This document shows positions 1 through 44,095 of a stretch of DNA of 44,095 nucleotides, in pieces. The stretch lies in IMG/VR virus record IMGVR_UViG_3300033148_005649, positions 1-44,095 of that record; one strand, written 5' to 3'. This stretch comes from a virus. The notes under the pieces are model-generated. The model worked only from the letters and a program-made list of their open reading frames with translations. It did not search any database and was not told the DNA's origin. The translations under genes and the position numbers were made by a program. The first letter of the stretch is position 1; the number at the start of each line of letters is the position of its first letter.

Positions 1-114
1 GATTTTACTTTAAACGCAGATATAAAAGGATTTAGTAATCATTATTTTATTCCAACAAGAACAACTCCCATATGTAATGTTTATCAAATAGGAGGTCATT
101 TTACACAAAATTAA
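1..114 (+). CDS. C-terminal fragment of an unidentified protein (5' end cut by window)
   Basis: An open frame runs from base 1 to a TAA at 112-114 with no start codon, giving the last 37 residues of a protein ending in HFTQN. Its tail carries a GGAGGT (91-96) and the stop lies one base from the ATG of the next secreted protein. The alternating polar/hydrophobic pattern (DFTLNADIKGF) looks like a beta-rich extracellular domain. It may be the far end of the gene that runs off the right edge of the window (43839 onward), if the genome is circular, but direct joining is out of frame by one base. Confidence 0.55.
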   Translation, partial: DFTLNADIKGFSNHYFIPTRTTPICNVYQIGGHFTQN

Positions 115-115
115 G

Positions 116-835
116 ATGAAAAAAATATTTATTTTCGGAGGAGCAATCATATTTTTAATATGTGTTATATCTGCTGCTTTAGCAACAGATGTATGTGATA
201 CAGAGATAGACCCTAATACAAATTGTTGGATAATTTCTCCAGCAGGTTTGGGTTGCTCAAAAGTTACAGTTTATAATGAATCTGGACAAAAAGATTTAGA
301 TAGTGTATCAATGTCTGAGTTATACACTGATTCGGGAGTTTATAAATATACATTTAATTTTAATTCACAAGGCGCATATACAATTGTTTTATGTGACAAT
401 ACTACAAGCACTTTAACAGTTAAAAACACAACTGCAGGAAGTGAAGATTATGCTTATTTAACAGCAATATTAGATAACCAAGTTGTTATAGATGATGATA
501 TATTGGCAACCAATGATTCATTACACAATACTGTTGTGGCAATTAATGCAACAATATCAAGTGATACTTCCAACATTTGGAATTATTTAACTAATAGCAC
601 TATGTGGAGAGATGTATGGACTTACACCACAAGAACTTTAACTTCATTTTCAACAATAGCTACTGAAATAACAGAGTTTATGGAAAATAGAACTGAGTAT
701 TATTATGATGATTCTAATTTCTATCCAGATAGTTGGGAGATAAACTACACTAATTTAGGGTCTGTATTCAATAGAACATTTGAATATGATGGAGATAGTA
801 TGTTGAGGAATATTACACAGGAGAGAATTAGGTAA
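116..835 (+). CDS. secreted protein with signal peptide, function unknown
   Basis: 239 residues. Residues 1-24 are a clear Sec signal (MKK, hydrophobic core, then AALA-T as a likely cleavage site). The mature part has paired cysteines near its N-terminus and many N-x-S/T sequons, is beta-rich in the first half and Asn/Tyr-rich in the second. It has no C-terminal membrane helix. It is the last of a series of secreted proteins lying between capsid and head-tail connector genes (40706 onward, across the genome ends) and overlaps the next gene by one base (TAATG). It may be a virion surface or host-envelope protein; no family is recognised. Confidence 0.8.
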   Translation: MKKIFIFGGAIIFLICVISAALATDVCDTEIDPNTNCWIISPAGLGCSKVTVYNESGQKDLDSVSMSELYTDSGVYKYTFNFNSQGAYTIVLCDNTTSTLTVKNTTAGSEDYAYLTAILDNQVVIDDDILATNDSLHNTVVAINATISSDTSNIWNYLTNSTMWRDVWTYTTRTLTSFSTIATEITEFMENRTEYYYDDSNFYPDSWEINYTNLGSVFNRTFEYDGDSMLRNITQERIR

Positions 836-1194
836 TGGTAACAAATCCAAGAGGAGATGTGAGAACATTACCTGATCCCATCGCTCTTAAAACAAGAGGA
901 TTAAGGACAACTTATGTTAGAGAGATAGTTGTTGGTGTACCAACAAGATTACAGATAGGTGTTAATTCAAGAGAATTAGAAACTCCTGATGAAGAAAGTC
1001 TAACTGAGTGGACAACAACTGGAAGGGGAAAAATTAGATCAAGACCAGATCCTTTAGCAATGATTACAAAAGGAGTTAAAACAACTTATGAACAAAGAGA
1101 TAAGGGAGCTTTAATGATAAATATACCAAAACCAAGTTCAGAAATCTCTTTGGATTTGGATAATGATAATACTATTGAATTGGAGGATAAATAA
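835..1194 (+). CDS. small basic/acidic protein with an internal duplication
   Basis: 119 residues, no signal peptide. Residues about 5-30 and 63-88 are recognisable repeats of one another: RGDVRTLPDPIALKTRGLRTTY aligns with RGKIRSRPDPLAMITKGVKTTY over their length (shared R-PDP-A--T-G--TTY). The tail (DLDNDNTIELEDK) is acidic. It sits between a secreted protein and the head-tail connector and is probably a structural or assembly protein. It is not recognised as a named family. Confidence 0.7.
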   Translation: MVTNPRGDVRTLPDPIALKTRGLRTTYVREIVVGVPTRLQIGVNSRELETPDEESLTEWTTTGRGKIRSRPDPLAMITKGVKTTYEQRDKGALMINIPKPSSEISLDLDNDNTIELEDK

Positions 1195-1196
1195 AT

Positions 1197-2315
1197 ATGG
1201 GTATTACACTAAATGCAAAGAATTATGATATATCAGGACAGGAATATACCCAAATAGCTACAGCAATTGCTATTGGAGGGACTACACTTGTGGTGGATAA
1301 TACTACTGGATTTTCCTCAAATGATTATATAGTATTAGGAGATAGAGGTTCAGAGACATGTGAGATTGTTAAGATAGCTTCTGTTACTAATATTACAACA
1401 CTGACTATAGGAGCAGCAGTATTTGCTCATGAAGTGGATGACCCAGTATATAAAATACCTTTTAATCAAGTTAGGTTTTATAGTTGTGCTACTCAGACAG
1501 GAACCTTTGCATTAATTACCACAGAAGATGCAGATGTGGATAATATTAATTGGAAGACCAGTTATTATCATTCTGCAGGAACTACCACAACATGGTACAA
1601 ATATACTTATTATAATGAAACAACTACAGCAGAGACAGCTATAGCAGATTCTACAGCAGTCATTGGTGCTTACAATTTTTATTGTACTATTCAGGATGTT
1701 GGAGCATATTTGGGCATAGATATAGATGATAATACAGCTCCTTCTGCTTCAGCTGTTAGGGATATTATTGAATATGTATCAGATGAAATAGATAATCAAC
1801 TTAATACAAGCTTTAGATCTAATACTATTCCAGCAACAGATTATGAGTATATAGATGGTGTTGGTGGAAAGCAGACTATTGAAGGTGAGACCTTTTATCA
1901 GGCAACATACTTCTTAAAACATACACCCATTATTACAGTTGATGATTTAGATGTTTGTTTGAATCCAGACACTACAGATGCAGCATCTGAAACATGGACA
2001 AATTTAACAGAAATTACAGATTATTATGTAGATAAAGATACAGGGAGGATTAGAATTGTTACTCCTGGATATGTACCTCCAAAAGGGAATAAGAGGATAA
2101 GGGTTGCTTATACTTGGGGTAGAAGTGCAGTTCCAACAGACATAAGAAAACTTGCAGTATTGATGACAATAAGGGATTTGATGAAAGGCAATATTGGTAG
2201 ATCTTTGATTCAAGGTAGAGATGAGTTTGATGCTACACAATTTACTGCATTAGATAGAGATATAGAAAAGATAATGAAGAGTTACCAAGTTTATAAGATG
2301 GATATCATAATGTAA
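1197..2315 (+). CDS. head-tail connector protein (gp6/gp15-like) with N-terminal beta domain
   Basis: 372 residues. The C-terminal part from about residue 155 has the layout of phage head-tail adaptors: a short helix (YCTIQDVGAYLGI), a helix DIIEYVSDEIDNQLNTSF, a beta region with a hydrophobic PIITVDDL segment, VYTWG-type strand (RVAYTWGRSAVPTDIRKLAVLMTIRDLM) and a C-terminal helix. The first 150 residues form an added beta domain (TTLVVDNTTGF, EIVKIASV) of a type found fused to phage structural proteins. The protein would bridge portal and tail. It is followed by tail-completion genes, as expected. The TAA stop is also the first three bases of a promoter. Confidence 0.75.
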   Translation: MGITLNAKNYDISGQEYTQIATAIAIGGTTLVVDNTTGFSSNDYIVLGDRGSETCEIVKIASVTNITTLTIGAAVFAHEVDDPVYKIPFNQVRFYSCATQTGTFALITTEDADVDNINWKTSYYHSAGTTTTWYKYTYYNETTTAETAIADSTAVIGAYNFYCTIQDVGAYLGIDIDDNTAPSASAVRDIIEYVSDEIDNQLNTSFRSNTIPATDYEYIDGVGGKQTIEGETFYQATYFLKHTPIITVDDLDVCLNPDTTDAASETWTNLTEITDYYVDKDTGRIRIVTPGYVPPKGNKRIRVAYTWGRSAVPTDIRKLAVLMTIRDLMKGNIGRSLIQGRDEFDATQFTALDRDIEKIMKSYQVYKMDIIM

Positions 2316-2331
2316 AGCGAACATTTATAAA
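2313..2331 (+). promoter_or_regulatory. archaeal viral promoter (TAAAGC element plus TATA box)
   Basis: The sequence TAAAGCGAACATTTATAAA is one of seven copies of the conserved motif in this genome. The TATA box is TTTATAAA at 2324-2331, so transcription should begin near 2354. It would drive the tail genes from 2455 onward with a leader of about 100 bases. Its TAA doubles as the stop codon of the connector gene. Confidence 0.75.
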
Positions 2332-2344
2332 TTCAAATCACTTT

Positions 2345-2413
2345 AATAAAATCAATCACCTCTTTTTTCCTAATTGGTGTGGCTTATCGATGCCACACTG
2401 GTTGGGTTTTATT
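2345..2413 (+). promoter_or_regulatory. strong RNA hairpin in the leader upstream of the tail genes
   Basis: Two arms of 15 bases (2369-2383 and 2392-2406) pair completely when G-U pairs are allowed, around the 8-base loop TTATCGAT; the inner seven pairs GTGTGGC/GCCACAC are Watson-Crick. An outer AATAAAA/TTTTATT pair (2345-2351 and 2407-2413) extends the fold, with T-rich bases unpaired on the 5' side. The element lies between a promoter and the ATG at 2455, in the only sizeable gap of this module. It may be a terminator, attenuator or translation control element; which one cannot be told from sequence. Confidence 0.6.
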
Positions 2414-2454
2414 GAGGATAAAACGCTATAGGGCGAGGAGATTCCAAAGGGAAC

Positions 2455-2964
2455 ATGGCATTAAGTGCAGCAATAAGTAGAACAAAATTATTTTCTCAGG
2501 CATTTCATAATATATATAATTTAATTAATACTAGATCAAATATACCTGATCCTCTTGGTGGTTCTTCAAGGACAATGGTATATAAAAGAGAACCAGATGC
2601 AAAAGGGGGAAGTTTCAAAGGTTATCCCTTCATTATCATTTATCCTGTGAATGCATCCTTATCTAAATTTACTGTTGGGAATAAGAAGGCAGAATTAGTG
2701 TATGAATTTGATGTTGAAGTTAGAAGTTCAAATAGGATGCTTAGACCACATGATGGGAAAGGTGCTGAATATCTTGATGAAATTTCAGATGCATTGTATG
2801 CTACATTGGATAGTAAGACTAATAAGGATACCTTGAGAGAATATGGTATGTATAATCTTATTGTTAATACAGAATCAACAGATGTTGTTGATGTCTATCA
2901 GGAGAGAATATATGTTAGGAGGTTTAGGGTTGTATTTACACAAATGATGACTGTTTCAGCATAA
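2455..2964 (+). CDS. probable tail terminator / tail completion protein
   Basis: 169 residues. It starts with an amphipathic helix (SRTKLFSQAFHNIYNLINTR), followed by strands such as GYPFIIIYPV and ELVYEFDVEVRSS, a helix AEYLDEISDALYATLD and a closing strand RRFRVVFTQMM. This helix-strand-helix-strand layout and its place between the connector and the gp10-like gene fit the tail-terminator (gpU/gp17-like) fold that caps the tail tube. The family call is inference from order and predicted secondary structure. Its TAA overlaps the next ATG. Confidence 0.55.
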   Translation: MALSAAISRTKLFSQAFHNIYNLINTRSNIPDPLGGSSRTMVYKREPDAKGGSFKGYPFIIIYPVNASLSKFTVGNKKAELVYEFDVEVRSSNRMLRPHDGKGAEYLDEISDALYATLDSKTNKDTLREYGMYNLIVNTESTDVVDVYQERIYVRRFRVVFTQMMTVSA

Positions 2965-3422
2965 TGGTAGAGGCTATGCAAATTAAGGTTCATACAAGGG
3001 ATGTTCTTCCAGCTATGAGAAGATATCCTGCAGCTATTAAAAGGGCTGCTACTAAAGGAATTAATGATTGGGGAAAATACTTATCAAGAAATTTAAAGAT
3101 GTATCAAAGACTAAGTGGTCAAGGATCAACAGGATATACTAGAAAGGGGATTAGATGGTATCCCATGAAAGGAGATAAGGGTACAGGTTCATTGGGTATG
3201 CCTATAACAGGAATTTATTTAGATAGGGCCAAACCACACTGGGTGCCTTTGGCATCAAACATAAGGACTAGGAATTGGGCTAAGGCTGTTGGTTATAGGG
3301 CAAAGAAGCTTTGGTTTAGACCTAAACATTGGATAAGACCAATATTAAAAAGCACACTTACAAATTTAAAACCAATCGTTCAACAAAGGGTTGGTGAAGC
3401 AATTTCACGGAGGGGAAGATGA
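2964..3422 (+). CDS. HK97 gp10-like neck / tail completion protein
   Basis: 152 residues, strongly basic, with an N-terminal helix (AMRRYPAAIKRAATKGINDWGKYLSRNLK), a central flexible part rich in G, T and W, and a C-terminal helix (KHWIRPILKSTLTNLKPIVQQRVGEAI). This is the usual pattern of HK97-gp10-like proteins, which join head and tail. ATG 2964 overlaps the preceding stop; an in-frame ATG four codons later (MQIKVH) is an equally good start. It overlaps the next gene by ATGA. Confidence 0.65.
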   Translation: MVEAMQIKVHTRDVLPAMRRYPAAIKRAATKGINDWGKYLSRNLKMYQRLSGQGSTGYTRKGIRWYPMKGDKGTGSLGMPITGIYLDRAKPHWVPLASNIRTRNWAKAVGYRAKKLWFRPKHWIRPILKSTLTNLKPIVQQRVGEAISRRGR

Positions 3423-3604
3423 AATTTAAATATAAATATACAGGAACAGGGATTATGACATTTTGGGATAAAAAGAAAGAAAGACATACAGTTAGTTTAG
3501 ACCATCCCGAGGTTATACTTAATGAAAAGATAGAAGTGGCTGGAATAGAGTTAGTAGAAGAGATTAAAGAAACTAAAGGCTCAAAGAAGCCAGGAGGTAA
3601 ATAA
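3419..3604 (+). CDS. small tail-module protein, unknown
   Basis: 61 residues beginning at an ATGA overlap with the gp10-like gene, ending two bases before the first tail-tube gene. A beta-hairpin-like start (MKFKYKYTGTGIMTFWDKKKERHTVSL) is followed by an acidic then lysine-rich tail. Short proteins of this kind often sit at this place in tailed-virus genomes, but no function is recognised. Confidence 0.65.
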   Translation: MKFKYKYTGTGIMTFWDKKKERHTVSLDHPEVILNEKIEVAGIELVEEIKETKGSKKPGGK

Positions 3605-3606
3605 AC

Positions 3607-4215
3607 ATGGCATTTCCAGACGCATGGGAGGAAACAGCTTTTGTAGAAATACAGGAGTTTGGTGGTAGTGCAATCCAATTTGGAGCTATCACAGATACAA
3701 TTGATATTAATGAGGGTGATGTTCCAGGAGAAGGACAACCAACTTTAGCAGGTGGTAGAATCTGGAAGCAAAGTCCTCAAGAAGATGGGGAAATAACTTT
3801 AGAGATATACCCAGTAGAATTAGACACTACAAGTGGTGTTGGTCTATTCCAACATTATGCAGGTGGAACATGGGATACTGAAGAACCATTAATAACGGAT
3901 ACTGATTGGCCTGCAAGCACAAGCAGAACAAGAGATCAATTTAGGATTGTAGTATTATGGACTAACGATGCTTCAGCAACAACTGCAAGTGGAGCAACAA
4001 GTGCTAGTACAGATAGTATAAGATTTGCAGCTATGGGTTGTAGAATGACTTCACATAAAGCTTCATTTACAGATGGAATCTTAAAGATAACAGCAACATT
4101 TAAATGGCCAGCATTTAATAAAGCAGGAACTGTTAAGATGAGTAGGTGGGACAGTGGAGACCAAACCGCAATTGAAGCATTAAGCACATATGATGATGCT
4201 GATTCCTGGAGTTAA
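3607..4215 (+). CDS. major tail tube protein, copy 1
   Basis: 202 residues, predicted all-beta. Key stretches are FVEIQEFGGSAIQFGAITDTIDINEG, GRIWKQSPQEDGEITLEIYPVEL and the strongly conserved SHKASFTDGILKITATFKWP, which recur in the next gene. Two adjacent homologous beta proteins followed by chaperones and tape measure is the normal context of a tail tube protein. A good GGAGG lies just upstream (3595-3599). The tube builds the channel through which DNA passes. Copy 1 is the compact version without added modules. Confidence 0.75.
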   Translation: MAFPDAWEETAFVEIQEFGGSAIQFGAITDTIDINEGDVPGEGQPTLAGGRIWKQSPQEDGEITLEIYPVELDTTSGVGLFQHYAGGTWDTEEPLITDTDWPASTSRTRDQFRIVVLWTNDASATTASGATSASTDSIRFAAMGCRMTSHKASFTDGILKITATFKWPAFNKAGTVKMSRWDSGDQTAIEALSTYDDADSWS

Positions 4216-4217
4216 AC

Positions 4218-5279
4218 ATGGCAGGGAAATTTCCAGAAGCGTGGCAAGAAACTTGTTTTGTCACAATTCAAGAAAAAGGACAATCAGCCCAGCAGTTTGC
4301 TGCGATTACAGAGACCATAGATATTAACGAAGGAGATTATCCTGGTGAGAGTGTATCTACTACTGCAGGTGGGAGGATATGGAAACAATCTTCTGCAGAA
4401 GATGGAGAGATTACTTTAGAAATCTATCCCATCAAACTTGATTACGCAGCAGGGGGGGTAATATCCTCTATTAATGGAGATGGTACAGATATAATTTTAT
4501 CAACAGCAACAGCACATGGATTGGCAATAGGAGACACAGTAAGGGTAAGTAATACAACTAATTATGGGACCACATCAACACCTGTTAATTATGTTGTGGA
4601 TTCTGTTACAGATTCTGATACAGTTGTTATGAAATCTTCAACTTCTGAAGCTGAAGAAACTGATGGAACATGGGTTGGATATAAAGGTAATACTGGATTA
4701 TTTCAACAATATGTTGGACATTTGTTACCAACTGCAATTAGTAGCATTAATGGTGATGCAGATAGTGTTGATATTACTTCAACTGCACATGGACTACAAG
4801 AGGGAGATGTGTTTGAAGTATCAGGCACCACAAACTATAATGGACCTTATGTGGTAACTACAAGAACAGATGCAAATAATATTGTATGTACAGATGAAGG
4901 ACATAATGAAGCTGAAGAAACAGCAGGGTTTTTGACTAAAGTATCTGATGGAAGTCAACCATTATCAACAGATATTACACAATTAGCAAGTACTGCAAAG
5001 TTAAGAGATAGATTTATTATAGCTATTTTATGGACACAGGATATTGCAGTAGATAGTGCTATGGATGCTACAAGAGATACAGATAAGACAGCAATAAGAT
5101 TTTATGCAAAAGAATGTAGAATTACAAGCCATAAAGCAAGTTTTACTGATGGGATTTTGAAGGTAACACTTACATTGAAATTTCCTTACATGAACAAAGC
5201 AGGAACAACTAAATCTAGTGCTTGGGAATCTACAGATGATACAGATACAAAGGTATTACCAGCATTAACATATACCTAA
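4218..5279 (+). CDS. tail tube protein paralogue with two inserted beta modules
   Basis: 353 residues. Residues 1-80 and about 242-353 align closely with copy 1 (shared TIDINEGD, GRIWKQS--EDGEITLEIYP, SHKASFTDGILK-T---K-P). Two modules, residues 81-157 and 173-241, start with ISSINGD, contain TAHGL--GD--VSN/GTTNY and end near EAEET; these are copies of one domain type known from phage tail decorations. They are inserted into two separate loops, since the short GLFQQYVG segment between them matches GLFQHYAG of copy 1. It may be a minor or outward-decorated tube subunit. Confidence 0.7.
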   Translation: MAGKFPEAWQETCFVTIQEKGQSAQQFAAITETIDINEGDYPGESVSTTAGGRIWKQSSAEDGEITLEIYPIKLDYAAGGVISSINGDGTDIILSTATAHGLAIGDTVRVSNTTNYGTTSTPVNYVVDSVTDSDTVVMKSSTSEAEETDGTWVGYKGNTGLFQQYVGHLLPTAISSINGDADSVDITSTAHGLQEGDVFEVSGTTNYNGPYVVTTRTDANNIVCTDEGHNEAEETAGFLTKVSDGSQPLSTDITQLASTAKLRDRFIIAILWTQDIAVDSAMDATRDTDKTAIRFYAKECRITSHKASFTDGILKVTLTLKFPYMNKAGTTKSSAWESTDDTDTKVLPALTYT

Positions 5280-5283
5280 TAAG

Positions 5284-5649
5284 ATGGATGATGTAAGAGA
5301 AAAGATAGAAAAGATTAGGGAAAAGGTTGGAGTTAATAGTTTATACATCAGCCGAATTCCTGAAAAGACTAAGAAAGAATTCCAAGAATTTGCCACAGCA
5401 GAGTTTTGTGGTGATTATGGAATGCTTTTAAAACACCTTTTTGATTTCTATAAAGGTGCAATGCTTTCTGGTAATGAAGCTTATGATGTGGCTCTTGAAG
5501 ATTTACATGAAAGAGTTACTAAATTAGAATCTACACCAGTAGAAGAAAAATCTGAAAAGGACAAAGTCCTTGAAAGAATACATAAACGAAAAGAGGCTCT
5601 AAAAGAGCGGGAGGAAAAGAAAAATGGACGATCTGGAAAAGTTCAATAA
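5284..5649 (+). CDS. helical tail-assembly or DNA-binding-like protein, unknown
   Basis: 121 residues. The N-terminal half (VNSLYISRIPEKTKKEFQEFATAEFCGDYGMLLKHLFDFYKG) looks like a short strand and two helices, reminiscent of ribbon-helix-helix or assembly proteins; the C-terminal half is a highly charged helix (DLHERVTKLES... KRKEALKEREEKKN), probably coiled coil. It overlaps the next gene by 26 bases. Position between tube and chaperone genes suggests a role in tail assembly. Confidence 0.6.
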   Translation: MDDVREKIEKIREKVGVNSLYISRIPEKTKKEFQEFATAEFCGDYGMLLKHLFDFYKGAMLSGNEAYDVALEDLHERVTKLESTPVEEKSEKDKVLERIHKRKEALKEREEKKNGRSGKVQ

Positions 5650-6007
5650 GCACATTGGGAAACCAGTAACAATAAAGATTGAGGGTGATGAGTTTGAATT
5701 TAAACCTTTAAACTATGAGCAGTTTGGAAAATTGATTGTGTTTGGTGGGAAGTATGGTACAGGAAAAGATTTTGATACCACTAAATTAGGAGAACAAGGT
5801 GCTGAAGAGATGATGGGATTATTTGTAGATATTGTTAAAACATCTTATCCTGAATTAGATCAAGAAAAAATAGATTCTTTTGTTGTACATAATCTTGAAG
5901 CATTAGGGAATCTATTGGAGAAATTGATGCCTGAAACTAAAAATAAAGATATAGATAAAATTAAAAAAAGGATTCAAAAGAATGGACCTGAACCAACTCA
6001 GGGCTAG
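5624..6007 (+). CDS. tail assembly chaperone, upstream part (gpG-like)
   Basis: 127 residues, acidic, with a beta hairpin start (KPVTIKIEGDEFEFKPLNYEQFGKL) and helical rest, typical of the G-type chaperones that hold the tape measure before tube assembly. It lies directly upstream of a second small ORF and the tape measure gene, as in lambda G/GT/H. A run of seven A bases at 5963-5969 (codons AAA AAA AGG), 13 bases before the next ATG, could allow ribosome slippage. Confidence 0.6.
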   Translation: MDDLEKFNKHIGKPVTIKIEGDEFEFKPLNYEQFGKLIVFGGKYGTGKDFDTTKLGEQGAEEMMGLFVDIVKTSYPELDQEKIDSFVVHNLEALGNLLEKLMPETKNKDIDKIKKRIQKNGPEPTQG

Positions 6008-6221
6008 AGTTAGTGGAGGAGGGAAAAAACAAGATTTAATAAAATCCCTCTTTCAGATTCATCATACCTTAATGAAAGAGTATGGTTGGATTTCCTTAGA
6101 AGAATTGAAGAAAACTCCATACGATACAATCCAGAATCTATTGGAATGTATTAATGATGAAAGAAAAGCAGAGGCAAAATCCATGAAACAGAAGAAAGGC
6201 AGAGGTATGTGGAGAAAGTAA
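5982..6221 (+). CDS. tail assembly chaperone, downstream part (gpT-like)
   Basis: 79 residues, basic and helical (FQIHHTLMKEYGWISLEELKKTPYDTIQNLLECIND), matching the T part of G/GT chaperone pairs, which begins with a similar helical motif. It overlaps the upstream gene by 26 bases and lies in the +1 (equivalently -2) frame relative to it. It has its own ATG with a weak AAAGG, so it may be translated alone, as a frameshift fusion, or both. Ends just before the tape measure ATG. Confidence 0.55.
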   Translation: MDLNQLRARVSGGGKKQDLIKSLFQIHHTLMKEYGWISLEELKKTPYDTIQNLLECINDERKAEAKSMKQKKGRGMWRK

Positions 6222-7385
6222 ATGGTAACAGCACAAACAATGCAAATAATAGTTGAACTTATTGCTAAAGATAAAGGTCTTAAAAAAACTTTTAATACCA
6301 TGAATAAATCTTTGGCACAACAAAAGGTAATTACAGAAGGGCTTACAAAAAGATACAATACTTTTGGTAAAGTTATGGGTATGCCTATGGGAGTTATGAG
6401 AGACTTTGGAAAGGCTGGTGGAACTGCATCCATGATGACAACAAGGGGTGCAAGATTAGGTATGAGGATTAGACAATTAACACATGGTTTCCGTGGATTT
6501 AGAATGGAATTGCTTGGGGTTATGTTCTTTGGTATGGGTATTAAAAAGTTCTTTACAGGGTTATTAAAACCTGCACTTGAATTAGCAGGAATTATGGATA
6601 TAATGAGGGTGATCCTTCAATTATTATTTTTACCAATTGCTCTTTTATTACTTCCTTTCTTTTTGGATTTGTTAGATATAGTACAAAACCTTAGTCCAGA
6701 AATGAAAATGTTTATTGGTATTATGACCCTTTTAGGTGTTGCAATTGGTAGTACTCTTTTCCTTGTTGCTATGTTTGGTTTAGGGTTAGGTTCCCTGGCA
6801 CAAATGTTTGGTACTACATCAGCTGCTGCAGGTGGGGCAACAGCATCAGTAACAGCATTCAAATCAGCACTTGTTTTTTTAGCAGGTATTATGGCTCTTG
6901 GGGTATCCATTGCAATGTTAGTTGTTCATCTTAGTAATTTAAAAGAAGCATGGACAAAAAATATTGAATCCCTTTCTCTCTTTTCTGGTAAGGGAATCCA
7001 TGTTGGTTCAATTATTAGATTTCTTATAGGGGATTTTCAGGGATTGCAAGATGTGATTACTGGTACTGAAGATGGTTTAAGGAATTTAATAAATTTTATA
7101 AAAGATACAGCATTGGCTATATTTGAGAAAGTTAGTACTGGATTAAAAACCATTGGTGGTTTCTTTGGAGTTGGTGGAGCAATAGGAATTACAGGTATTG
7201 GTCCAGGTGGATATGCTCCGGTGATGACAAGAGGAGCTGAAGCAGCTAATGCTACCGTAATTAATTATGAACCAACTTATAATGTTACAGGAATGGAAGA
7301 ATCCAAAGTAAGAAATATGGTTGAAGAAAGAGATAGAAGTTGGATAGAAGAAATAGCAAGATACATTTTTACAGGAGGATTATAA
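6222..7385 (+). CDS. tape measure protein (short, with membrane-spanning segments)
   Basis: 387 residues. An N-terminal helical part (residues 1-110, basic, Met/Gly-rich) precedes several strongly hydrophobic helices (for example GVMFFGMGIKKFF, VILQLLFLPIALLLLPFFLDLL, MTLLGVAIGSTLFLVAMF, SALVFLAGIMALGVSIAMLVVHL), then Gly-rich and acidic C-terminal parts. Such hydrophobic segments, thought to reach the host membrane during DNA entry, are typical of tape measures, and the gene follows the chaperones. At about 0.15 nm per residue, the tail would be near 58 nm, short for a flexible-tailed virus. Confidence 0.75.
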   Translation: MVTAQTMQIIVELIAKDKGLKKTFNTMNKSLAQQKVITEGLTKRYNTFGKVMGMPMGVMRDFGKAGGTASMMTTRGARLGMRIRQLTHGFRGFRMELLGVMFFGMGIKKFFTGLLKPALELAGIMDIMRVILQLLFLPIALLLLPFFLDLLDIVQNLSPEMKMFIGIMTLLGVAIGSTLFLVAMFGLGLGSLAQMFGTTSAAAGGATASVTAFKSALVFLAGIMALGVSIAMLVVHLSNLKEAWTKNIESLSLFSGKGIHVGSIIRFLIGDFQGLQDVITGTEDGLRNLINFIKDTALAIFEKVSTGLKTIGGFFGVGGAIGITGIGPGGYAPVMTRGAEAANATVINYEPTYNVTGMEESKVRNMVEERDRSWIEEIARYIFTGGL

Positions 7386-7386
7386 A

Positions 7387-7791
7387 ATGACATCAGAAAT
7401 AGTATTGGAATCTGGAGAAACAAATGAGATGACGGTTTATTGTTTTAAAGTTGAAGAACTTAAATCTAAAGATTTAATTACTATTGTTCCAGCCCAAAGT
7501 ACAACTAATTGGGGAGAGGGGATAAACGCCACACTTATAGTTGATTTATTAAGGATAACTACTAGATTTAATGTTGATGGAAAGATAAACTCTACAGATA
7601 GGACTAAATTTAAAGCCATTATGGAAGGTGGGGGAGTATTTACTATGACATATGCAGGTACTACATATAATGTTAATTTTGAAAAATCTATGGTAACAGA
7701 AACCCCATCAGATGCTGGACAAGGTGTGAATCCATCACATTATACAGTTAAGTTCACAGTAATAGAAGGAGTAGATTACGGGAGTTCATAA
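7387..7791 (+). CDS. baseplate / distal tail protein
   Basis: 134 residues, all-beta. Stretches LLRITTRFNVDGKI, FKAIMEGGGVFTMTYAGTTYNVNFEKSMVTETPSD and HYTVKFTVIEGVD follow the pattern of small tail proteins found next to baseplate hubs in archaeal and bacterial tailed viruses (double beta-barrel, distal-tail type). It is directly after the tape measure, where the distal tail protein normally lies. A good AGGAGG precedes the ATG. Confidence 0.6.
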   Translation: MTSEIVLESGETNEMTVYCFKVEELKSKDLITIVPAQSTTNWGEGINATLIVDLLRITTRFNVDGKINSTDRTKFKAIMEGGGVFTMTYAGTTYNVNFEKSMVTETPSDAGQGVNPSHYTVKFTVIEGVDYGSS

Positions 7792-7793
7792 AG

Positions 7794-10700
7794 GTGGCTA
7801 AACGAATCTACACTGCAACAGTGAAGAAGTGGTTGATTACAGGTGGAATTGCCACAGGAATTATCATTGCAGGTATATTCACATATCTTTCTTTTCTTGG
7901 AGTTATTGATATAAGTGATTTTAGTGGAGATATGGTGTGTGCAGGTACTATTGAAGATCCTTGTTATGCATATATAAACTTCACTGTTAAAGAAGATGTA
8001 TTTATTTATCCAGTGGATTATGATCCTTGGGGTAGAGACACGATCTTCGACTTTGATCCTGCGGTTGAGAGTTGGAAACTGCAGCGTAGTTGGGGTAGTG
8101 GATGGAGGAATATTCCTTTAGATAAATCCTGTACAGGAACTTGGTGTGGTTTAAGTAATAAAGATGATACAAGAAAGTTTAGTATTGCTTTTAGAGAAGG
8201 AAGAGAATATCAAATTAGAATTGTTGCTTATAAAAAAGATCCTAATGATTTAATTAAGTGGGGTGTATATCACGAAGATAAGGAAGTGATTGATCCTGTA
8301 TGGTTACCTTTCCAAGACATGTTCACAGAGTGTTGGGGTTATAATAGGGTAGGACAAAATAGTCATTTAATTTATTGTTCTCAAACAGCGACGAGAGAAT
8401 TAGAAACAAAATTAACTGCTAAGTTTTCTATGGGTGTTAGAGATTATAAAGTTAGTGAGATTGTAACAACAAGAAAACAAAGAGAAGTTTTAGATATTCC
8501 TAAAAATTCAAAGGAAGGGCAATATGTTTCTAAAACAGAATCTTATAAAGATATTAAAGAAGTCCCTTTGGATACATTTAAATCCTTAAATAGTCATTCT
8601 TATTCATTAACTTCTGCTCAACCTTATATGGAAGATGAAACAAAGATATTTAAAATAGAATGGGAAGATAAAGATATATCTTATGTTCAACCAGTAGATC
8701 ATGGAGGATTAGTATCTTTTCCTTCTAAAAATATTTATACAAATACAATGACAATCAATCCAGAGACTTCTTATAATTATTCAGTAAATAATTGGGCGGG
8801 AACATTTGTCAATACAACTATAGACTCAGATGGAAGGATAAGATTAACTTTAAATGCATCTTATTATGAGGGTTTGGAAAAGTTTAATGAAGAAACTGAT
8901 TTTGAATTAAGGATGTTAACTGAGGGTGATGCTGAATATGGACAAGCAGGATTAAAAGTTAAGATAAACACAGGCACATCTAAATTAGTATCTGCAACAG
9001 TAATGAATTGGACAGAAGGTTCAGCTCCTGAAGAAGGACATACTTGGGATGATTATAGATGTTATTTAAGAAATGAGTCACTTAATGAGTATTACGTGAC
9101 AGAATTAGTTATGAGTCCTGCAGGAACATGTCCTTTTGATTATACAGTTCAAGAAGGAGTCACATATTATATAACTGTGGGGATATCTGGTAATGCACCA
9201 TTTTATGCACAATATGCAGGGGATCAATCTTATCCATTACAATGGGATGGTATAGATGTTGTTTCTGGGTATAATTCTGAAACAGGTGGGGATGTAGATA
9301 TGTTTCAAATTTTTGGAAAGGTTGTTTTAGAAAGAATAAATGATTCTTTTGATAATATAGGGAATTTTACAAGTTCAGGTTATTGTAAGAATTATCCTAA
9401 TTTATATGATTGGGGGATAATAGATTATGGTCAAGTTGATAATAACTCTAATACTTATATAGGAATGGAAGTTGGATTTACAAATGATAATTCTACACCA
9501 ACAGAATGGATTTCAGTTACTGAACAAACAGATATGAATAACATTAGTGCATGTTTCTTTTATAGACCTAACATTACATCAAAAGATGGATATGAATCTG
9601 CAAAGTTAAATGAAGTTAATGCTACATACTTGAGTACTATTCCACCTGCTTTGTATATAACAAAACCGGTTAATAACTCTTATCTCTCTGATTTTACTAC
9701 AGAGTTAGAGGTTACTGTTCATGATGTTGATGGTGTTGATAGTGTGTGGTATTCTATTAATTATGGTGGTAACACAACCATAGATCCTCCATTAGGTAAC
9801 ACTACCTTTTCAAGATCAGAAGGGACATATTTACTTCAAGTTTTTGCTAATGATACAAGTGGATTAGAGAATCAAACAGAAGCTAATTTTAGTGTAATCC
9901 CTGCAGAGATTGATTTTTATTTAGATGGTCTGGACATAGATAGAACTTATGAATATGAAACATATGCTAATTTAACTGCTATTTCTAATGTTGAGGAACC
10001 AATATGTATTAGTTTAGATGCCCCTGGGTATTCTGCAGATGTATGTGGGGATGGTGTTGTTAATATTAGTTATCTTGTGGGTGATTTTAGGAGTAAGAAT
10101 TGGTCATTATACAATTATGAAACCATTGATTTTTCAAGTACAAATCCAGGCCATGTTAATATAACCATTAAAGAAAATGTTACCATCAATACACTTAATT
10201 TTAATATCTCAGGAATTTTATCTTCTGGTTATCCAACAAACTTGGTATGTGATCTTGCTAATGATGGGGTAATTGATTTATCATTTCCTGGAAACTTATC
10301 AGGAAATACAATACATCAGATGCAAAATCATTTAGGATATACTACAGATTCACTATTATATGCTACTGCAGGAACCAATATTATTTATATCAATCTAAGT
10401 TCCAGTTCAGCTCTTGTTAGAACCATACAAGATGGGTGGCTTAATCTTTCTGGTGGTGTTGTTAATTCAGAAGGATATGATGAGATAGATTATTACTGGA
10501 ATTCATCACACATAAATGCTGATAGTCCAGAAAACTCCACAGTCAATAATCAATTTACTTGGGAAGATTTTTCATTAGGTGATATTACTGGAAGATGGGG
10601 TGGAGGTTATACAATTACAACTGATACAAATATTCATGTTATTTCAGATTCTGCCGTTTATTGTTCTAGTTCAACAAGTTCAGATAGTGATAATTTTTAT

Positions 10701-12353
10701 TCACAAACATTAGATATGACTAGGTTTGGATCAGTTTTTATGAAGGTATATGTTAGGGGGACTGCAGGTACATCTGCGGACAACACAGACACTTATTGCC
10801 CTTCAGCTTCAAGTTCTGGTACATTTCAACTTAAAGATAAAACAACAGGATCAACAACTTCTATAAAGTCTGCATCAGCTGCTGCTGGGGGTTGTTCAGC
10901 ATGTTATAGTTCAAGTGATAGTAGTTCTGACACTTCTACATGGGAATTTAGGAAAGATGGCACCCAAATAAAAGTTTATAATGATGGTGTTTATTCACAA
11001 TCAATAGATTATGATGCATCACACCAATATGAAGTGAGAATAGTAACATCTACATCTGCAACAGGAGATACATGTACAGGTTATTGTAGTCCAGATGGTG
11101 GTGCTGTTGCTCAAGCCCATGGATATATTTATTGGGTTAATGCAACAGGATTAACAGGTGAAAAGATTGGAGACTTCACATGGGGTAATTCAACAGTTAC
11201 ATCCAAGGATATGGCTGAATTTTCAACAGATATTATTTCAGCTACCTTAACAGCAACTGAATCTAAACCTTCTGGAACAAACATAGAATACTTCTTGTCT
11301 CCTGATGGTGGACAGAATTGGGAATCTGTTATTAATGGATTAGCACATACCTTTTCAAACACAGGAACATTCTTGCAATATAGGGCAAATCTTACAAGCA
11401 CATATGCTCAAGATGCTGGTGGGGATTTAGATGAACAACCAATAGTATATGATTTAAGATTACAAGTCATAAATGGTACAGCAGAAAACATATCAATAGA
11501 TGTTGGTGCAGATGGTTCTTTCGAATGGCATTGGAATAATAGCCTTAGTGAAACAAATAGTACAATAGGAATGATAAATGCTACAGCTATTAGGGATTAT
11601 ATGAATGAGAATTGTTTAATTACAAATGATTGTTTAATTCCAATTGCTATTAAGACAATGGGTGCTGGGAGAATAATTTATGATGGGATAGATCAGAATA
11701 TTACTATCAATGGAATTTCTATTAATGAATTAACTAATGTAACAAATTATTTAATAGGTAATACTACAGTCCCAATTTATTGTGGTTCTTTATCATCTAA
11801 TGGAATAGCAAACTTCACAGACTTAGATGCAAGATATAGAAGTGAAGAGAATGTTACAGTCACAGCATATTATGCAAGAAATGTATCTAATAATGTAACA
11901 CAAACAATTACAATCAGATACTCTGATTATGAAATAAACTTACCTAATGATTTAGATATGTGGGAAGTTTATCCTAGTGCATTCACAAGTTTTAATAACA
12001 CACCTTATAGCCAAGTTATAGAAACTTATATGAATATTTCAACACCAATATTTAATATAACAAGTCTTGCAGAAAAAGATCCATTCAACCTTGTAGTAAG
12101 ATTAAACCATTCCACATCAACTTGTATTAACATGACCCTTGCTAATGATATTATTAAATCAAGAGGAATCATTGCAAACTTATCTGACCAATTAGTAATG
12201 TCTAACCTCACTACCTCAAACCATACAGGTATTTTTATGTGGGTTGATTTGAATGAATGTGATTCATCTGGAGTAAGATACTGGGATCCAATGCTAATAT
12301 GGAATGCTTATTGCCAAGATTGTGTTTTCCCAACAGATATAGATGGAGTTTAA
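7794..12353 (+). CDS. giant membrane-anchored, sequon-rich surface/tail protein
   Basis: 1519 residues starting at GTG 7794 (AAGGTGG overlap). A single N-terminal transmembrane helix (about residues 12-36, preceded by basic residues) would place the rest outside the cell. The ectodomain holds more than 30 N-x-S/T sequons, a beta start with paired cysteines (VCAGT..CYAYINF), an Ig/cadherin-like module (about 616-702, ITKPVNNSYL...VTVHDVDGVDSVWYSI) and a Cys/Ser-rich jelly-roll-like part (about 918-1110). It lies between distal-tail and baseplate-hub genes, so it could be a receptor-binding fibre, but membrane anchor and glycosylation sites point to display on the cell surface. Both roles remain open. 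Confidence 0.75.
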   Translation: MAKRIYTATVKKWLITGGIATGIIIAGIFTYLSFLGVIDISDFSGDMVCAGTIEDPCYAYINFTVKEDVFIYPVDYDPWGRDTIFDFDPAVESWKLQRSWGSGWRNIPLDKSCTGTWCGLSNKDDTRKFSIAFREGREYQIRIVAYKKDPNDLIKWGVYHEDKEVIDPVWLPFQDMFTECWGYNRVGQNSHLIYCSQTATRELETKLTAKFSMGVRDYKVSEIVTTRKQREVLDIPKNSKEGQYVSKTESYKDIKEVPLDTFKSLNSHSYSLTSAQPYMEDETKIFKIEWEDKDISYVQPVDHGGLVSFPSKNIYTNTMTINPETSYNYSVNNWAGTFVNTTIDSDGRIRLTLNASYYEGLEKFNEETDFELRMLTEGDAEYGQAGLKVKINTGTSKLVSATVMNWTEGSAPEEGHTWDDYRCYLRNESLNEYYVTELVMSPAGTCPFDYTVQEGVTYYITVGISGNAPFYAQYAGDQSYPLQWDGIDVVSGYNSETGGDVDMFQIFGKVVLERINDSFDNIGNFTSSGYCKNYPNLYDWGIIDYGQVDNNSNTYIGMEVGFTNDNSTPTEWISVTEQTDMNNISACFFYRPNITSKDGYESAKLNEVNATYLSTIPPALYITKPVNNSYLSDFTTELEVTVHDVDGVDSVWYSINYGGNTTIDPPLGNTTFSRSEGTYLLQVFANDTSGLENQTEANFSVIPAEIDFYLDGLDIDRTYEYETYANLTAISNVEEPICISLDAPGYSADVCGDGVVNISYLVGDFRSKNWSLYNYETIDFSSTNPGHVNITIKENVTINTLNFNISGILSSGYPTNLVCDLANDGVIDLSFPGNLSGNTIHQMQNHLGYTTDSLLYATAGTNIIYINLSSSSALVRTIQDGWLNLSGGVVNSEGYDEIDYYWNSSHINADSPENSTVNNQFTWEDFSLGDITGRWGGGYTITTDTNIHVISDSAVYCSSSTSSDSDNFYSQTLDMTRFGSVFMKVYVRGTAGTSADNTDTYCPSASSSGTFQLKDKTTGSTTSIKSASAAAGGCSACYSSSDSSSDTSTWEFRKDGTQIKVYNDGVYSQSIDYDASHQYEVRIVTSTSATGDTCTGYCSPDGGAVAQAHGYIYWVNATGLTGEKIGDFTWGNSTVTSKDMAEFSTDIISATLTATESKPSGTNIEYFLSPDGGQNWESVINGLAHTFSNTGTFLQYRANLTSTYAQDAGGDLDEQPIVYDLRLQVINGTAENISIDVGADGSFEWHWNNSLSETNSTIGMINATAIRDYMNENCLITNDCLIPIAIKTMGAGRIIYDGIDQNITINGISINELTNVTNYLIGNTTVPIYCGSLSSNGIANFTDLDARYRSEENVTVTAYYARNVSNNVTQTITIRYSDYEINLPNDLDMWEVYPSAFTSFNNTPYSQVIETYMNISTPIFNITSLAEKDPFNLVVRLNHSTSTCINMTLANDIIKSRGIIANLSDQLVMSNLTTSNHTGIFMWVDLNECDSSGVRYWDPMLIWNAYCQDCVFPTDIDGV

Positions 12354-13823
12354 ATGCCAAGAGATAGAACAACAACAACAAAGAGTAAAGGGATTATATG
12401 GATTCCTCCAACAACTACACCAGTATATAAATTAACAGTAACAAGGCATGATGGTACTGAAGATGATATCACAAACTTAATATCTAGATTAGAAATAGAA
12501 GATGGGGTTACAGAGTTTATAGGCAAGTTTAACTTTGAGATATATAATCCTGTTGGTACTTATAGTGGAGTATGGACAGGTATGGAAGTAGTTAATTATT
12601 ATGCTGATTATGCATCAACTGCTACAACCCTTAGATTTAGAGGAAGGATAGAAAAACCATCTTATATGAATAATAAGATAAGGGTTAGTGGTAGATCTGA
12701 ATCCTTAAAGTTTATGTCCTTAACAGTAACACAAAGCTTTGATGATCAGGAGTGTAGTGAGATATTAAAAAGTTTGATTAGCACTTACGGCACAGGATTT
12801 ACATCTACTAATGTTGAAGCCTCTACCACTAATATGACTGCTAATTGGTATCAGAAACCTTTTTGGGAATGTGTACAGGAATTATGCTCTGCTGCAGGAT
12901 TTGATTGTTATGTTGATTCAGCACTAGATTTCCATTTCTTTGAAATCGGAAGTAGAGAAAATACAGATGAAGGAATAGTCCATGATAAAAATCTCATTTC
13001 TGTTGGAGATTTTGCTAATGATACAAGCATAGTTAAGAATAGAGTTATAATATATGGTGCTGAACAAGATGGTACTAGAATCCTTCATACTGAAGAAGAT
13101 ATAGATTCACAAATCTTAAACTTCCTTAGAGAAGAGATAGTATATAATACTAATGTAACAAGTGAGGCTCAAGCACAGGATCTTGCTGTAGCTAAACTTG
13201 CTGAATCTAAAAATCCACCACTTGTTGGAGAAGTAAAAGGAATCTTATTAGCTACCATTCAACCAGGACAGAAGATTGTAATATCCTCACCAGTTGATAA
13301 TCTCAACCCTGGATTATATGATGTAGTTAATTATAAACATAATATTGGTGGATCAGATTATTTCACTACTGTTAACATTTCAAAACAACCAAGAAGGATT
13401 ACTCATGCAATAAAAAGCTTATTTAAGAAAACTGAAGAAACCCAGGATATGTCTCTTAACCCTTATGCTATGGGTTATTCATACAATTTCCTTTTCAATT
13501 CAGATACAGGAACTCATACCGCTACTGAGATATCAGATGGTGTACTTAAAATATCTTCTGGTAATGATGCTGGATCATGGATTAGTGCTTCAAGAAGTAC
13601 TACATCAAGTGTAAGTGAAGTTTATTTGTATGCTATAGGAGACACCATCTCAGGAGCTACATTTTATGTATCTGGAAACGATGGTGCAGATTGGGAGGAA
13701 ATAGATTCTGGCTCTAAAATAACCTTATCAGATAGTATTGGAACTAACTTTAGAATTAAGGTGATTTTGAATGATACATCAACCAAAGTAGATAGTTTAT
13801 TGTTATTATATTCATTAACTTAA
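12354..13823 (+). CDS. baseplate hub protein (gp27 / late-control-D-like)
   Basis: 489 residues. Early part YKLTVTRHDGTEDDITNLI--LEIEDGV-EFIGKFNFEIYNP, then FRGRIEKPSYMNNKIRVSGRSESLKFMSLTV, a helix with EILKSLIS, and PFWECVQELCSAAGFDCYVD with DFHFFEIGS follow the order of gpD/gp27-like tail hubs. VVNYKHNIGGSDYFTTVNISK is the usual closing strand region, after which a C-terminal beta domain (about 400-489) is added. The protein forms the hub at the tail tip. Its TAA is part of the next promoter. Confidence 0.75.
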   Translation: MPRDRTTTTKSKGIIWIPPTTTPVYKLTVTRHDGTEDDITNLISRLEIEDGVTEFIGKFNFEIYNPVGTYSGVWTGMEVVNYYADYASTATTLRFRGRIEKPSYMNNKIRVSGRSESLKFMSLTVTQSFDDQECSEILKSLISTYGTGFTSTNVEASTTNMTANWYQKPFWECVQELCSAAGFDCYVDSALDFHFFEIGSRENTDEGIVHDKNLISVGDFANDTSIVKNRVIIYGAEQDGTRILHTEEDIDSQILNFLREEIVYNTNVTSEAQAQDLAVAKLAESKNPPLVGEVKGILLATIQPGQKIVISSPVDNLNPGLYDVVNYKHNIGGSDYFTTVNISKQPRRITHAIKSLFKKTEETQDMSLNPYAMGYSYNFLFNSDTGTHTATEISDGVLKISSGNDAGSWISASRSTTSSVSEVYLYAIGDTISGATFYVSGNDGADWEEIDSGSKITLSDSIGTNFRIKVILNDTSTKVDSLLLLYSLT

Positions 13824-13839
13824 AGCAAACCTTTATAAA
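13821..13839 (+). promoter_or_regulatory. archaeal viral promoter for the small membrane protein genes
   Basis: TAAAGCAAACCTTTATAAA, a copy of the conserved motif, with TATA box at 13832-13839. The ATG at 13863 is 31 bases from the first base of the TATA box, so the transcript should start at or next to the start codon. A Shine-Dalgarno-like AAAGGAG (13846-13852) would then lie outside the mRNA made from this promoter and serve only read-through transcripts. Confidence 0.75.
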
Positions 13840-13862
13840 GATATAAAGGAGAAAATAAACAG

Positions 13863-14108
13863 ATGACATTGCAAACCATTGAAGGTAAATTAGAAAGGAT
13901 TAACGGAACCATAGAAGGTGTTAAGAAAGATATTACTTATATTCGTAAAGAAATTGAAGGTAATGGTTCTGAAGGTCTAAGAAAGGAAACAACAAGAAAT
14001 AGTAACTTTAGAATTGCAAGCAAGGCAAGAGCTAAATTCATTGGTTTGATTGTTGGGGGAGGAGGCATAATAGCCATCCTAATATTCATACTATCAAAAG
14101 TATTATAA
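13863..14108 (+). CDS. coiled-coil protein with C-terminal membrane helix
   Basis: 81 residues: a charged helix (LERINGTIEGVKKDITYIRKEI, residues 6-30), a linker, then a transmembrane helix (LIVGGGGIIAILIFILSKVL, 61-81). The layout is that of XhlA/haemolysin-type or spanin-like phage proteins that work with holins. It has its own promoter and is followed by a small two-helix protein, suggesting a lysis or exit cassette. The functional call is inference. Confidence 0.55.
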   Translation: MTLQTIEGKLERINGTIEGVKKDITYIRKEIEGNGSEGLRKETTRNSNFRIASKARAKFIGLIVGGGGIIAILIFILSKVL

Positions 14109-14126
14109 AAACATTAAGGAGGTAAT

Positions 14127-14312
14127 ATGGTAACAAAGACAAAATATAATGGTTGGATAGGTATATGGAAAACTGTTAAAAATTCAGCATTCCTATTAAT
14201 TCCTTTTGCCGTAGCATTACTTGCAGGAGTATCTGCAGAATATGCTTGGATTACAGGACCAATTGTTTATTTCTTAAAGAATTTATATGAAGTAAAGTCT
14301 GGAAAGAAATAG
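14127..14312 (+). CDS. small holin-like membrane protein
   Basis: 61 residues with a hydrophobic helix (AFLLIPFAVALLAGVSAEYAWI) and a second weaker one (TGPIVYFLKNLY), ending in lysines. It starts after a strong AAGGAGG. Size, two hydrophobic segments and pairing with the coiled-coil membrane protein upstream fit a holin, but small membrane proteins are common and no family is recognised. Confidence 0.5.
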   Translation: MVTKTKYNGWIGIWKTVKNSAFLLIPFAVALLAGVSAEYAWITGPIVYFLKNLYEVKSGKK

Positions 14313-14351
14313 AATTAGGATATATTATTATAGTAAAACATATAGCTTTAA

Positions 14352-14370
14352 GAATATAAAGCTTTATATA
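14352..14370 (+). promoter_or_regulatory. probable TATA promoter of the replication genes
   Basis: A TTTATATA box at 14363-14370 lies 40 bases before ATG 14403 in a 90-base gap with no coding. An AATATAAAGC stretch precedes it, but the upstream element differs from the seven-copy motif, so this unit may be controlled separately from the late genes. Confidence 0.45.
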
Positions 14371-14402
14371 GTAGTTCATTTTAGATTAGATGTGTTGTAA
14401 AG

Positions 14403-14690
14403 ATGGTTAAACTGATAAACGATATACTCCTATCCAAATTTGTGGATAAGAAGATTAAGATATATCTAAATGAGAAACTTCCCTTCCATATACAAAATGC
14501 CGTTAAAGAGCATGTTAAAACCAGCCCTATTGATATTCCTACAAAGTTAGTTGATAAGACTATCAAAAAAGAAATTTTAGATTATCTTCAAAAACATGGT
14601 CTTTTAAGATTCTTACGAGATGTTGCAAGTTCTGAATGTAAGAGTTATTTTGATAAGTATTTAAGAAAAAAGAGGAGAAAGGTAAGGTGA
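14403..14690 (+). CDS. small basic helical protein, unknown
   Basis: 95 residues, lysine-rich and mostly helical (KFVDKKIKIYLNEKLPFHIQNAVKEHV), ending in a basic KYLRKKRRKVR tail that could bind nucleic acid. First gene of the replication unit, overlapping the primase-helicase start by four bases, so the two are likely translated together. Confidence 0.65.
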   Translation: MVKLINDILLSKFVDKKIKIYLNEKLPFHIQNAVKEHVKTSPIDIPTKLVDKTIKKEILDYLQKHGLLRFLRDVASSECKSYFDKYLRKKRRKVR

Positions 14691-16276
14691 ATGATTTAAT
14701 AGAATGTAAGTATAGGGAAATAGAAAAGAAAGAGGGTGATGAGGATTGGGTAATCTGTAAACATCCTACTCAAGGAACTTATGGTAGAGTTTTAATTGAT
14801 GGTATGAAAGATTGTAAAACTTGTAATCTTATGCATTTTAATAATTACAAACTAAAAGAGATTGCCCTAACAGTAAATCAATACTTTTCATCTAAACATT
14901 ACCATATGGCAACAGAGCTTATGGTGGATAAGATAAAAGAATATCACAAGATTTATACCACAAGAGATGATGAAAAATCAGAGATGTGGATGTATAACGA
15001 AGGAATATACACACCACAGGGAAGATGTTATATCAAAGAGTTTTGTAGAACAATCCTTGGTACATCATACACCACCCAAAGATCTACTCAAGTAATATCT
15101 AAAATGGAAGTTGATACTTATATAGACCAAAAGGATTTTTTTAAAGAATCTTATCCTGGTGAAATTGCAGTTCAAAATGGAATATTAAATTTAGAATCTA
15201 AGAAGCTTACTCCTTTTAATGATAATAAAATCTTCTTTAATAAACTTCCAATGAAATATAACCCAGAAGCTAAGTGTCCTAACATCCAACAATTCTTTAG
15301 AGATGTATTAATGAATGAGAAAGAGATTAAGGTTATACAAGAGTTGTTTGGTTTTTTATTGTATAAAGAATATTTTTTAGAGAAAGCTTTCATGTTCTTA
15401 GGTGATGGTAGAAATGGAAAGGGTAAGACAATTGATTTAATGAAAAGATTTTTAGGTGTAGATAATTGTGTTGAGATTCCTTTAGATGATCTTGAAAGAG
15501 ATTTATTTGCTTTAGGAGAAGTATTTCAAAAGATGGCTAATTTGTGTGGGGATTTATCTAAAACAGCTTTAAAGAATACAGGCAACTTCAAGAAGCTTAC
15601 AGGAAGAGATTATGTATCAGCACCAAGAAAGTTTAAGACAAGAGTATCATTTACTAATTATGCTAAGATGGTATTCTCTTGTAATGATTTACCTTTAACT
15701 TATGATGTAACTCCTGCATTCTTTAATAGATGGATAACCTTGGATTTCCCTTATGTATTCTTACCACAAGAAGAAATAGATAAAGCAGAAGATAAAACTA
15801 ATTTAAAGCTTAGAGATCCAAACATCATAGAAAGAATAGCAACACCACAGGAATTAAGTGGTCTATTAAATTGGGCTTTAGAAGGTCTTAAAAGGTTAAA
15901 AGAGAACAAATCTTTTTCATATAGCCCAAGCACAGAAGAAACTAAAAGGAAATGGGTAAGGAAATCTGATAGTTTTGTTGCTTTTGTAATGGATAATATT
16001 AAAGAATGTGATAATGAGCTGTATATTACTAAATCTGATTTAAGGAAAGCATATGCTAAATATTGCAAGAAACATAAATTAAAATCATCATCAGACAAGG
16101 CTATAAGGACTGTCTTTGCTAATATGCTTGGTGTTGGTGATGCCAGAAAGAATATTAGTGGACAACAAGTTGCTATATGGGAAGGAATTCAATTTAAAGG
16201 TAGTAAGGTTAGTGAGGATATTTCAGATTATAAGGAAAAAGAAGTAGTATGTGAGAAAATAGAAAATGAAGATTAA
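14687..16276 (+). CDS. D5/P4-type primase-helicase (SF3 helicase)
   Basis: 529 residues from GTG 14687. A zinc-binding start (C7, C24, C43, C46) precedes a D5-N-like region and an SF3 helicase: Walker A GDGRNGKGKT (239-248), Walker B around NLCGDLS (286-291), motif C VFSCND (329-334) and arginine finger FFNRW (345-349). The C-terminal 100 residues look like a winged helix (ITKSDLRKAYAKYCKKHKL). The palm-type primase domain found in many relatives is not evident, so it may be chiefly the helicase and need a host primase. It unwinds DNA at the viral origin. The GTG overlaps the preceding TGA. Confidence 0.9.
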   Translation: MNDLIECKYREIEKKEGDEDWVICKHPTQGTYGRVLIDGMKDCKTCNLMHFNNYKLKEIALTVNQYFSSKHYHMATELMVDKIKEYHKIYTTRDDEKSEMWMYNEGIYTPQGRCYIKEFCRTILGTSYTTQRSTQVISKMEVDTYIDQKDFFKESYPGEIAVQNGILNLESKKLTPFNDNKIFFNKLPMKYNPEAKCPNIQQFFRDVLMNEKEIKVIQELFGFLLYKEYFLEKAFMFLGDGRNGKGKTIDLMKRFLGVDNCVEIPLDDLERDLFALGEVFQKMANLCGDLSKTALKNTGNFKKLTGRDYVSAPRKFKTRVSFTNYAKMVFSCNDLPLTYDVTPAFFNRWITLDFPYVFLPQEEIDKAEDKTNLKLRDPNIIERIATPQELSGLLNWALEGLKRLKENKSFSYSPSTEETKRKWVRKSDSFVAFVMDNIKECDNELYITKSDLRKAYAKYCKKHKLKSSSDKAIRTVFANMLGVGDARKNISGQQVAIWEGIQFKGSKVSEDISDYKEKEVVCEKIENED

Positions 16277-16667
16277 TGGTATTGAATGTACATTTAATGG
16301 TGGAAGCTGGGATGTACCAGGAAATACTAATCTAGGGAAATATTTCCTTGATAATGCTCATAAGTCGAGTGGACAAAAAACACAGGAGAAAACCAAAATG
16401 GTAGATGCGCCGAAAGCTGGTGGACCTAAATTCCAGAAACAAATGGGTCAATTTAAGATGGCTGCTTGGGAGAACGACAGATTGATTAATGGACAAAATG
16501 TGAAAGTTATCAATCTAACCCTTTCTAGAAGCTATAAAAACAAGGAAGACAAATGGATTGATGAGAAAATCTATTGTAGGGCTAATGACTTGCCTAAGAT
16601 AGCAAGTGTTTGCATGAAGGCATTTGATGCACTTTATGAGAAAGGGGGTGAAAGTGGAGCCGTTTAG
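16266..16667 (+). CDS. PC4-like single-stranded-nucleic-acid-binding protein
   Basis: 133 residues. Residues from about 58 on (QFKMAAWENDRLINGQNVKVINLTLSRSYKNKEDKWIDEKIYCRANDLPKIASVCMKAFDAL) match the plan of archaeal PC4-like proteins (KFR...ATVWEN...FKTVSFERSYKDKDG-W----SLRVNDLPKA--VL-KAYE-L). It likely coats single-stranded DNA during replication. ATG 16266 overlaps the helicase gene; an inner in-frame ATG at 16398 with AGGAG before it would give an 89-residue form of the usual family length, so two forms are possible. Confidence 0.6.
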   Translation: MKINGIECTFNGGSWDVPGNTNLGKYFLDNAHKSSGQKTQEKTKMVDAPKAGGPKFQKQMGQFKMAAWENDRLINGQNVKVINLTLSRSYKNKEDKWIDEKIYCRANDLPKIASVCMKAFDALYEKGGESGAV

Positions 16668-16679
16668 GCTTCACACCCC
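16645..16679 (+). promoter_or_regulatory. RNA hairpin across the stop of the PC4-like gene
   Basis: GGGGTG (16645-16650) pairs with CACCCC (16674-16679), and TGGAGCC (16655-16661) with GGCTTCA (16667-16673), one G-U pair, around a 5-base loop and a 4-base bulge. It covers the TAG stop at 16665-16667 and ends two bases before the next ATG (16682), which lacks a Shine-Dalgarno. It may couple or limit translation of the downstream gene, or end transcription. Confidence 0.5.
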
Positions 16680-16681
16680 AC

Positions 16682-16948
16682 ATGAAACCAATAGAAAAGA
16701 TTATAGACAACCACATCAAACAGCTTGCTATGATACCCCCCACAATGCCGAGAGATACTCTATACCGCAACTTTCTTCAAAAGTGGGTGTGTAATTATCT
16801 TAATTATGTTGGAGAGCTTAAAGAAGTAGATATTTATAATAACACAATACTTAAAATGAGTAAAGTGTTACCTAATTGTATCTATAAAGGTACATCTAAA
16901 AAGAAAAATAGTGGTGTAGATTATCACTTAGGAGGCTTGGAGTGGTAA
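16682..16948 (+). CDS. small protein of unknown function
   Basis: 88 residues, mixed helical (DTLYRNFLQKWVCNYLNYVGEL), with a basic KGTSKKKNSG segment near the end. The start lacks a ribosome-binding site and lies right behind a hairpin. It overlaps the HNH gene by seven bases. No family recognised; it is in the replication unit. Confidence 0.6.
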   Translation: MKPIEKIIDNHIKQLAMIPPTMPRDTLYRNFLQKWVCNYLNYVGELKEVDIYNNTILKMSKVLPNCIYKGTSKKKNSGVDYHLGGLEW

Positions 16949-17304
16949 TTTCAAATGAAACTAAACAAAAAATGAGTTTAGCACATAAAGGGATAAAACA
17001 TTCTAAAGAACATAAGGAAAAGATAAGTAATTCTATCAAAAGATGGTGGAAAAAAAGAAGAAAAAAATTAGGTAAATCTTTTGGATATCCTGTTAAAGGA
17101 GGTAGAATAATTTATAATATTGATGGAAAATACATTTTAAGAAGCCATGTTTCTTGGTGTGTTCATAATAAATTTCTTAAAGTTCCAACAGGATGTGTTA
17201 TTCATCATTTAGATTTTAATCCAAAAAACGACAATATAAAAAATTTAATATTAATACCAAAACAAACACATGATAAATTTCATCAGTTTATAAGGAGGAA
17301 CTAA
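16942..17304 (+). CDS. HNH homing-type endonuclease with NUMOD3 motif
   Basis: 120 residues starting at GTG 16942. Residues 4-32 (NETKQKMSLAHKGIKHSKEHKEKIS) form NUMOD3-type DNA-binding repeats, followed by a basic stretch. The nuclease motif VIHHLDFNPKNDNIKNLILIPKQTHDKFH gives the HNH core (HH, N, H). Free-standing nucleases of this kind move themselves between viral genomes by cutting alleles that lack them. It is wedged between two unknown genes with overlaps, which suggests later insertion. Confidence 0.85.
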   Translation: MVISNETKQKMSLAHKGIKHSKEHKEKISNSIKRWWKKRRKKLGKSFGYPVKGGRIIYNIDGKYILRSHVSWCVHNKFLKVPTGCVIHHLDFNPKNDNIKNLILIPKQTHDKFHQFIRRN

Positions 17305-17306
17305 AA

Positions 17307-17756
17307 ATGGTAGATAGAAATGATAAAGCAGTTAAAATTGCTGGGATAAAACAAGAAGTAGAAAAAAACATAGACAAGATAGCTAAAGAAGTATGGGAAT
17401 TAAGAGCATACAAACAACAAGAAGAAGCTAAAATAGCACAAGTAAATGCTAAACATGGGAAAGATGGTATATTGGTGAAGTATAAGGGTAAGATCCGTAG
17501 ATTAATTGACATAGAGCATCAATTGAAAACAGGTAAGGATGATAGGAGAGGTCTTTGGGAACCTATAAATCCACAATGCCATGACTACATTGTAAAAACA
17601 GTCAATATGCTTATATCTGAAGCAGAATATCTTAAACATCAGTTGAAGATGGATAATGATATCCTAAAAGCAGATATGGGATTTACCCAAAAAGAATTAA
17701 ACAAAGCAAAGGAGGATGCCAAGAATGGAGTTGGAGGATATAAATACTTTAAATGA
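17307..17756 (+). CDS. coiled-coil protein, unknown
   Basis: 149 residues, nearly all helical: two charged helices (residues 5-50 and 100-142) flank a basic KYKGKIRRLIDIEHQL region. AAGGAGG lies just upstream. It is likely an oligomer and possibly a replication accessory protein, but no family is recognised. Its end overlaps the next gene. Confidence 0.65.
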   Translation: MVDRNDKAVKIAGIKQEVEKNIDKIAKEVWELRAYKQQEEAKIAQVNAKHGKDGILVKYKGKIRRLIDIEHQLKTGKDDRRGLWEPINPQCHDYIVKTVNMLISEAEYLKHQLKMDNDILKADMGFTQKELNKAKEDAKNGVGGYKYFK

Positions 17757-18024
17757 ACCTAAACCAAAGAAAACCATCCCATTAAAGATTGGTGGAATTA
17801 TTGTGGTATTATTAGTTATAATTGGTGTGATAGGATTCATTATATTGGAATCAAGCTATAAAACCAAATTAGATGAAGTAATTATTGCACTTCAACCACA
17901 AGAAACTTTTAATGCTGGGATTCAATGGACAATTAATTCATTGGTAGAACAAACTAAAGATTGTAATGTTGTACCAATAACTACAACAAATGAAACAATC
18001 CGTATCATAAGAGAGGATTGTTAG
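17725..18024 (+). CDS. single-pass membrane protein, unknown
   Basis: 99 residues from ATG 17725, chosen because AAAGGAGG (17709-17716) is about eight bases upstream; an earlier in-frame ATG at 17716 touches that site. A transmembrane helix (IGGIIVVLLVIIGVIGFIIL, about residues 22-43) separates a short cytoplasmic start from an outside part with two cysteines. No family recognised. Confidence 0.6.
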   Translation: MELEDINTLNEPKPKKTIPLKIGGIIVVLLVIIGVIGFIILESSYKTKLDEVIIALQPQETFNAGIQWTINSLVEQTKDCNVVPITTTNETIRIIREDC

Positions 18025-18037
18025 GAGGAAATAAAAA

Positions 18038-18169
18038 ATGGCAAATAGAGATGGAACAGGACCAAGAAGTGGTTCACAAGGACCAAGAGATGGAAGAGGA
18101 CAAGGAAAAGGTAGAGCAAGTGGTCAAGGAATAGGAAAAAAGAAAGGTGGAAAAAAAGGAGGTTGTTAA
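18038..18169 (+). CDS. Gly/Arg-rich mini-protein, DUF5320-like
   Basis: 43 residues made almost wholly of G, R, K, S, Q, D and P in degenerate repeats (RDGTGPRSGSQGPRDGRGQG). The start resembles the GDGTGP...GPMTGRG pattern of DUF5320 proteins of archaea and bacteria, but the methionines are missing, so this is tentative. A strong AGGAGG (18023-18028) precedes the ATG. The final GGAGG serves the next gene. Confidence 0.55.
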   Translation: MANRDGTGPRSGSQGPRDGRGQGKGRASGQGIGKKKGGKKGGC

Positions 18170-18170
18170 A

Positions 18171-18464
18171 ATGTTATGTGATATGTGTGGCAAACCCTGT
18201 CCTAACAATGAATGGAATGGGTATAGAAGTGCAGATGGATTAACAATTAGATTCTGCAATACCTGTAATACAAAAATATTGAAGACCAATGAAGACAATT
18301 GTAGGAAAGAAAAAGAAAGGAAAGAAAAGGAAGTAGAGGCACCTAAGAGTGGTATGGAAAAGATTATTGAAGAAACTACAAAAGATTTTAAAGAAGAGGT
18401 AGAAAAGAGTGGGGCAGACAGAAGTACTGAAAGTACTGAAGAAACACAAGGGACAGAAGCTTAG
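18171..18464 (+). CDS. zinc-ribbon protein with acidic tail
   Basis: 97 residues from ATG 18171, preceded by AAAGGAGG. Two knuckles, CDMCGKPC and CNTC, form a four-cysteine zinc site in residues 3-34; the rest is a charged helix and an E/T/S-rich tail. It may bind DNA or RNA or act as an adaptor. It overlaps the winged-helix gene by 56 bases. Confidence 0.65.
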   Translation: MLCDMCGKPCPNNEWNGYRSADGLTIRFCNTCNTKILKTNEDNCRKEKERKEKEVEAPKSGMEKIIEETTKDFKEEVEKSGADRSTESTEETQGTEA

Positions 18465-18897
18465 TGCTAGGGATATAGCACAAGCTATGCCCCAGAATAA
18501 TTCATGCACTATTTTTGTTAGTCTAAAGAAGCTAAGAGAAAATGGAACAATAAACTCAGAGATGAGATTTAATGGACCATTCAAGTTTTGGGTGTATTGG
18601 CTTGGTGGGAAGAAAATGGAAGAAAATAAGGTTATACCCCTTATTATCAAAGATCCAATCTCTGACACTAAGAAATCCTTTCAAGAATACTTCAAGGATA
18701 CAGAGAGATTATTACAGGAAGCTAATCATAATGCTGAAGACCTTGACAAGTGTTTATATAATGTGCTATTACATTGTGAGGGATTGAGTTTGTTTGGCTT
18801 AGCTTACTTTGATACATATGAAAGAAAGAAGAATGTGCTTAACATGGTAGCGAAATTAAACAAAACAATAAAAAAACTAAAGGTGGTGAAAATATGA
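18409..18897 (+). CDS. winged-helix DNA-binding protein
   Basis: 162 residues from GTG 18409. The first 65 residues (VLKVLKKHKGQKLSARDIAQAMPQNNSCTIFVSLKKLRENGTI... FKFWVYWLG) show the helix-turn-helix and beta wing of a DNA-binding domain. The remainder is helical (DTERLLQEANHNAEDLDKCLYNVLLHCEG). It may be a viral transcription regulator. It ends with ATGA overlap into the next gene. Confidence 0.6.
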   Translation: MGQTEVLKVLKKHKGQKLSARDIAQAMPQNNSCTIFVSLKKLRENGTINSEMRFNGPFKFWVYWLGGKKMEENKVIPLIIKDPISDTKKSFQEYFKDTERLLQEANHNAEDLDKCLYNVLLHCEGLSLFGLAYFDTYERKKNVLNMVAKLNKTIKKLKVVKI

Positions 18898-19052
18898 AAT
18901 ACATGTGTGCAGGATGTTTTAATACGTTCGAGAGGAAAGAATTAGTGGAAATCTATGATGATGCAACTGCTGGAAAACATATAAAAGAATATAGATGTAA
19001 GGATTGTCTAAAGCCAGAGCATAGAAGATATCATAAGTTAGACAATAATTAA
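18894..19052 (+). CDS. small zinc-ribbon protein
   Basis: 52 residues with CAGC (5-8) and CKDC (35-38), a compact zinc ribbon of the treble-clef or rubredoxin-knuckle type. The ATG overlaps the upstream stop (ATGA), with GGTGG before it. Function unknown; probably nucleic-acid or protein binding. Confidence 0.65.
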   Translation: MKYMCAGCFNTFERKELVEIYDDATAGKHIKEYRCKDCLKPEHRRYHKLDNN

Positions 19053-19053
19053 G

Positions 19054-19125
19054 ATGATAAACCTAATGATTTGGATGGCTATAGAAGATGAATTAGAACA
19101 TCAGGATGATGAGGATATAATATGA
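19054..19125 (+). CDS. possible 23-residue peptide before the resolvase
   Basis: A short frame with acidic C-terminus (EDELEHQDDEDII) whose TGA overlaps the ATG of the resolvase gene. It fills an otherwise empty 70-base gap and may exist mainly to couple translation. No other support. Confidence 0.3.
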   Translation: MINLMIWMAIEDELEHQDDEDII

Positions 19126-19445
19126 CAAATCCCAGAGCCAAAGGAAGTAGAACAGAAAGAAGAGCTAAAAAAGAATTAGAACTTTGCGGTTGGAATGTCT
19201 ATCGTGTTCCTGGAGCTATTAGATTTAATAAGGGTGTTGACTTGTTTGGCTTATGGGATTTACTTGCTTTAAAAGATAAACAAAGAAAATGGATTCAATG
19301 CAAGACTAACAAGTGGGTTAATCTTAGACCCTTTCAGGCCTTTAAAAGGGAGTATGGAAATGAGTATGATTCTTTTGAGATTTGGACATGGTATGAACCA
19401 GGTAAGTCCAAAACATGGAAAGGTTGGAGAAAACAAACATTATAG
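19122..19445 (+). CDS. archaeal Hjc-like Holliday junction resolvase
   Basis: 107 residues. The start KGSRTERRAKKELELCGWNVYRVPGA is characteristic of Hjc, with catalytic E12; GVDLFGLWDLLALK gives D46 and KWIQCKTNKW gives Q59-x-K61, completing the PD-(D/E)XK site. The enzyme cuts four-way junctions and would resolve branched DNA before packaging. It lies at the end of the replication unit. The short form lacks some C-terminal residues of cellular Hjc. Confidence 0.8.
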   Translation: MTNPRAKGSRTERRAKKELELCGWNVYRVPGAIRFNKGVDLFGLWDLLALKDKQRKWIQCKTNKWVNLRPFQAFKREYGNEYDSFEIWTWYEPGKSKTWKGWRKQTL

Positions 19446-19454
19446 GAGGATAAA

Positions 19455-19685
19455 ATGGAAATACATTTAGTAGAAAGAAATGAGAAAGGTGCGTTTAAGA
19501 ACAAGGAAATCTTTAGTTTGCCAGACTTTAAGTTTCAATTAGAAGATGATATAATAAGAGCTATTGAGAAACAAAGTTTTATGCAAAGGGTTTTTAGCAA
19601 GAGATTCAAGTTTGATGTAGCTAACTCATCTACTGATCTAATGGAAAATCATTTCAGAGTTAGATTGAAGCAAGATATTAATTAG
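19455..19685 (+). CDS. small protein of unknown function, last + strand gene of the unit
   Basis: 76 residues with mixed alpha/beta composition (MEIHLVERNEKGAF ... EDDIIRAIEKQSFMQRVF). A good AGGAGG precedes the ATG. It ends in a convergent junction of 34 bases with the long minus-strand train. Confidence 0.6.
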   Translation: MEIHLVERNEKGAFKNKEIFSLPDFKFQLEDDIIRAIEKQSFMQRVFSKRFKFDVANSSTDLMENHFRVRLKQDIN

Positions 19686-19719
19686 AGAAGAGGAAGATAG
19701 CACCTATTTAGTTTAGTGT

Positions 19720-20043
19720 TCATTTTATCTCCTCGTCGGTTAGGTTGAAGAATTCTTTTATGAAATCTATCTTTCCTTCAAAATATCCAAAAAGATAATG
19801 GTTTGCTTCTAATTTTGTCCCAGACCTTTCATTATCAAATTCTTCCCTAATTTCCTTAATCCACTTGATTGCTTCTTGTTTTAAGTTATCATGTGGTCTA
19901 ATAAAGTTCTTACAATCACATTCATTACAAGGTTCTTTCTCCCCAATTTCAGTATTCCAATCATGCTGTTTTATATAATGACCACAAATACAAGCATCAT
20001 CATAAATACCTAAATCAATATCTTTCAAAGTCTTTAGTTTCAT
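19720..20043 (-). CDS. small cysteine-rich protein, last gene of the minus train
   Basis: 107 residues. A zinc-binding-like cluster CICGHYIKQH ... CNECDC occupies residues 18-45; the rest is helical (EAIKWIKEIREEF, FEGKIDFIKEFFNL). The ATG overlaps the upstream gene's TGA. C4-type knuckle proteins of this kind recur throughout the minus-strand cluster. Function unknown. Confidence 0.65.
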   Translation of the reverse strand: MKLKTLKDIDLGIYDDACICGHYIKQHDWNTEIGEKEPCNECDCKNFIRPHDNLKQEAIKWIKEIREEFDNERSGTKLEANHYLFGYFEGKIDFIKEFFNLTDEEIK

Positions 20044-20165
20044 TTTCTTTTCTCCTTCTGTTTTATATACATTAATAAATCATAGGCAAGTAATTTTGTA
20101 AAATGTTCTCTTTTTGCCTCCCCTGTCCATTTATCAAAGTTTTCTGGTAGTGGTGGAACTTTCAT
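20040..20165 (-). CDS. 41-residue protein, unknown
   Basis: Begins MKVPPLPENFDKW and ends KQKEKRK. Start and stop both overlap the neighbours as ATGA, so the frame is set by a four-gene coupled series. This start (PLPENFDKWTGEAKREHFTKLLAYDLL) is of a type seen in small phage proteins. Confidence 0.6.
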   Translation of the reverse strand: MKVPPLPENFDKWTGEAKREHFTKLLAYDLLMYIKQKEKRK

Positions 20166-20320
20166 TCTACCCACTCCTCTGTTTCTGTATCAAGACTAAC
20201 TTGTATATCCTTATTTTTTAATTCTTTTCTTAAAATTTCTTGTATGGTCTTCCATCTATCTTTGTCTCGTTTAGATGAAGGAATCCTAACAATATATTCT
20301 TGGGCATAATATTGTTTCAT
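20162..20320 (-). CDS. 52-residue protein, unknown
   Basis: Starts MKQYYAQEYIVRIPSSKRDK and continues as a helix and an acidic tail (DTETEEWVE). ATGA overlaps at both ends. The strand-then-helix form would fit a small DNA-binding or adaptor protein, but nothing is recognised. Confidence 0.6.
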   Translation of the reverse strand: MKQYYAQEYIVRIPSSKRDKDRWKTIQEILRKELKNKDIQVSLDTETEEWVE

Positions 20321-20769
20321 CCTAACAACCCCTCTCTTACTTTATGTGTCATCTCAATCAATCCCTGTAAGTTCACTTCACCGATCTTGTGTCCAGCGAA
20401 AAGATTACACAATCCTTTAAAAACAGCCAAGTTTTCAATCCTTCGGCTTCTCTCGTCTTGTGTTTCTTGATAAGAACTCGGAGAGTTCTGGGTGGTTGGC
20501 ATGGGTTTTTGTTGTGTTATTACCTCTGTTTCCACACGCTCGGACTTCACAAGTGGTGTCATCTTTTCTACATAGGAAAAATTATTTTGTTCTCCAATCT
20601 CAACATCCACTTGAAATCCAATCTTAAACTCTTGCAACCATTCTTTTAATGGCATCCCATTTTCCCACCGATTTAGTGCTGTGGCGTCATCAAAGAATAT
20701 TGTAACATATTCTTTTCCATTTCTTGCTTTTTTTATTGGTGATATCCCGCTAATAGTTTTATTTACCAT
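20317..20769 (-). CDS. possible OB-fold / single-strand-binding-like protein
   Basis: 150 residues from ATG 20769, chosen because GGGAGG sits just upstream. Residues 1-70 are beta-rich (KTISGISPIKKARNGKEYVTIFFDD ... FQVDVEIGEQNNFSYVEKMTPL), like an OB fold; then a Pro/Gln/Ser-rich linker and a helical end (VFKGLCNLFAGHKIGEVNLQGLIEMTHKV). The plan resembles viral SSB or annealing accessory proteins, but the call is uncertain. The start overlaps the end of the HNH gene, whose last codons contain its ribosome-binding site. Confidence 0.5.
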   Translation of the reverse strand: MVNKTISGISPIKKARNGKEYVTIFFDDATALNRWENGMPLKEWLQEFKIGFQVDVEIGEQNNFSYVEKMTPLVKSERVETEVITQQKPMPTTQNSPSSYQETQDERSRRIENLAVFKGLCNLFAGHKIGEVNLQGLIEMTHKVREGLLG

Positions 20770-21263
20770 TTGTTTAACCTCCCAAGATGCCAATTTGTAT
20801 GACATTTTGAACATAAAGTATAACCTTCATCCTTTTCATAATTTGTATGATGAAAATGTAAGGTTTTTGTTTTACCACAAATTACACATTTTTTGCCTCT
20901 TAAATTTCTTCTTAAAGTTCTTCTATATGCTTTTCTTCTTTGAGGATATTTAAGGTCATATTCATAAATTATTTTATTAAGTTTTTCACGATGGTTTTTT
21001 CTAAATTTTTTATGTATTTCTTTTACTTTTTCTGGATTTTTTGCCCTCCATTTTGCTGTGTCTTTATTAACCTTTTTTCTATTCTTCTCTACCCACCTTT
21101 GATTTACTTTTTTAATTTTCTCTTTATTTTGTTCTGCATATAATTTAGCTCTTGCCTTTATCTTTTCTTTATTTTTTTGATAATAAATTTTAGACATTTT
21201 CTGATATTTTTTCTTATGTTTTTGATAATACTCTTTCCCATAATTTAAATTATTTCCTTTCAA
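20763..21263 (-). CDS. HNH endonuclease with Lys/Tyr-rich DNA-binding repeats
   Basis: 166 residues from TTG 21263 (an ATG lies at codon 22). Residues 1-110 are repeats of a YYQKNKEKIK / AKNPEKVKE pattern, as in many virus-encoded nucleases. The HNH motif is CVICGKTKTLHFHHTNYEKDEGYTLCSKCHTNWHLG, with four structural cysteines and HH/N/H. It is likely a selfish or homing nuclease. It lies directly upstream of the OB-fold-like gene, overlaps it, and is preceded by a mini-ORF and a GC-rich structured segment. Confidence 0.8.
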   Translation of the reverse strand: MKGNNLNYGKEYYQKHKKKYQKMSKIYYQKNKEKIKARAKLYAEQNKEKIKKVNQRWVEKNRKKVNKDTAKWRAKNPEKVKEIHKKFRKNHREKLNKIIYEYDLKYPQRRKAYRRTLRRNLRGKKCVICGKTKTLHFHHTNYEKDEGYTLCSKCHTNWHLGRLNKW

Positions 21264-21291
21264 TTTTCACACCCTGAATTGTTTGTTTCAT
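21250..21291 (-). CDS. 13-codon mini-ORF before the HNH gene (possible displaced gene start)
   Basis: A perfect AAGGAGG with good spacing precedes ATG 21291, but the frame stops after 13 codons (MKQTIQGVKIERK). The peptide resembles the start of the OB-fold-like protein 480 bases downstream (VNKTISGISPIKKARNGKEY). It may be the former start of that gene, cut off when the HNH gene inserted. The stop overlaps the TTG of the HNH gene. Confidence 0.4.
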   Translation of the reverse strand: MKQTIQGVKIERK

Positions 21292-21309
21292 CTTAACCTC
21301 CTTGATTAT

Positions 21310-21450
21310 CTGCAGACAGGGAGTAATGGGTGCTACAAAGACCACCGCTTCCCAAGATTCCAACCCGACGGCATCAGTCCCTTGCTGTTACTCCCTTGTT
21401 TTGGGCTTTTCGGTCGAACCTATTTAGCCCAGATGTGGAGTATCCTCTTT
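21310..21450 (-). ncRNA. GC-rich structured RNA candidate upstream of the HNH gene
   Basis: This stretch is about half G+C, against about one-third around it, and has no convincing frame. On the minus strand GGGAGTAA pairs with TTACTCCC (8 bp) around 61 bases; inside, CAAGGGAC pairs with GTCTTTG (one bulge) and TGCCG with CGGTG (with G-U pairs). Before it, GGGCT/AGCCC encloses a GGT-TCG-ACC hairpin, and after it CTG-TCTG-CAG. It precedes the mini-ORF and HNH gene. It could be a leader control element, an intron remnant or a nuclease-associated RNA. Strand is inferred from gene direction. Confidence 0.5.
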
Positions 21451-21462
21451 GCAAAGGTAGAT

Positions 21463-21606
21463 TTAATGAACATTAGGTTCACTCTCCTTCATATCCTTAT
21501 GCCTCTTTTGGATATGTTTCACTACCATCTCTGGCTTTTGGAAACTCATCCCACAAAAGATACAAACATAATTTTTGTTAGCTAATATCATTCCCTCATC
21601 ACCCAT
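21463..21606 (-). CDS. C2H2 zinc-finger mini-protein
   Basis: 47 residues containing one classical finger: YVCIFCGMSF (C15, C18) followed by VVKHIQKRH (H31, H36). Single C2H2 proteins are frequent in archaeal viruses, where they bind DNA and regulate transcription. The ATG lies inside the end of the upstream gene (19-base overlap). It is the last gene before the structured RNA candidate. Confidence 0.75.
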   Translation of the reverse strand: MGDEGMILANKNYVCIFCGMSFQKPEMVVKHIQKRHKDMKESEPNVH

Positions 21607-21728
21607 CTTAAAGCTGAGAGATAACCTGCATGATAACTTTTTCTTACAGGATTATCTTTTACCTCATAAGGGTTATCATCTTTTTTTAATCTTTTATATT
21701 GGTCTTGAATTTCTTTTATACTTTTCAT
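21588..21728 (-). CDS. 46-residue protein, unknown
   Basis: Starts at ATG 21728 six bases after AGGAGG; an ATG two codons earlier is too close to that site. It begins as a charged helix (IKEIQDQYKRLKKDDNP) and ends YHAGYLSALRWVMRE. The pattern (G-L-AL--V) suggests a small helical domain of a type often found in phage early genes. Confidence 0.55.
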   Translation of the reverse strand: MKSIKEIQDQYKRLKKDDNPYEVKDNPVRKSYHAGYLSALRWVMRE

Positions 21729-21730
21729 TT

Positions 21731-22063
21731 TCATCCTCCTCGTTTTGTGTCATATCCCATCTTATTCAATAACTTCTCTAACTTTTTGAAATAATTAATG
21801 GTATCCCTTAACTCTGAGATCCATATACATACTTCATAATCTACATCCTTAACAATTCTCTTTTTGGAAAATAAAACCTGCATAGATCCATTAGATAATT
21901 TCTTATAACCGACTATCTTGTGGCGTTTTACTTTCTTTGCTTCTATGCTCCACAATCCTCCGTCAGGGATAAGAATATCTCCATGCTTAAAATCAATACT
22001 CACACCACAACCATTCTTCTCAAGGAATTTTTGAAGTTCTTTCCGTTTAGTTCTTAGATCCAT
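21731..22063 (-). CDS. possible PD-(D/E)XK nuclease-like protein
   Basis: 110 residues. Residues 18-45 (GCGVSIDFKHGDILIPDGGLWSIEAKKVKR) match the nuclease signature with an aspartate strand (GDILI) and an E-x-K strand (SIEAKK). The C-terminal part is a strand and a helix (CIWISELRDTINYFKKLEKLL). A missing or altered residue cannot be excluded, so activity is uncertain. A Holliday-junction or repair nuclease would fit. Confidence 0.45.
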   Translation of the reverse strand: MDLRTKRKELQKFLEKNGCGVSIDFKHGDILIPDGGLWSIEAKKVKRHKIVGYKKLSNGSMQVLFSKKRIVKDVDYEVCIWISELRDTINYFKKLEKLLNKMGYDTKRGG

Positions 22064-22265
22064 TACTCTTACCTCCTGTTAATACTTGATAACCAATACT
22101 CCTTGAACATTTTTCACATAAATATTCTTGATGCAAAAATATTTCATCCCTTCTATATCTTCTATACTTAGGTAACAACCACCACTTATCCCACCAAGAG
22201 AATTTATATACTTCCCCAAATTCTTTCTTACATCTCAAACATTTGACTTTTAATATTCTTTTCAT
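22047..22265 (-). CDS. zinc-ribbon protein
   Basis: 72 residues with CLRC (9-12) and CEKC (50-53) knuckles separated by an unusually aromatic and basic stretch (FSWWDKWWLLPKYRRYRRDE). It overlaps the next gene by 17 bases. It is one of a dozen four-cysteine mini-proteins in this genome. Function unknown. Confidence 0.65.
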   Translation of the reverse strand: MKRILKVKCLRCKKEFGEVYKFSWWDKWWLLPKYRRYRRDEIFLHQEYLCEKCSRSIGYQVLTGGKSNGSKN

Positions 22266-22489
22266 CTTATAATTTTATTTATTTGTGCAACATCACAATC
22301 CTCCCTTTCTAAACAAAATTGAATAAAATTAACACATAAATCCCAACCCCTATAATAATCCTCTTTTGGGCAATTTTGGTTTACATCAACATTATTATCC
22401 ATAGCATGTGTTCTTCCTGTGCCATAACCAATACTAAAAATTGCTATGGCTACCACAATAATTAATATCCACGCCCATATTTCTTTCAT
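22262..22489 (-). CDS. small membrane-anchored or secreted protein
   Basis: 75 residues from ATG 22489, which has GGAGGG upstream. Residues 4-24 (IWAWILIIVVAIAIFSIGYGTG) are a membrane anchor or signal. The outside part has three cysteines (QNCPKEDYYRGWDLCVNFIQFCLEREDC, four in all), possibly two disulphides. ATGA overlaps at both ends. Confidence 0.6.
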   Translation of the reverse strand: MKEIWAWILIIVVAIAIFSIGYGTGRTHAMDNNVDVNQNCPKEDYYRGWDLCVNFIQFCLEREDCDVAQINKIIR

Positions 22490-22680
22490 CCTATCATCCC
22501 TCCACATTCTAAACAATATGTAAAGATCTCATCAAAATTCCCATGATGGATAAGACTTAATTCATAACGTTCTTCACAATCACAATCTGTTCCCCAATTC
22601 TTTAATATTTTTAATTCATTTAAGAGTAATTGTTCTGTTTTTAGATAGTTATCAACTAATTCTTTAGTTTTCTTCATCAT
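22486..22680 (-). CDS. small cysteine-containing protein
   Basis: 64 residues. A helical start (KKTKELVDNYLKTEQLLLNELKIL) is followed by a cysteine cluster CDCEERYEL ... YCLECGG that could hold one zinc ion. Two ATG codons stand in tandem (22680 and 22677). Function unknown. Confidence 0.6.
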   Translation of the reverse strand: MMKKTKELVDNYLKTEQLLLNELKILKNWGTDCDCEERYELSLIHHGNFDEIFTYCLECGGMIG

Positions 22681-22748
22681 TTATAATCTCCCTCTCTTAA
22701 TAGTTCACATATTTCGCTATGTGCCTGTTCAACTTCTGCTTTATCCAT
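22677..22748 (-). CDS. 23-residue peptide with good ribosome-binding site
   Basis: MDKAEVEQAHSEICELLREG and three more residues, preceded by AGGAGGTTGAAG, the same junction sequence found before the two following neighbours. The stop overlaps the next start. A helix-only micro-protein is plausible. Confidence 0.45.
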   Translation of the reverse strand: MDKAEVEQAHSEICELLREGDYK

Positions 22749-22932
22749 CTTCAACCTCCTCAATTTCTATATCAGTTGATTTATCAATCAGTCCCTCTAC
22801 CTCTTGATATTCTTCCCATAGTTGTTGCAAATAATCTTGGAAGTTGTGTATTTCTAAAAACTTTTCTGTAATCCTCTCTTGATTATTTTCTAACCATTTA
22901 TCATATTTCTCATCTAAATTAACTTTCTTCAT
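22741..22932 (-). CDS. acidic helical protein, unknown
   Basis: 63 residues from ATG 22932 (a second ATG directly before it is very close to the AGGAGG). Contains KYDKWLENNQERITEKFLEIHNFQDYLQQLWEEY. The C-terminal EEVEDG is encoded by the ribosome-binding site of the next gene. Confidence 0.55.
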   Translation of the reverse strand: MKKVNLDEKYDKWLENNQERITEKFLEIHNFQDYLQQLWEEYQEVEGLIDKSTDIEIEEVEDG

Positions 22933-23074
22933 CATCAACCTCCTGTTCATACATATCACACTTACATTCCTGCACTCTTTCTAAATATTCTTGTCGTTCT
23001 TCTGCTTCTTCTTTTGAATCAAATTCTTCTTCTTCATCTTTTCTATAAATCACTAAGATATATGTTTTAGGCAT
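22919..23074 (-). CDS. small acidic protein, unknown
   Basis: 51 residues from ATG 23074 behind AGGAGGTTGAAG. A strand (KTYILVIYRKDEEEEF) then a charged helix (SKEEAEERQEYLERV) with two cysteines (CKCD). The upstream frame continues but has no ribosome-binding site. Function unknown. Confidence 0.55.
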   Translation of the reverse strand: MPKTYILVIYRKDEEEEFDSKEEAEERQEYLERVQECKCDMYEQEVDDEES

Positions 23075-23174
23075 CTTCAACCTCCTCATGTTCATCAATA
23101 TAACATACCTCACAAAGTTCATCACCATGTATAGGGGCTATATGATTACACTTTCTACATTTACCTATTTGCAT
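23067..23174 (-). CDS. 35-residue zinc-ribbon mini-protein
   Basis: CRKC (6-9) and CEVC (21-24) give a minimal zinc knuckle pair. The last residues EEVEDA are read from the ribosome-binding site of the gene that follows. It starts three bases after the stop of the double zinc-ribbon gene. Confidence 0.55.
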   Translation of the reverse strand: MQIGKCRKCNHIAPIHGDELCEVCYIDEHEEVEDA

Positions 23175-23176
23175 TT

Positions 23177-23533
23177 TTACTTAATTTCAATTTCCTCCCC
23201 TTTGATGAGTTCATCTTCTACAACATTCCACCCACATTCCCTGCAAGAGAGAGTGTAAGTTTTGTTTGTAACTAATTTATCTGCTACATCCCCAGCTTTA
23301 TTGCCTCTTAATTCTACTACATCTTCCATACTTCTGTTGAACTGATCTGATTTACATTGTTTACATTTTAGTTTGTGCATTTTCTTTTCCTCCTTTACAG
23401 AACCCTTTGGGTTCTTTAATGGTTTTTGTTTGTCATTATAAATTTCGTGATATGCTTCTGAATGACACTCTGGACACTCCTCAAAATGTTTTAGTCCTTC
23501 TGTGCCACAGCGTTCACACTTTATCTTTTTCAT
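23177..23533 (-). CDS. double zinc-ribbon protein
   Basis: 118 residues with two separate sites: CERC ... CPEC (6-9, 20-23) and CKQC ... CREC (57-60, 97-100), joined by a lysine-rich linker. An in-frame AAGGAGG then ATG (MHKLKCKQC) inside the linker could make the second ribbon alone. The linker DNA also carries a GAACCC-TTT-GGGTTC hairpin (about 23399-23415). It probably binds nucleic acid. Confidence 0.65.
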   Translation of the reverse strand: MKKIKCERCGTEGLKHFEECPECHSEAYHEIYNDKQKPLKNPKGSVKEEKKMHKLKCKQCKSDQFNRSMEDVVELRGNKAGDVADKLVTNKTYTLSCRECGWNVVEDELIKGEEIEIK

Positions 23534-23550
23534 TTTTCACCCCTTCAATA

Positions 23551-23898
23551 TCACCATCTTTTCACTTTTAAAGTTCCCCTCATTATTGGTTTTCCTTTAG
23601 GATTAAACCAAACCCCTTCACCAACATTTAATGTAATGGGATTCTTCATTGGTTCATCACATTTACAATTCTTTAAATGTTCCAATAAATCCTCCCACAT
23701 CCTTTCTACTTCTTTATTTTCTAATTCTTTAAGTGGAAGTTTAAATTGTTTTTTCATTTCATAAGTTACACCACCAATAGCATTGTGTATCTCACCATTA
23801 AAATAAATCCCTTTTAAATAAAGGTAACTCATTTTTCTCCCCTTCCAATCTTTTTTATCATAGATTTTTACATTCTTAAATATTCTTTTGAGTTTCAT
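23551..23898 (-). CDS. hypothetical phage protein
   Basis: 115 residues, basic, alpha/beta (MKLKRIFKNVKIYDKKDWKGRKMSYLYLKG), a helix WEDLLEHLKNCKC and a beta end (VWFNPKGKPIMRGTLKVKRW). The ATG overlaps the upstream neighbour's end only downstream (ATGA with the next gene). No family is recognised. Confidence 0.65.
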   Translation of the reverse strand: MKLKRIFKNVKIYDKKDWKGRKMSYLYLKGIYFNGEIHNAIGGVTYEMKKQFKLPLKELENKEVERMWEDLLEHLKNCKCDEPMKNPITLNVGEGVWFNPKGKPIMRGTLKVKRW

Positions 23899-24095
23899 TT
23901 CCCACCTTCCAATTCTTCTTTTAGTTCTTCCAAGATACTATACATTTGAAATCTCCCTATAGGGTGTGGTAACCCTTTTTGTATCTTATCAATCTTCTCA
24001 AGCATCTCTGATTGAACTCTCTGTCGTTCGTTCTTCTTGGTTTCTTTGATTGCTATGTCTATTGCTCTATCTATTGCCTTTTCTTTTGCTTTCAT
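23895..24095 (-). CDS. small helical protein, unknown
   Basis: 66 residues, almost wholly helical with alternating charge (KEKAIDRAIDIAIKETKKNERQRVQSEMLEKIDKI). It starts three bases after the ATPase gene, so could be its partner. A coiled coil is likely. Confidence 0.6.
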   Translation of the reverse strand: MKAKEKAIDRAIDIAIKETKKNERQRVQSEMLEKIDKIQKGLPHPIGRFQMYSILEELKEELEGGK

Positions 24096-24098
24096 TTT

Positions 24099-24770
24099 CT
24101 ATTTCACTTTTTCCTCACTTTTTTTTGCATCTTTTACATCACCATCCGCTTCACAAAACAAATCAGGCAAATCCCTTTTGGAATCTAAATCCTTATTGTA
24201 TGGAAATGTTTTCTTCCCAACAACCTCCTCGTCAGTAATTATATAATATGTGTTGATGGGAACTTCTAATCTATACTCACTTGTGTTCTCTGCAATGTTA
24301 ATGATCTTTCTTCTTAATGTAGTCCCTCTAACTAAATTGTTGAAGTCTATTGCCTTAACCAAATGTGCTTTAACTAAACTACAAATAAACTTATTCCAGA
24401 AGTTTACTTGTGCTGATGAAATGATTACATAATTATTAAGGTGAGCGATTCGGTTAAAGAATCTCTTGACCCTATCTAACTGATGTCCTGATGTCTGCAC
24501 ATGAAACAAATCAGCAAACTCATCAATATAAATTATTGAATTTTTAATCTTTAAATCTAATACATCTTCTATTGAGTGAACTATTATCATACCTTGTTGA
24601 GTTAAATAAGGGTGTAGGTTTGGTTCTATCCCAAGCAGATAAATATGGAGTTTCTTATGCTTTGCCTTTAAATTTAAAATTAATTCAAGGACTAATGAAC
24701 TCTTACCGCTGTGGGTATTACCAACTACACCAACACTTCTATACTTTTTAAACAAAGTCTTCAATACCAC
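24099..24770 (-). CDS. HerA/FtsK-like P-loop ATPase
   Basis: 223 residues from GTG 24770. Walker A is GNTHSGKSS (17-25), Walker B SIIYIDEFADLF (78-89); a sensor-like VIISSAQ follows at about 114-120. This arrangement belongs to the FtsK/HerA/A32 group of DNA-pumping or AAA ATPases. It is remarkable beside a full terminase: it may act in replication, segregation or membrane-linked DNA handling rather than packaging. The acidic-basic tail (KDAKKSEEKVK) is disordered. A small membrane protein may overlap its start. Confidence 0.7.
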   Translation of the reverse strand: MVLKTLFKKYRSVGVVGNTHSGKSSLVLELILNLKAKHKKLHIYLLGIEPNLHPYLTQQGMIIVHSIEDVLDLKIKNSIIYIDEFADLFHVQTSGHQLDRVKRFFNRIAHLNNYVIISSAQVNFWNKFICSLVKAHLVKAIDFNNLVRGTTLRRKIINIAENTSEYRLEVPINTYYIITDEEVVGKKTFPYNKDLDSKRDLPDLFCEADGDVKDAKKSEEKVK

Positions 24771-24912
24771 CTTCTCTTAATTCCCAATTAATTTCAACCA
24801 AAAAGGTAAAGTAGAATAGAAGAATCCTAATTCCAACCAGAGGAGGAATAAAGAACCTTACCTTTACCTTCTTGTTTGTTGCATTAGGGAACGAACTTCT
24901 TAAACTCCTCAA
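24748..24912 (-). CDS. possible small membrane protein overlapping the ATPase start
   Basis: A frame from TTG 24912 to 24748 encodes 54 residues with a hydrophobic helix (FFIPPLVGIRILLFYFTFLVEI) and a short acidic tail. It fills the 113-base gap between two genes, overlapping both (29 bases with the upstream one, 23 with the ATPase). The TTG start has no clear ribosome-binding site; reinitiation is possible. The gap also has a 9-bp inverted repeat (AAGGTAAAG/CTTTACCTT). Confidence 0.35.
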   Translation of the reverse strand: MRSLRSSFPNATNKKVKVRFFIPPLVGIRILLFYFTFLVEINWELREGGIEDFV

Positions 24913-25330
24913 CCAACTTCATTAATTGCTTATCAGTTCCAGCAGACAAGATTTTAATGATGATGTCATCTCTCTTATTCCTTAACTTCTTTTTTAATTC
25001 TGTTTGTATTGGGAATGAATCTGGTCTGACATAACCCTTCTTATCACCATCACCATAGCCATTATTTTGAATGAATCCTATGTTTTTATGTTTAACTTTG
25101 TTGATTATTTGGTCTTGGCATCTCTTCCTTTCCTTTTCATAGCGGTTTTCTAATAGCTTGGCTTTATTGTATTTGTTTAAGAGATCCTGCAATGGTTTGT
25201 TCTTTTTAAGTTCTCTTTCCTTAATTGCTGTTTCCTGTCTAACTCTTACATTAAATGCCTCGCTGTTAATTCTTTGTTCTGTAAGGTTTTTTACTATCCT
25301 TATTACTTGGTCTTTTTCAGTTTTATTCAT
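24884..25330 (-). CDS. basic coiled-coil protein, unknown
   Basis: 148 residues, helical and strongly charged (RQETAIKERELKKNKPLQDLLNKYNKAKLLENRYEKERKRC), then a Gly-rich turn (NNGYGDGDKKGY) and a C-terminal helix. A position upstream of the ATPase suggests a shared task. No family recognised. Confidence 0.65.
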   Translation of the reverse strand: MNKTEKDQVIRIVKNLTEQRINSEAFNVRVRQETAIKERELKKNKPLQDLLNKYNKAKLLENRYEKERKRCQDQIINKVKHKNIGFIQNNGYGDGDKKGYVRPDSFPIQTELKKKLRNKRDDIIIKILSAGTDKQLMKLVEEFKKFVP

Positions 25331-25342
25331 TGTTTCACGCTC

Positions 25343-25780
25343 CTATATTTTCTTTTGTTTTAATCTCAAAGTCTTTTGGATTACAACTTCCTGTGCTGAT
25401 TTTATTGTGTATAACACAATACTATCTTTCTTTACATTATCAGTATCTGAAAGTTCTTTGATGAAATCTTTTGCATCCTTCTCGTTGGTGAATGCTTTTA
25501 CTGGATCTCCGCAACCTTCTAAATCCCATTGAACCAAATGAGTTATTGGTTTAGGTTTGTAACCTTTTGCTGGTTCAAACATTTCGTCAGTCCAAGAATA
25601 CTCCTTATGGTCTTCTTCTATCTTATAACCATTAACAAATATACTTGCAATAGTTAAAGTGCTACCTTCAAATTGTTTAAACATATTAGTAGTAAAAGTA
25701 AAATACCCGCACTCTTCACCCCCTTTTAAATCTTTTCTTATACTTACCTTATCTCCAACTTTAAATTTTTCATTACTCAT
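25343..25780 (-). CDS. SH3-like phage protein, unknown
   Basis: 145 residues. The start FKVGDKVSIRKDLKGGEECGYFTFTTNMFKQFEGSTLTIASI is a small SH3/KOW-like beta barrel common in viral accessory proteins, ending with YSWTDEMFEPA. A second alpha/beta part follows (AFTNEKDAKDFIKEL). A good GGAGG precedes ATG 25780. It may bind nucleic acid or protein. Confidence 0.6.
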   Translation of the reverse strand: MSNEKFKVGDKVSIRKDLKGGEECGYFTFTTNMFKQFEGSTLTIASIFVNGYKIEEDHKEYSWTDEMFEPAKGYKPKPITHLVQWDLEGCGDPVKAFTNEKDAKDFIKELSDTDNVKKDSIVLYTIKSAQEVVIQKTLRLKQKKI

Positions 25781-25810
25781 TTTTAATTTCCTCCGTTTTA
25801 TTTTTTAAAA

Positions 25811-25830
25811 CAAAACTCTACCGAGTTTTG
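25811..25830 (-). terminator. 8-bp hairpin at a gene end
   Basis: CAAAACTC-TACC-GAGTTTTG is a perfect 8-bp stem with a 4-base loop, covering the stop codon of the 47-residue gene and followed on the minus strand by TTTTAAAAAA. It is one of several GAACTC/GAGTTC-type palindromes in this region. It may end or weaken transcription, or be a protein site. Confidence 0.4.
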
Positions 25831-25961
25831 AACTGCCTTCCAATCATTTTATACCATTTATGTGTGGTTTTTTGATTAAGATTATTATATTTCTCTTCAA
25901 CTCGCTCTCTTGCTTTCGCTCTAACTTCAATTCTTGCTCTTTCAAACTTATTATTTGTCAT
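25818..25961 (-). CDS. 47-residue basic helical protein
   Basis: ATG 25961 has GGAGGTG just upstream. Residues FERARIEVRAKARERVEEKYNNL form a charged helix; the end (HKWYKMIGRQFKTR) is basic. Function unknown. Confidence 0.5.
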   Translation of the reverse strand: MTNNKFERARIEVRAKARERVEEKYNNLNQKTTHKWYKMIGRQFKTR

Positions 25962-26103
25962 GTTTCACCTCCGTCTCACAGACTATACTTAATTCTCTTT
26001 TAAGCCACTTCTCTATTTTTGATGCGGTTTGTTGCTCTTGAAATTCCGTTAAATCTTCTGATAAGATTACAGAAGCCCACGCTAATTTTTTAAGTTGTAT
26101 CAT
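25951..26103 (-). CDS. 50-residue protein, unknown
   Basis: Begins MIQLKKLAWASVILSEDL with helices throughout (SKIEKWLKREL). It overlaps both neighbours by a few bases; its own end contains the ribosome-binding site of the next gene. The frame is supported mainly by that tight packing. Confidence 0.5.
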   Translation of the reverse strand: MIQLKKLAWASVILSEDLTEFQEQQTASKIEKWLKRELSIVCETEVKHDK

Positions 26104-26294
26104 TTCTTACACCCCACGACAACAGCGACGATAAGAATTACTATTAAAATTATTATTCCAACCACTAATCCAATCCATAATGGAGATAATACCCACCACC
26201 AAGACCAAGCGATTAAACCTGTAAGTTTTAAGACGATAAATATTATTAGTAATGTTCCCATCAATCCAAATTCACTATGTCCTTTATTGTTCAT
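26100..26294 (-). CDS. two-helix membrane protein
   Basis: 64 residues with two strong hydrophobic helices: FGLMGTLLIIFIVLKLTGLIAWSWW and LWIGLVVGIIILIVILIVAVVVG. Short soluble ends. Proteins of this form are frequent in viral early regions; a superinfection-exclusion or ion-channel role is possible but not shown. Confidence 0.6.
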   Translation of the reverse strand: MNNKGHSEFGLMGTLLIIFIVLKLTGLIAWSWWWVLSPLWIGLVVGIIILIVILIVAVVVGCKK

Positions 26295-26515
26295 TATTTC
26301 ACATCCTTTAAAATTTCATCACGCTTTTTGATCCAAGCTTTAACTTTTTGCATTTCAATCATATGAATAGCTGTCCAACATTTAGTGCATTTCCACCCAT
26401 GATATATCCCTCTTTCATGACATTCGCTATTGGCTATTACCTCTTCGTATTCATGACATTCAGGACACCACATATTTATTTCTTTAGGATATTCTTTTTT
26501 TTTCTTCTTAAACAT
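26294..26515 (-). CDS. zinc-ribbon protein
   Basis: 73 residues with CPEC (17-20) and CTKC (42-45) knuckles, plus His/Cys between (NSECHERGIYHGWKC), and a basic N-terminus (KKKKKEYPKE). One-base overlaps with both neighbours (stop and start share a base). Confidence 0.65.
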   Translation of the reverse strand: MFKKKKKEYPKEINMWCPECHEYEEVIANSECHERGIYHGWKCTKCWTAIHMIEMQKVKAWIKKRDEILKDVK

Positions 26516-26844
26516 TATTTCGCCTCCAAAAGTTCTGGGTTTTCATAGATGTTACCTATTACTTCCATTAGAAGATGTGCATAAGTTGTAAATCCACCCT
26601 CTTCAAATTTAACAAGAAATCTTTGTCCTGTTATACAAGTATTTTCTATAATATCACCCTCATAAATCTCTACACCATTCTTATCTTTAAGACCTGTGAA
26701 TTGCATTAATTCTGCATCTTCCCAAGTAATATCACTTTCATGAATATGTGCTTCTGTAAAAACCCATACCCCTAACTCTATCTTCCAAACATCCTTCATT
26801 ACTTTTTCAGTCTTATCCCACGCTCTAAATTTAATTTCTCTCAT
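26515..26844 (-). CDS. YopX-family protein
   Basis: 109 residues. The start MREIKFRAWDKTEKVM and LMQFTGLKDKNGVEIYEGDIIE, with the end EVIGNIYENPELLE, are the hallmarks of the YopX family, widespread in phages and prophages. The family has a beta-rich fold and no established biochemical function. Its presence links this virus to a broad gene pool shared with bacterial phages. Confidence 0.92.
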   Translation of the reverse strand: MREIKFRAWDKTEKVMKDVWKIELGVWVFTEAHIHESDITWEDAELMQFTGLKDKNGVEIYEGDIIENTCITGQRFLVKFEEGGFTTYAHLLMEVIGNIYENPELLEAK

Positions 26845-26850
26845 TCCAAA

Positions 26851-27132
26851 TCACCCCAACAATATTAATGTTAAAATTAAGTTCCAGATCACTAATATTA
26901 AACATACTCTTTTCAAAAATGTAAATCCTTGACGAAATAAGTCATTTAAATCTAATTGACCTTTCCAAAGTTTAACATTATAGTTAAGAATACTTACAAC
27001 TCTTTTCAACAACTCTTTTGTGAACCTTTCAGGTTCACTTTGATTCACTCTCTTTTTTCCCATTTTGAATATAATATCCACCCTTCTTGCAAGGCGATAA
27101 GCTTGAAATGGCGTATATCCGACCTCATCCAA
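26851..27132 (-). CDS. small protein with C-terminal membrane helix; start uncertain
   Basis: 93 residues from TTG 27132, though the frame stays open upstream to a TAG near 27188 with coding-like sequence (LPKIRELDLDEVGYTPFQAYRLARR). No ATG or GTG is available there; an inner ATG gives MGKKRVNQSEPERF. The C-terminus is hydrophobic (LKRVCLILVIWNLILTLILLG). The N-terminal helix pair could bind DNA or a partner. The 105 bases upstream hold no gene, but an ATATATAT stretch could be a TATA box. Confidence 0.5.
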   Translation of the reverse strand: MDEVGYTPFQAYRLARRVDIIFKMGKKRVNQSEPERFTKELLKRVVSILNYNVKLWKGQLDLNDLFRQGFTFLKRVCLILVIWNLILTLILLG

Positions 27133-27237
27133 ATCAAGTTCCCTTATCTTGGGGAGGGATCGGAAAGGTAACCCTTTATTCCCCTAATATCCTTTTGCAA
27201 GGGTGGATTAATTGATAAATGAACCTAGATATATATG

Positions 27238-27567
27238 TTAGAGTTTAACACACCATATTCTTAACTGATCTGCTACGCAATAGCTGTTCGTGTTGTCATA
27301 AATCATAGCTATTTGGTGTCCCATATCTTTATCACCTCTTATCACATAAGGATATGCTGTGTAACCTAATGCTCTTGCTTTCCTTACATACCACCACGAA
27401 TAATCATAACAATCCCCTCCGTTCGTAAATAGGTCTTGTTCTGATTTGATTGTGTCGGGGTTTAAAGTGTAATTATAATGTTGTTTTAGTTCTTGTTTAA
27501 GGTTGATGATGTTTTGCTTTAATTTTGTAAAATTTGGTTTGATGGTGTTGTTGGGGGTGTTATTCAT
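27238..27567 (-). CDS. transglutaminase-like cysteine protease, signal peptide out of frame
   Basis: 109 residues from ATG 27567. The domain has the catalytic order Cys-His-Asp: GGDCYDYSWWYVRKARALGY (C53), DMGHQIAMIY (H84) and YCVADQ (D100), as in transglutaminase-fold peptidases. Upstream, ATG 27695 would give a perfect signal peptide (MKEFTILILGLIIGVVLATA) continuous with this frame, but a 14-bp tandem duplication (27657-27684) shifts it so translation stops after eleven codons. Collapse of the duplication would restore a 147-residue secreted enzyme, perhaps for cell-envelope opening or host interaction. Confidence 0.7.
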   Translation of the reverse strand: MNNTPNNTIKPNFTKLKQNIINLKQELKQHYNYTLNPDTIKSEQDLFTNGGDCYDYSWWYVRKARALGYTAYPYVIRGDKDMGHQIAMIYDNTNSYCVADQLRIWCVKL

Positions 27568-27656
27568 CAAAATATCTTCAAAGTCTTGTTGTGGGGGAGA
27601 TATGGGGTGTAAAATAGGTATTGCAGTAGCTAATACAACTCCAATTATTAATCCAA

Positions 27657-27684
27657 GTATTAAAATGGTAGTATTAAAATGGTA
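27657..27684 (-). repeat. 14-bp perfect tandem duplication in a signal-peptide coding segment
   Basis: Two head-to-tail copies of GTATTAAAATGGTA (+ strand; TACCATTTTAATAC in coding sense). As 14 is not a multiple of three, the second copy breaks the frame between ATG 27695 and the protease domain. Confidence 0.9.
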
Positions 27685-27697
27685 AATTCTTTCATAT

Positions 27698-27771
27698 TGG
27701 GATTATCAGGATTTGAACCTGAATCCATTGACCCCAAATCAACGATGCTAACCAAGTTACACTATAATCCC
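27698..27771 (-). tRNA. tRNA-Pro (anticodon UGG)
   Basis: 74 bases on the minus strand folding into a full cloverleaf: acceptor GGGATTA/TAATCCC, D arm with GGTTAG, anticodon arm GTTGA-TTTGGGG-TCAAT with anticodon TGG, T arm TCAGG-TTCAAAT-CCTGA, discriminator A. No CCA is encoded. The D stem is weak (two G-U pairs). CCA is a favoured proline codon in the viral proteins. The secreted protease's upstream ATG begins three bases after the tRNA 3' end, so tRNA processing could release a nearly leaderless mRNA. Confidence 0.9.
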
Positions 27772-27846
27772 TTTTGAACCCACATAGCAAGAAGCTGATC
27801 AGTTATGAAGTGATGGCTTTAAAATGCTGTGCGGTTTGTTCAATAA

Positions 27847-27866
27847 CTTAAATCTTCTGATTTAAG
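27847..27866 (-). terminator. 8-bp hairpin between a small gene and tRNA-Pro
   Basis: CTTAAATC-TTCT-GATTTAAG, a perfect stem with a 4-base loop just after the stop at 27872. The gap 27772-27871 holds no gene. The hairpin may end the upstream transcript or help tRNA processing. Confidence 0.4.
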
Positions 27867-27871
27867 CCATT

Positions 27872-28099
27872 CTAACTACCACATTGCTTGGAAGTAGAAG
27901 GAGTGCCCCCCTCAAAAAACCTATCTGGTATCCTTTGATATCTATTCTTTTTCTGGTTGAGCTCCTCTTTTATGCACTCATCCACATAATCAGCTATTAG
28001 AATGAATAGCTGTCCTGCTTTATGAGGAGTTAGTTTTAGTGTATTATGGATATATTCCCATAATACCTTGTATGTTGTGTCTGAATCTTTCCTATTCAT
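27872..28099 (-). CDS. small helical protein, unknown
   Basis: 75 residues. The helices TTYKVLWEYIHNTL and HKAGQLFILIADYVDECIKEEL form the core; the tail is Ser/Gly-rich. ATG 28099 follows AGGTGGAGTAG, the recurrent junction of this cluster. Confidence 0.6.
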   Translation of the reverse strand: MNRKDSDTTYKVLWEYIHNTLKLTPHKAGQLFILIADYVDECIKEELNQKKNRYQRIPDRFFEGGTPSTSKQCGS

Positions 28100-28222
28100 C
28101 TACTCCACCTCCTTTTCTTTCAAACATTCTTTACAAATCACTATTTTAGCACCATTTCTAAGATTAAACACTCTTTCTGAGTAACTTACTTCTTCTCCGC
28201 ATACATCACAATTAAATGGCAT
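28100..28222 (-). CDS. 40-residue zinc-knuckle protein
   Basis: CDVC (5-8) and CKEC (30-33) make one four-cysteine site. The C-terminal KEKEVE is encoded by the ribosome-binding site of the following gene. The ATG overlaps the upstream gene region as TGAATG. Confidence 0.6.
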   Translation of the reverse strand: MPFNCDVCGEEVSYSERVFNLRNGAKIVICKECLKEKEVE

Positions 28223-28396
28223 TCAAATCACCTCCCTTGCATACTCTTGCTTGATAACATCAACAACATTAATCTTCTTTATAGAAGAAGCAGGGGTCTC
28301 TGACCCCTTACAATTTGGACATTCAAAGTCATTTCTATCTTCAACCCAGAAGAAACAACCACAATCAACACATTCGTATTTAACTTTGTCTTTCAT
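28223..28396 (-). CDS. 57-residue zinc-ribbon protein
   Basis: CVDCGC (9-14) and CPNC (26-29) form a rubredoxin-like knuckle pair, followed by a helical tail (INVVDVIKQEYAREVI) that carries the next ribosome-binding site. Probably nucleic-acid or protein binding. Confidence 0.6.
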   Translation of the reverse strand: MKDKVKYECVDCGCFFWVEDRNDFECPNCKGSETPASSIKKINVVDVIKQEYAREVI

Positions 28397-28543
28397 CTAC
28401 TCCACCTCCTTTAAATGTTTCTTCAACTCCCTCAAACAATCATAACATATTGGAAAATCATAGGGCGCTTTTTCTTTATTCCAATTTGGGTGTCCATATA
28501 CCATTTCTTCTAAATCAACCCCACATAATATACATTTAGCCAT
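28397..28543 (-). CDS. 48-residue zinc-knuckle protein
   Basis: CILC (4-7) and CYDC (33-36) with His/Asn between (GHPNWNKEK). Ends KHLKEVE, read from the junction AAGGAGGTGGAGTAG. Third consecutive gene of this design, suggesting duplication and divergence. Confidence 0.6.
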   Translation of the reverse strand: MAKCILCGVDLEEMVYGHPNWNKEKAPYDFPICYDCLRELKKHLKEVE

Positions 28544-28549
28544 TTCCAT

Positions 28550-28723
28550 TTACTCCACCACCTTAAATATCACTCCAAAAACACCTTCTAACCATTCTTT
28601 AAAACTCTCATTATCAAAAGTTCCACCATTAAAACTCTCATACAATTCAACTAATTGTTCCTCCTCCATCAAACCAATACATTTCTTAATAATGTTTCCT
28701 TCTGTGCTTTCAATCAATTCCAT
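28550..28723 (-). CDS. 57-residue acidic protein, unknown
   Basis: Helix-rich (KKCIGLMEEEQLVELYESFN, FKEWLEGVFGVIFKVVE). ATG 28723 follows the standard AGGTGGAGTAG junction. A DNA-mimic-like negative charge is seen but not strong enough for a call. Confidence 0.55.
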   Translation of the reverse strand: MELIESTEGNIIKKCIGLMEEEQLVELYESFNGGTFDNESFKEWLEGVFGVIFKVVE

Positions 28724-28921
28724 CTACTCCACCTCCTTATGTTTCAAATATTCTTCTCCAAATAAAATAGCTTTCTCCAAATCTTCTTTACTCTCTCCAA
28801 ATACCTTTACCAATTTCTCATATTTTCCCAAACCATAATAAACACCAATTCTCAAATCATCTTTTTCTTCATTTATTTCTTGTATCCTAATTTCCTCATT
28901 TTTTCCTATATAAATTACCAT
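28724..28921 (-). CDS. 65-residue acidic protein, unknown
   Basis: Mixed beta (MVIYIGKNEEIRIQEINEE, LRIGVYYGLG) and a C-terminal helix (SKEDLEKAILFGEEYLKHKEVE). Its end again forms the ribosome-binding junction of the next gene. Function unknown. Confidence 0.6.
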   Translation of the reverse strand: MVIYIGKNEEIRIQEINEEKDDLRIGVYYGLGKYEKLVKVFGESKEDLEKAILFGEEYLKHKEVE

Positions 28922-29068
28922 TTATTCAACCTCCTCATCTTTAATAATCTCGCCACCTGTAAAACCTTGTTTTATTTGTTCTGCTATGTGTTCCCTGTCA
29001 ATATCGGTTAATTCGTCATAAGTGTTACCCTTTAACTCTAAATCCCACCAACCTCTATTTTTAGCCAT
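28922..29068 (-). CDS. 48-residue protein, unknown
   Basis: MAKNRGWWDLELKGNTYDEL opens with a beta-hairpin-like W-rich segment; LTDIDREHIAEQIKQGFTGGEI is a helix and turn common in small phage proteins. Ends DEEVE in the junction sequence. Confidence 0.55.
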   Translation of the reverse strand: MAKNRGWWDLELKGNTYDELTDIDREHIAEQIKQGFTGGEIIKDEEVE

Positions 29069-29215
29069 TTACTTTACCTCCTTTAATAGTTTAATAGCTT
29101 CATTTAAACACCATTCTTTTTCTTCTGCTGAATATTGGGAGATGTTAGATTCGTCAATAATGTAAAAATCTCTAATATCTTCCAAAATCTTAATTAAGTC
29201 TTTGCCTTTAGCCAT
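29069..29215 (-). CDS. 48-residue helical protein, unknown
   Basis: Two helices (KDLIKILEDIRDFYII, AEEKEWCLNEAIKLLKEVK). Starts MAK like its neighbours and ends in the AAGGAGG that serves the next gene. Confidence 0.55.
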   Translation of the reverse strand: MAKGKDLIKILEDIRDFYIIDESNISQYSAEEKEWCLNEAIKLLKEVK

Positions 29216-29217
29216 TC

Positions 29218-29451
29218 TTAATCACCGCCTAAATTATCCCACACTAAATCGTGTAGAAAACCATTAACATTCTGATTTAAAACTTCTGTGTCATTAATTC
29301 CCTCTAAAATATCAATCTGTTCGGTTGTTAAATCTTCAAACTTCTTTAAAGGGTTTGTCCTTCCAAAGAGCATTTTAGCTTCTTGGCTTGGCTCTTTCTC
29401 TTTAAACCATTTCCTTAAAAGGTTTTTCTGTTTAGCTGTTAAATCTCTCAT
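29218..29451 (-). CDS. 77-residue helical phage protein, unknown
   Basis: Starts MRDLTAKQKNLLRKWFKEKE, a helix seen in small phage proteins, followed by FEDLTTEQIDILEGIND and a helix FLHDLVWDNL. Possibly two small helical hairpins. No function known. Confidence 0.6.
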   Translation of the reverse strand: MRDLTAKQKNLLRKWFKEKEPSQEAKMLFGRTNPLKKFEDLTTEQIDILEGINDTEVLNQNVNGFLHDLVWDNLGGD

Positions 29452-29466
29452 CTTTAATCACATCCC

Positions 29467-30039
29467 TTAACTTATCTCTTGTAGTTTTTCTATTTCTTTG
29501 TTGTTGTATAACATTTTAATGTTATCCCACTCTTTGCATACTGCTATGTAAATGTGTTCTGCTTTTCTGCTATCCTCATCATATCCAAAAGTACCACAAA
29601 AATCCTTTAATGTCCCCACTTCGTATTTTTGTAATGAAGCCAAAACATCATAAGCAGATGGTTGTTTAAATTGAATATCCAACCCACTTAAACTAAAATG
29701 TTCCTTTTCCATATATAACCTTATTTTAGTTCTTGCCTTTTGTTTAAGTTTTGGTGTGGTTGCTGTTGTATATGCTTGTCTTAATTTAATGGGTATATTA
29801 AAACCTTTATGTCTTGTCCTCTCTTTGTTTGATTTGTGGATTAAAATAAGCCCACTATCATTTAAAGATTGACCGAAATCAAAAGTATATTCCCTATCCC
29901 CTCTTTTAAGGGTTATGAGGTATATATCTCTTTCTTCTGTTTCGCCTTCAAAATGTGTAGCGTGTTTGAGGAAAACTGCCTTAAATTCTGTTCCTGTGTC
30001 TTTTAAAAATTTGTTTGCTTGTTCTTCGTATTTATTCAT
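29467..30039 (-). CDS. conserved phage protein of unknown function
   Basis: 190 residues. KFLKDTGTEFKAVFLKHATHFEGETEERDIYLITLKRGDREYTFDFGQSL and the later PSAYDVLASLQKYEVGTLKDFCGTFGYDEDSRKAEHIYIAVCKEWDNIK ... EIEKLQEI are characteristic of a family found in many bacterial phage genomes. The N-terminal half is beta-rich, the C-terminal half helical. No biochemical role is established. It is the largest gene in this part of the cluster. Confidence 0.75.
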   Translation of the reverse strand: MNKYEEQANKFLKDTGTEFKAVFLKHATHFEGETEERDIYLITLKRGDREYTFDFGQSLNDSGLILIHKSNKERTRHKGFNIPIKLRQAYTTATTPKLKQKARTKIRLYMEKEHFSLSGLDIQFKQPSAYDVLASLQKYEVGTLKDFCGTFGYDEDSRKAEHIYIAVCKEWDNIKMLYNNKEIEKLQEIS

Positions 30040-30041
30040 TT

Positions 30042-30158
30042 TTAATTTACCTCCTTTAAAGCACCAAGTCTGATGAAGTCTTTAATTTCATCTATTGGTA
30101 TCATTTTTGTTTCTGTTATAACCTTAACTTCACCTTTACATACCATTTTTTGTTTCAT
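30042..30158 (-). CDS. 38-residue protein, unknown
   Basis: MKQKMVCKGEVKVITETKMI then a helix (PIDEIKDFIRLGALKEVN). It overlaps the next upstream gene by 23 bases. Good AAGGTGGAG before the ATG; the last codons hold the AAGGAGG of the following gene. Confidence 0.45.
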   Translation of the reverse strand: MKQKMVCKGEVKVITETKMIPIDEIKDFIRLGALKEVN

Positions 30159-30339
30159 TTACTCCACCTTCCTTTAATTTTAAATCTTTGAGATTAGCTT
30201 TAATAAACCCTAAAAGGGATTTTAAATAAATCTTCTTCTGTTCCAAATCTGAAACATTTAAAAATTCAATTATTACATTTAAAGTGTTTTGAATTTCCTT
30301 TAAAGTTCTTCCCATAATCTTTTTAGTTTGTTCTTTCAT
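30136..30339 (-). CDS. 67-residue coiled-coil protein, unknown
   Basis: One long amphipathic helix pair (TLKEIQNTLNVIIEFLNVSDLEQKKIYLKSLLGFIKANLKDLKL). AAGGAAGGTGG precedes the ATG. Probably dimeric. Confidence 0.6.
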   Translation of the reverse strand: MKEQTKKIMGRTLKEIQNTLNVIIEFLNVSDLEQKKIYLKSLLGFIKANLKDLKLKEGGVNETKNGM

Positions 30340-30359
30340 TTTTATCCACCTTCCTTGTC

Positions 30360-30376
30360 AGAACTCTCCGAGTTCT
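30360..30376 (-). other. 7-bp palindrome AGAACTC/GAGTTCT in a gene gap
   Basis: AGAACTC-TCC-GAGTTCT lies directly behind the stop of the 60-residue gene. The exact reverse complement occurs at about 20474-20490 inside another gene, and close variants at about 23399 and 25811. It may be a terminator, an RNA processing site or a protein-binding site. Confidence 0.45.
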
Positions 30377-30559
30377 TTAAAGTTCATATTTGATTATATA
30401 GTTTATTTCATTTATTAAATATTCTAGATTGTTCTTGTCGTTTCTATTATGGGGTTTTAAGGTGTGATTTGCTATAATATCTGCGAATGCTCTTATTACT
30501 GCTCTTAAATCGTCCCCATATTGTTCTATATCTGCTTGTTTTATGATTATATTCTCCAT
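30377..30559 (-). CDS. 60-residue helical protein, unknown
   Basis: Helices ADIEQYGDDLRAVIRAFADIIANH and NLEYLINEINYIIKYEL. GGGGGTGG upstream of the ATG is an unusual, weaker ribosome-binding site. It ends at a palindrome. Function unknown. Confidence 0.6.
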   Translation of the reverse strand: MENIIIKQADIEQYGDDLRAVIRAFADIIANHTLKPHNRNDKNNLEYLINEINYIIKYEL

Positions 30560-30575
30560 TTAAACCACCCCCTTT

Positions 30576-30686
30576 TTATTTTTTAATAACTCTTAATAAC
30601 CTTTCTATGTAATCCTGTGCTTCTGAAATTTTAATAGCTTCTTTCCAATCTTTACCTAACCATAAACTACCTTTATTTATTTTCAT
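30576..30686 (-). CDS. 36-residue protein containing a portal-derived segment
   Basis: MKINKGSLWLGKDWKEAIK followed by ISEAQDYIERLL and VIKK. The segment at 30595-30629 is identical over 35 bases, and in the same reading frame, to part of the portal gene (36834-36868, opposite strand). So this ORF shares a 12-residue peptide with the portal. It may be a captured fragment; whether it is functional is unknown. Confidence 0.5.
   Translation of the reverse strand: MKINKGSLWLGKDWKEAIKISEAQDYIERLLRVIKK
30595..30629 (-). repeat. 35-bp exact inverted copy of a portal gene segment
   Basis: The reverse complement of 30595-30629 equals bases 36834-36868 without mismatch; the flanks differ at once on both sides. 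It codes for the same residues in both genes. Confidence 0.9.
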
Positions 30687-30893
30687 TTATATCAACTCCT
30701 TACCTATAAAAAAATCCTTTTCATCACCATTTAAGGTTTTTCCATCTTTCCAAGTCAAACCAATACAATAATCATTATCCTTGCAAATAATCAAATACTG
30801 ACCAATTTTGTCTTTTATCACTTCATATAACTCGTTTGACCAATAAACCTTTTTATTCTCTTTTATTGCTTGTTTGATTTCTTTTAAGTTCAT
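30687..30893 (-). CDS. 68-residue phage protein, unknown
   Basis: MNLKEIKQAIKENKKVYWSNELYEVIKDKIGQYLIICKDNDYCIGLTWKDG: a helix then a small beta barrel with a W at the turn. This short strand-rich design recurs in phage early genes (often annotated hypothetical). Function unknown. Confidence 0.6.
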   Translation of the reverse strand: MNLKEIKQAIKENKKVYWSNELYEVIKDKIGQYLIICKDNDYCIGLTWKDGKTLNGDEKDFFIGKELI

Positions 30894-30898
30894 TTATA

Positions 30899-31096
30899 TC
30901 AACTCCCTTGAACATACCCATATTCCCTTATTTTGTCTTTAATTGTTGTGTTGGGTTTTGGTAGTGCTGTATTTTTCATTAATCTTATAATGATGTCGTT
31001 GTAGGTTTCCTTTTTGTAAAGTTTATACCTTTTAAGGTTTGTTCTTGTTTCTTTTGAAACTATGATTAAGGTTTCTGTTTCTTTGTTGATTCCCAT
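30899..31096 (-). CDS. possible ribbon-helix-helix-like regulator
   Basis: 65 residues. A strand TLIIVSKETRTNLKRYKLYKKETYNDIIIRLMK (residues 9-42) has the strand-helix-turn-helix spacing of RHH or antitoxin-type DNA-binding proteins. The tail is Pro/Thr-rich then basic. Second gene of the early unit, a usual place for a regulator. Tentative. Confidence 0.5.
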   Translation of the reverse strand: MGINKETETLIIVSKETRTNLKRYKLYKKETYNDIIIRLMKNTALPKPNTTIKDKIREYGYVQGS

Positions 31097-31100
31097 ATTA

Positions 31101-31403
31101 TTAAGTTCCTAAAAATGTAATATCATAAGTGCCTTCTGTTATGATGTCGTTTATGCCTTCCAACATTCTTGTTTTCTGTTTTGGTGAGGGATATCTCAAA
31201 AACTTTAAATTAAGTAGTTCTTGGATTAAGTAATATCTTTTTAGGTCTGTTATTATGTGGCTTAATATTTCTTTCTTTTTGATGTTTGGGTATATTTCTT
31301 TAAAATATGTAAATTTTGTTGATTCTGCTTGTAAGGTTATTTTTTTAGGTATTATTTTTGTATTATCTTCTTTTTTATTTTCGTTTTGGCTTATATCTTC
31401 CAT
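31101..31403 (-). CDS. first gene of the minus-strand early unit, unknown
   Basis: 100 residues. A charged start is followed by KKITLQAESTKFTYFKEIYPNIKKKEILSHIITDLKRYYLIQELL, mostly helical. ATG 31403 has CAGGAG upstream and lies about 36 bases behind the start predicted from the promoter at 31463-31481. A DNA-binding role is possible. Confidence 0.6.
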   Translation of the reverse strand: MEDISQNENKKEDNTKIIPKKITLQAESTKFTYFKEIYPNIKKKEILSHIITDLKRYYLIQELLNLKFLRYPSPKQKTRMLEGINDIITEGTYDITFLGT

Positions 31404-31462
31404 TTTTTAATTTTACTCCTGTTTTTAGTGTATAAATATTGTTTTATTTATCTTTTTTGAAG

Positions 31463-31481
31463 TTTATAAATGTTTGCTATT
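31463..31481 (-). promoter_or_regulatory. archaeal viral promoter of the minus-strand early train
   Basis: The minus strand reads AATAGCAAACATTTATAAA, matching the seven-copy motif over its last 16 bases. TATA box 31470-31463; start expected near 31439, before the ATG at 31403. It heads the longest transcription unit of the genome. Confidence 0.65.
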
Positions 31482-31525
31482 CTTTGTTTTTATTATTTAA
31501 AGGTTAAAATGGTGTTAAATTGATA

Positions 31526-31551
31526 TTTGTTTTAAACAAGTTTAAAACAAA
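31526..31551. promoter_or_regulatory. 26-bp perfect palindrome, operator or origin element
   Basis: TTTGTTTTAAAC-AA-GTTTAAAACAAA: two 12-base arms with a 2-base centre, in non-coding DNA behind the early promoter. Suited to a dimeric protein. Confidence 0.6.
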
Positions 31552-31643
31552 GTGAGGATTTTTGATATTCTGAGTCTAATGTGAAAAGGTAATATATTTA
31601 TTTTACTATACGATATGAAAACAGGTGTTTTCTTGCCTATTGA

Positions 31644-31709
31644 CTAATCTGGTACTAATCTGGAACTAATCTAGTACTAATCTAGTACTAATCTAGTATT
31701 AATCTAATA
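31644..31709. repeat. six 11-bp tandem iterons (CTAATCTAGTA)
   Basis: Units at 31644, 31655, 31666, 31677, 31688 and 31699: CTAATCTGGTA, CTAATCTGGAA, three of CTAATCTAGTA, and TTAATCTAATA. The 11-bp period is about one helical turn, placing all sites on one face. AT-rich DNA and a GAAAACA-GG-TGTTTTC hairpin (31617-31632) lie beside it. It is a candidate replication origin or regulator array. Confidence 0.75.
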
Positions 31710-31781
31710 CCTTTAAGTATATTCTTTAACACCTTCTTTTCTTATGGAAGTCTTCATATTTCTTGGGTTTTATCTCTTGGT

Positions 31782-31985
31782 CTAATTGAAATTCATAGAG
31801 TTTCTATTTGGTAGATTATTTATTAAAAGTGCTGTTGCTCTTGCTTCTTTTAAACTCTCTTTCCAAGTATTTTTATATATTTTAGCTGTTATGTTTAGGT
31901 TATTATAACCCCAAATATTAGTTTTTTTAATCTTTTCAACTTTTTTTAAATACTCTTTTAAAGCTTTTTTATCATTCCAACCCAT
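31782..31985 (-). CDS. 67-residue basic helical protein, unknown
   Basis: Lysine-rich helices (KKALKEYLKKVEKIKKTN, TWKESLKEARATALLINNL). It is flanked on both sides by non-coding repeats, and its promoter overlaps the 13-bp inverted repeat at 32008-32043, so it is probably under its own control. A GGAG precedes ATG 31985. Confidence 0.55.
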   Translation of the reverse strand: MGWNDKKALKEYLKKVEKIKKTNIWGYNNLNITAKIYKNTWKESLKEARATALLINNLPNRNSMNFN

Positions 31986-32007
31986 TTTCTCAACTCCTTA
32001 CGCTTGA

Positions 32008-32043
32008 TTTTATACACACTTATACACATTAGTGTGTATAAAA
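32008..32043 (-). promoter_or_regulatory. 13-bp inverted repeat overlapping a TATA box (operator)
   Basis: TTTTATACACACT (32008-32020) and AGTGTGTATAAAA (32031-32043) are perfect arms around TATACACATT. Each arm contains TATAAAA; the near one would start transcription close to ATG 31985. A dimeric repressor bound here would block the 67-residue gene. Confidence 0.6.
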
Positions 32044-32072
32044 TATTAATTATAACCAAAAAAGAAAAGTGG

Positions 32073-32231
32073 TTATATACCACCTTCGTTTTTTAAGCTC
32101 TCTTTTGTTGTATTTGAGGAGAATAAAGTAATTTCTCTTTCTCTCACCATCTGCTCAAATTCGTCCCACTCTAAATAGTGGGCTTTATTTGGTTTTTCTT
32201 TCCTCACAACAACCTTAATACTTTTTTTCAT
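32073..32231 (-). CDS. 52-residue protein, unknown
   Basis: MKKSIKVVVRKEKPNKAHYL then a helix EWDEFEQMVREREITLFSS. The start (strand then helix) may be a small DNA-binding fold. CGAGGTGAG precedes ATG 32231. Possible upstream promoter TTTATATA at 32394-32387. Confidence 0.55.
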   Translation of the reverse strand: MKKSIKVVVRKEKPNKAHYLEWDEFEQMVREREITLFSSNTTKESLKNEGGI

Positions 32232-32290
32232 ATCTCTCACCTCGCTATATGATTATAACTTTTTGATTATGCTCACAGCTATGACCTTCC

Positions 32291-32327
32291 CATAACAGAA
32301 TATATATATTCTATTATATATGTTATG
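32291..32327. promoter_or_regulatory. nested palindrome
   Basis: AGAATATATATATTCT (32297-32312) is a perfect 16-bp palindrome. CATAACA (32291-32297) and TGTTATG (32321-32327) form an outer inverted pair. Upstream of the 52-residue gene, so a likely operator. Confidence 0.5.
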
Positions 32328-32522
32328 ATAGTCTTGCTGTTGTTAGTGTCATCACATCATAACCTATTATAGAGATAGTATAAGGGTATATAAAGGTATG
32401 TGTGTTATAGAATATAGATATATAACACCATAATACTTATATACTTACATTACTTACTTATATTGAAGTTTTCTACTCTATGGGATATCTTCACAATCTC
32501 TTTCACAATATTGAAGAATAAT

Positions 32523-32582
32523 CTTTTGTTTCACTTTTTGTTTCACAACTCATTTCACTTTTTGTTTCACTTTTTGTTTCAC
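32523..32582. repeat. five 12-bp direct repeats (TTTTTGTTTCAC)
   Basis: Units begin near 32523, 32535, 32547 (degenerate, AACTCATTTCAC), 32559 and 32571. On the minus strand the unit is GTGAAACAAAAA. A second, independent iteron-like array 0.9 kb from the 11-bp one. Confidence 0.7.
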
Positions 32583-32790
32583 AATCTGAGAATTGTATAG
32601 TATATATGTTGTGTTGTATGTGTTGTGATATATATGTTGTGGGGGTGGGGTTATATTTTTAAAGGTGAATTATATAGAACACTAACCCAAATTTCTCCAC
32701 CAAAATTTTCAAAAAAACGATAGAGAGGTTAGTTAGGTTTATTTCCTTTAAATATTAAAATAAAGATAACTATGTTTACTATTAGAGAAG

Positions 32791-33093
32791 TTAATCAGGT
32801 TTTTGTTCAGTTTGTTTAATAATGTTATGTAGCCCACCAGAAGTAATCATATACCCATTATCACATTGATTATATTTTATTGCCCTATATATTTGTTTTT
32901 TAGCTTTACAAACATTGCCAGCGCTCCAATTGCTTTTGATTTCATAATATATTCTCCCTTTAGGTCCACGAACCAAAACATCCATTTCACCATGTGGGTA
33001 TATAACTTTCTTTTGAGCATCTAATCCTGCATGCACACATATATTATATACTAAATTTACTAGTCTATCATGTCTGTTTATTTGTTTACTCAT
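32791..33093 (-). CDS. PD-(D/E)XK nuclease-like protein coupled to terminase
   Basis: 100 residues. GLDAQKKVIYPHGEMDVLVRGPKGRIYYEIKSNWS gives the D-x13-E-x-K core (GEMDVLV, YYEIKS), and a helix with KAKKQIYRAIKYNQC then YMITSGGL follows, as in Hjc/VRR-type nucleases. The ATG overlaps the terminase TGA, so the two are made together; it may trim or resolve DNA at packaging. This is the second or third such nuclease in the genome. Confidence 0.7.
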   Translation of the reverse strand: MSKQINRHDRLVNLVYNICVHAGLDAQKKVIYPHGEMDVLVRGPKGRIYYEIKSNWSAGNVCKAKKQIYRAIKYNQCDNGYMITSGGLHNIIKQTEQKPD

Positions 33094-34721
33094 TTAAACT
33101 CCTCAATCCTTCTACTATCACAATATGGACACCTATCCAAACCATCCCCTTCAAATATGCATGCACATGAATTACATTCCATTTTCTTAACATATGAATA
33201 CTTAGATTGTTTCTTTTTAGCCTCTCCAACAACCAAAGCACCTGCAGGTGGTCCACTCAATCCAACAGCAGCAAAGTTTGCTAACATAAAGGCATCAAGA
33301 AGGTGATCCCTAATTTTGCCTGTAACTGGTGCATAGAACTTGGTCCTGGTAGTTTGCATGTTGTATTCTTGTTGATAAGCCCCTAATTCCTGCATTAGTT
33401 GTTTGTGGTAAGGCATTTTGATTCTACGCTTTTCGAATAGGATTTTGGAAGTAGTCACCAGATCAGCTTTCCTCGTTCCCCCAGAAAAACTATACCCTTC
33501 GACAGGCAAGCCCATATCCGACATGACTGATATCTGGCCACCCCCAATTCCTTTATCTGCAAGAATCATTCTAACATTATAGCGTTTACATAAATTTGAT
33601 ATATCTTTGATAATTACCATATAATCTGTTCTAAGCGGATATTCTTTTAAATCCAAGACCTGAACATTAGCCTGGTCAGGTACTCTTGGGAATGTAGCTT
33701 TAACCACAGCATAGGCACTATTTGCCTGGGTCTCACCCCAATCAACACCTATGTATATTTGTTCTTTAGTAATACCACCAAAGTTTAGGTTTTTATCTAC
33801 TGCTTCCTGGATTTCTTGTTCAGAGAACACACAATTCTCGTTTGCGAGGAATTCTCCTAAATACTCTCTACGGTAAGCCGCATCTAACATTTCATCTTTT
33901 CTTTCCTGTAAATCTTTAGGTTTCATTAAAGGACTTATATTTGATGGGAAATGATATCTTTTCCAGTTAGCTCCCCCTTTCCAGATTTCATAAAAAAATC
34001 CAGCAGGGATTTTTGGTGGAGTTGATACAAGCATGATCTTCCCATCTGTAGCCATGGTTGTAGGTCTCAGGACCTCATTGTAAATATAGTCTCCTTCATC
34101 AATGCTATCCCCAATAAATGCAGCTTCATCAAGATAGAGATGATTTACACTTTCTCCTCTTGCACTATCTCCAGCAACAACAGAAATTATTTTACTGATA
34201 GTTTGTTTCTTTCTCATTCTGTTGGCTACAGGAACTTCTACAGTTCTTTTGATCCATAACTCAAATTTGTTGTCAACTCCAGTTTTGGCTAATTCTTCTC
34301 CAAAAGGGGTGTTCATTCTAAATTCTCTTATTCTATCTATTATTCTCTTTGCCATGGGTTGTGTCTTGGAAACCACACATACAGTAGTATTTTGATTGAA
34401 GAGAGCTGTATGAAATGCTTTAATACTTAGAACATCTGTGATGCCTATCTGTCTTCCCTTAACTACTATTATGTTTTTGGATTGGTCATTTAGGATCATA
34501 TCCTGGTAATCAAAGGGTTTGTACCTATTATTTTTTTTATCTCTTAGATGGACATAAGCAAAGAGTGTTGGGTCCGCACAATAACCTAAAACTGTTTTTC
34601 GGATGGCATCTGCTTCCCGACCTCCGACCTTAGCAGCTTTAGCCATAATGTTATCTATGTGCTTAATTTTTTTTAAATATTGTTTTTTATAATCTTGGGG
34701 GACTTCTGCAGTAATTTCCAT
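33090..34721 (-). CDS. terL: terminase large subunit with C-terminal zinc ribbon
   Basis: 543 residues. ATPase: Walker A variant VVKGRQIGIT (86-95; no lysine in the usual place, as in the RQIG group), Walker B LYLDEA (195-200). RNase-H-like nuclease: YIGVDWG (D327), MILADKG (D389) and DHLLDAF (D472, D476). Unusually, the last 30 residues carry CNSC ... CPYC (516-534), a zinc ribbon. It cuts and pumps DNA into the head. It is read divergently from the other head genes from a shared two-way promoter, with a leader of about four bases. Confidence 0.92.
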   Translation of the reverse strand: MEITAEVPQDYKKQYLKKIKHIDNIMAKAAKVGGREADAIRKTVLGYCADPTLFAYVHLRDKKNNRYKPFDYQDMILNDQSKNIIVVKGRQIGITDVLSIKAFHTALFNQNTTVCVVSKTQPMAKRIIDRIREFRMNTPFGEELAKTGVDNKFELWIKRTVEVPVANRMRKKQTISKIISVVAGDSARGESVNHLYLDEAAFIGDSIDEGDYIYNEVLRPTTMATDGKIMLVSTPPKIPAGFFYEIWKGGANWKRYHFPSNISPLMKPKDLQERKDEMLDAAYRREYLGEFLANENCVFSEQEIQEAVDKNLNFGGITKEQIYIGVDWGETQANSAYAVVKATFPRVPDQANVQVLDLKEYPLRTDYMVIIKDISNLCKRYNVRMILADKGIGGGQISVMSDMGLPVEGYSFSGGTRKADLVTTSKILFEKRRIKMPYHKQLMQELGAYQQEYNMQTTRTKFYAPVTGKIRDHLLDAFMLANFAAVGLSGPPAGALVVGEAKKKQSKYSYVKKMECNSCACIFEGDGLDRCPYCDSRRIEEFK

Positions 34722-34747
34722 GGTTCTACAAGCTATATATTTAGTAG

Positions 34748-34783
34748 TTTATAAAGGTTTGCTTTAAAGCAAACATTTATAAA
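34748..34783. promoter_or_regulatory. two-way promoter between terminase and the head genes
   Basis: Two copies of the motif face apart and share GCTTTAAAGC: TATA boxes at 34748-34755 (minus) and 34776-34783 (plus). The 36 bases form a palindrome with a single mismatched pair. The plus TATA is 30 bases from ATG 34806, the minus one 34 bases from ATG 34721, so both transcripts should be leaderless or nearly so. Confidence 0.8.
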
Positions 34784-34805
34784 GAAGGAGTGGTAACTAA
34801 TAGAT

Positions 34806-35378
34806 ATGGAAAAAAAGAAAGACCCTAAATTAAATCCATATTATATCTTGAACAAGAATGTTGATCTTAAAGAAATTAGGGATAAGGTGTATGAAAAACA
34901 TAATAATAAGTTGAGTAGGTTTAAAGAAAAACAAAATTTACATAGTTCTGGAGGCCCACTCATGGGTTCTTCTTCACAAATGATAATTCAAAACTATGGT
35001 TGTGAGAAATGTACTCTTAAAAACTATTGTGAGTATTACCCCCATAAGAATAAGATATGTGCTGTAAGGGCCAAGATGTATGCTGAGTATCTTAAAGCTA
35101 TGAAAGGTGATTTGATACCTATTATGAAGGATGTATTTATGGGTATGAACATGGAAAGATCTTTTGAAGAGGCCAGATGGAAGAGTAAGGGTGAGCCACC
35201 AACAAAAGAGTGGTTAAAACTAAATGACCAGATAACCAAGCTTGGTGAAGCAATCCATAAATGTGAACAAGGGATTAAGGTTAAACATGAAGTTAGTTAC
35301 TTTGATGAACTATGTAATGAAGTCTATACAAAGATGAAACAACCAGGTCCAATAGAAGTTGTGATCACAGAAACTTAA
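34806..35378 (+). CDS. Cys-rich head protein, possible terminase small subunit
   Basis: 190 residues. A zinc-binding-like cluster CEKCTLKNYCEYYPHKNKICAVR (residues 66-88) sits between a charged N-terminal part and helices (EEARWKSKGEPPTKEWLKLNDQITKLGEAIHK). Its place beside, and divergent from, the large terminase and before the portal suggests a small terminase; archaeal proviral small terminases can carry such a Cys cluster. The call is inference; no helix-turn-helix is obvious. Confidence 0.45.
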   Translation: MEKKKDPKLNPYYILNKNVDLKEIRDKVYEKHNNKLSRFKEKQNLHSSGGPLMGSSSQMIIQNYGCEKCTLKNYCEYYPHKNKICAVRAKMYAEYLKAMKGDLIPIMKDVFMGMNMERSFEEARWKSKGEPPTKEWLKLNDQITKLGEAIHKCEQGIKVKHEVSYFDELCNEVYTKMKQPGPIEVVITET

Positions 35379-35394
35379 AGCGAACATTTATATA
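35376..35394 (+). promoter_or_regulatory. archaeal viral promoter of the head operon
   Basis: TAAAGCGAACATTTATATA, with TATA box 35387-35394 exactly 30 bases before ATG 35417; a leaderless start is predicted. The TAA is the stop codon of the upstream gene. Confidence 0.75.
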
Positions 35395-35416
35395 CTACTT
35401 TTGTATTTAATATTGT

Positions 35417-35764
35417 ATGGTGAATTTAAAATTCTGGAAAACCAACAAATTCTTTGATAAAAAGGAAAAAGAATTAAAAAAGATTAAAAAAGTAAAGAAA
35501 AACATAAATAATCTTATTTTAAAAAAATTAGGGATTCAATATGTTTTTAAGTTTTTTATAGATTTCTGGAATATTCTAAAGAAACCAATTAAGATTGTAT
35601 TAAATGTGGTATTTGATGGGCTTGTGTTATATATAGCTTTAGAGTGGTTGAAGTCTCCAGTTTGGTATCTGAAGGTATTGAGCTTGGGCACTATGGCTTT
35701 TTTGATTGTCTATGTTTATGTTAATTATATTATCAATTGGAAATTGTTAAGGAGGAATAATTAA
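35417..35764 (+). CDS. two-helix membrane protein before the portal gene
   Basis: 115 residues. A very basic N-terminal half (KKEKELKKIKKVKKNINN) precedes two membrane helices (IVLNVVFDGLVLYIALEWL, VLSLGTMAFLIVYVYVNYII). It is the first gene of the head operon with no ribosome-binding site, consistent with a leaderless mRNA. A membrane protein here may guide head assembly at the membrane or alter the cell envelope. No family recognised. Confidence 0.65.
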   Translation: MVNLKFWKTNKFFDKKEKELKKIKKVKKNINNLILKKLGIQYVFKFFIDFWNILKKPIKIVLNVVFDGLVLYIALEWLKSPVWYLKVLSLGTMAFLIVYVYVNYIINWKLLRRNN

Positions 35765-35765
35765 A

Positions 35766-37238
35766 ATGTTATTAGATTATAAAGAAAAATATTTAAGTGA
35801 TGTGGGGATTGAAACTAAATCCAAACCACCTGCACTTAATGAAAATTATATGGGGAGTACAGCATCTGGCCTAACTACCAGACCTTATGATTATAAGAAG
35901 ATTATGCAATATGTCAAGAAAAGTCCAGAAGCTCTTGGTGTAATAAAAACTATTGTTACAGATATTATTTCAGATGGATGGGTATTTAATGGTAAGAAAA
36001 AATATGTTACTAAAGCAGAAGAATTTGCAGAAGTTAATGGGATGAAAGATGAATTAAAGGCTGCACTTATTGATTGGTTGATTGAAGGGAATCTTGCTCT
36101 TTGGTTGGGTATATCAGATATTAAAGCAAAAGAGGCTCTTGGTAGGATCCAAGAGATAGAATATAAAGCTGAAGAGTATATTGGTGATGAAGCTTGGACT
36201 TGGAATAAAAAATTTAAGCATGTTGCTTGGACCACTATGAATATAGTTTTAAATAAAGAAGGTACAGAAATAGACCATTATGAGCAAAATGTTACCCATG
36301 GCTCATCTAATGTTGTTGATTCTACTGGCAGCGAAATTCCAGGCAAAAGTCAGACTACAGGATTAAATAAAAGGATATGGCAACCAGATGAAATTATTCA
36401 TGGGAAATATCTTCAGATAGATGGTAAGGCTTATGGGTATAGTCCAATGATCTCTCTAATGCCAGAAATCTCCACATTACAGCAAATTAAGGATTATGCA
36501 GGAAATTTCTTTGGGAATAGTGGTGTTCCTGATTGGATGTTCATATTACCCACAGAGACCATCAATTCCCAAAATGTTGCAAAATTTCGACAAACCATCA
36601 GACAATGGCAGGATAGTTCAGCTAAACATCGAAATCTAGTTCTTGCAGGTGAAGTCAAACCAGAGAGATTAAATCAGTTTGATAAAGATATGGAGTTTAA
36701 GGTTTTGGCTATTTATTATGTTGCAACAATAGGCTTCGCATTTAACTTACCCATGGGTAAGATGCAATCCATATTAGGTATGGAGCAAAAGGGTAAGGAA
36801 TCAGAATTGTCTGGAGAAGCATATTATAGAAGTATTTCAGAAGCACAGGATTACATAGAAAGGTTATTGAATGTTCAATTGTTTAAGAAATACTTTAAAG
36901 TTGAATTTCATTTCAATAAATCTTATTTGCAGGATGAAATCAGAGAAGCACAAAATAAGATGTTTATTACAGATTATCTTACAAAACTTATGGGGGTTGG
37001 AAAGTTTTACAAAAAGAAACCAAGTGATCAATATATTAATAAAATTTTACAGATGAAAGATGAGGATTGGTCAGAGATGACCAAAGAAGAAATGGAACTA
37101 ATGAACCCTAATACAGAGAGACAAGGACAACAAAGTAATGCTCAACTAACTGGAAATAACCCAAGGGAATCTCAAACAAAAAAAGATGAAAAACTTGGCG
37201 AGATGGAAAGAAAAAAGATCAAACCACAGGGTTCATAG
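35766..37238 (+). CDS. portal protein
   Basis: 490 residues. DYKKIMQYVKKSPEALGVIKTIVTDIISDGWVFNG, a long helix region, LNKRIWQPDEIIHGKYLQIDGKAYGYSPMISLMPEISTLQQIKDYAGNFFGNSGVPDWMFILP and the stem/clip order are those of HK97-type portals (DUF935/phage-portal-like). It forms the ring through which DNA enters. The end is Gln/Asn-rich and charged. The 35-base segment 36834-36868 recurs inverted at 30595-30629. GGAGGAA precedes the ATG. Confidence 0.85.
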   Translation: MLLDYKEKYLSDVGIETKSKPPALNENYMGSTASGLTTRPYDYKKIMQYVKKSPEALGVIKTIVTDIISDGWVFNGKKKYVTKAEEFAEVNGMKDELKAALIDWLIEGNLALWLGISDIKAKEALGRIQEIEYKAEEYIGDEAWTWNKKFKHVAWTTMNIVLNKEGTEIDHYEQNVTHGSSNVVDSTGSEIPGKSQTTGLNKRIWQPDEIIHGKYLQIDGKAYGYSPMISLMPEISTLQQIKDYAGNFFGNSGVPDWMFILPTETINSQNVAKFRQTIRQWQDSSAKHRNLVLAGEVKPERLNQFDKDMEFKVLAIYYVATIGFAFNLPMGKMQSILGMEQKGKESELSGEAYYRSISEAQDYIERLLNVQLFKKYFKVEFHFNKSYLQDEIREAQNKMFITDYLTKLMGVGKFYKKKPSDQYINKILQMKDEDWSEMTKEEMELMNPNTERQGQQSNAQLTGNNPRESQTKKDEKLGEMERKKIKPQGS

Positions 37239-37239
37239 T

Positions 37240-37258
37240 TAAAGCAAACATTTATAAA
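37240..37258 (+). promoter_or_regulatory. archaeal viral promoter of the capsid gene
   Basis: TAAAGCAAACATTTATAAA with TATA box 37251-37258. The start is expected near 37281, giving a leader of about 20 bases that includes GCGAGGT. A dedicated promoter fits the high demand for capsid protein. Confidence 0.75.
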
Positions 37259-37300
37259 CAAGGTAATTCATAGTCCTTTTCTAGTTGCGAGGTAATTAAA

Positions 37301-39385
37301 ATTCCAAAGCACAGTGATTTCAAAAAAGTTTATGCTGGATTCATAAATAAATATGGAACTGAAAAAGGAAAGAACTTCTATTATGCATGGTTAAATAAAC
37401 ACAGTTATGATGATACTAAGAGTGTGGAAGGCCAGAAAGGCCAGAAAGAAATTAAGTCTTGTATTGTAGAAGGTTTAGAAATCAAAGAAGAAAATGGTAA
37501 TGCTTATTCTAAAGGTTATATAGCAACAACTCATGCTGATCGAATAAAAGATATTTTTTCTAAGTCTGTTCTTGATAAATGGGCTAATCAAATTAATGAT
37601 CCTAAAGGAGAATATGCAGATGCATATGCTGCATCAATCCACCATGATAGGGATGATAAGGTAATTGCAGGTGCTGCAGTAAAGGCAGAAGTTAAACCCA
37701 TGGATAATGGGGAATATGGTTTGTGGGTTGAGACAATGCATAATAAAGAACACCCAAAATATGACAACTTAAATTATGAAGTTGAGAATAAGATGATTTC
37801 TGGTTATTCTGTTGAATTTAAGACAGATGCAGAACACCCAATAATTAGAAATGGTGAAGAATTTAGGGTAATTGATGATGCTACTTTAAGAGGTTATGGC
37901 TTTGCTGGACCAAGAACAATAGTTAATCCAGAAGCTAAAATAGTAGATTATGCTATAAAAGAACTGGTTTCTTTTGAGGAACCAAAGGAGGACAAAATGA
38001 ATGTCAAAGAAGAAGAAACAAAACCAGTAGATGTTCCTGAAGAAGAAACAAAAACTGAAGAACAACCAAAAGAAGAGGTAGAAGAAAAAGTTGATGAAGA
38101 GACTACAGAGGGAGATAATGAGGAAGAAAAAGAATTTAAAAAGTGGAAACAAATGAAAGAAGATTTAAAATTCAAGGAAAAAATCAAATCTGTTTTTGAG
38201 GAATTGAACAAGAAGGAAAAACCATTGGTTAATCCTGGAGAACAAATTGAAGCAAAAGAGGAATTAGAAGTAAAGGAAATTACTAATTTTCATAAGGCTA
38301 TTGAAACAAAAGACACATCTTTAATGTTTAAAGAAGCTGGAAAATTGTTGGGGAGGTATCCTTCTATTTTTACTAGGAGTGCTAATAGTATGAGAGATAT
38401 TTTAGAGATAAAAGAAGCAGGAATGGAGTATAAAGCTCTTACAAAGACTACAAACGAGGCATCCCAATATTATCAGGCAGTTGCAGAACTTAATGATGTA
38501 TATGACCCAATCATTGTAACTTTGTTAAATGATAGGACCACTACTTGGGGAATTTTGCCAAAAGATGATTATTCTGGAAAACAGATGATTCAGTGGAGAG
38601 TAATTACTTCTGGAATAACTGCTGAAGGTTATCCTGAATCAGATGGTACATGGACATCAACACAAGTTACCAGAAAAAAGATGGAACAAGATTTCTGTAA
38701 CTATAGGGCAATCGTTGAAGTCACAGGACAAATGAGAGCTTCTGCTGCTGGTGGAGGAATCGGAGATGTTTTCTCACAAGAGGTTGAGAGAGCAGGTATT
38801 GATTTAAGAAAACAGTTGAATGAGGATTTGCTTACAGGTTCAGGTGGAACTTACGATGGATCTGATGACAGCCATTTAATTGGTTTCCAACATTTGATTT
38901 TGGATACTGGAACAATATATGGTAGAAATAGAAGCGGTGCTACTTACATACAAGGTACAGATGAAGCAATGGGTGACAAAGAACTTACTCTTACTCAGAT
39001 GAGAAAGATGATAAGAACTGTAATGATAGCAGGTGCTGATAGAAATGATTTAGTATTTGTTACATCTTATGCATTAAGTGATAAGTATAGAGCTATTATG
39101 CAAGGAATGAGTGTTCAAGTACCAGATAGTAAAAGGGCAGGTTTTGAAGGACTACCAGCATTAGATGGAGTTCCAATTCTAGCAGATGCACAAGCAGATG
39201 CAGATGATATGTTCCTTATTAATATAGGACCAAATGGAATTAGGGTAGGGATACAAGTTGCACCAACATTGACAGAATTTGGAGTAACTGGAGATACTAG
39301 GAAAGCATTCATCAAGACTTACTTCCAGACATATTGTAAGGACTTGAGGTTAAACTATTGGAGTAGCGGTTTCGCTACTTCTTAA
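37301..39385 (+). CDS. fused prohead protease, scaffold and major capsid protein
   Basis: 694 residues if begun at ATT 37301; the first normal start is GTG 37424 (653 residues). The upstream 41 codons (KHSDFKKVYAGFINKYGTEKG, then YYAWLNKHSYDDTK) look clearly coding and have GAGGT at the right distance. From the GTG: S78-type protease with H73/H74 (SIHHDRD) and S129 (ISGYSVEF), an acidic coiled delta/scaffold region (about 180-290), then the HK97-fold capsid (about 300-653). The protease would free the capsid protein during maturation. An internal AAAGGAGG and ATG (37997) may also give the scaffold-capsid part alone. Confidence 0.85.
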   Translation: MPKHSDFKKVYAGFINKYGTEKGKNFYYAWLNKHSYDDTKSVEGQKGQKEIKSCIVEGLEIKEENGNAYSKGYIATTHADRIKDIFSKSVLDKWANQINDPKGEYADAYAASIHHDRDDKVIAGAAVKAEVKPMDNGEYGLWVETMHNKEHPKYDNLNYEVENKMISGYSVEFKTDAEHPIIRNGEEFRVIDDATLRGYGFAGPRTIVNPEAKIVDYAIKELVSFEEPKEDKMNVKEEETKPVDVPEEETKTEEQPKEEVEEKVDEETTEGDNEEEKEFKKWKQMKEDLKFKEKIKSVFEELNKKEKPLVNPGEQIEAKEELEVKEITNFHKAIETKDTSLMFKEAGKLLGRYPSIFTRSANSMRDILEIKEAGMEYKALTKTTNEASQYYQAVAELNDVYDPIIVTLLNDRTTTWGILPKDDYSGKQMIQWRVITSGITAEGYPESDGTWTSTQVTRKKMEQDFCNYRAIVEVTGQMRASAAGGGIGDVFSQEVERAGIDLRKQLNEDLLTGSGGTYDGSDDSHLIGFQHLILDTGTIYGRNRSGATYIQGTDEAMGDKELTLTQMRKMIRTVMIAGADRNDLVFVTSYALSDKYRAIMQGMSVQVPDSKRAGFEGLPALDGVPILADAQADADDMFLINIGPNGIRVGIQVAPTLTEFGVTGDTRKAFIKTYFQTYCKDLRLNYWSSGFATS
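37984..37999 (+). promoter_or_regulatory. internal ribosome-binding site and ATG inside the capsid fusion gene
   Basis: AAAGGAGG, five bases, then ATG 37997 in frame (residue 192 from the GTG), at the boundary between protease and scaffold. It is the strongest site in the neighbourhood. Confidence 0.6.
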
Positions 39386-39408
39386 ATCCATTAGGAGGTA
39401 AATAGAAC

Positions 39409-39654
39409 ATGACTGCTATAACCGTAAACAAAATAATTGAAGGATTAGGGACTGGAAGTTTTGAAATTTTAAATGCCGAAATTGATAATAACTATACTTA
39501 TGAAAGTAAGTTTGGTACTATCTTAGGTGTGTGGATTTCAGAAGAAGAAACTTCATCAAGTCAAACACCAACATATACTACAAGTGGAGGCACAATAACC
39601 TTTAAAGTTGATGCTGCTGGGACTTATGGAGTACTAATTGTTGGTTTAATGTAA
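39409..39654 (+). CDS. small head decoration-like protein
   Basis: 81 residues, beta-rich (IIEGLGTGSFEILNAEID, GTILGVWISEEE, GGTITFKVDAAGTYGVLIVGLM). It follows the capsid gene with a strong AGGAGGT. Small beta proteins at this place often decorate the capsid; the call rests on position and composition. Confidence 0.55.
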   Translation: MTAITVNKIIEGLGTGSFEILNAEIDNNYTYESKFGTILGVWISEEETSSSQTPTYTTSGGTITFKVDAAGTYGVLIVGLM

Positions 39655-39655
39655 G

Positions 39656-40048
39656 ATGGTATATTACGCAAATGACCACTTTGAATATCCAAAATATTGT
39701 TATACTAACATAGATTTGGATAGGAAAAAAATTGAGACTTATGTGGAAGGCGATAAACTCCCAAACGCTTTGGGAGAGCGTTTATCCCTTAAAAATCCAC
39801 ATTTAGTGACTACAAGTCAAGAAGTGGCATTTGCTACATTGAAGAAAAGAAAAGATAGGGAAAATGCCTGGAATAAAAAACTTAAACCAAAAGTTGTTCC
39901 TAAAAAAACTACAAAGAAATATACAGAAAAAGAGCTTTATGATTTGACTAAAGCTGAACAAATTGATATGTTAAAAAAACTGGGGTATGGTGGGAAAACA
40001 CCACGATATCAAAAGGATAGAGTAAATGTTTTAATGGGGTTGATTTAA
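39656..40048 (+). CDS. minor head protein with SAP/HeH-like C-terminal domain
   Basis: 130 residues. The N-terminal 85 are unknown; KKYTEKELYDLTKAEQIDMLKKLGYGGKTPRYQKDRVNVLMGLI (about 87-130) has the helix-extended-loop-helix pattern (L--LTKAE-IDMLKKLG) seen in SAP/HeH and Rho-N domains of phage head genes. It may bind DNA or the capsid. Starts one base after the previous stop. Confidence 0.6.
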   Translation: MVYYANDHFEYPKYCYTNIDLDRKKIETYVEGDKLPNALGERLSLKNPHLVTTSQEVAFATLKKRKDRENAWNKKLKPKVVPKKTTKKYTEKELYDLTKAEQIDMLKKLGYGGKTPRYQKDRVNVLMGLI

Positions 40049-40049
40049 G

Positions 40050-40394
40050 ATGGTGGCTATGTTTGAACATTCAGAAAGAACTTATGCAACAGCACACACA
40101 GAAGTTATGTATCATAGGGGTGCAGGTACTGATGATACTAATAATGTATATTTTGGTTTTACAGAGCCAGGACATTTAATATGGCACATACATATAAATA
40201 CTACAGAACCAATACAATTAACAGAAATAAATGGGGAAGCATTTAAAGACCCAATAACAATTACAGTACCATCAACAAGCACAGATGGTGGATTTCATGT
40301 AGATCTTCGTAAATTTGGAATGGTACAAGGACTACAAAATTTTAAGATAGATACTTTAGCCGCAAACGCAGTAGTTTCGGTTATAGTAGGATAG
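40050..40394 (+). CDS. beta-rich head protein, unknown
   Basis: 114 residues with repeated strands (THTEVMYHRG, NVYFGFTEPGHLIWHIHINTTEPIQLTEI, TITVPSTS, NAVVSVIVG). It follows the SAP-like gene with one-base spacing. Likely a decoration or joining protein. No family recognised. Confidence 0.6.
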   Translation: MVAMFEHSERTYATAHTEVMYHRGAGTDDTNNVYFGFTEPGHLIWHIHINTTEPIQLTEINGEAFKDPITITVPSTSTDGGFHVDLRKFGMVQGLQNFKIDTLAANAVVSVIVG

Positions 40395-40401
40395 GTGTAA
40401 A

Positions 40402-40704
40402 ATGGCTAAAAGATCATTACAATTTTCAATAAGTTTTGCCGCTGGGACAGTAACAGGTGATAAGGTTAGACTTTATAATAGAACCAAAAATGAATCATAT
40501 CCTGAACAGGTTACACTTAATGCTTCTAGACAGGCCATAATAGATATGGCAAATTTTACTACAAGACCATCTGTTGGGGATGTTATTGAGATAAGACTAA
40601 ACGGAACTAAGAGTGTTATGACAACACATACAGTTGTTAGTACATCAAATGAAAAATTAGCAATTGCTATTAATACACCAACAGTGGGGGGAATAAATAT
40701 ATAA
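40402..40704 (+). CDS. beta-rich head protein, unknown
   Basis: 100 residues (SLQFSISFAAGTVTGDKVRLYNRTKNESYPEQVTLN, IEIRLNGTKSVMTTHTVVSTS), all-beta and transthyretin- or fibronectin-like in pattern. It precedes the secreted protein series. It may be a capsid spike or decoration; no signal peptide. Confidence 0.55.
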   Translation: MAKRSLQFSISFAAGTVTGDKVRLYNRTKNESYPEQVTLNASRQAIIDMANFTTRPSVGDVIEIRLNGTKSVMTTHTVVSTSNEKLAIAINTPTVGGINI

Positions 40705-40705
40705 A

Positions 40706-42727
40706 ATGGACAAAGGACAAGTAAGACAAGGATTTATATTCGCATTTGTTATATGCATATTTGCAGCATTAGTTATAGCAGCAGTTTATATACCAATTCC
40801 TGCTGCTTTATTGAGCTCTCCAACAACAGGGGATTGGCAGAATAATAATACATTCATTCAATTGAACGGAACGTGTGTTGGAAATGAAAGTTCATATGAT
40901 TATAGGTGGTGGATTACCAATTCAACAGGGCATGTTTATCATTTAAATCACACAGAATCAACTGTAACTAATAACACACTTATGAATGCAACCATTCTTA
41001 ATTGGGAAGATAGTCCTTCAGTTGGGTATGATTGGTTCTTAGAATGTTTAAATATAGATGGATTTAATTCTTCTGTATGGAATGTTAAAGTAGATGTAAC
41101 AAATCCAGTAGTTATTACACCAAATCCTTTAAATAATACTTGGGATACTGATGGAGAGGTAACACTTTCTGGAAGATGTCAGGAATCAAATCCAAAGTTA
41201 ATGTACTTTTCGATTAATGCAGTAGAGAATATGTCATTAACCGCAACATATCAAAATGATATAGAAGAAAACATTACTGTCCATTTGGATGATGCACAAT
41301 ATTTATGGGATGTGAATTGTACAGATGATGCAGGGAATTTTGCTTCTAATGGTACAATGAGAACATTAACAGTAGATACAATAAAACCTATAATAACTAT
41401 GAATACTTTAGATGGGATATGGTGGAATATAGCTACAGATAATAATTTAACAATTAATTTCACATTAACAGAAACTAACCCAGATACTTGTGAATTATGG
41501 GCTAATTATTCAACAACAGGAGTTACACCAACATATGTATTAAATAGAACATTAAGAGGTTCTACAGAAATAGCATTAAACTTTATGTTTGATAGGGATT
41601 TAGCAGATTCAAATTACACCGATGGATTTGATTATTTTATACAATGTAATGATAGTGCTAATCAAATTGTAAATAGTGGAAACAAAACTTTATATATTGA
41701 TACAATAGCACCAACAATGCCAGCAATAGCAAGAGTTAAAGGTGGGGCATATAATGGTCATATTAAAACAACTGACCACACACCAAACATAGAAATTGTG
41801 AATGTTACTGATACAAATTCCTTAACATATAGTTTTGAAGTTTATAATACAGACTATTCTTTGTATGGAATTGAAAATACTACAACAACAACTTATGGAG
41901 ATTACGGAATTGCTTTAGACTTTAATAAAGCATTATTAGCAGATACAAACTATACTTATAACATAACAGTATATGACTTGGCTGGAAATGCTAATTATTC
42001 TGGTGGGGATGGAGCTCCAGGGAATAATAGTTATTCTTGGTACACCGATGGACACAACAGATATATTTATGATAATACATATTTCTACATGGGATTGATC
42101 ATTGATGATTGTGGTGGATACAAAAATGCTTCAACAATAGCAGAAGAAACAGGGGCAACATATATTTACAAGTATAACTCAACACACGGTTGGGATACAC
42201 ATCAATCAGGTGAGACAACAAATGCTTATATGAACTTTAGTTATTTGGCACCAGTTATTGGATATGGTGGTTCTGATACTGTGTGGGATGATAAGATATG
42301 GCCTTCAAGTGCATGTTATAATATAACAGAGATGGATCTTAGTGTAGCTCCAAAGGTCCTTGGTGATGTCTATAACTTTACAAATGCAACAGTTATAGGT
42401 GGAGACGGATATAATCTATTTACATGGATGAACTTCACAACAGGGAACTTCACATTTATGAATGTTACAATTGAAGAAGGAAAGGCAGATTATATAGATA
42501 TACCTAATAACAACACAATTAATTACATTAGTTTAATAAATAACTCAGCAAGTGGGGATACCGAAAATGATGAATTGTATGTACCATGGAGATGGGAATG
42601 GACAATAAATGATAATGTGCAGTTTAGATATGGAGATGCATTTTGGGTATTTTATAATTCCACTACAGGATATGAATGGAATATGACACTTGGTGATATT
42701 AATAAGTGCACATGGGGGTATTGTTAA
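40706..42727 (+). CDS. large secreted or anchored glycoprotein-like protein with Ig-like modules
   Basis: 673 residues. An N-terminal hydrophobic helix (FIFAFVICIFAALVIAAVYI, about 10-30) acts as signal or anchor. The ectodomain has at least three Ig-like modules opening with DPVV/IKPIITM/IAPTMP-type strands (VDTIKPIITM, IDTIAPTMP), dozens of N-x-S/T sequons and a few cysteines. Such modules are typical of archaeal cell-surface proteins. Located in the virion module, it may be a virus-encoded surface or receptor protein. Confidence 0.75.
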   Translation: MDKGQVRQGFIFAFVICIFAALVIAAVYIPIPAALLSSPTTGDWQNNNTFIQLNGTCVGNESSYDYRWWITNSTGHVYHLNHTESTVTNNTLMNATILNWEDSPSVGYDWFLECLNIDGFNSSVWNVKVDVTNPVVITPNPLNNTWDTDGEVTLSGRCQESNPKLMYFSINAVENMSLTATYQNDIEENITVHLDDAQYLWDVNCTDDAGNFASNGTMRTLTVDTIKPIITMNTLDGIWWNIATDNNLTINFTLTETNPDTCELWANYSTTGVTPTYVLNRTLRGSTEIALNFMFDRDLADSNYTDGFDYFIQCNDSANQIVNSGNKTLYIDTIAPTMPAIARVKGGAYNGHIKTTDHTPNIEIVNVTDTNSLTYSFEVYNTDYSLYGIENTTTTTYGDYGIALDFNKALLADTNYTYNITVYDLAGNANYSGGDGAPGNNSYSWYTDGHNRYIYDNTYFYMGLIIDDCGGYKNASTIAEETGATYIYKYNSTHGWDTHQSGETTNAYMNFSYLAPVIGYGGSDTVWDDKIWPSSACYNITEMDLSVAPKVLGDVYNFTNATVIGGDGYNLFTWMNFTTGNFTFMNVTIEEGKADYIDIPNNNTINYISLINNSASGDTENDELYVPWRWEWTINDNVQFRYGDAFWVFYNSTTGYEWNMTLGDINKCTWGYC

Positions 42728-42729
42728 AA

Positions 42730-43461
42730 ATGAAAATGAATAAAATATTAATAGTCTTAGTATTGTTCTGTTTATTTGCAGGAACAGCCCTTGCAGGATT
42801 AACACCCCCTTATGCAGTAAGTGGTAAGGTTATGTCTGGAGATGATCCTTTAGATGGAATAATTATTAGAGGAATAGTATATAAGGATAGAGGAAATTAT
42901 GAATTTACTACAACCACAAATGATGATGGATTTTTCCTTACAACTTTAGATTCTTGGGATACACGGGAAGAACCATATCCAGGATCACAGATTGAATTAG
43001 TGGTATGTAAATCTGGTGATGATAAATGTAAGGTAATAAAAGAGATTGGTGTGGACTGCCCTAGTGGTGGGGGATGTCAATTTGATTTTAATCTTGGTGA
43101 GGCTTATACTGTTGAACTTCCTGGAGATAAAGAAGTAGAAGTAAAAGAAGTCATTAAAACCAAGTATATTTGCGAAGATGGAACAGAAGTTGCATCTGCT
43201 GAAGATTGCCCTGTAGTTTCAGACGGATGGTGGAATGTGAATTATACAATTGCAGTTTCAGTTTTAGGATTAATTGCTTTGGTACTTGGAATCTTCAAAT
43301 GGGGGAAAGGTTTTAAAGGATTAATAGAATATAGATTAAAACTTGCTAAGAATGCAAAGGCAAAAGGTAATAAAGCAGAAGCTAAGAAACAACTTGGTAT
43401 TGCTATAAAGATGGCTAAGACCGTTATCAAGAGGGCTAAAGAAGGCAAATATAAGAAATGA
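42730..43461 (+). CDS. signal-peptide protein with C-terminal membrane helix
   Basis: 243 residues from ATG 42730 (the longer frame starts within the previous gene). A signal peptide (KMNKILIVLVLFCLFAGTALA-G) precedes a carboxypeptidase-regulatory-like beta module (SGKVMSGDDPLDGIIIRGIVYKD ... TNDDGFFLTTLDSW), four cysteines, a KYICEDGTEVASAEDCP motif common in DPANN surface proteins, a membrane helix (IAVSVLGLIALVLGIF) and a basic cytoplasmic tail of lysine/alanine repeats. It probably sits in the host membrane facing out. Confidence 0.75.
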   Translation: MKMNKILIVLVLFCLFAGTALAGLTPPYAVSGKVMSGDDPLDGIIIRGIVYKDRGNYEFTTTTNDDGFFLTTLDSWDTREEPYPGSQIELVVCKSGDDKCKVIKEIGVDCPSGGGCQFDFNLGEAYTVELPGDKEVEVKEVIKTKYICEDGTEVASAEDCPVVSDGWWNVNYTIAVSVLGLIALVLGIFKWGKGFKGLIEYRLKLAKNAKAKGNKAEAKKQLGIAIKMAKTVIKRAKEGKYKK

Positions 43462-43462
43462 A

Positions 43463-43852
43463 ATGGTCGGTGTTAAGATATTTGGAGTTGTAGCTGCACT
43501 ATTATTAGTTAGTTTAGGCTTCAACACAGCAGACCTTCTTGAGCAAAACGCTAATTATTATTGTGAAGACAGAAACATTGTTATGCATTGTGAATTATTG
43601 AGTTCTACTGGTAAGACATGTTATACCCAAGTTAATGATGATGGAACTGGGATTCGAACTGGAAGTAAGAGTTGTAGTACGCTTTGGAAGTATATTGAAT
43701 ATAATCAACCACCAATTCCAGATGATCCAAATCCAACACCTACACCACCAATAGAACTAGTTAGTGGAGATCTTCCAACACTACAAAGGGGAGAATGGTG
43801 TTATCCAGAAGGAAGATTAGAAAATAAGGTGTTGTGTAATGAAATTCAATAA
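43463..43852 (+). CDS. secreted cysteine-rich protein
   Basis: 129 residues. Signal peptide MVGVKIFGVVAALLLVSLGFN, then about eight cysteines (YYCEDRNIVMHCELLSSTGKTCY, SCSTLW, WCYPEGR, VLCNE) and a Pro/Thr linker (PPIPDDPNPTPTPP). Disulphide-stabilised extracellular protein. It overlaps the next gene by 14 bases. Confidence 0.65.
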   Translation: MVGVKIFGVVAALLLVSLGFNTADLLEQNANYYCEDRNIVMHCELLSSTGKTCYTQVNDDGTGIRTGSKSCSTLWKYIEYNQPPIPDDPNPTPTPPIELVSGDLPTLQRGEWCYPEGRLENKVLCNEIQ

Positions 43853-44095
43853 GGTTATATTAATATTAGGAATCTTTTTTTTATTAGTTAGTTCAGTTTC
43901 TGCACTTAATTGGATGAAGATTGAAGATCTTTCTTCTTATGCTAATAACGATTCCTTATCTCAATATGATACTTGGAACTTCAATCAATCTGCACTAGCA
44001 ATAGAATGGGTGAAAGAACAAAGTTATGGTGCAGGTAGTGGGATGGATTATAGTAATTTGGCTTTGATTAATGAATCAAATACATTTACAGGAAA
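43839..44095 (+). CDS. secreted protein, 3' end cut by window
   Basis: 85 complete codons to the right edge. A clear signal peptide (MKFNKVILILGIFFLLVSSVSA-L) and several N-x-S/T sequons. If the genome is circular, it would continue at base 1: joined directly it stops after three more codons; with one extra base it would run on into the 37-residue tail at 1-114. Confidence 0.6.
   Translation, partial: MKFNKVILILGIFFLLVSSVSALNWMKIEDLSSYANNDSLSQYDTWNFNQSALAIEWVKEQSYGAGSGMDYSNLALINESNTFTG

Follow-up and report, generated by a model that had tools for sequence, protein, structure and literature searches.

The virus record analysed here, an IMG/VR record of 44,095 bp without end repeats (the window), carries on its minus strand a short open reading frame that contains a piece of the virus's own portal gene, which raises the questions of how a structural-gene segment came to lie inside this small gene and whether it serves any purpose there.

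An Exact Inverted Copy of a Portal Gene Segment

Direct matching of 30595-30629 (-) against 36834-36868 (+) gave 35 of 35 identical bp, both copies being ATTTCAGAAGCACAGGATTACATAGAAAGGTTATT (30595-30629 read as reverse complement), with a common reading frame and the encoded peptide ISEAQDYIERLL. This confirmed what a sequence-only reading of this DNA had claimed, namely an exact, inverted, same-frame copy of a portal segment that cannot be due to chance. The match is the longest exact repeat of any type in the window, where the second-longest dispersed inverted match is a promoter element of 20 bp. From composition, about 3e-11 inverted matches of at least 35 bp were expected, and the longest one in 40 dinucleotide shuffles of the window was 19 bp; the match is therefore real and well beyond chance. 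No third copy of the 35-mer with three or fewer mismatches was found in the window, nor was any further capture of this kind seen there, including degraded ones among the self matches of the small-gene region. The coordinates of all features are collected in Table 1.

Table 1. Features of the donor and recipient loci, in window coordinates.
Feature	Position	Strand	Remarks
35-bp copy in portal frame (ISEAQDYIERLL)	30595..30629	-	exact match; beyond shuffles
36-aa ORF with copy	30576..30686	-	RBS AAGGAG 8 nt before ATG; predicted helix 5-35
Flank on 5' (coding-strand) side, AAGAAGCTATTAAA	30630..30643	-	last 12 bases recur once
Flank on 3' side, AAGAGTTATTAAA	30582..30594	-	imperfect direct repeat of other flank
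BRE/TATA-type promoter element GCAAACATTTATAAA	31463..31477	-	upstream of small-gene operon (31403 down to 27872)
Divergent BRE/TATA promoters, TerL (-) / portal operon (+)	34748..34783	.	shared element
Portal protein gene	35766..37238	+	PF04860; phrog_2662/phrog_12; 44-48% identical homologue
Source segment, portal codons 357-368	36834..36868	+	relative has IAEAQDYWENLL here

For comparison, dispersed inverted matches reached at most 16-20 bp in a relative of this virus (described below) and in four tailed phages or archaeal viruses, L011, L015, L016, and LNA4 (the last of 147.6 kb). Two comparison records departed from this: a phage that has long repeat families and L012, a whole-genome-amplified single-cell record with a 128-bp terminal inverted repeat that resembles a chimera. 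The latter is a reminder that the copy at 30.6 kb might be an assembly or library artefact, a chimera within what is, after all, a metagenomic virus contig. We consider this unlikely: a chimera should fuse two separate stretches, whereas here 35 bp sit within an otherwise intact, RBS-led ORF, and the operon continues normally to either side.

A Relative Points to the Portal Gene as the Source

Single-sequence scans of IMG/VR with the portal, large terminase (TerL), and primase proteins found no close relative. The exact 35-mer had no match in IMG/VR or in plasmids, and a near DNA search in phages gave no match either. One relative, IMGVR_UViG_3300006927_000013 (46,201 bp), was found via alignment of two paralogous window genes (3607-4215 and 4218-5279), and an alignment search with the portal returned the same record only. 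It has a 123-bp terminal direct repeat, which implies completeness. The paralogous genes are themselves arranged in tandem on the plus strand and are 59% identical, the second carrying an additional domain of about 150 aa in its interior; a tandem pair is found in the relative as well. Elsewhere in the relative's genome, an exact 80-bp head-to-tail tandem duplication was noted (G001:C1:19914-20073, L007/L008), which may be recent or an assembly effect.

The window gene was assigned as portal by PF04860 (51.5 bits against a cut-off of 39.1) and phrog_2662 (E 1.8e-13), and the relative's portal is 44-48% identical to it over its whole length. Where the window portal reads EAYYRSISEAQDYIERLLNVQ, that of the relative reads ESYWRNIAEAQDYWENLLNSQ, so that the copied segment has a counterpart, IAEAQDYWENLL, at the same place. 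The small ORF has no counterpart in the relative, whose genome also lacks any copy of its own portal and whose dispersed inverted repeats do not exceed 17 bp. This comparison, which rests on one distant relative whose small-gene region is unrelated, now shows that the segment is native to the portal and that copying ran from the portal to the small ORF. Fragment capture, one of the options that the sequence-only reading had listed, is thereby supported and given a direction. A special conserved DNA site at the source was considered and rejected, as DNA identity was 0.69 for the segment and 0.69 for the surrounding block.

The same comparison argues further against an artefact. The window portal is colinear with its homologue, the alignment running unbroken through the segment, and TerL and portal are divergent in both viruses; a misassembled inversion between the copies is thus not indicated. 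A genuine inversion would be another matter: the inverted pair could let 30630-36833 flip, swapping the ends of the portal and the small ORF, and, as the copies are inverted and share a frame, each of the resulting fusions would stay in frame. That the copies serve as an invertible segment is nevertheless extremely improbable, since a flip would truncate the portal after residue 368 (followed by RVIKK and a stop) and displace its promoter and TerL, the 35-mer is without dyad symmetry, no invertase was found among the subset of ORFs scanned, and the arrangement is the same in the relative, which lacks the repeat.

Flanks and Junctions of the Copy

Outside the 35 bp, the two loci diverge at once, as had been claimed: anchored gapped extension was no better than random. 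An older, longer copy with decayed flanks was rejected on the same grounds. With no mismatches inside the copy and no similarity outside it, the event appears to have been short and, judging from zero differences in 35 bp, recent.

The claim that flanking repeats are absent fared less evenly. It held for CRISPR repeats, but an imperfect direct repeat of 14/13 bp abuts both ends of the insert, in the order AAGAAGCTATTAAA, insert, AAGAGTTATTAAA. In a post hoc test, equally high direct-repeat scores occurred at 2 of 3372 positions in the operon and 6 of 4000 in the window. The sequence GAAGCTATTAAA, just before the insert, recurs once in the window, closing the neighbouring gene 29069-29215; there it is followed by CTATTAAA with no insert (full run-on CTATTAAAGGAGG). 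Because this sequence and its continuation exist there without an insert, the direct repeat probably predates the insertion for the most part, and because the sequence also ends the neighbouring gene, the tail of the recipient gene looks native. At the return-side junction there is a 6-bp microhomology (TATTAA), a length that was reached at 365 of 3432 operon positions and is thus common by chance; the entry-side junction shows no clear microhomology.

These features bear on whether the copy is a CRISPR-like piece, either a 35-bp spacer or a protospacer inserted by an integrase (Cas1-Cas2 acting off-target, or a casposase-like enzyme leaving a target-site duplication). The usual size range of CRISPR spacers includes 35 bp, the virus is of archaeal type, and the direct repeat at both ends recalls the 15-bp target duplications that casposase makes (PMC9939771). 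Against this, no CRISPR repeat, leader, or repeat family was found at the copy, whereas in known virus mini-arrays repeat and leader are present and the arrays are intergenic (PMC6858448). The direct repeat is not a perfect one, and the pair at its core (C/TTATTAAA twice) also occurs in the neighbouring gene, where there is no insert. Casposase substrates require terminal inverted repeats, and the insert, which begins with ATTTC and ends with TTATT (AATAA as reverse complement), does not have them. Such an origin is therefore very improbable, and the sequence-only reading, which had noted the likeness to a CRISPR spacer in size, was right to doubt it, the copy also lying inside an ORF. A TTC triplet on the minus strand beside the portal segment was considered as a type I PAM and set aside, being too frequent by chance to count.

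The Recipient Gene and Its Operon

The protein of the 36-aa ORF is MKINKGSLWLGKDWKEAIKISEAQDYIERLLRVIKK, and its start directly abuts the stop of the upstream gene. The insert occupies the 3' part of the ORF and lengthened it; without the 35 bp, the recipient frame would read MKINKGSLWLGKDWKEAIKKSY and then a stop. No homologues of the ORF were found in the relative or in IMG/VR, phage, and PHROG/Pfam searches, and neither its unique part, WLGKDWKEA, nor the degenerate peptide EAQDYIERL had matches in IMG/VR.

The ORF belongs to a small-gene operon running from 31403 to 27872. There is no promoter next to the copy, the nearest BRE/TATA element being the one at 31463 that heads the operon. Several other features were observed. 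From 27872 to 30339 (-) there is a run of very short genes with near-identical ribosome sites, which also encode the C-terminal KEVE and stop of the preceding gene. An identical 19-bp palindrome-like sequence, CAGAACTCTCCGAGTTCTT, that never occurred in shuffles lies at 20472-20490 (-) and 30359-30377 (+), the latter just before the ribosome site of gene 30136-30339, and is possibly an RNA hairpin or protein site. Between the small-gene operon and the terminase, an AT-rich stretch holds intergenic tandem repeats at 31643-31710 and 32524-32584 (CTAATCTAGTA and TTTGTTTCACTTT), which mark a candidate replication origin or regulatory region. A tRNA-Pro (TGG) gene lies at 27698-27771 (-).

In the window as a whole, genes were identified for the portal (PF04860), the large terminase (PF03237), an SU10-type capsid gene, and a DUF5906 primase. 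With two or fewer mismatches allowed, the element GCAAACNTTTATAAA was counted 8 times (mean 1.5 and largest 5 in shuffles), and copies of it head the small-gene operon, the terminase, the portal operon, and the capsid gene. BRE/TATA-like sites of this element were noted at 31463-31477(-), 34748-34762(-), 34769-34783(+), 13825-13839(+), 37244-37258(+), 35380-35394(+), and 2317-2331(+). The divergent pair between terminase and portal operon is joined by a palindrome, GTTTGCTTTAAAGCAAAC; these are archaeal-type promoters, perhaps with an operator. TATA-like boxes in the window peak 20-30 nt before start codons, unlike those of a bacterial phage of similar G+C. Archaeal BRE/TATA promoters that have short leaders or none are arranged in this way. 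Because the promoter arrangement is of archaeal type, the host is probably an archaeon. The virus is probably a tailed one. The recipient had been described as an early ORF, a label that we find unsupported because the small-gene operon and the structural genes (TerL, portal operon, capsid gene) have the same class of BRE/TATA promoter.

Does the Copied Peptide Act on the Portal?

The shared sense and frame, together with the intact RBS and ORF, invite the view that the 36-aa protein is a selected mimic that displays the helix ISEAQDYIERLL, binds portal subunits, and thereby poisons the portals of competitors or tunes assembly. AlphaFold predicted a single, mostly confident helix over residues 5-35 of the peptide, and its C-terminal 18 residues are strongly amphipathic (moment 0.69, reached by 0.4% of shuffles). 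In the portal, the segment falls within a helix predicted with low confidence at residues 350-377; this structure was predicted from two sequences with a mean pLDDT of 37, which is too poor to judge whether the segment lies at a subunit interface. A PDB sequence search with the portal found no relative. A portal-interfering helical peptide is thus physically plausible on the predicted structures. The moment of the portal helix itself is 0.62, however, so the amphipathicity of the peptide is inherited from it. Moreover, the small ORF has no homologue in the searches above, identity extends to the DNA rather than to the protein alone, which argues for recent copying rather than selection, and a mimic would act on the virus's own portal. 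A frame match would also be given by chance in 1 of 6 insertions. We therefore regard a selected portal mimic as doubtful, and the more specific proposal that the captured slice (residues 357-368) works as a microprotein interfering in trans with portal assembly of co-infecting kin as quite unlikely. The earlier suggestion of a decoy or interfering peptide is accordingly compatible with two predicted helices, and beyond structure and frame nothing speaks for it.

Antisense RNA against the portal transcript, also suggested, was rejected on strand logic: the mRNA of the small ORF has the same sense as portal mRNA over the 35 nt, so the two cannot pair there.

A Templated Insertion as the Probable Origin

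We favour, as the probable explanation, a single, recent, and non-recurrent templated insertion, in which some 35 bp from the portal gene of the virus itself were copied into a short translated gene. What was observed is exact identity, the direction of copying, absence from the sole relative, non-homologous flanks, and the conserved divergence of TerL and portal; recency, the repair mechanism, and the lack of function are what we infer from this. A growing or broken DNA end in the small gene may have copied about 35 bases from the portal gene, in inverted orientation, and then been rejoined; alternatively, a fragment of about 35 bp may have been captured during repair or replication and then rejoined. 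The insert would have lengthened the recipient ORF near its 3' end, with its agreement in sense and frame arising by chance, and it appears to be without function. Three points weigh against this account: the coincidence of sense and frame, at odds of 1 in 6, the want of clear microhomology at the entry side, and a comparison limited to one distant relative. Template switching over short distances between inverted repeats has been well described (PMC8604942). Because a distance of 6.2 kb is atypical for such switching, the end may equally well have captured a fragment or jumped onto a different replicating copy.

If the insertion is neutral, it offers a clean snapshot of a new short coding sequence arising in a virus, in which the donor, the direction, the inversion of the copy, and a recipient gene still open can all be seen. 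Under selection, it would represent the one-step origin of a portal-interfering microprotein, a self-derived structural decoy from a single mutation step. The most likely case is an ordinary ectopic duplication of recent date, a few dozen bases long, in a virus that has been poorly sampled, and the copy is not grounds for claiming a new system.

Comparison With Known Systems

Several known systems share parts of this arrangement. Like the mini-CRISPR arrays of SPV1 and SPV2, the locus presents a short sequence identical to a viral protospacer in an archaeal-type virus; unlike those intergenic arrays, it has neither repeats nor leader, lies in frame inside an ORF, and matches its own genome, whereas an SPV carrier has lost or mutated its own matching loci and so avoids targeting itself (PMC6858448). 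Integration by casposase or Cas1 resembles it in the direct repeat of about 14 bp around a short insert and in the archaeal setting, and differs in that the repeat here is imperfect and probably pre-existing and that the ends (ATTTC... and AATAA...) form no terminal inverted repeats. The template and variable repeats (TR/VR) of diversity-generating retroelements also place a short repeat at two loci, one in a structural gene; here there are zero adenine-directed differences, the repeats are inverted, and no reverse transcriptase was found among the subset of ORFs scanned. Templated insertions and template-switch mutations likewise yield short inverted copies that are exact, end abruptly, and lie between unrelated flanks. 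In the described template-switch cases the arms of a nearby quasi-palindrome are used (PMC8604942), while here the template is 6.2 kb away and the entry side is without clear microhomology.
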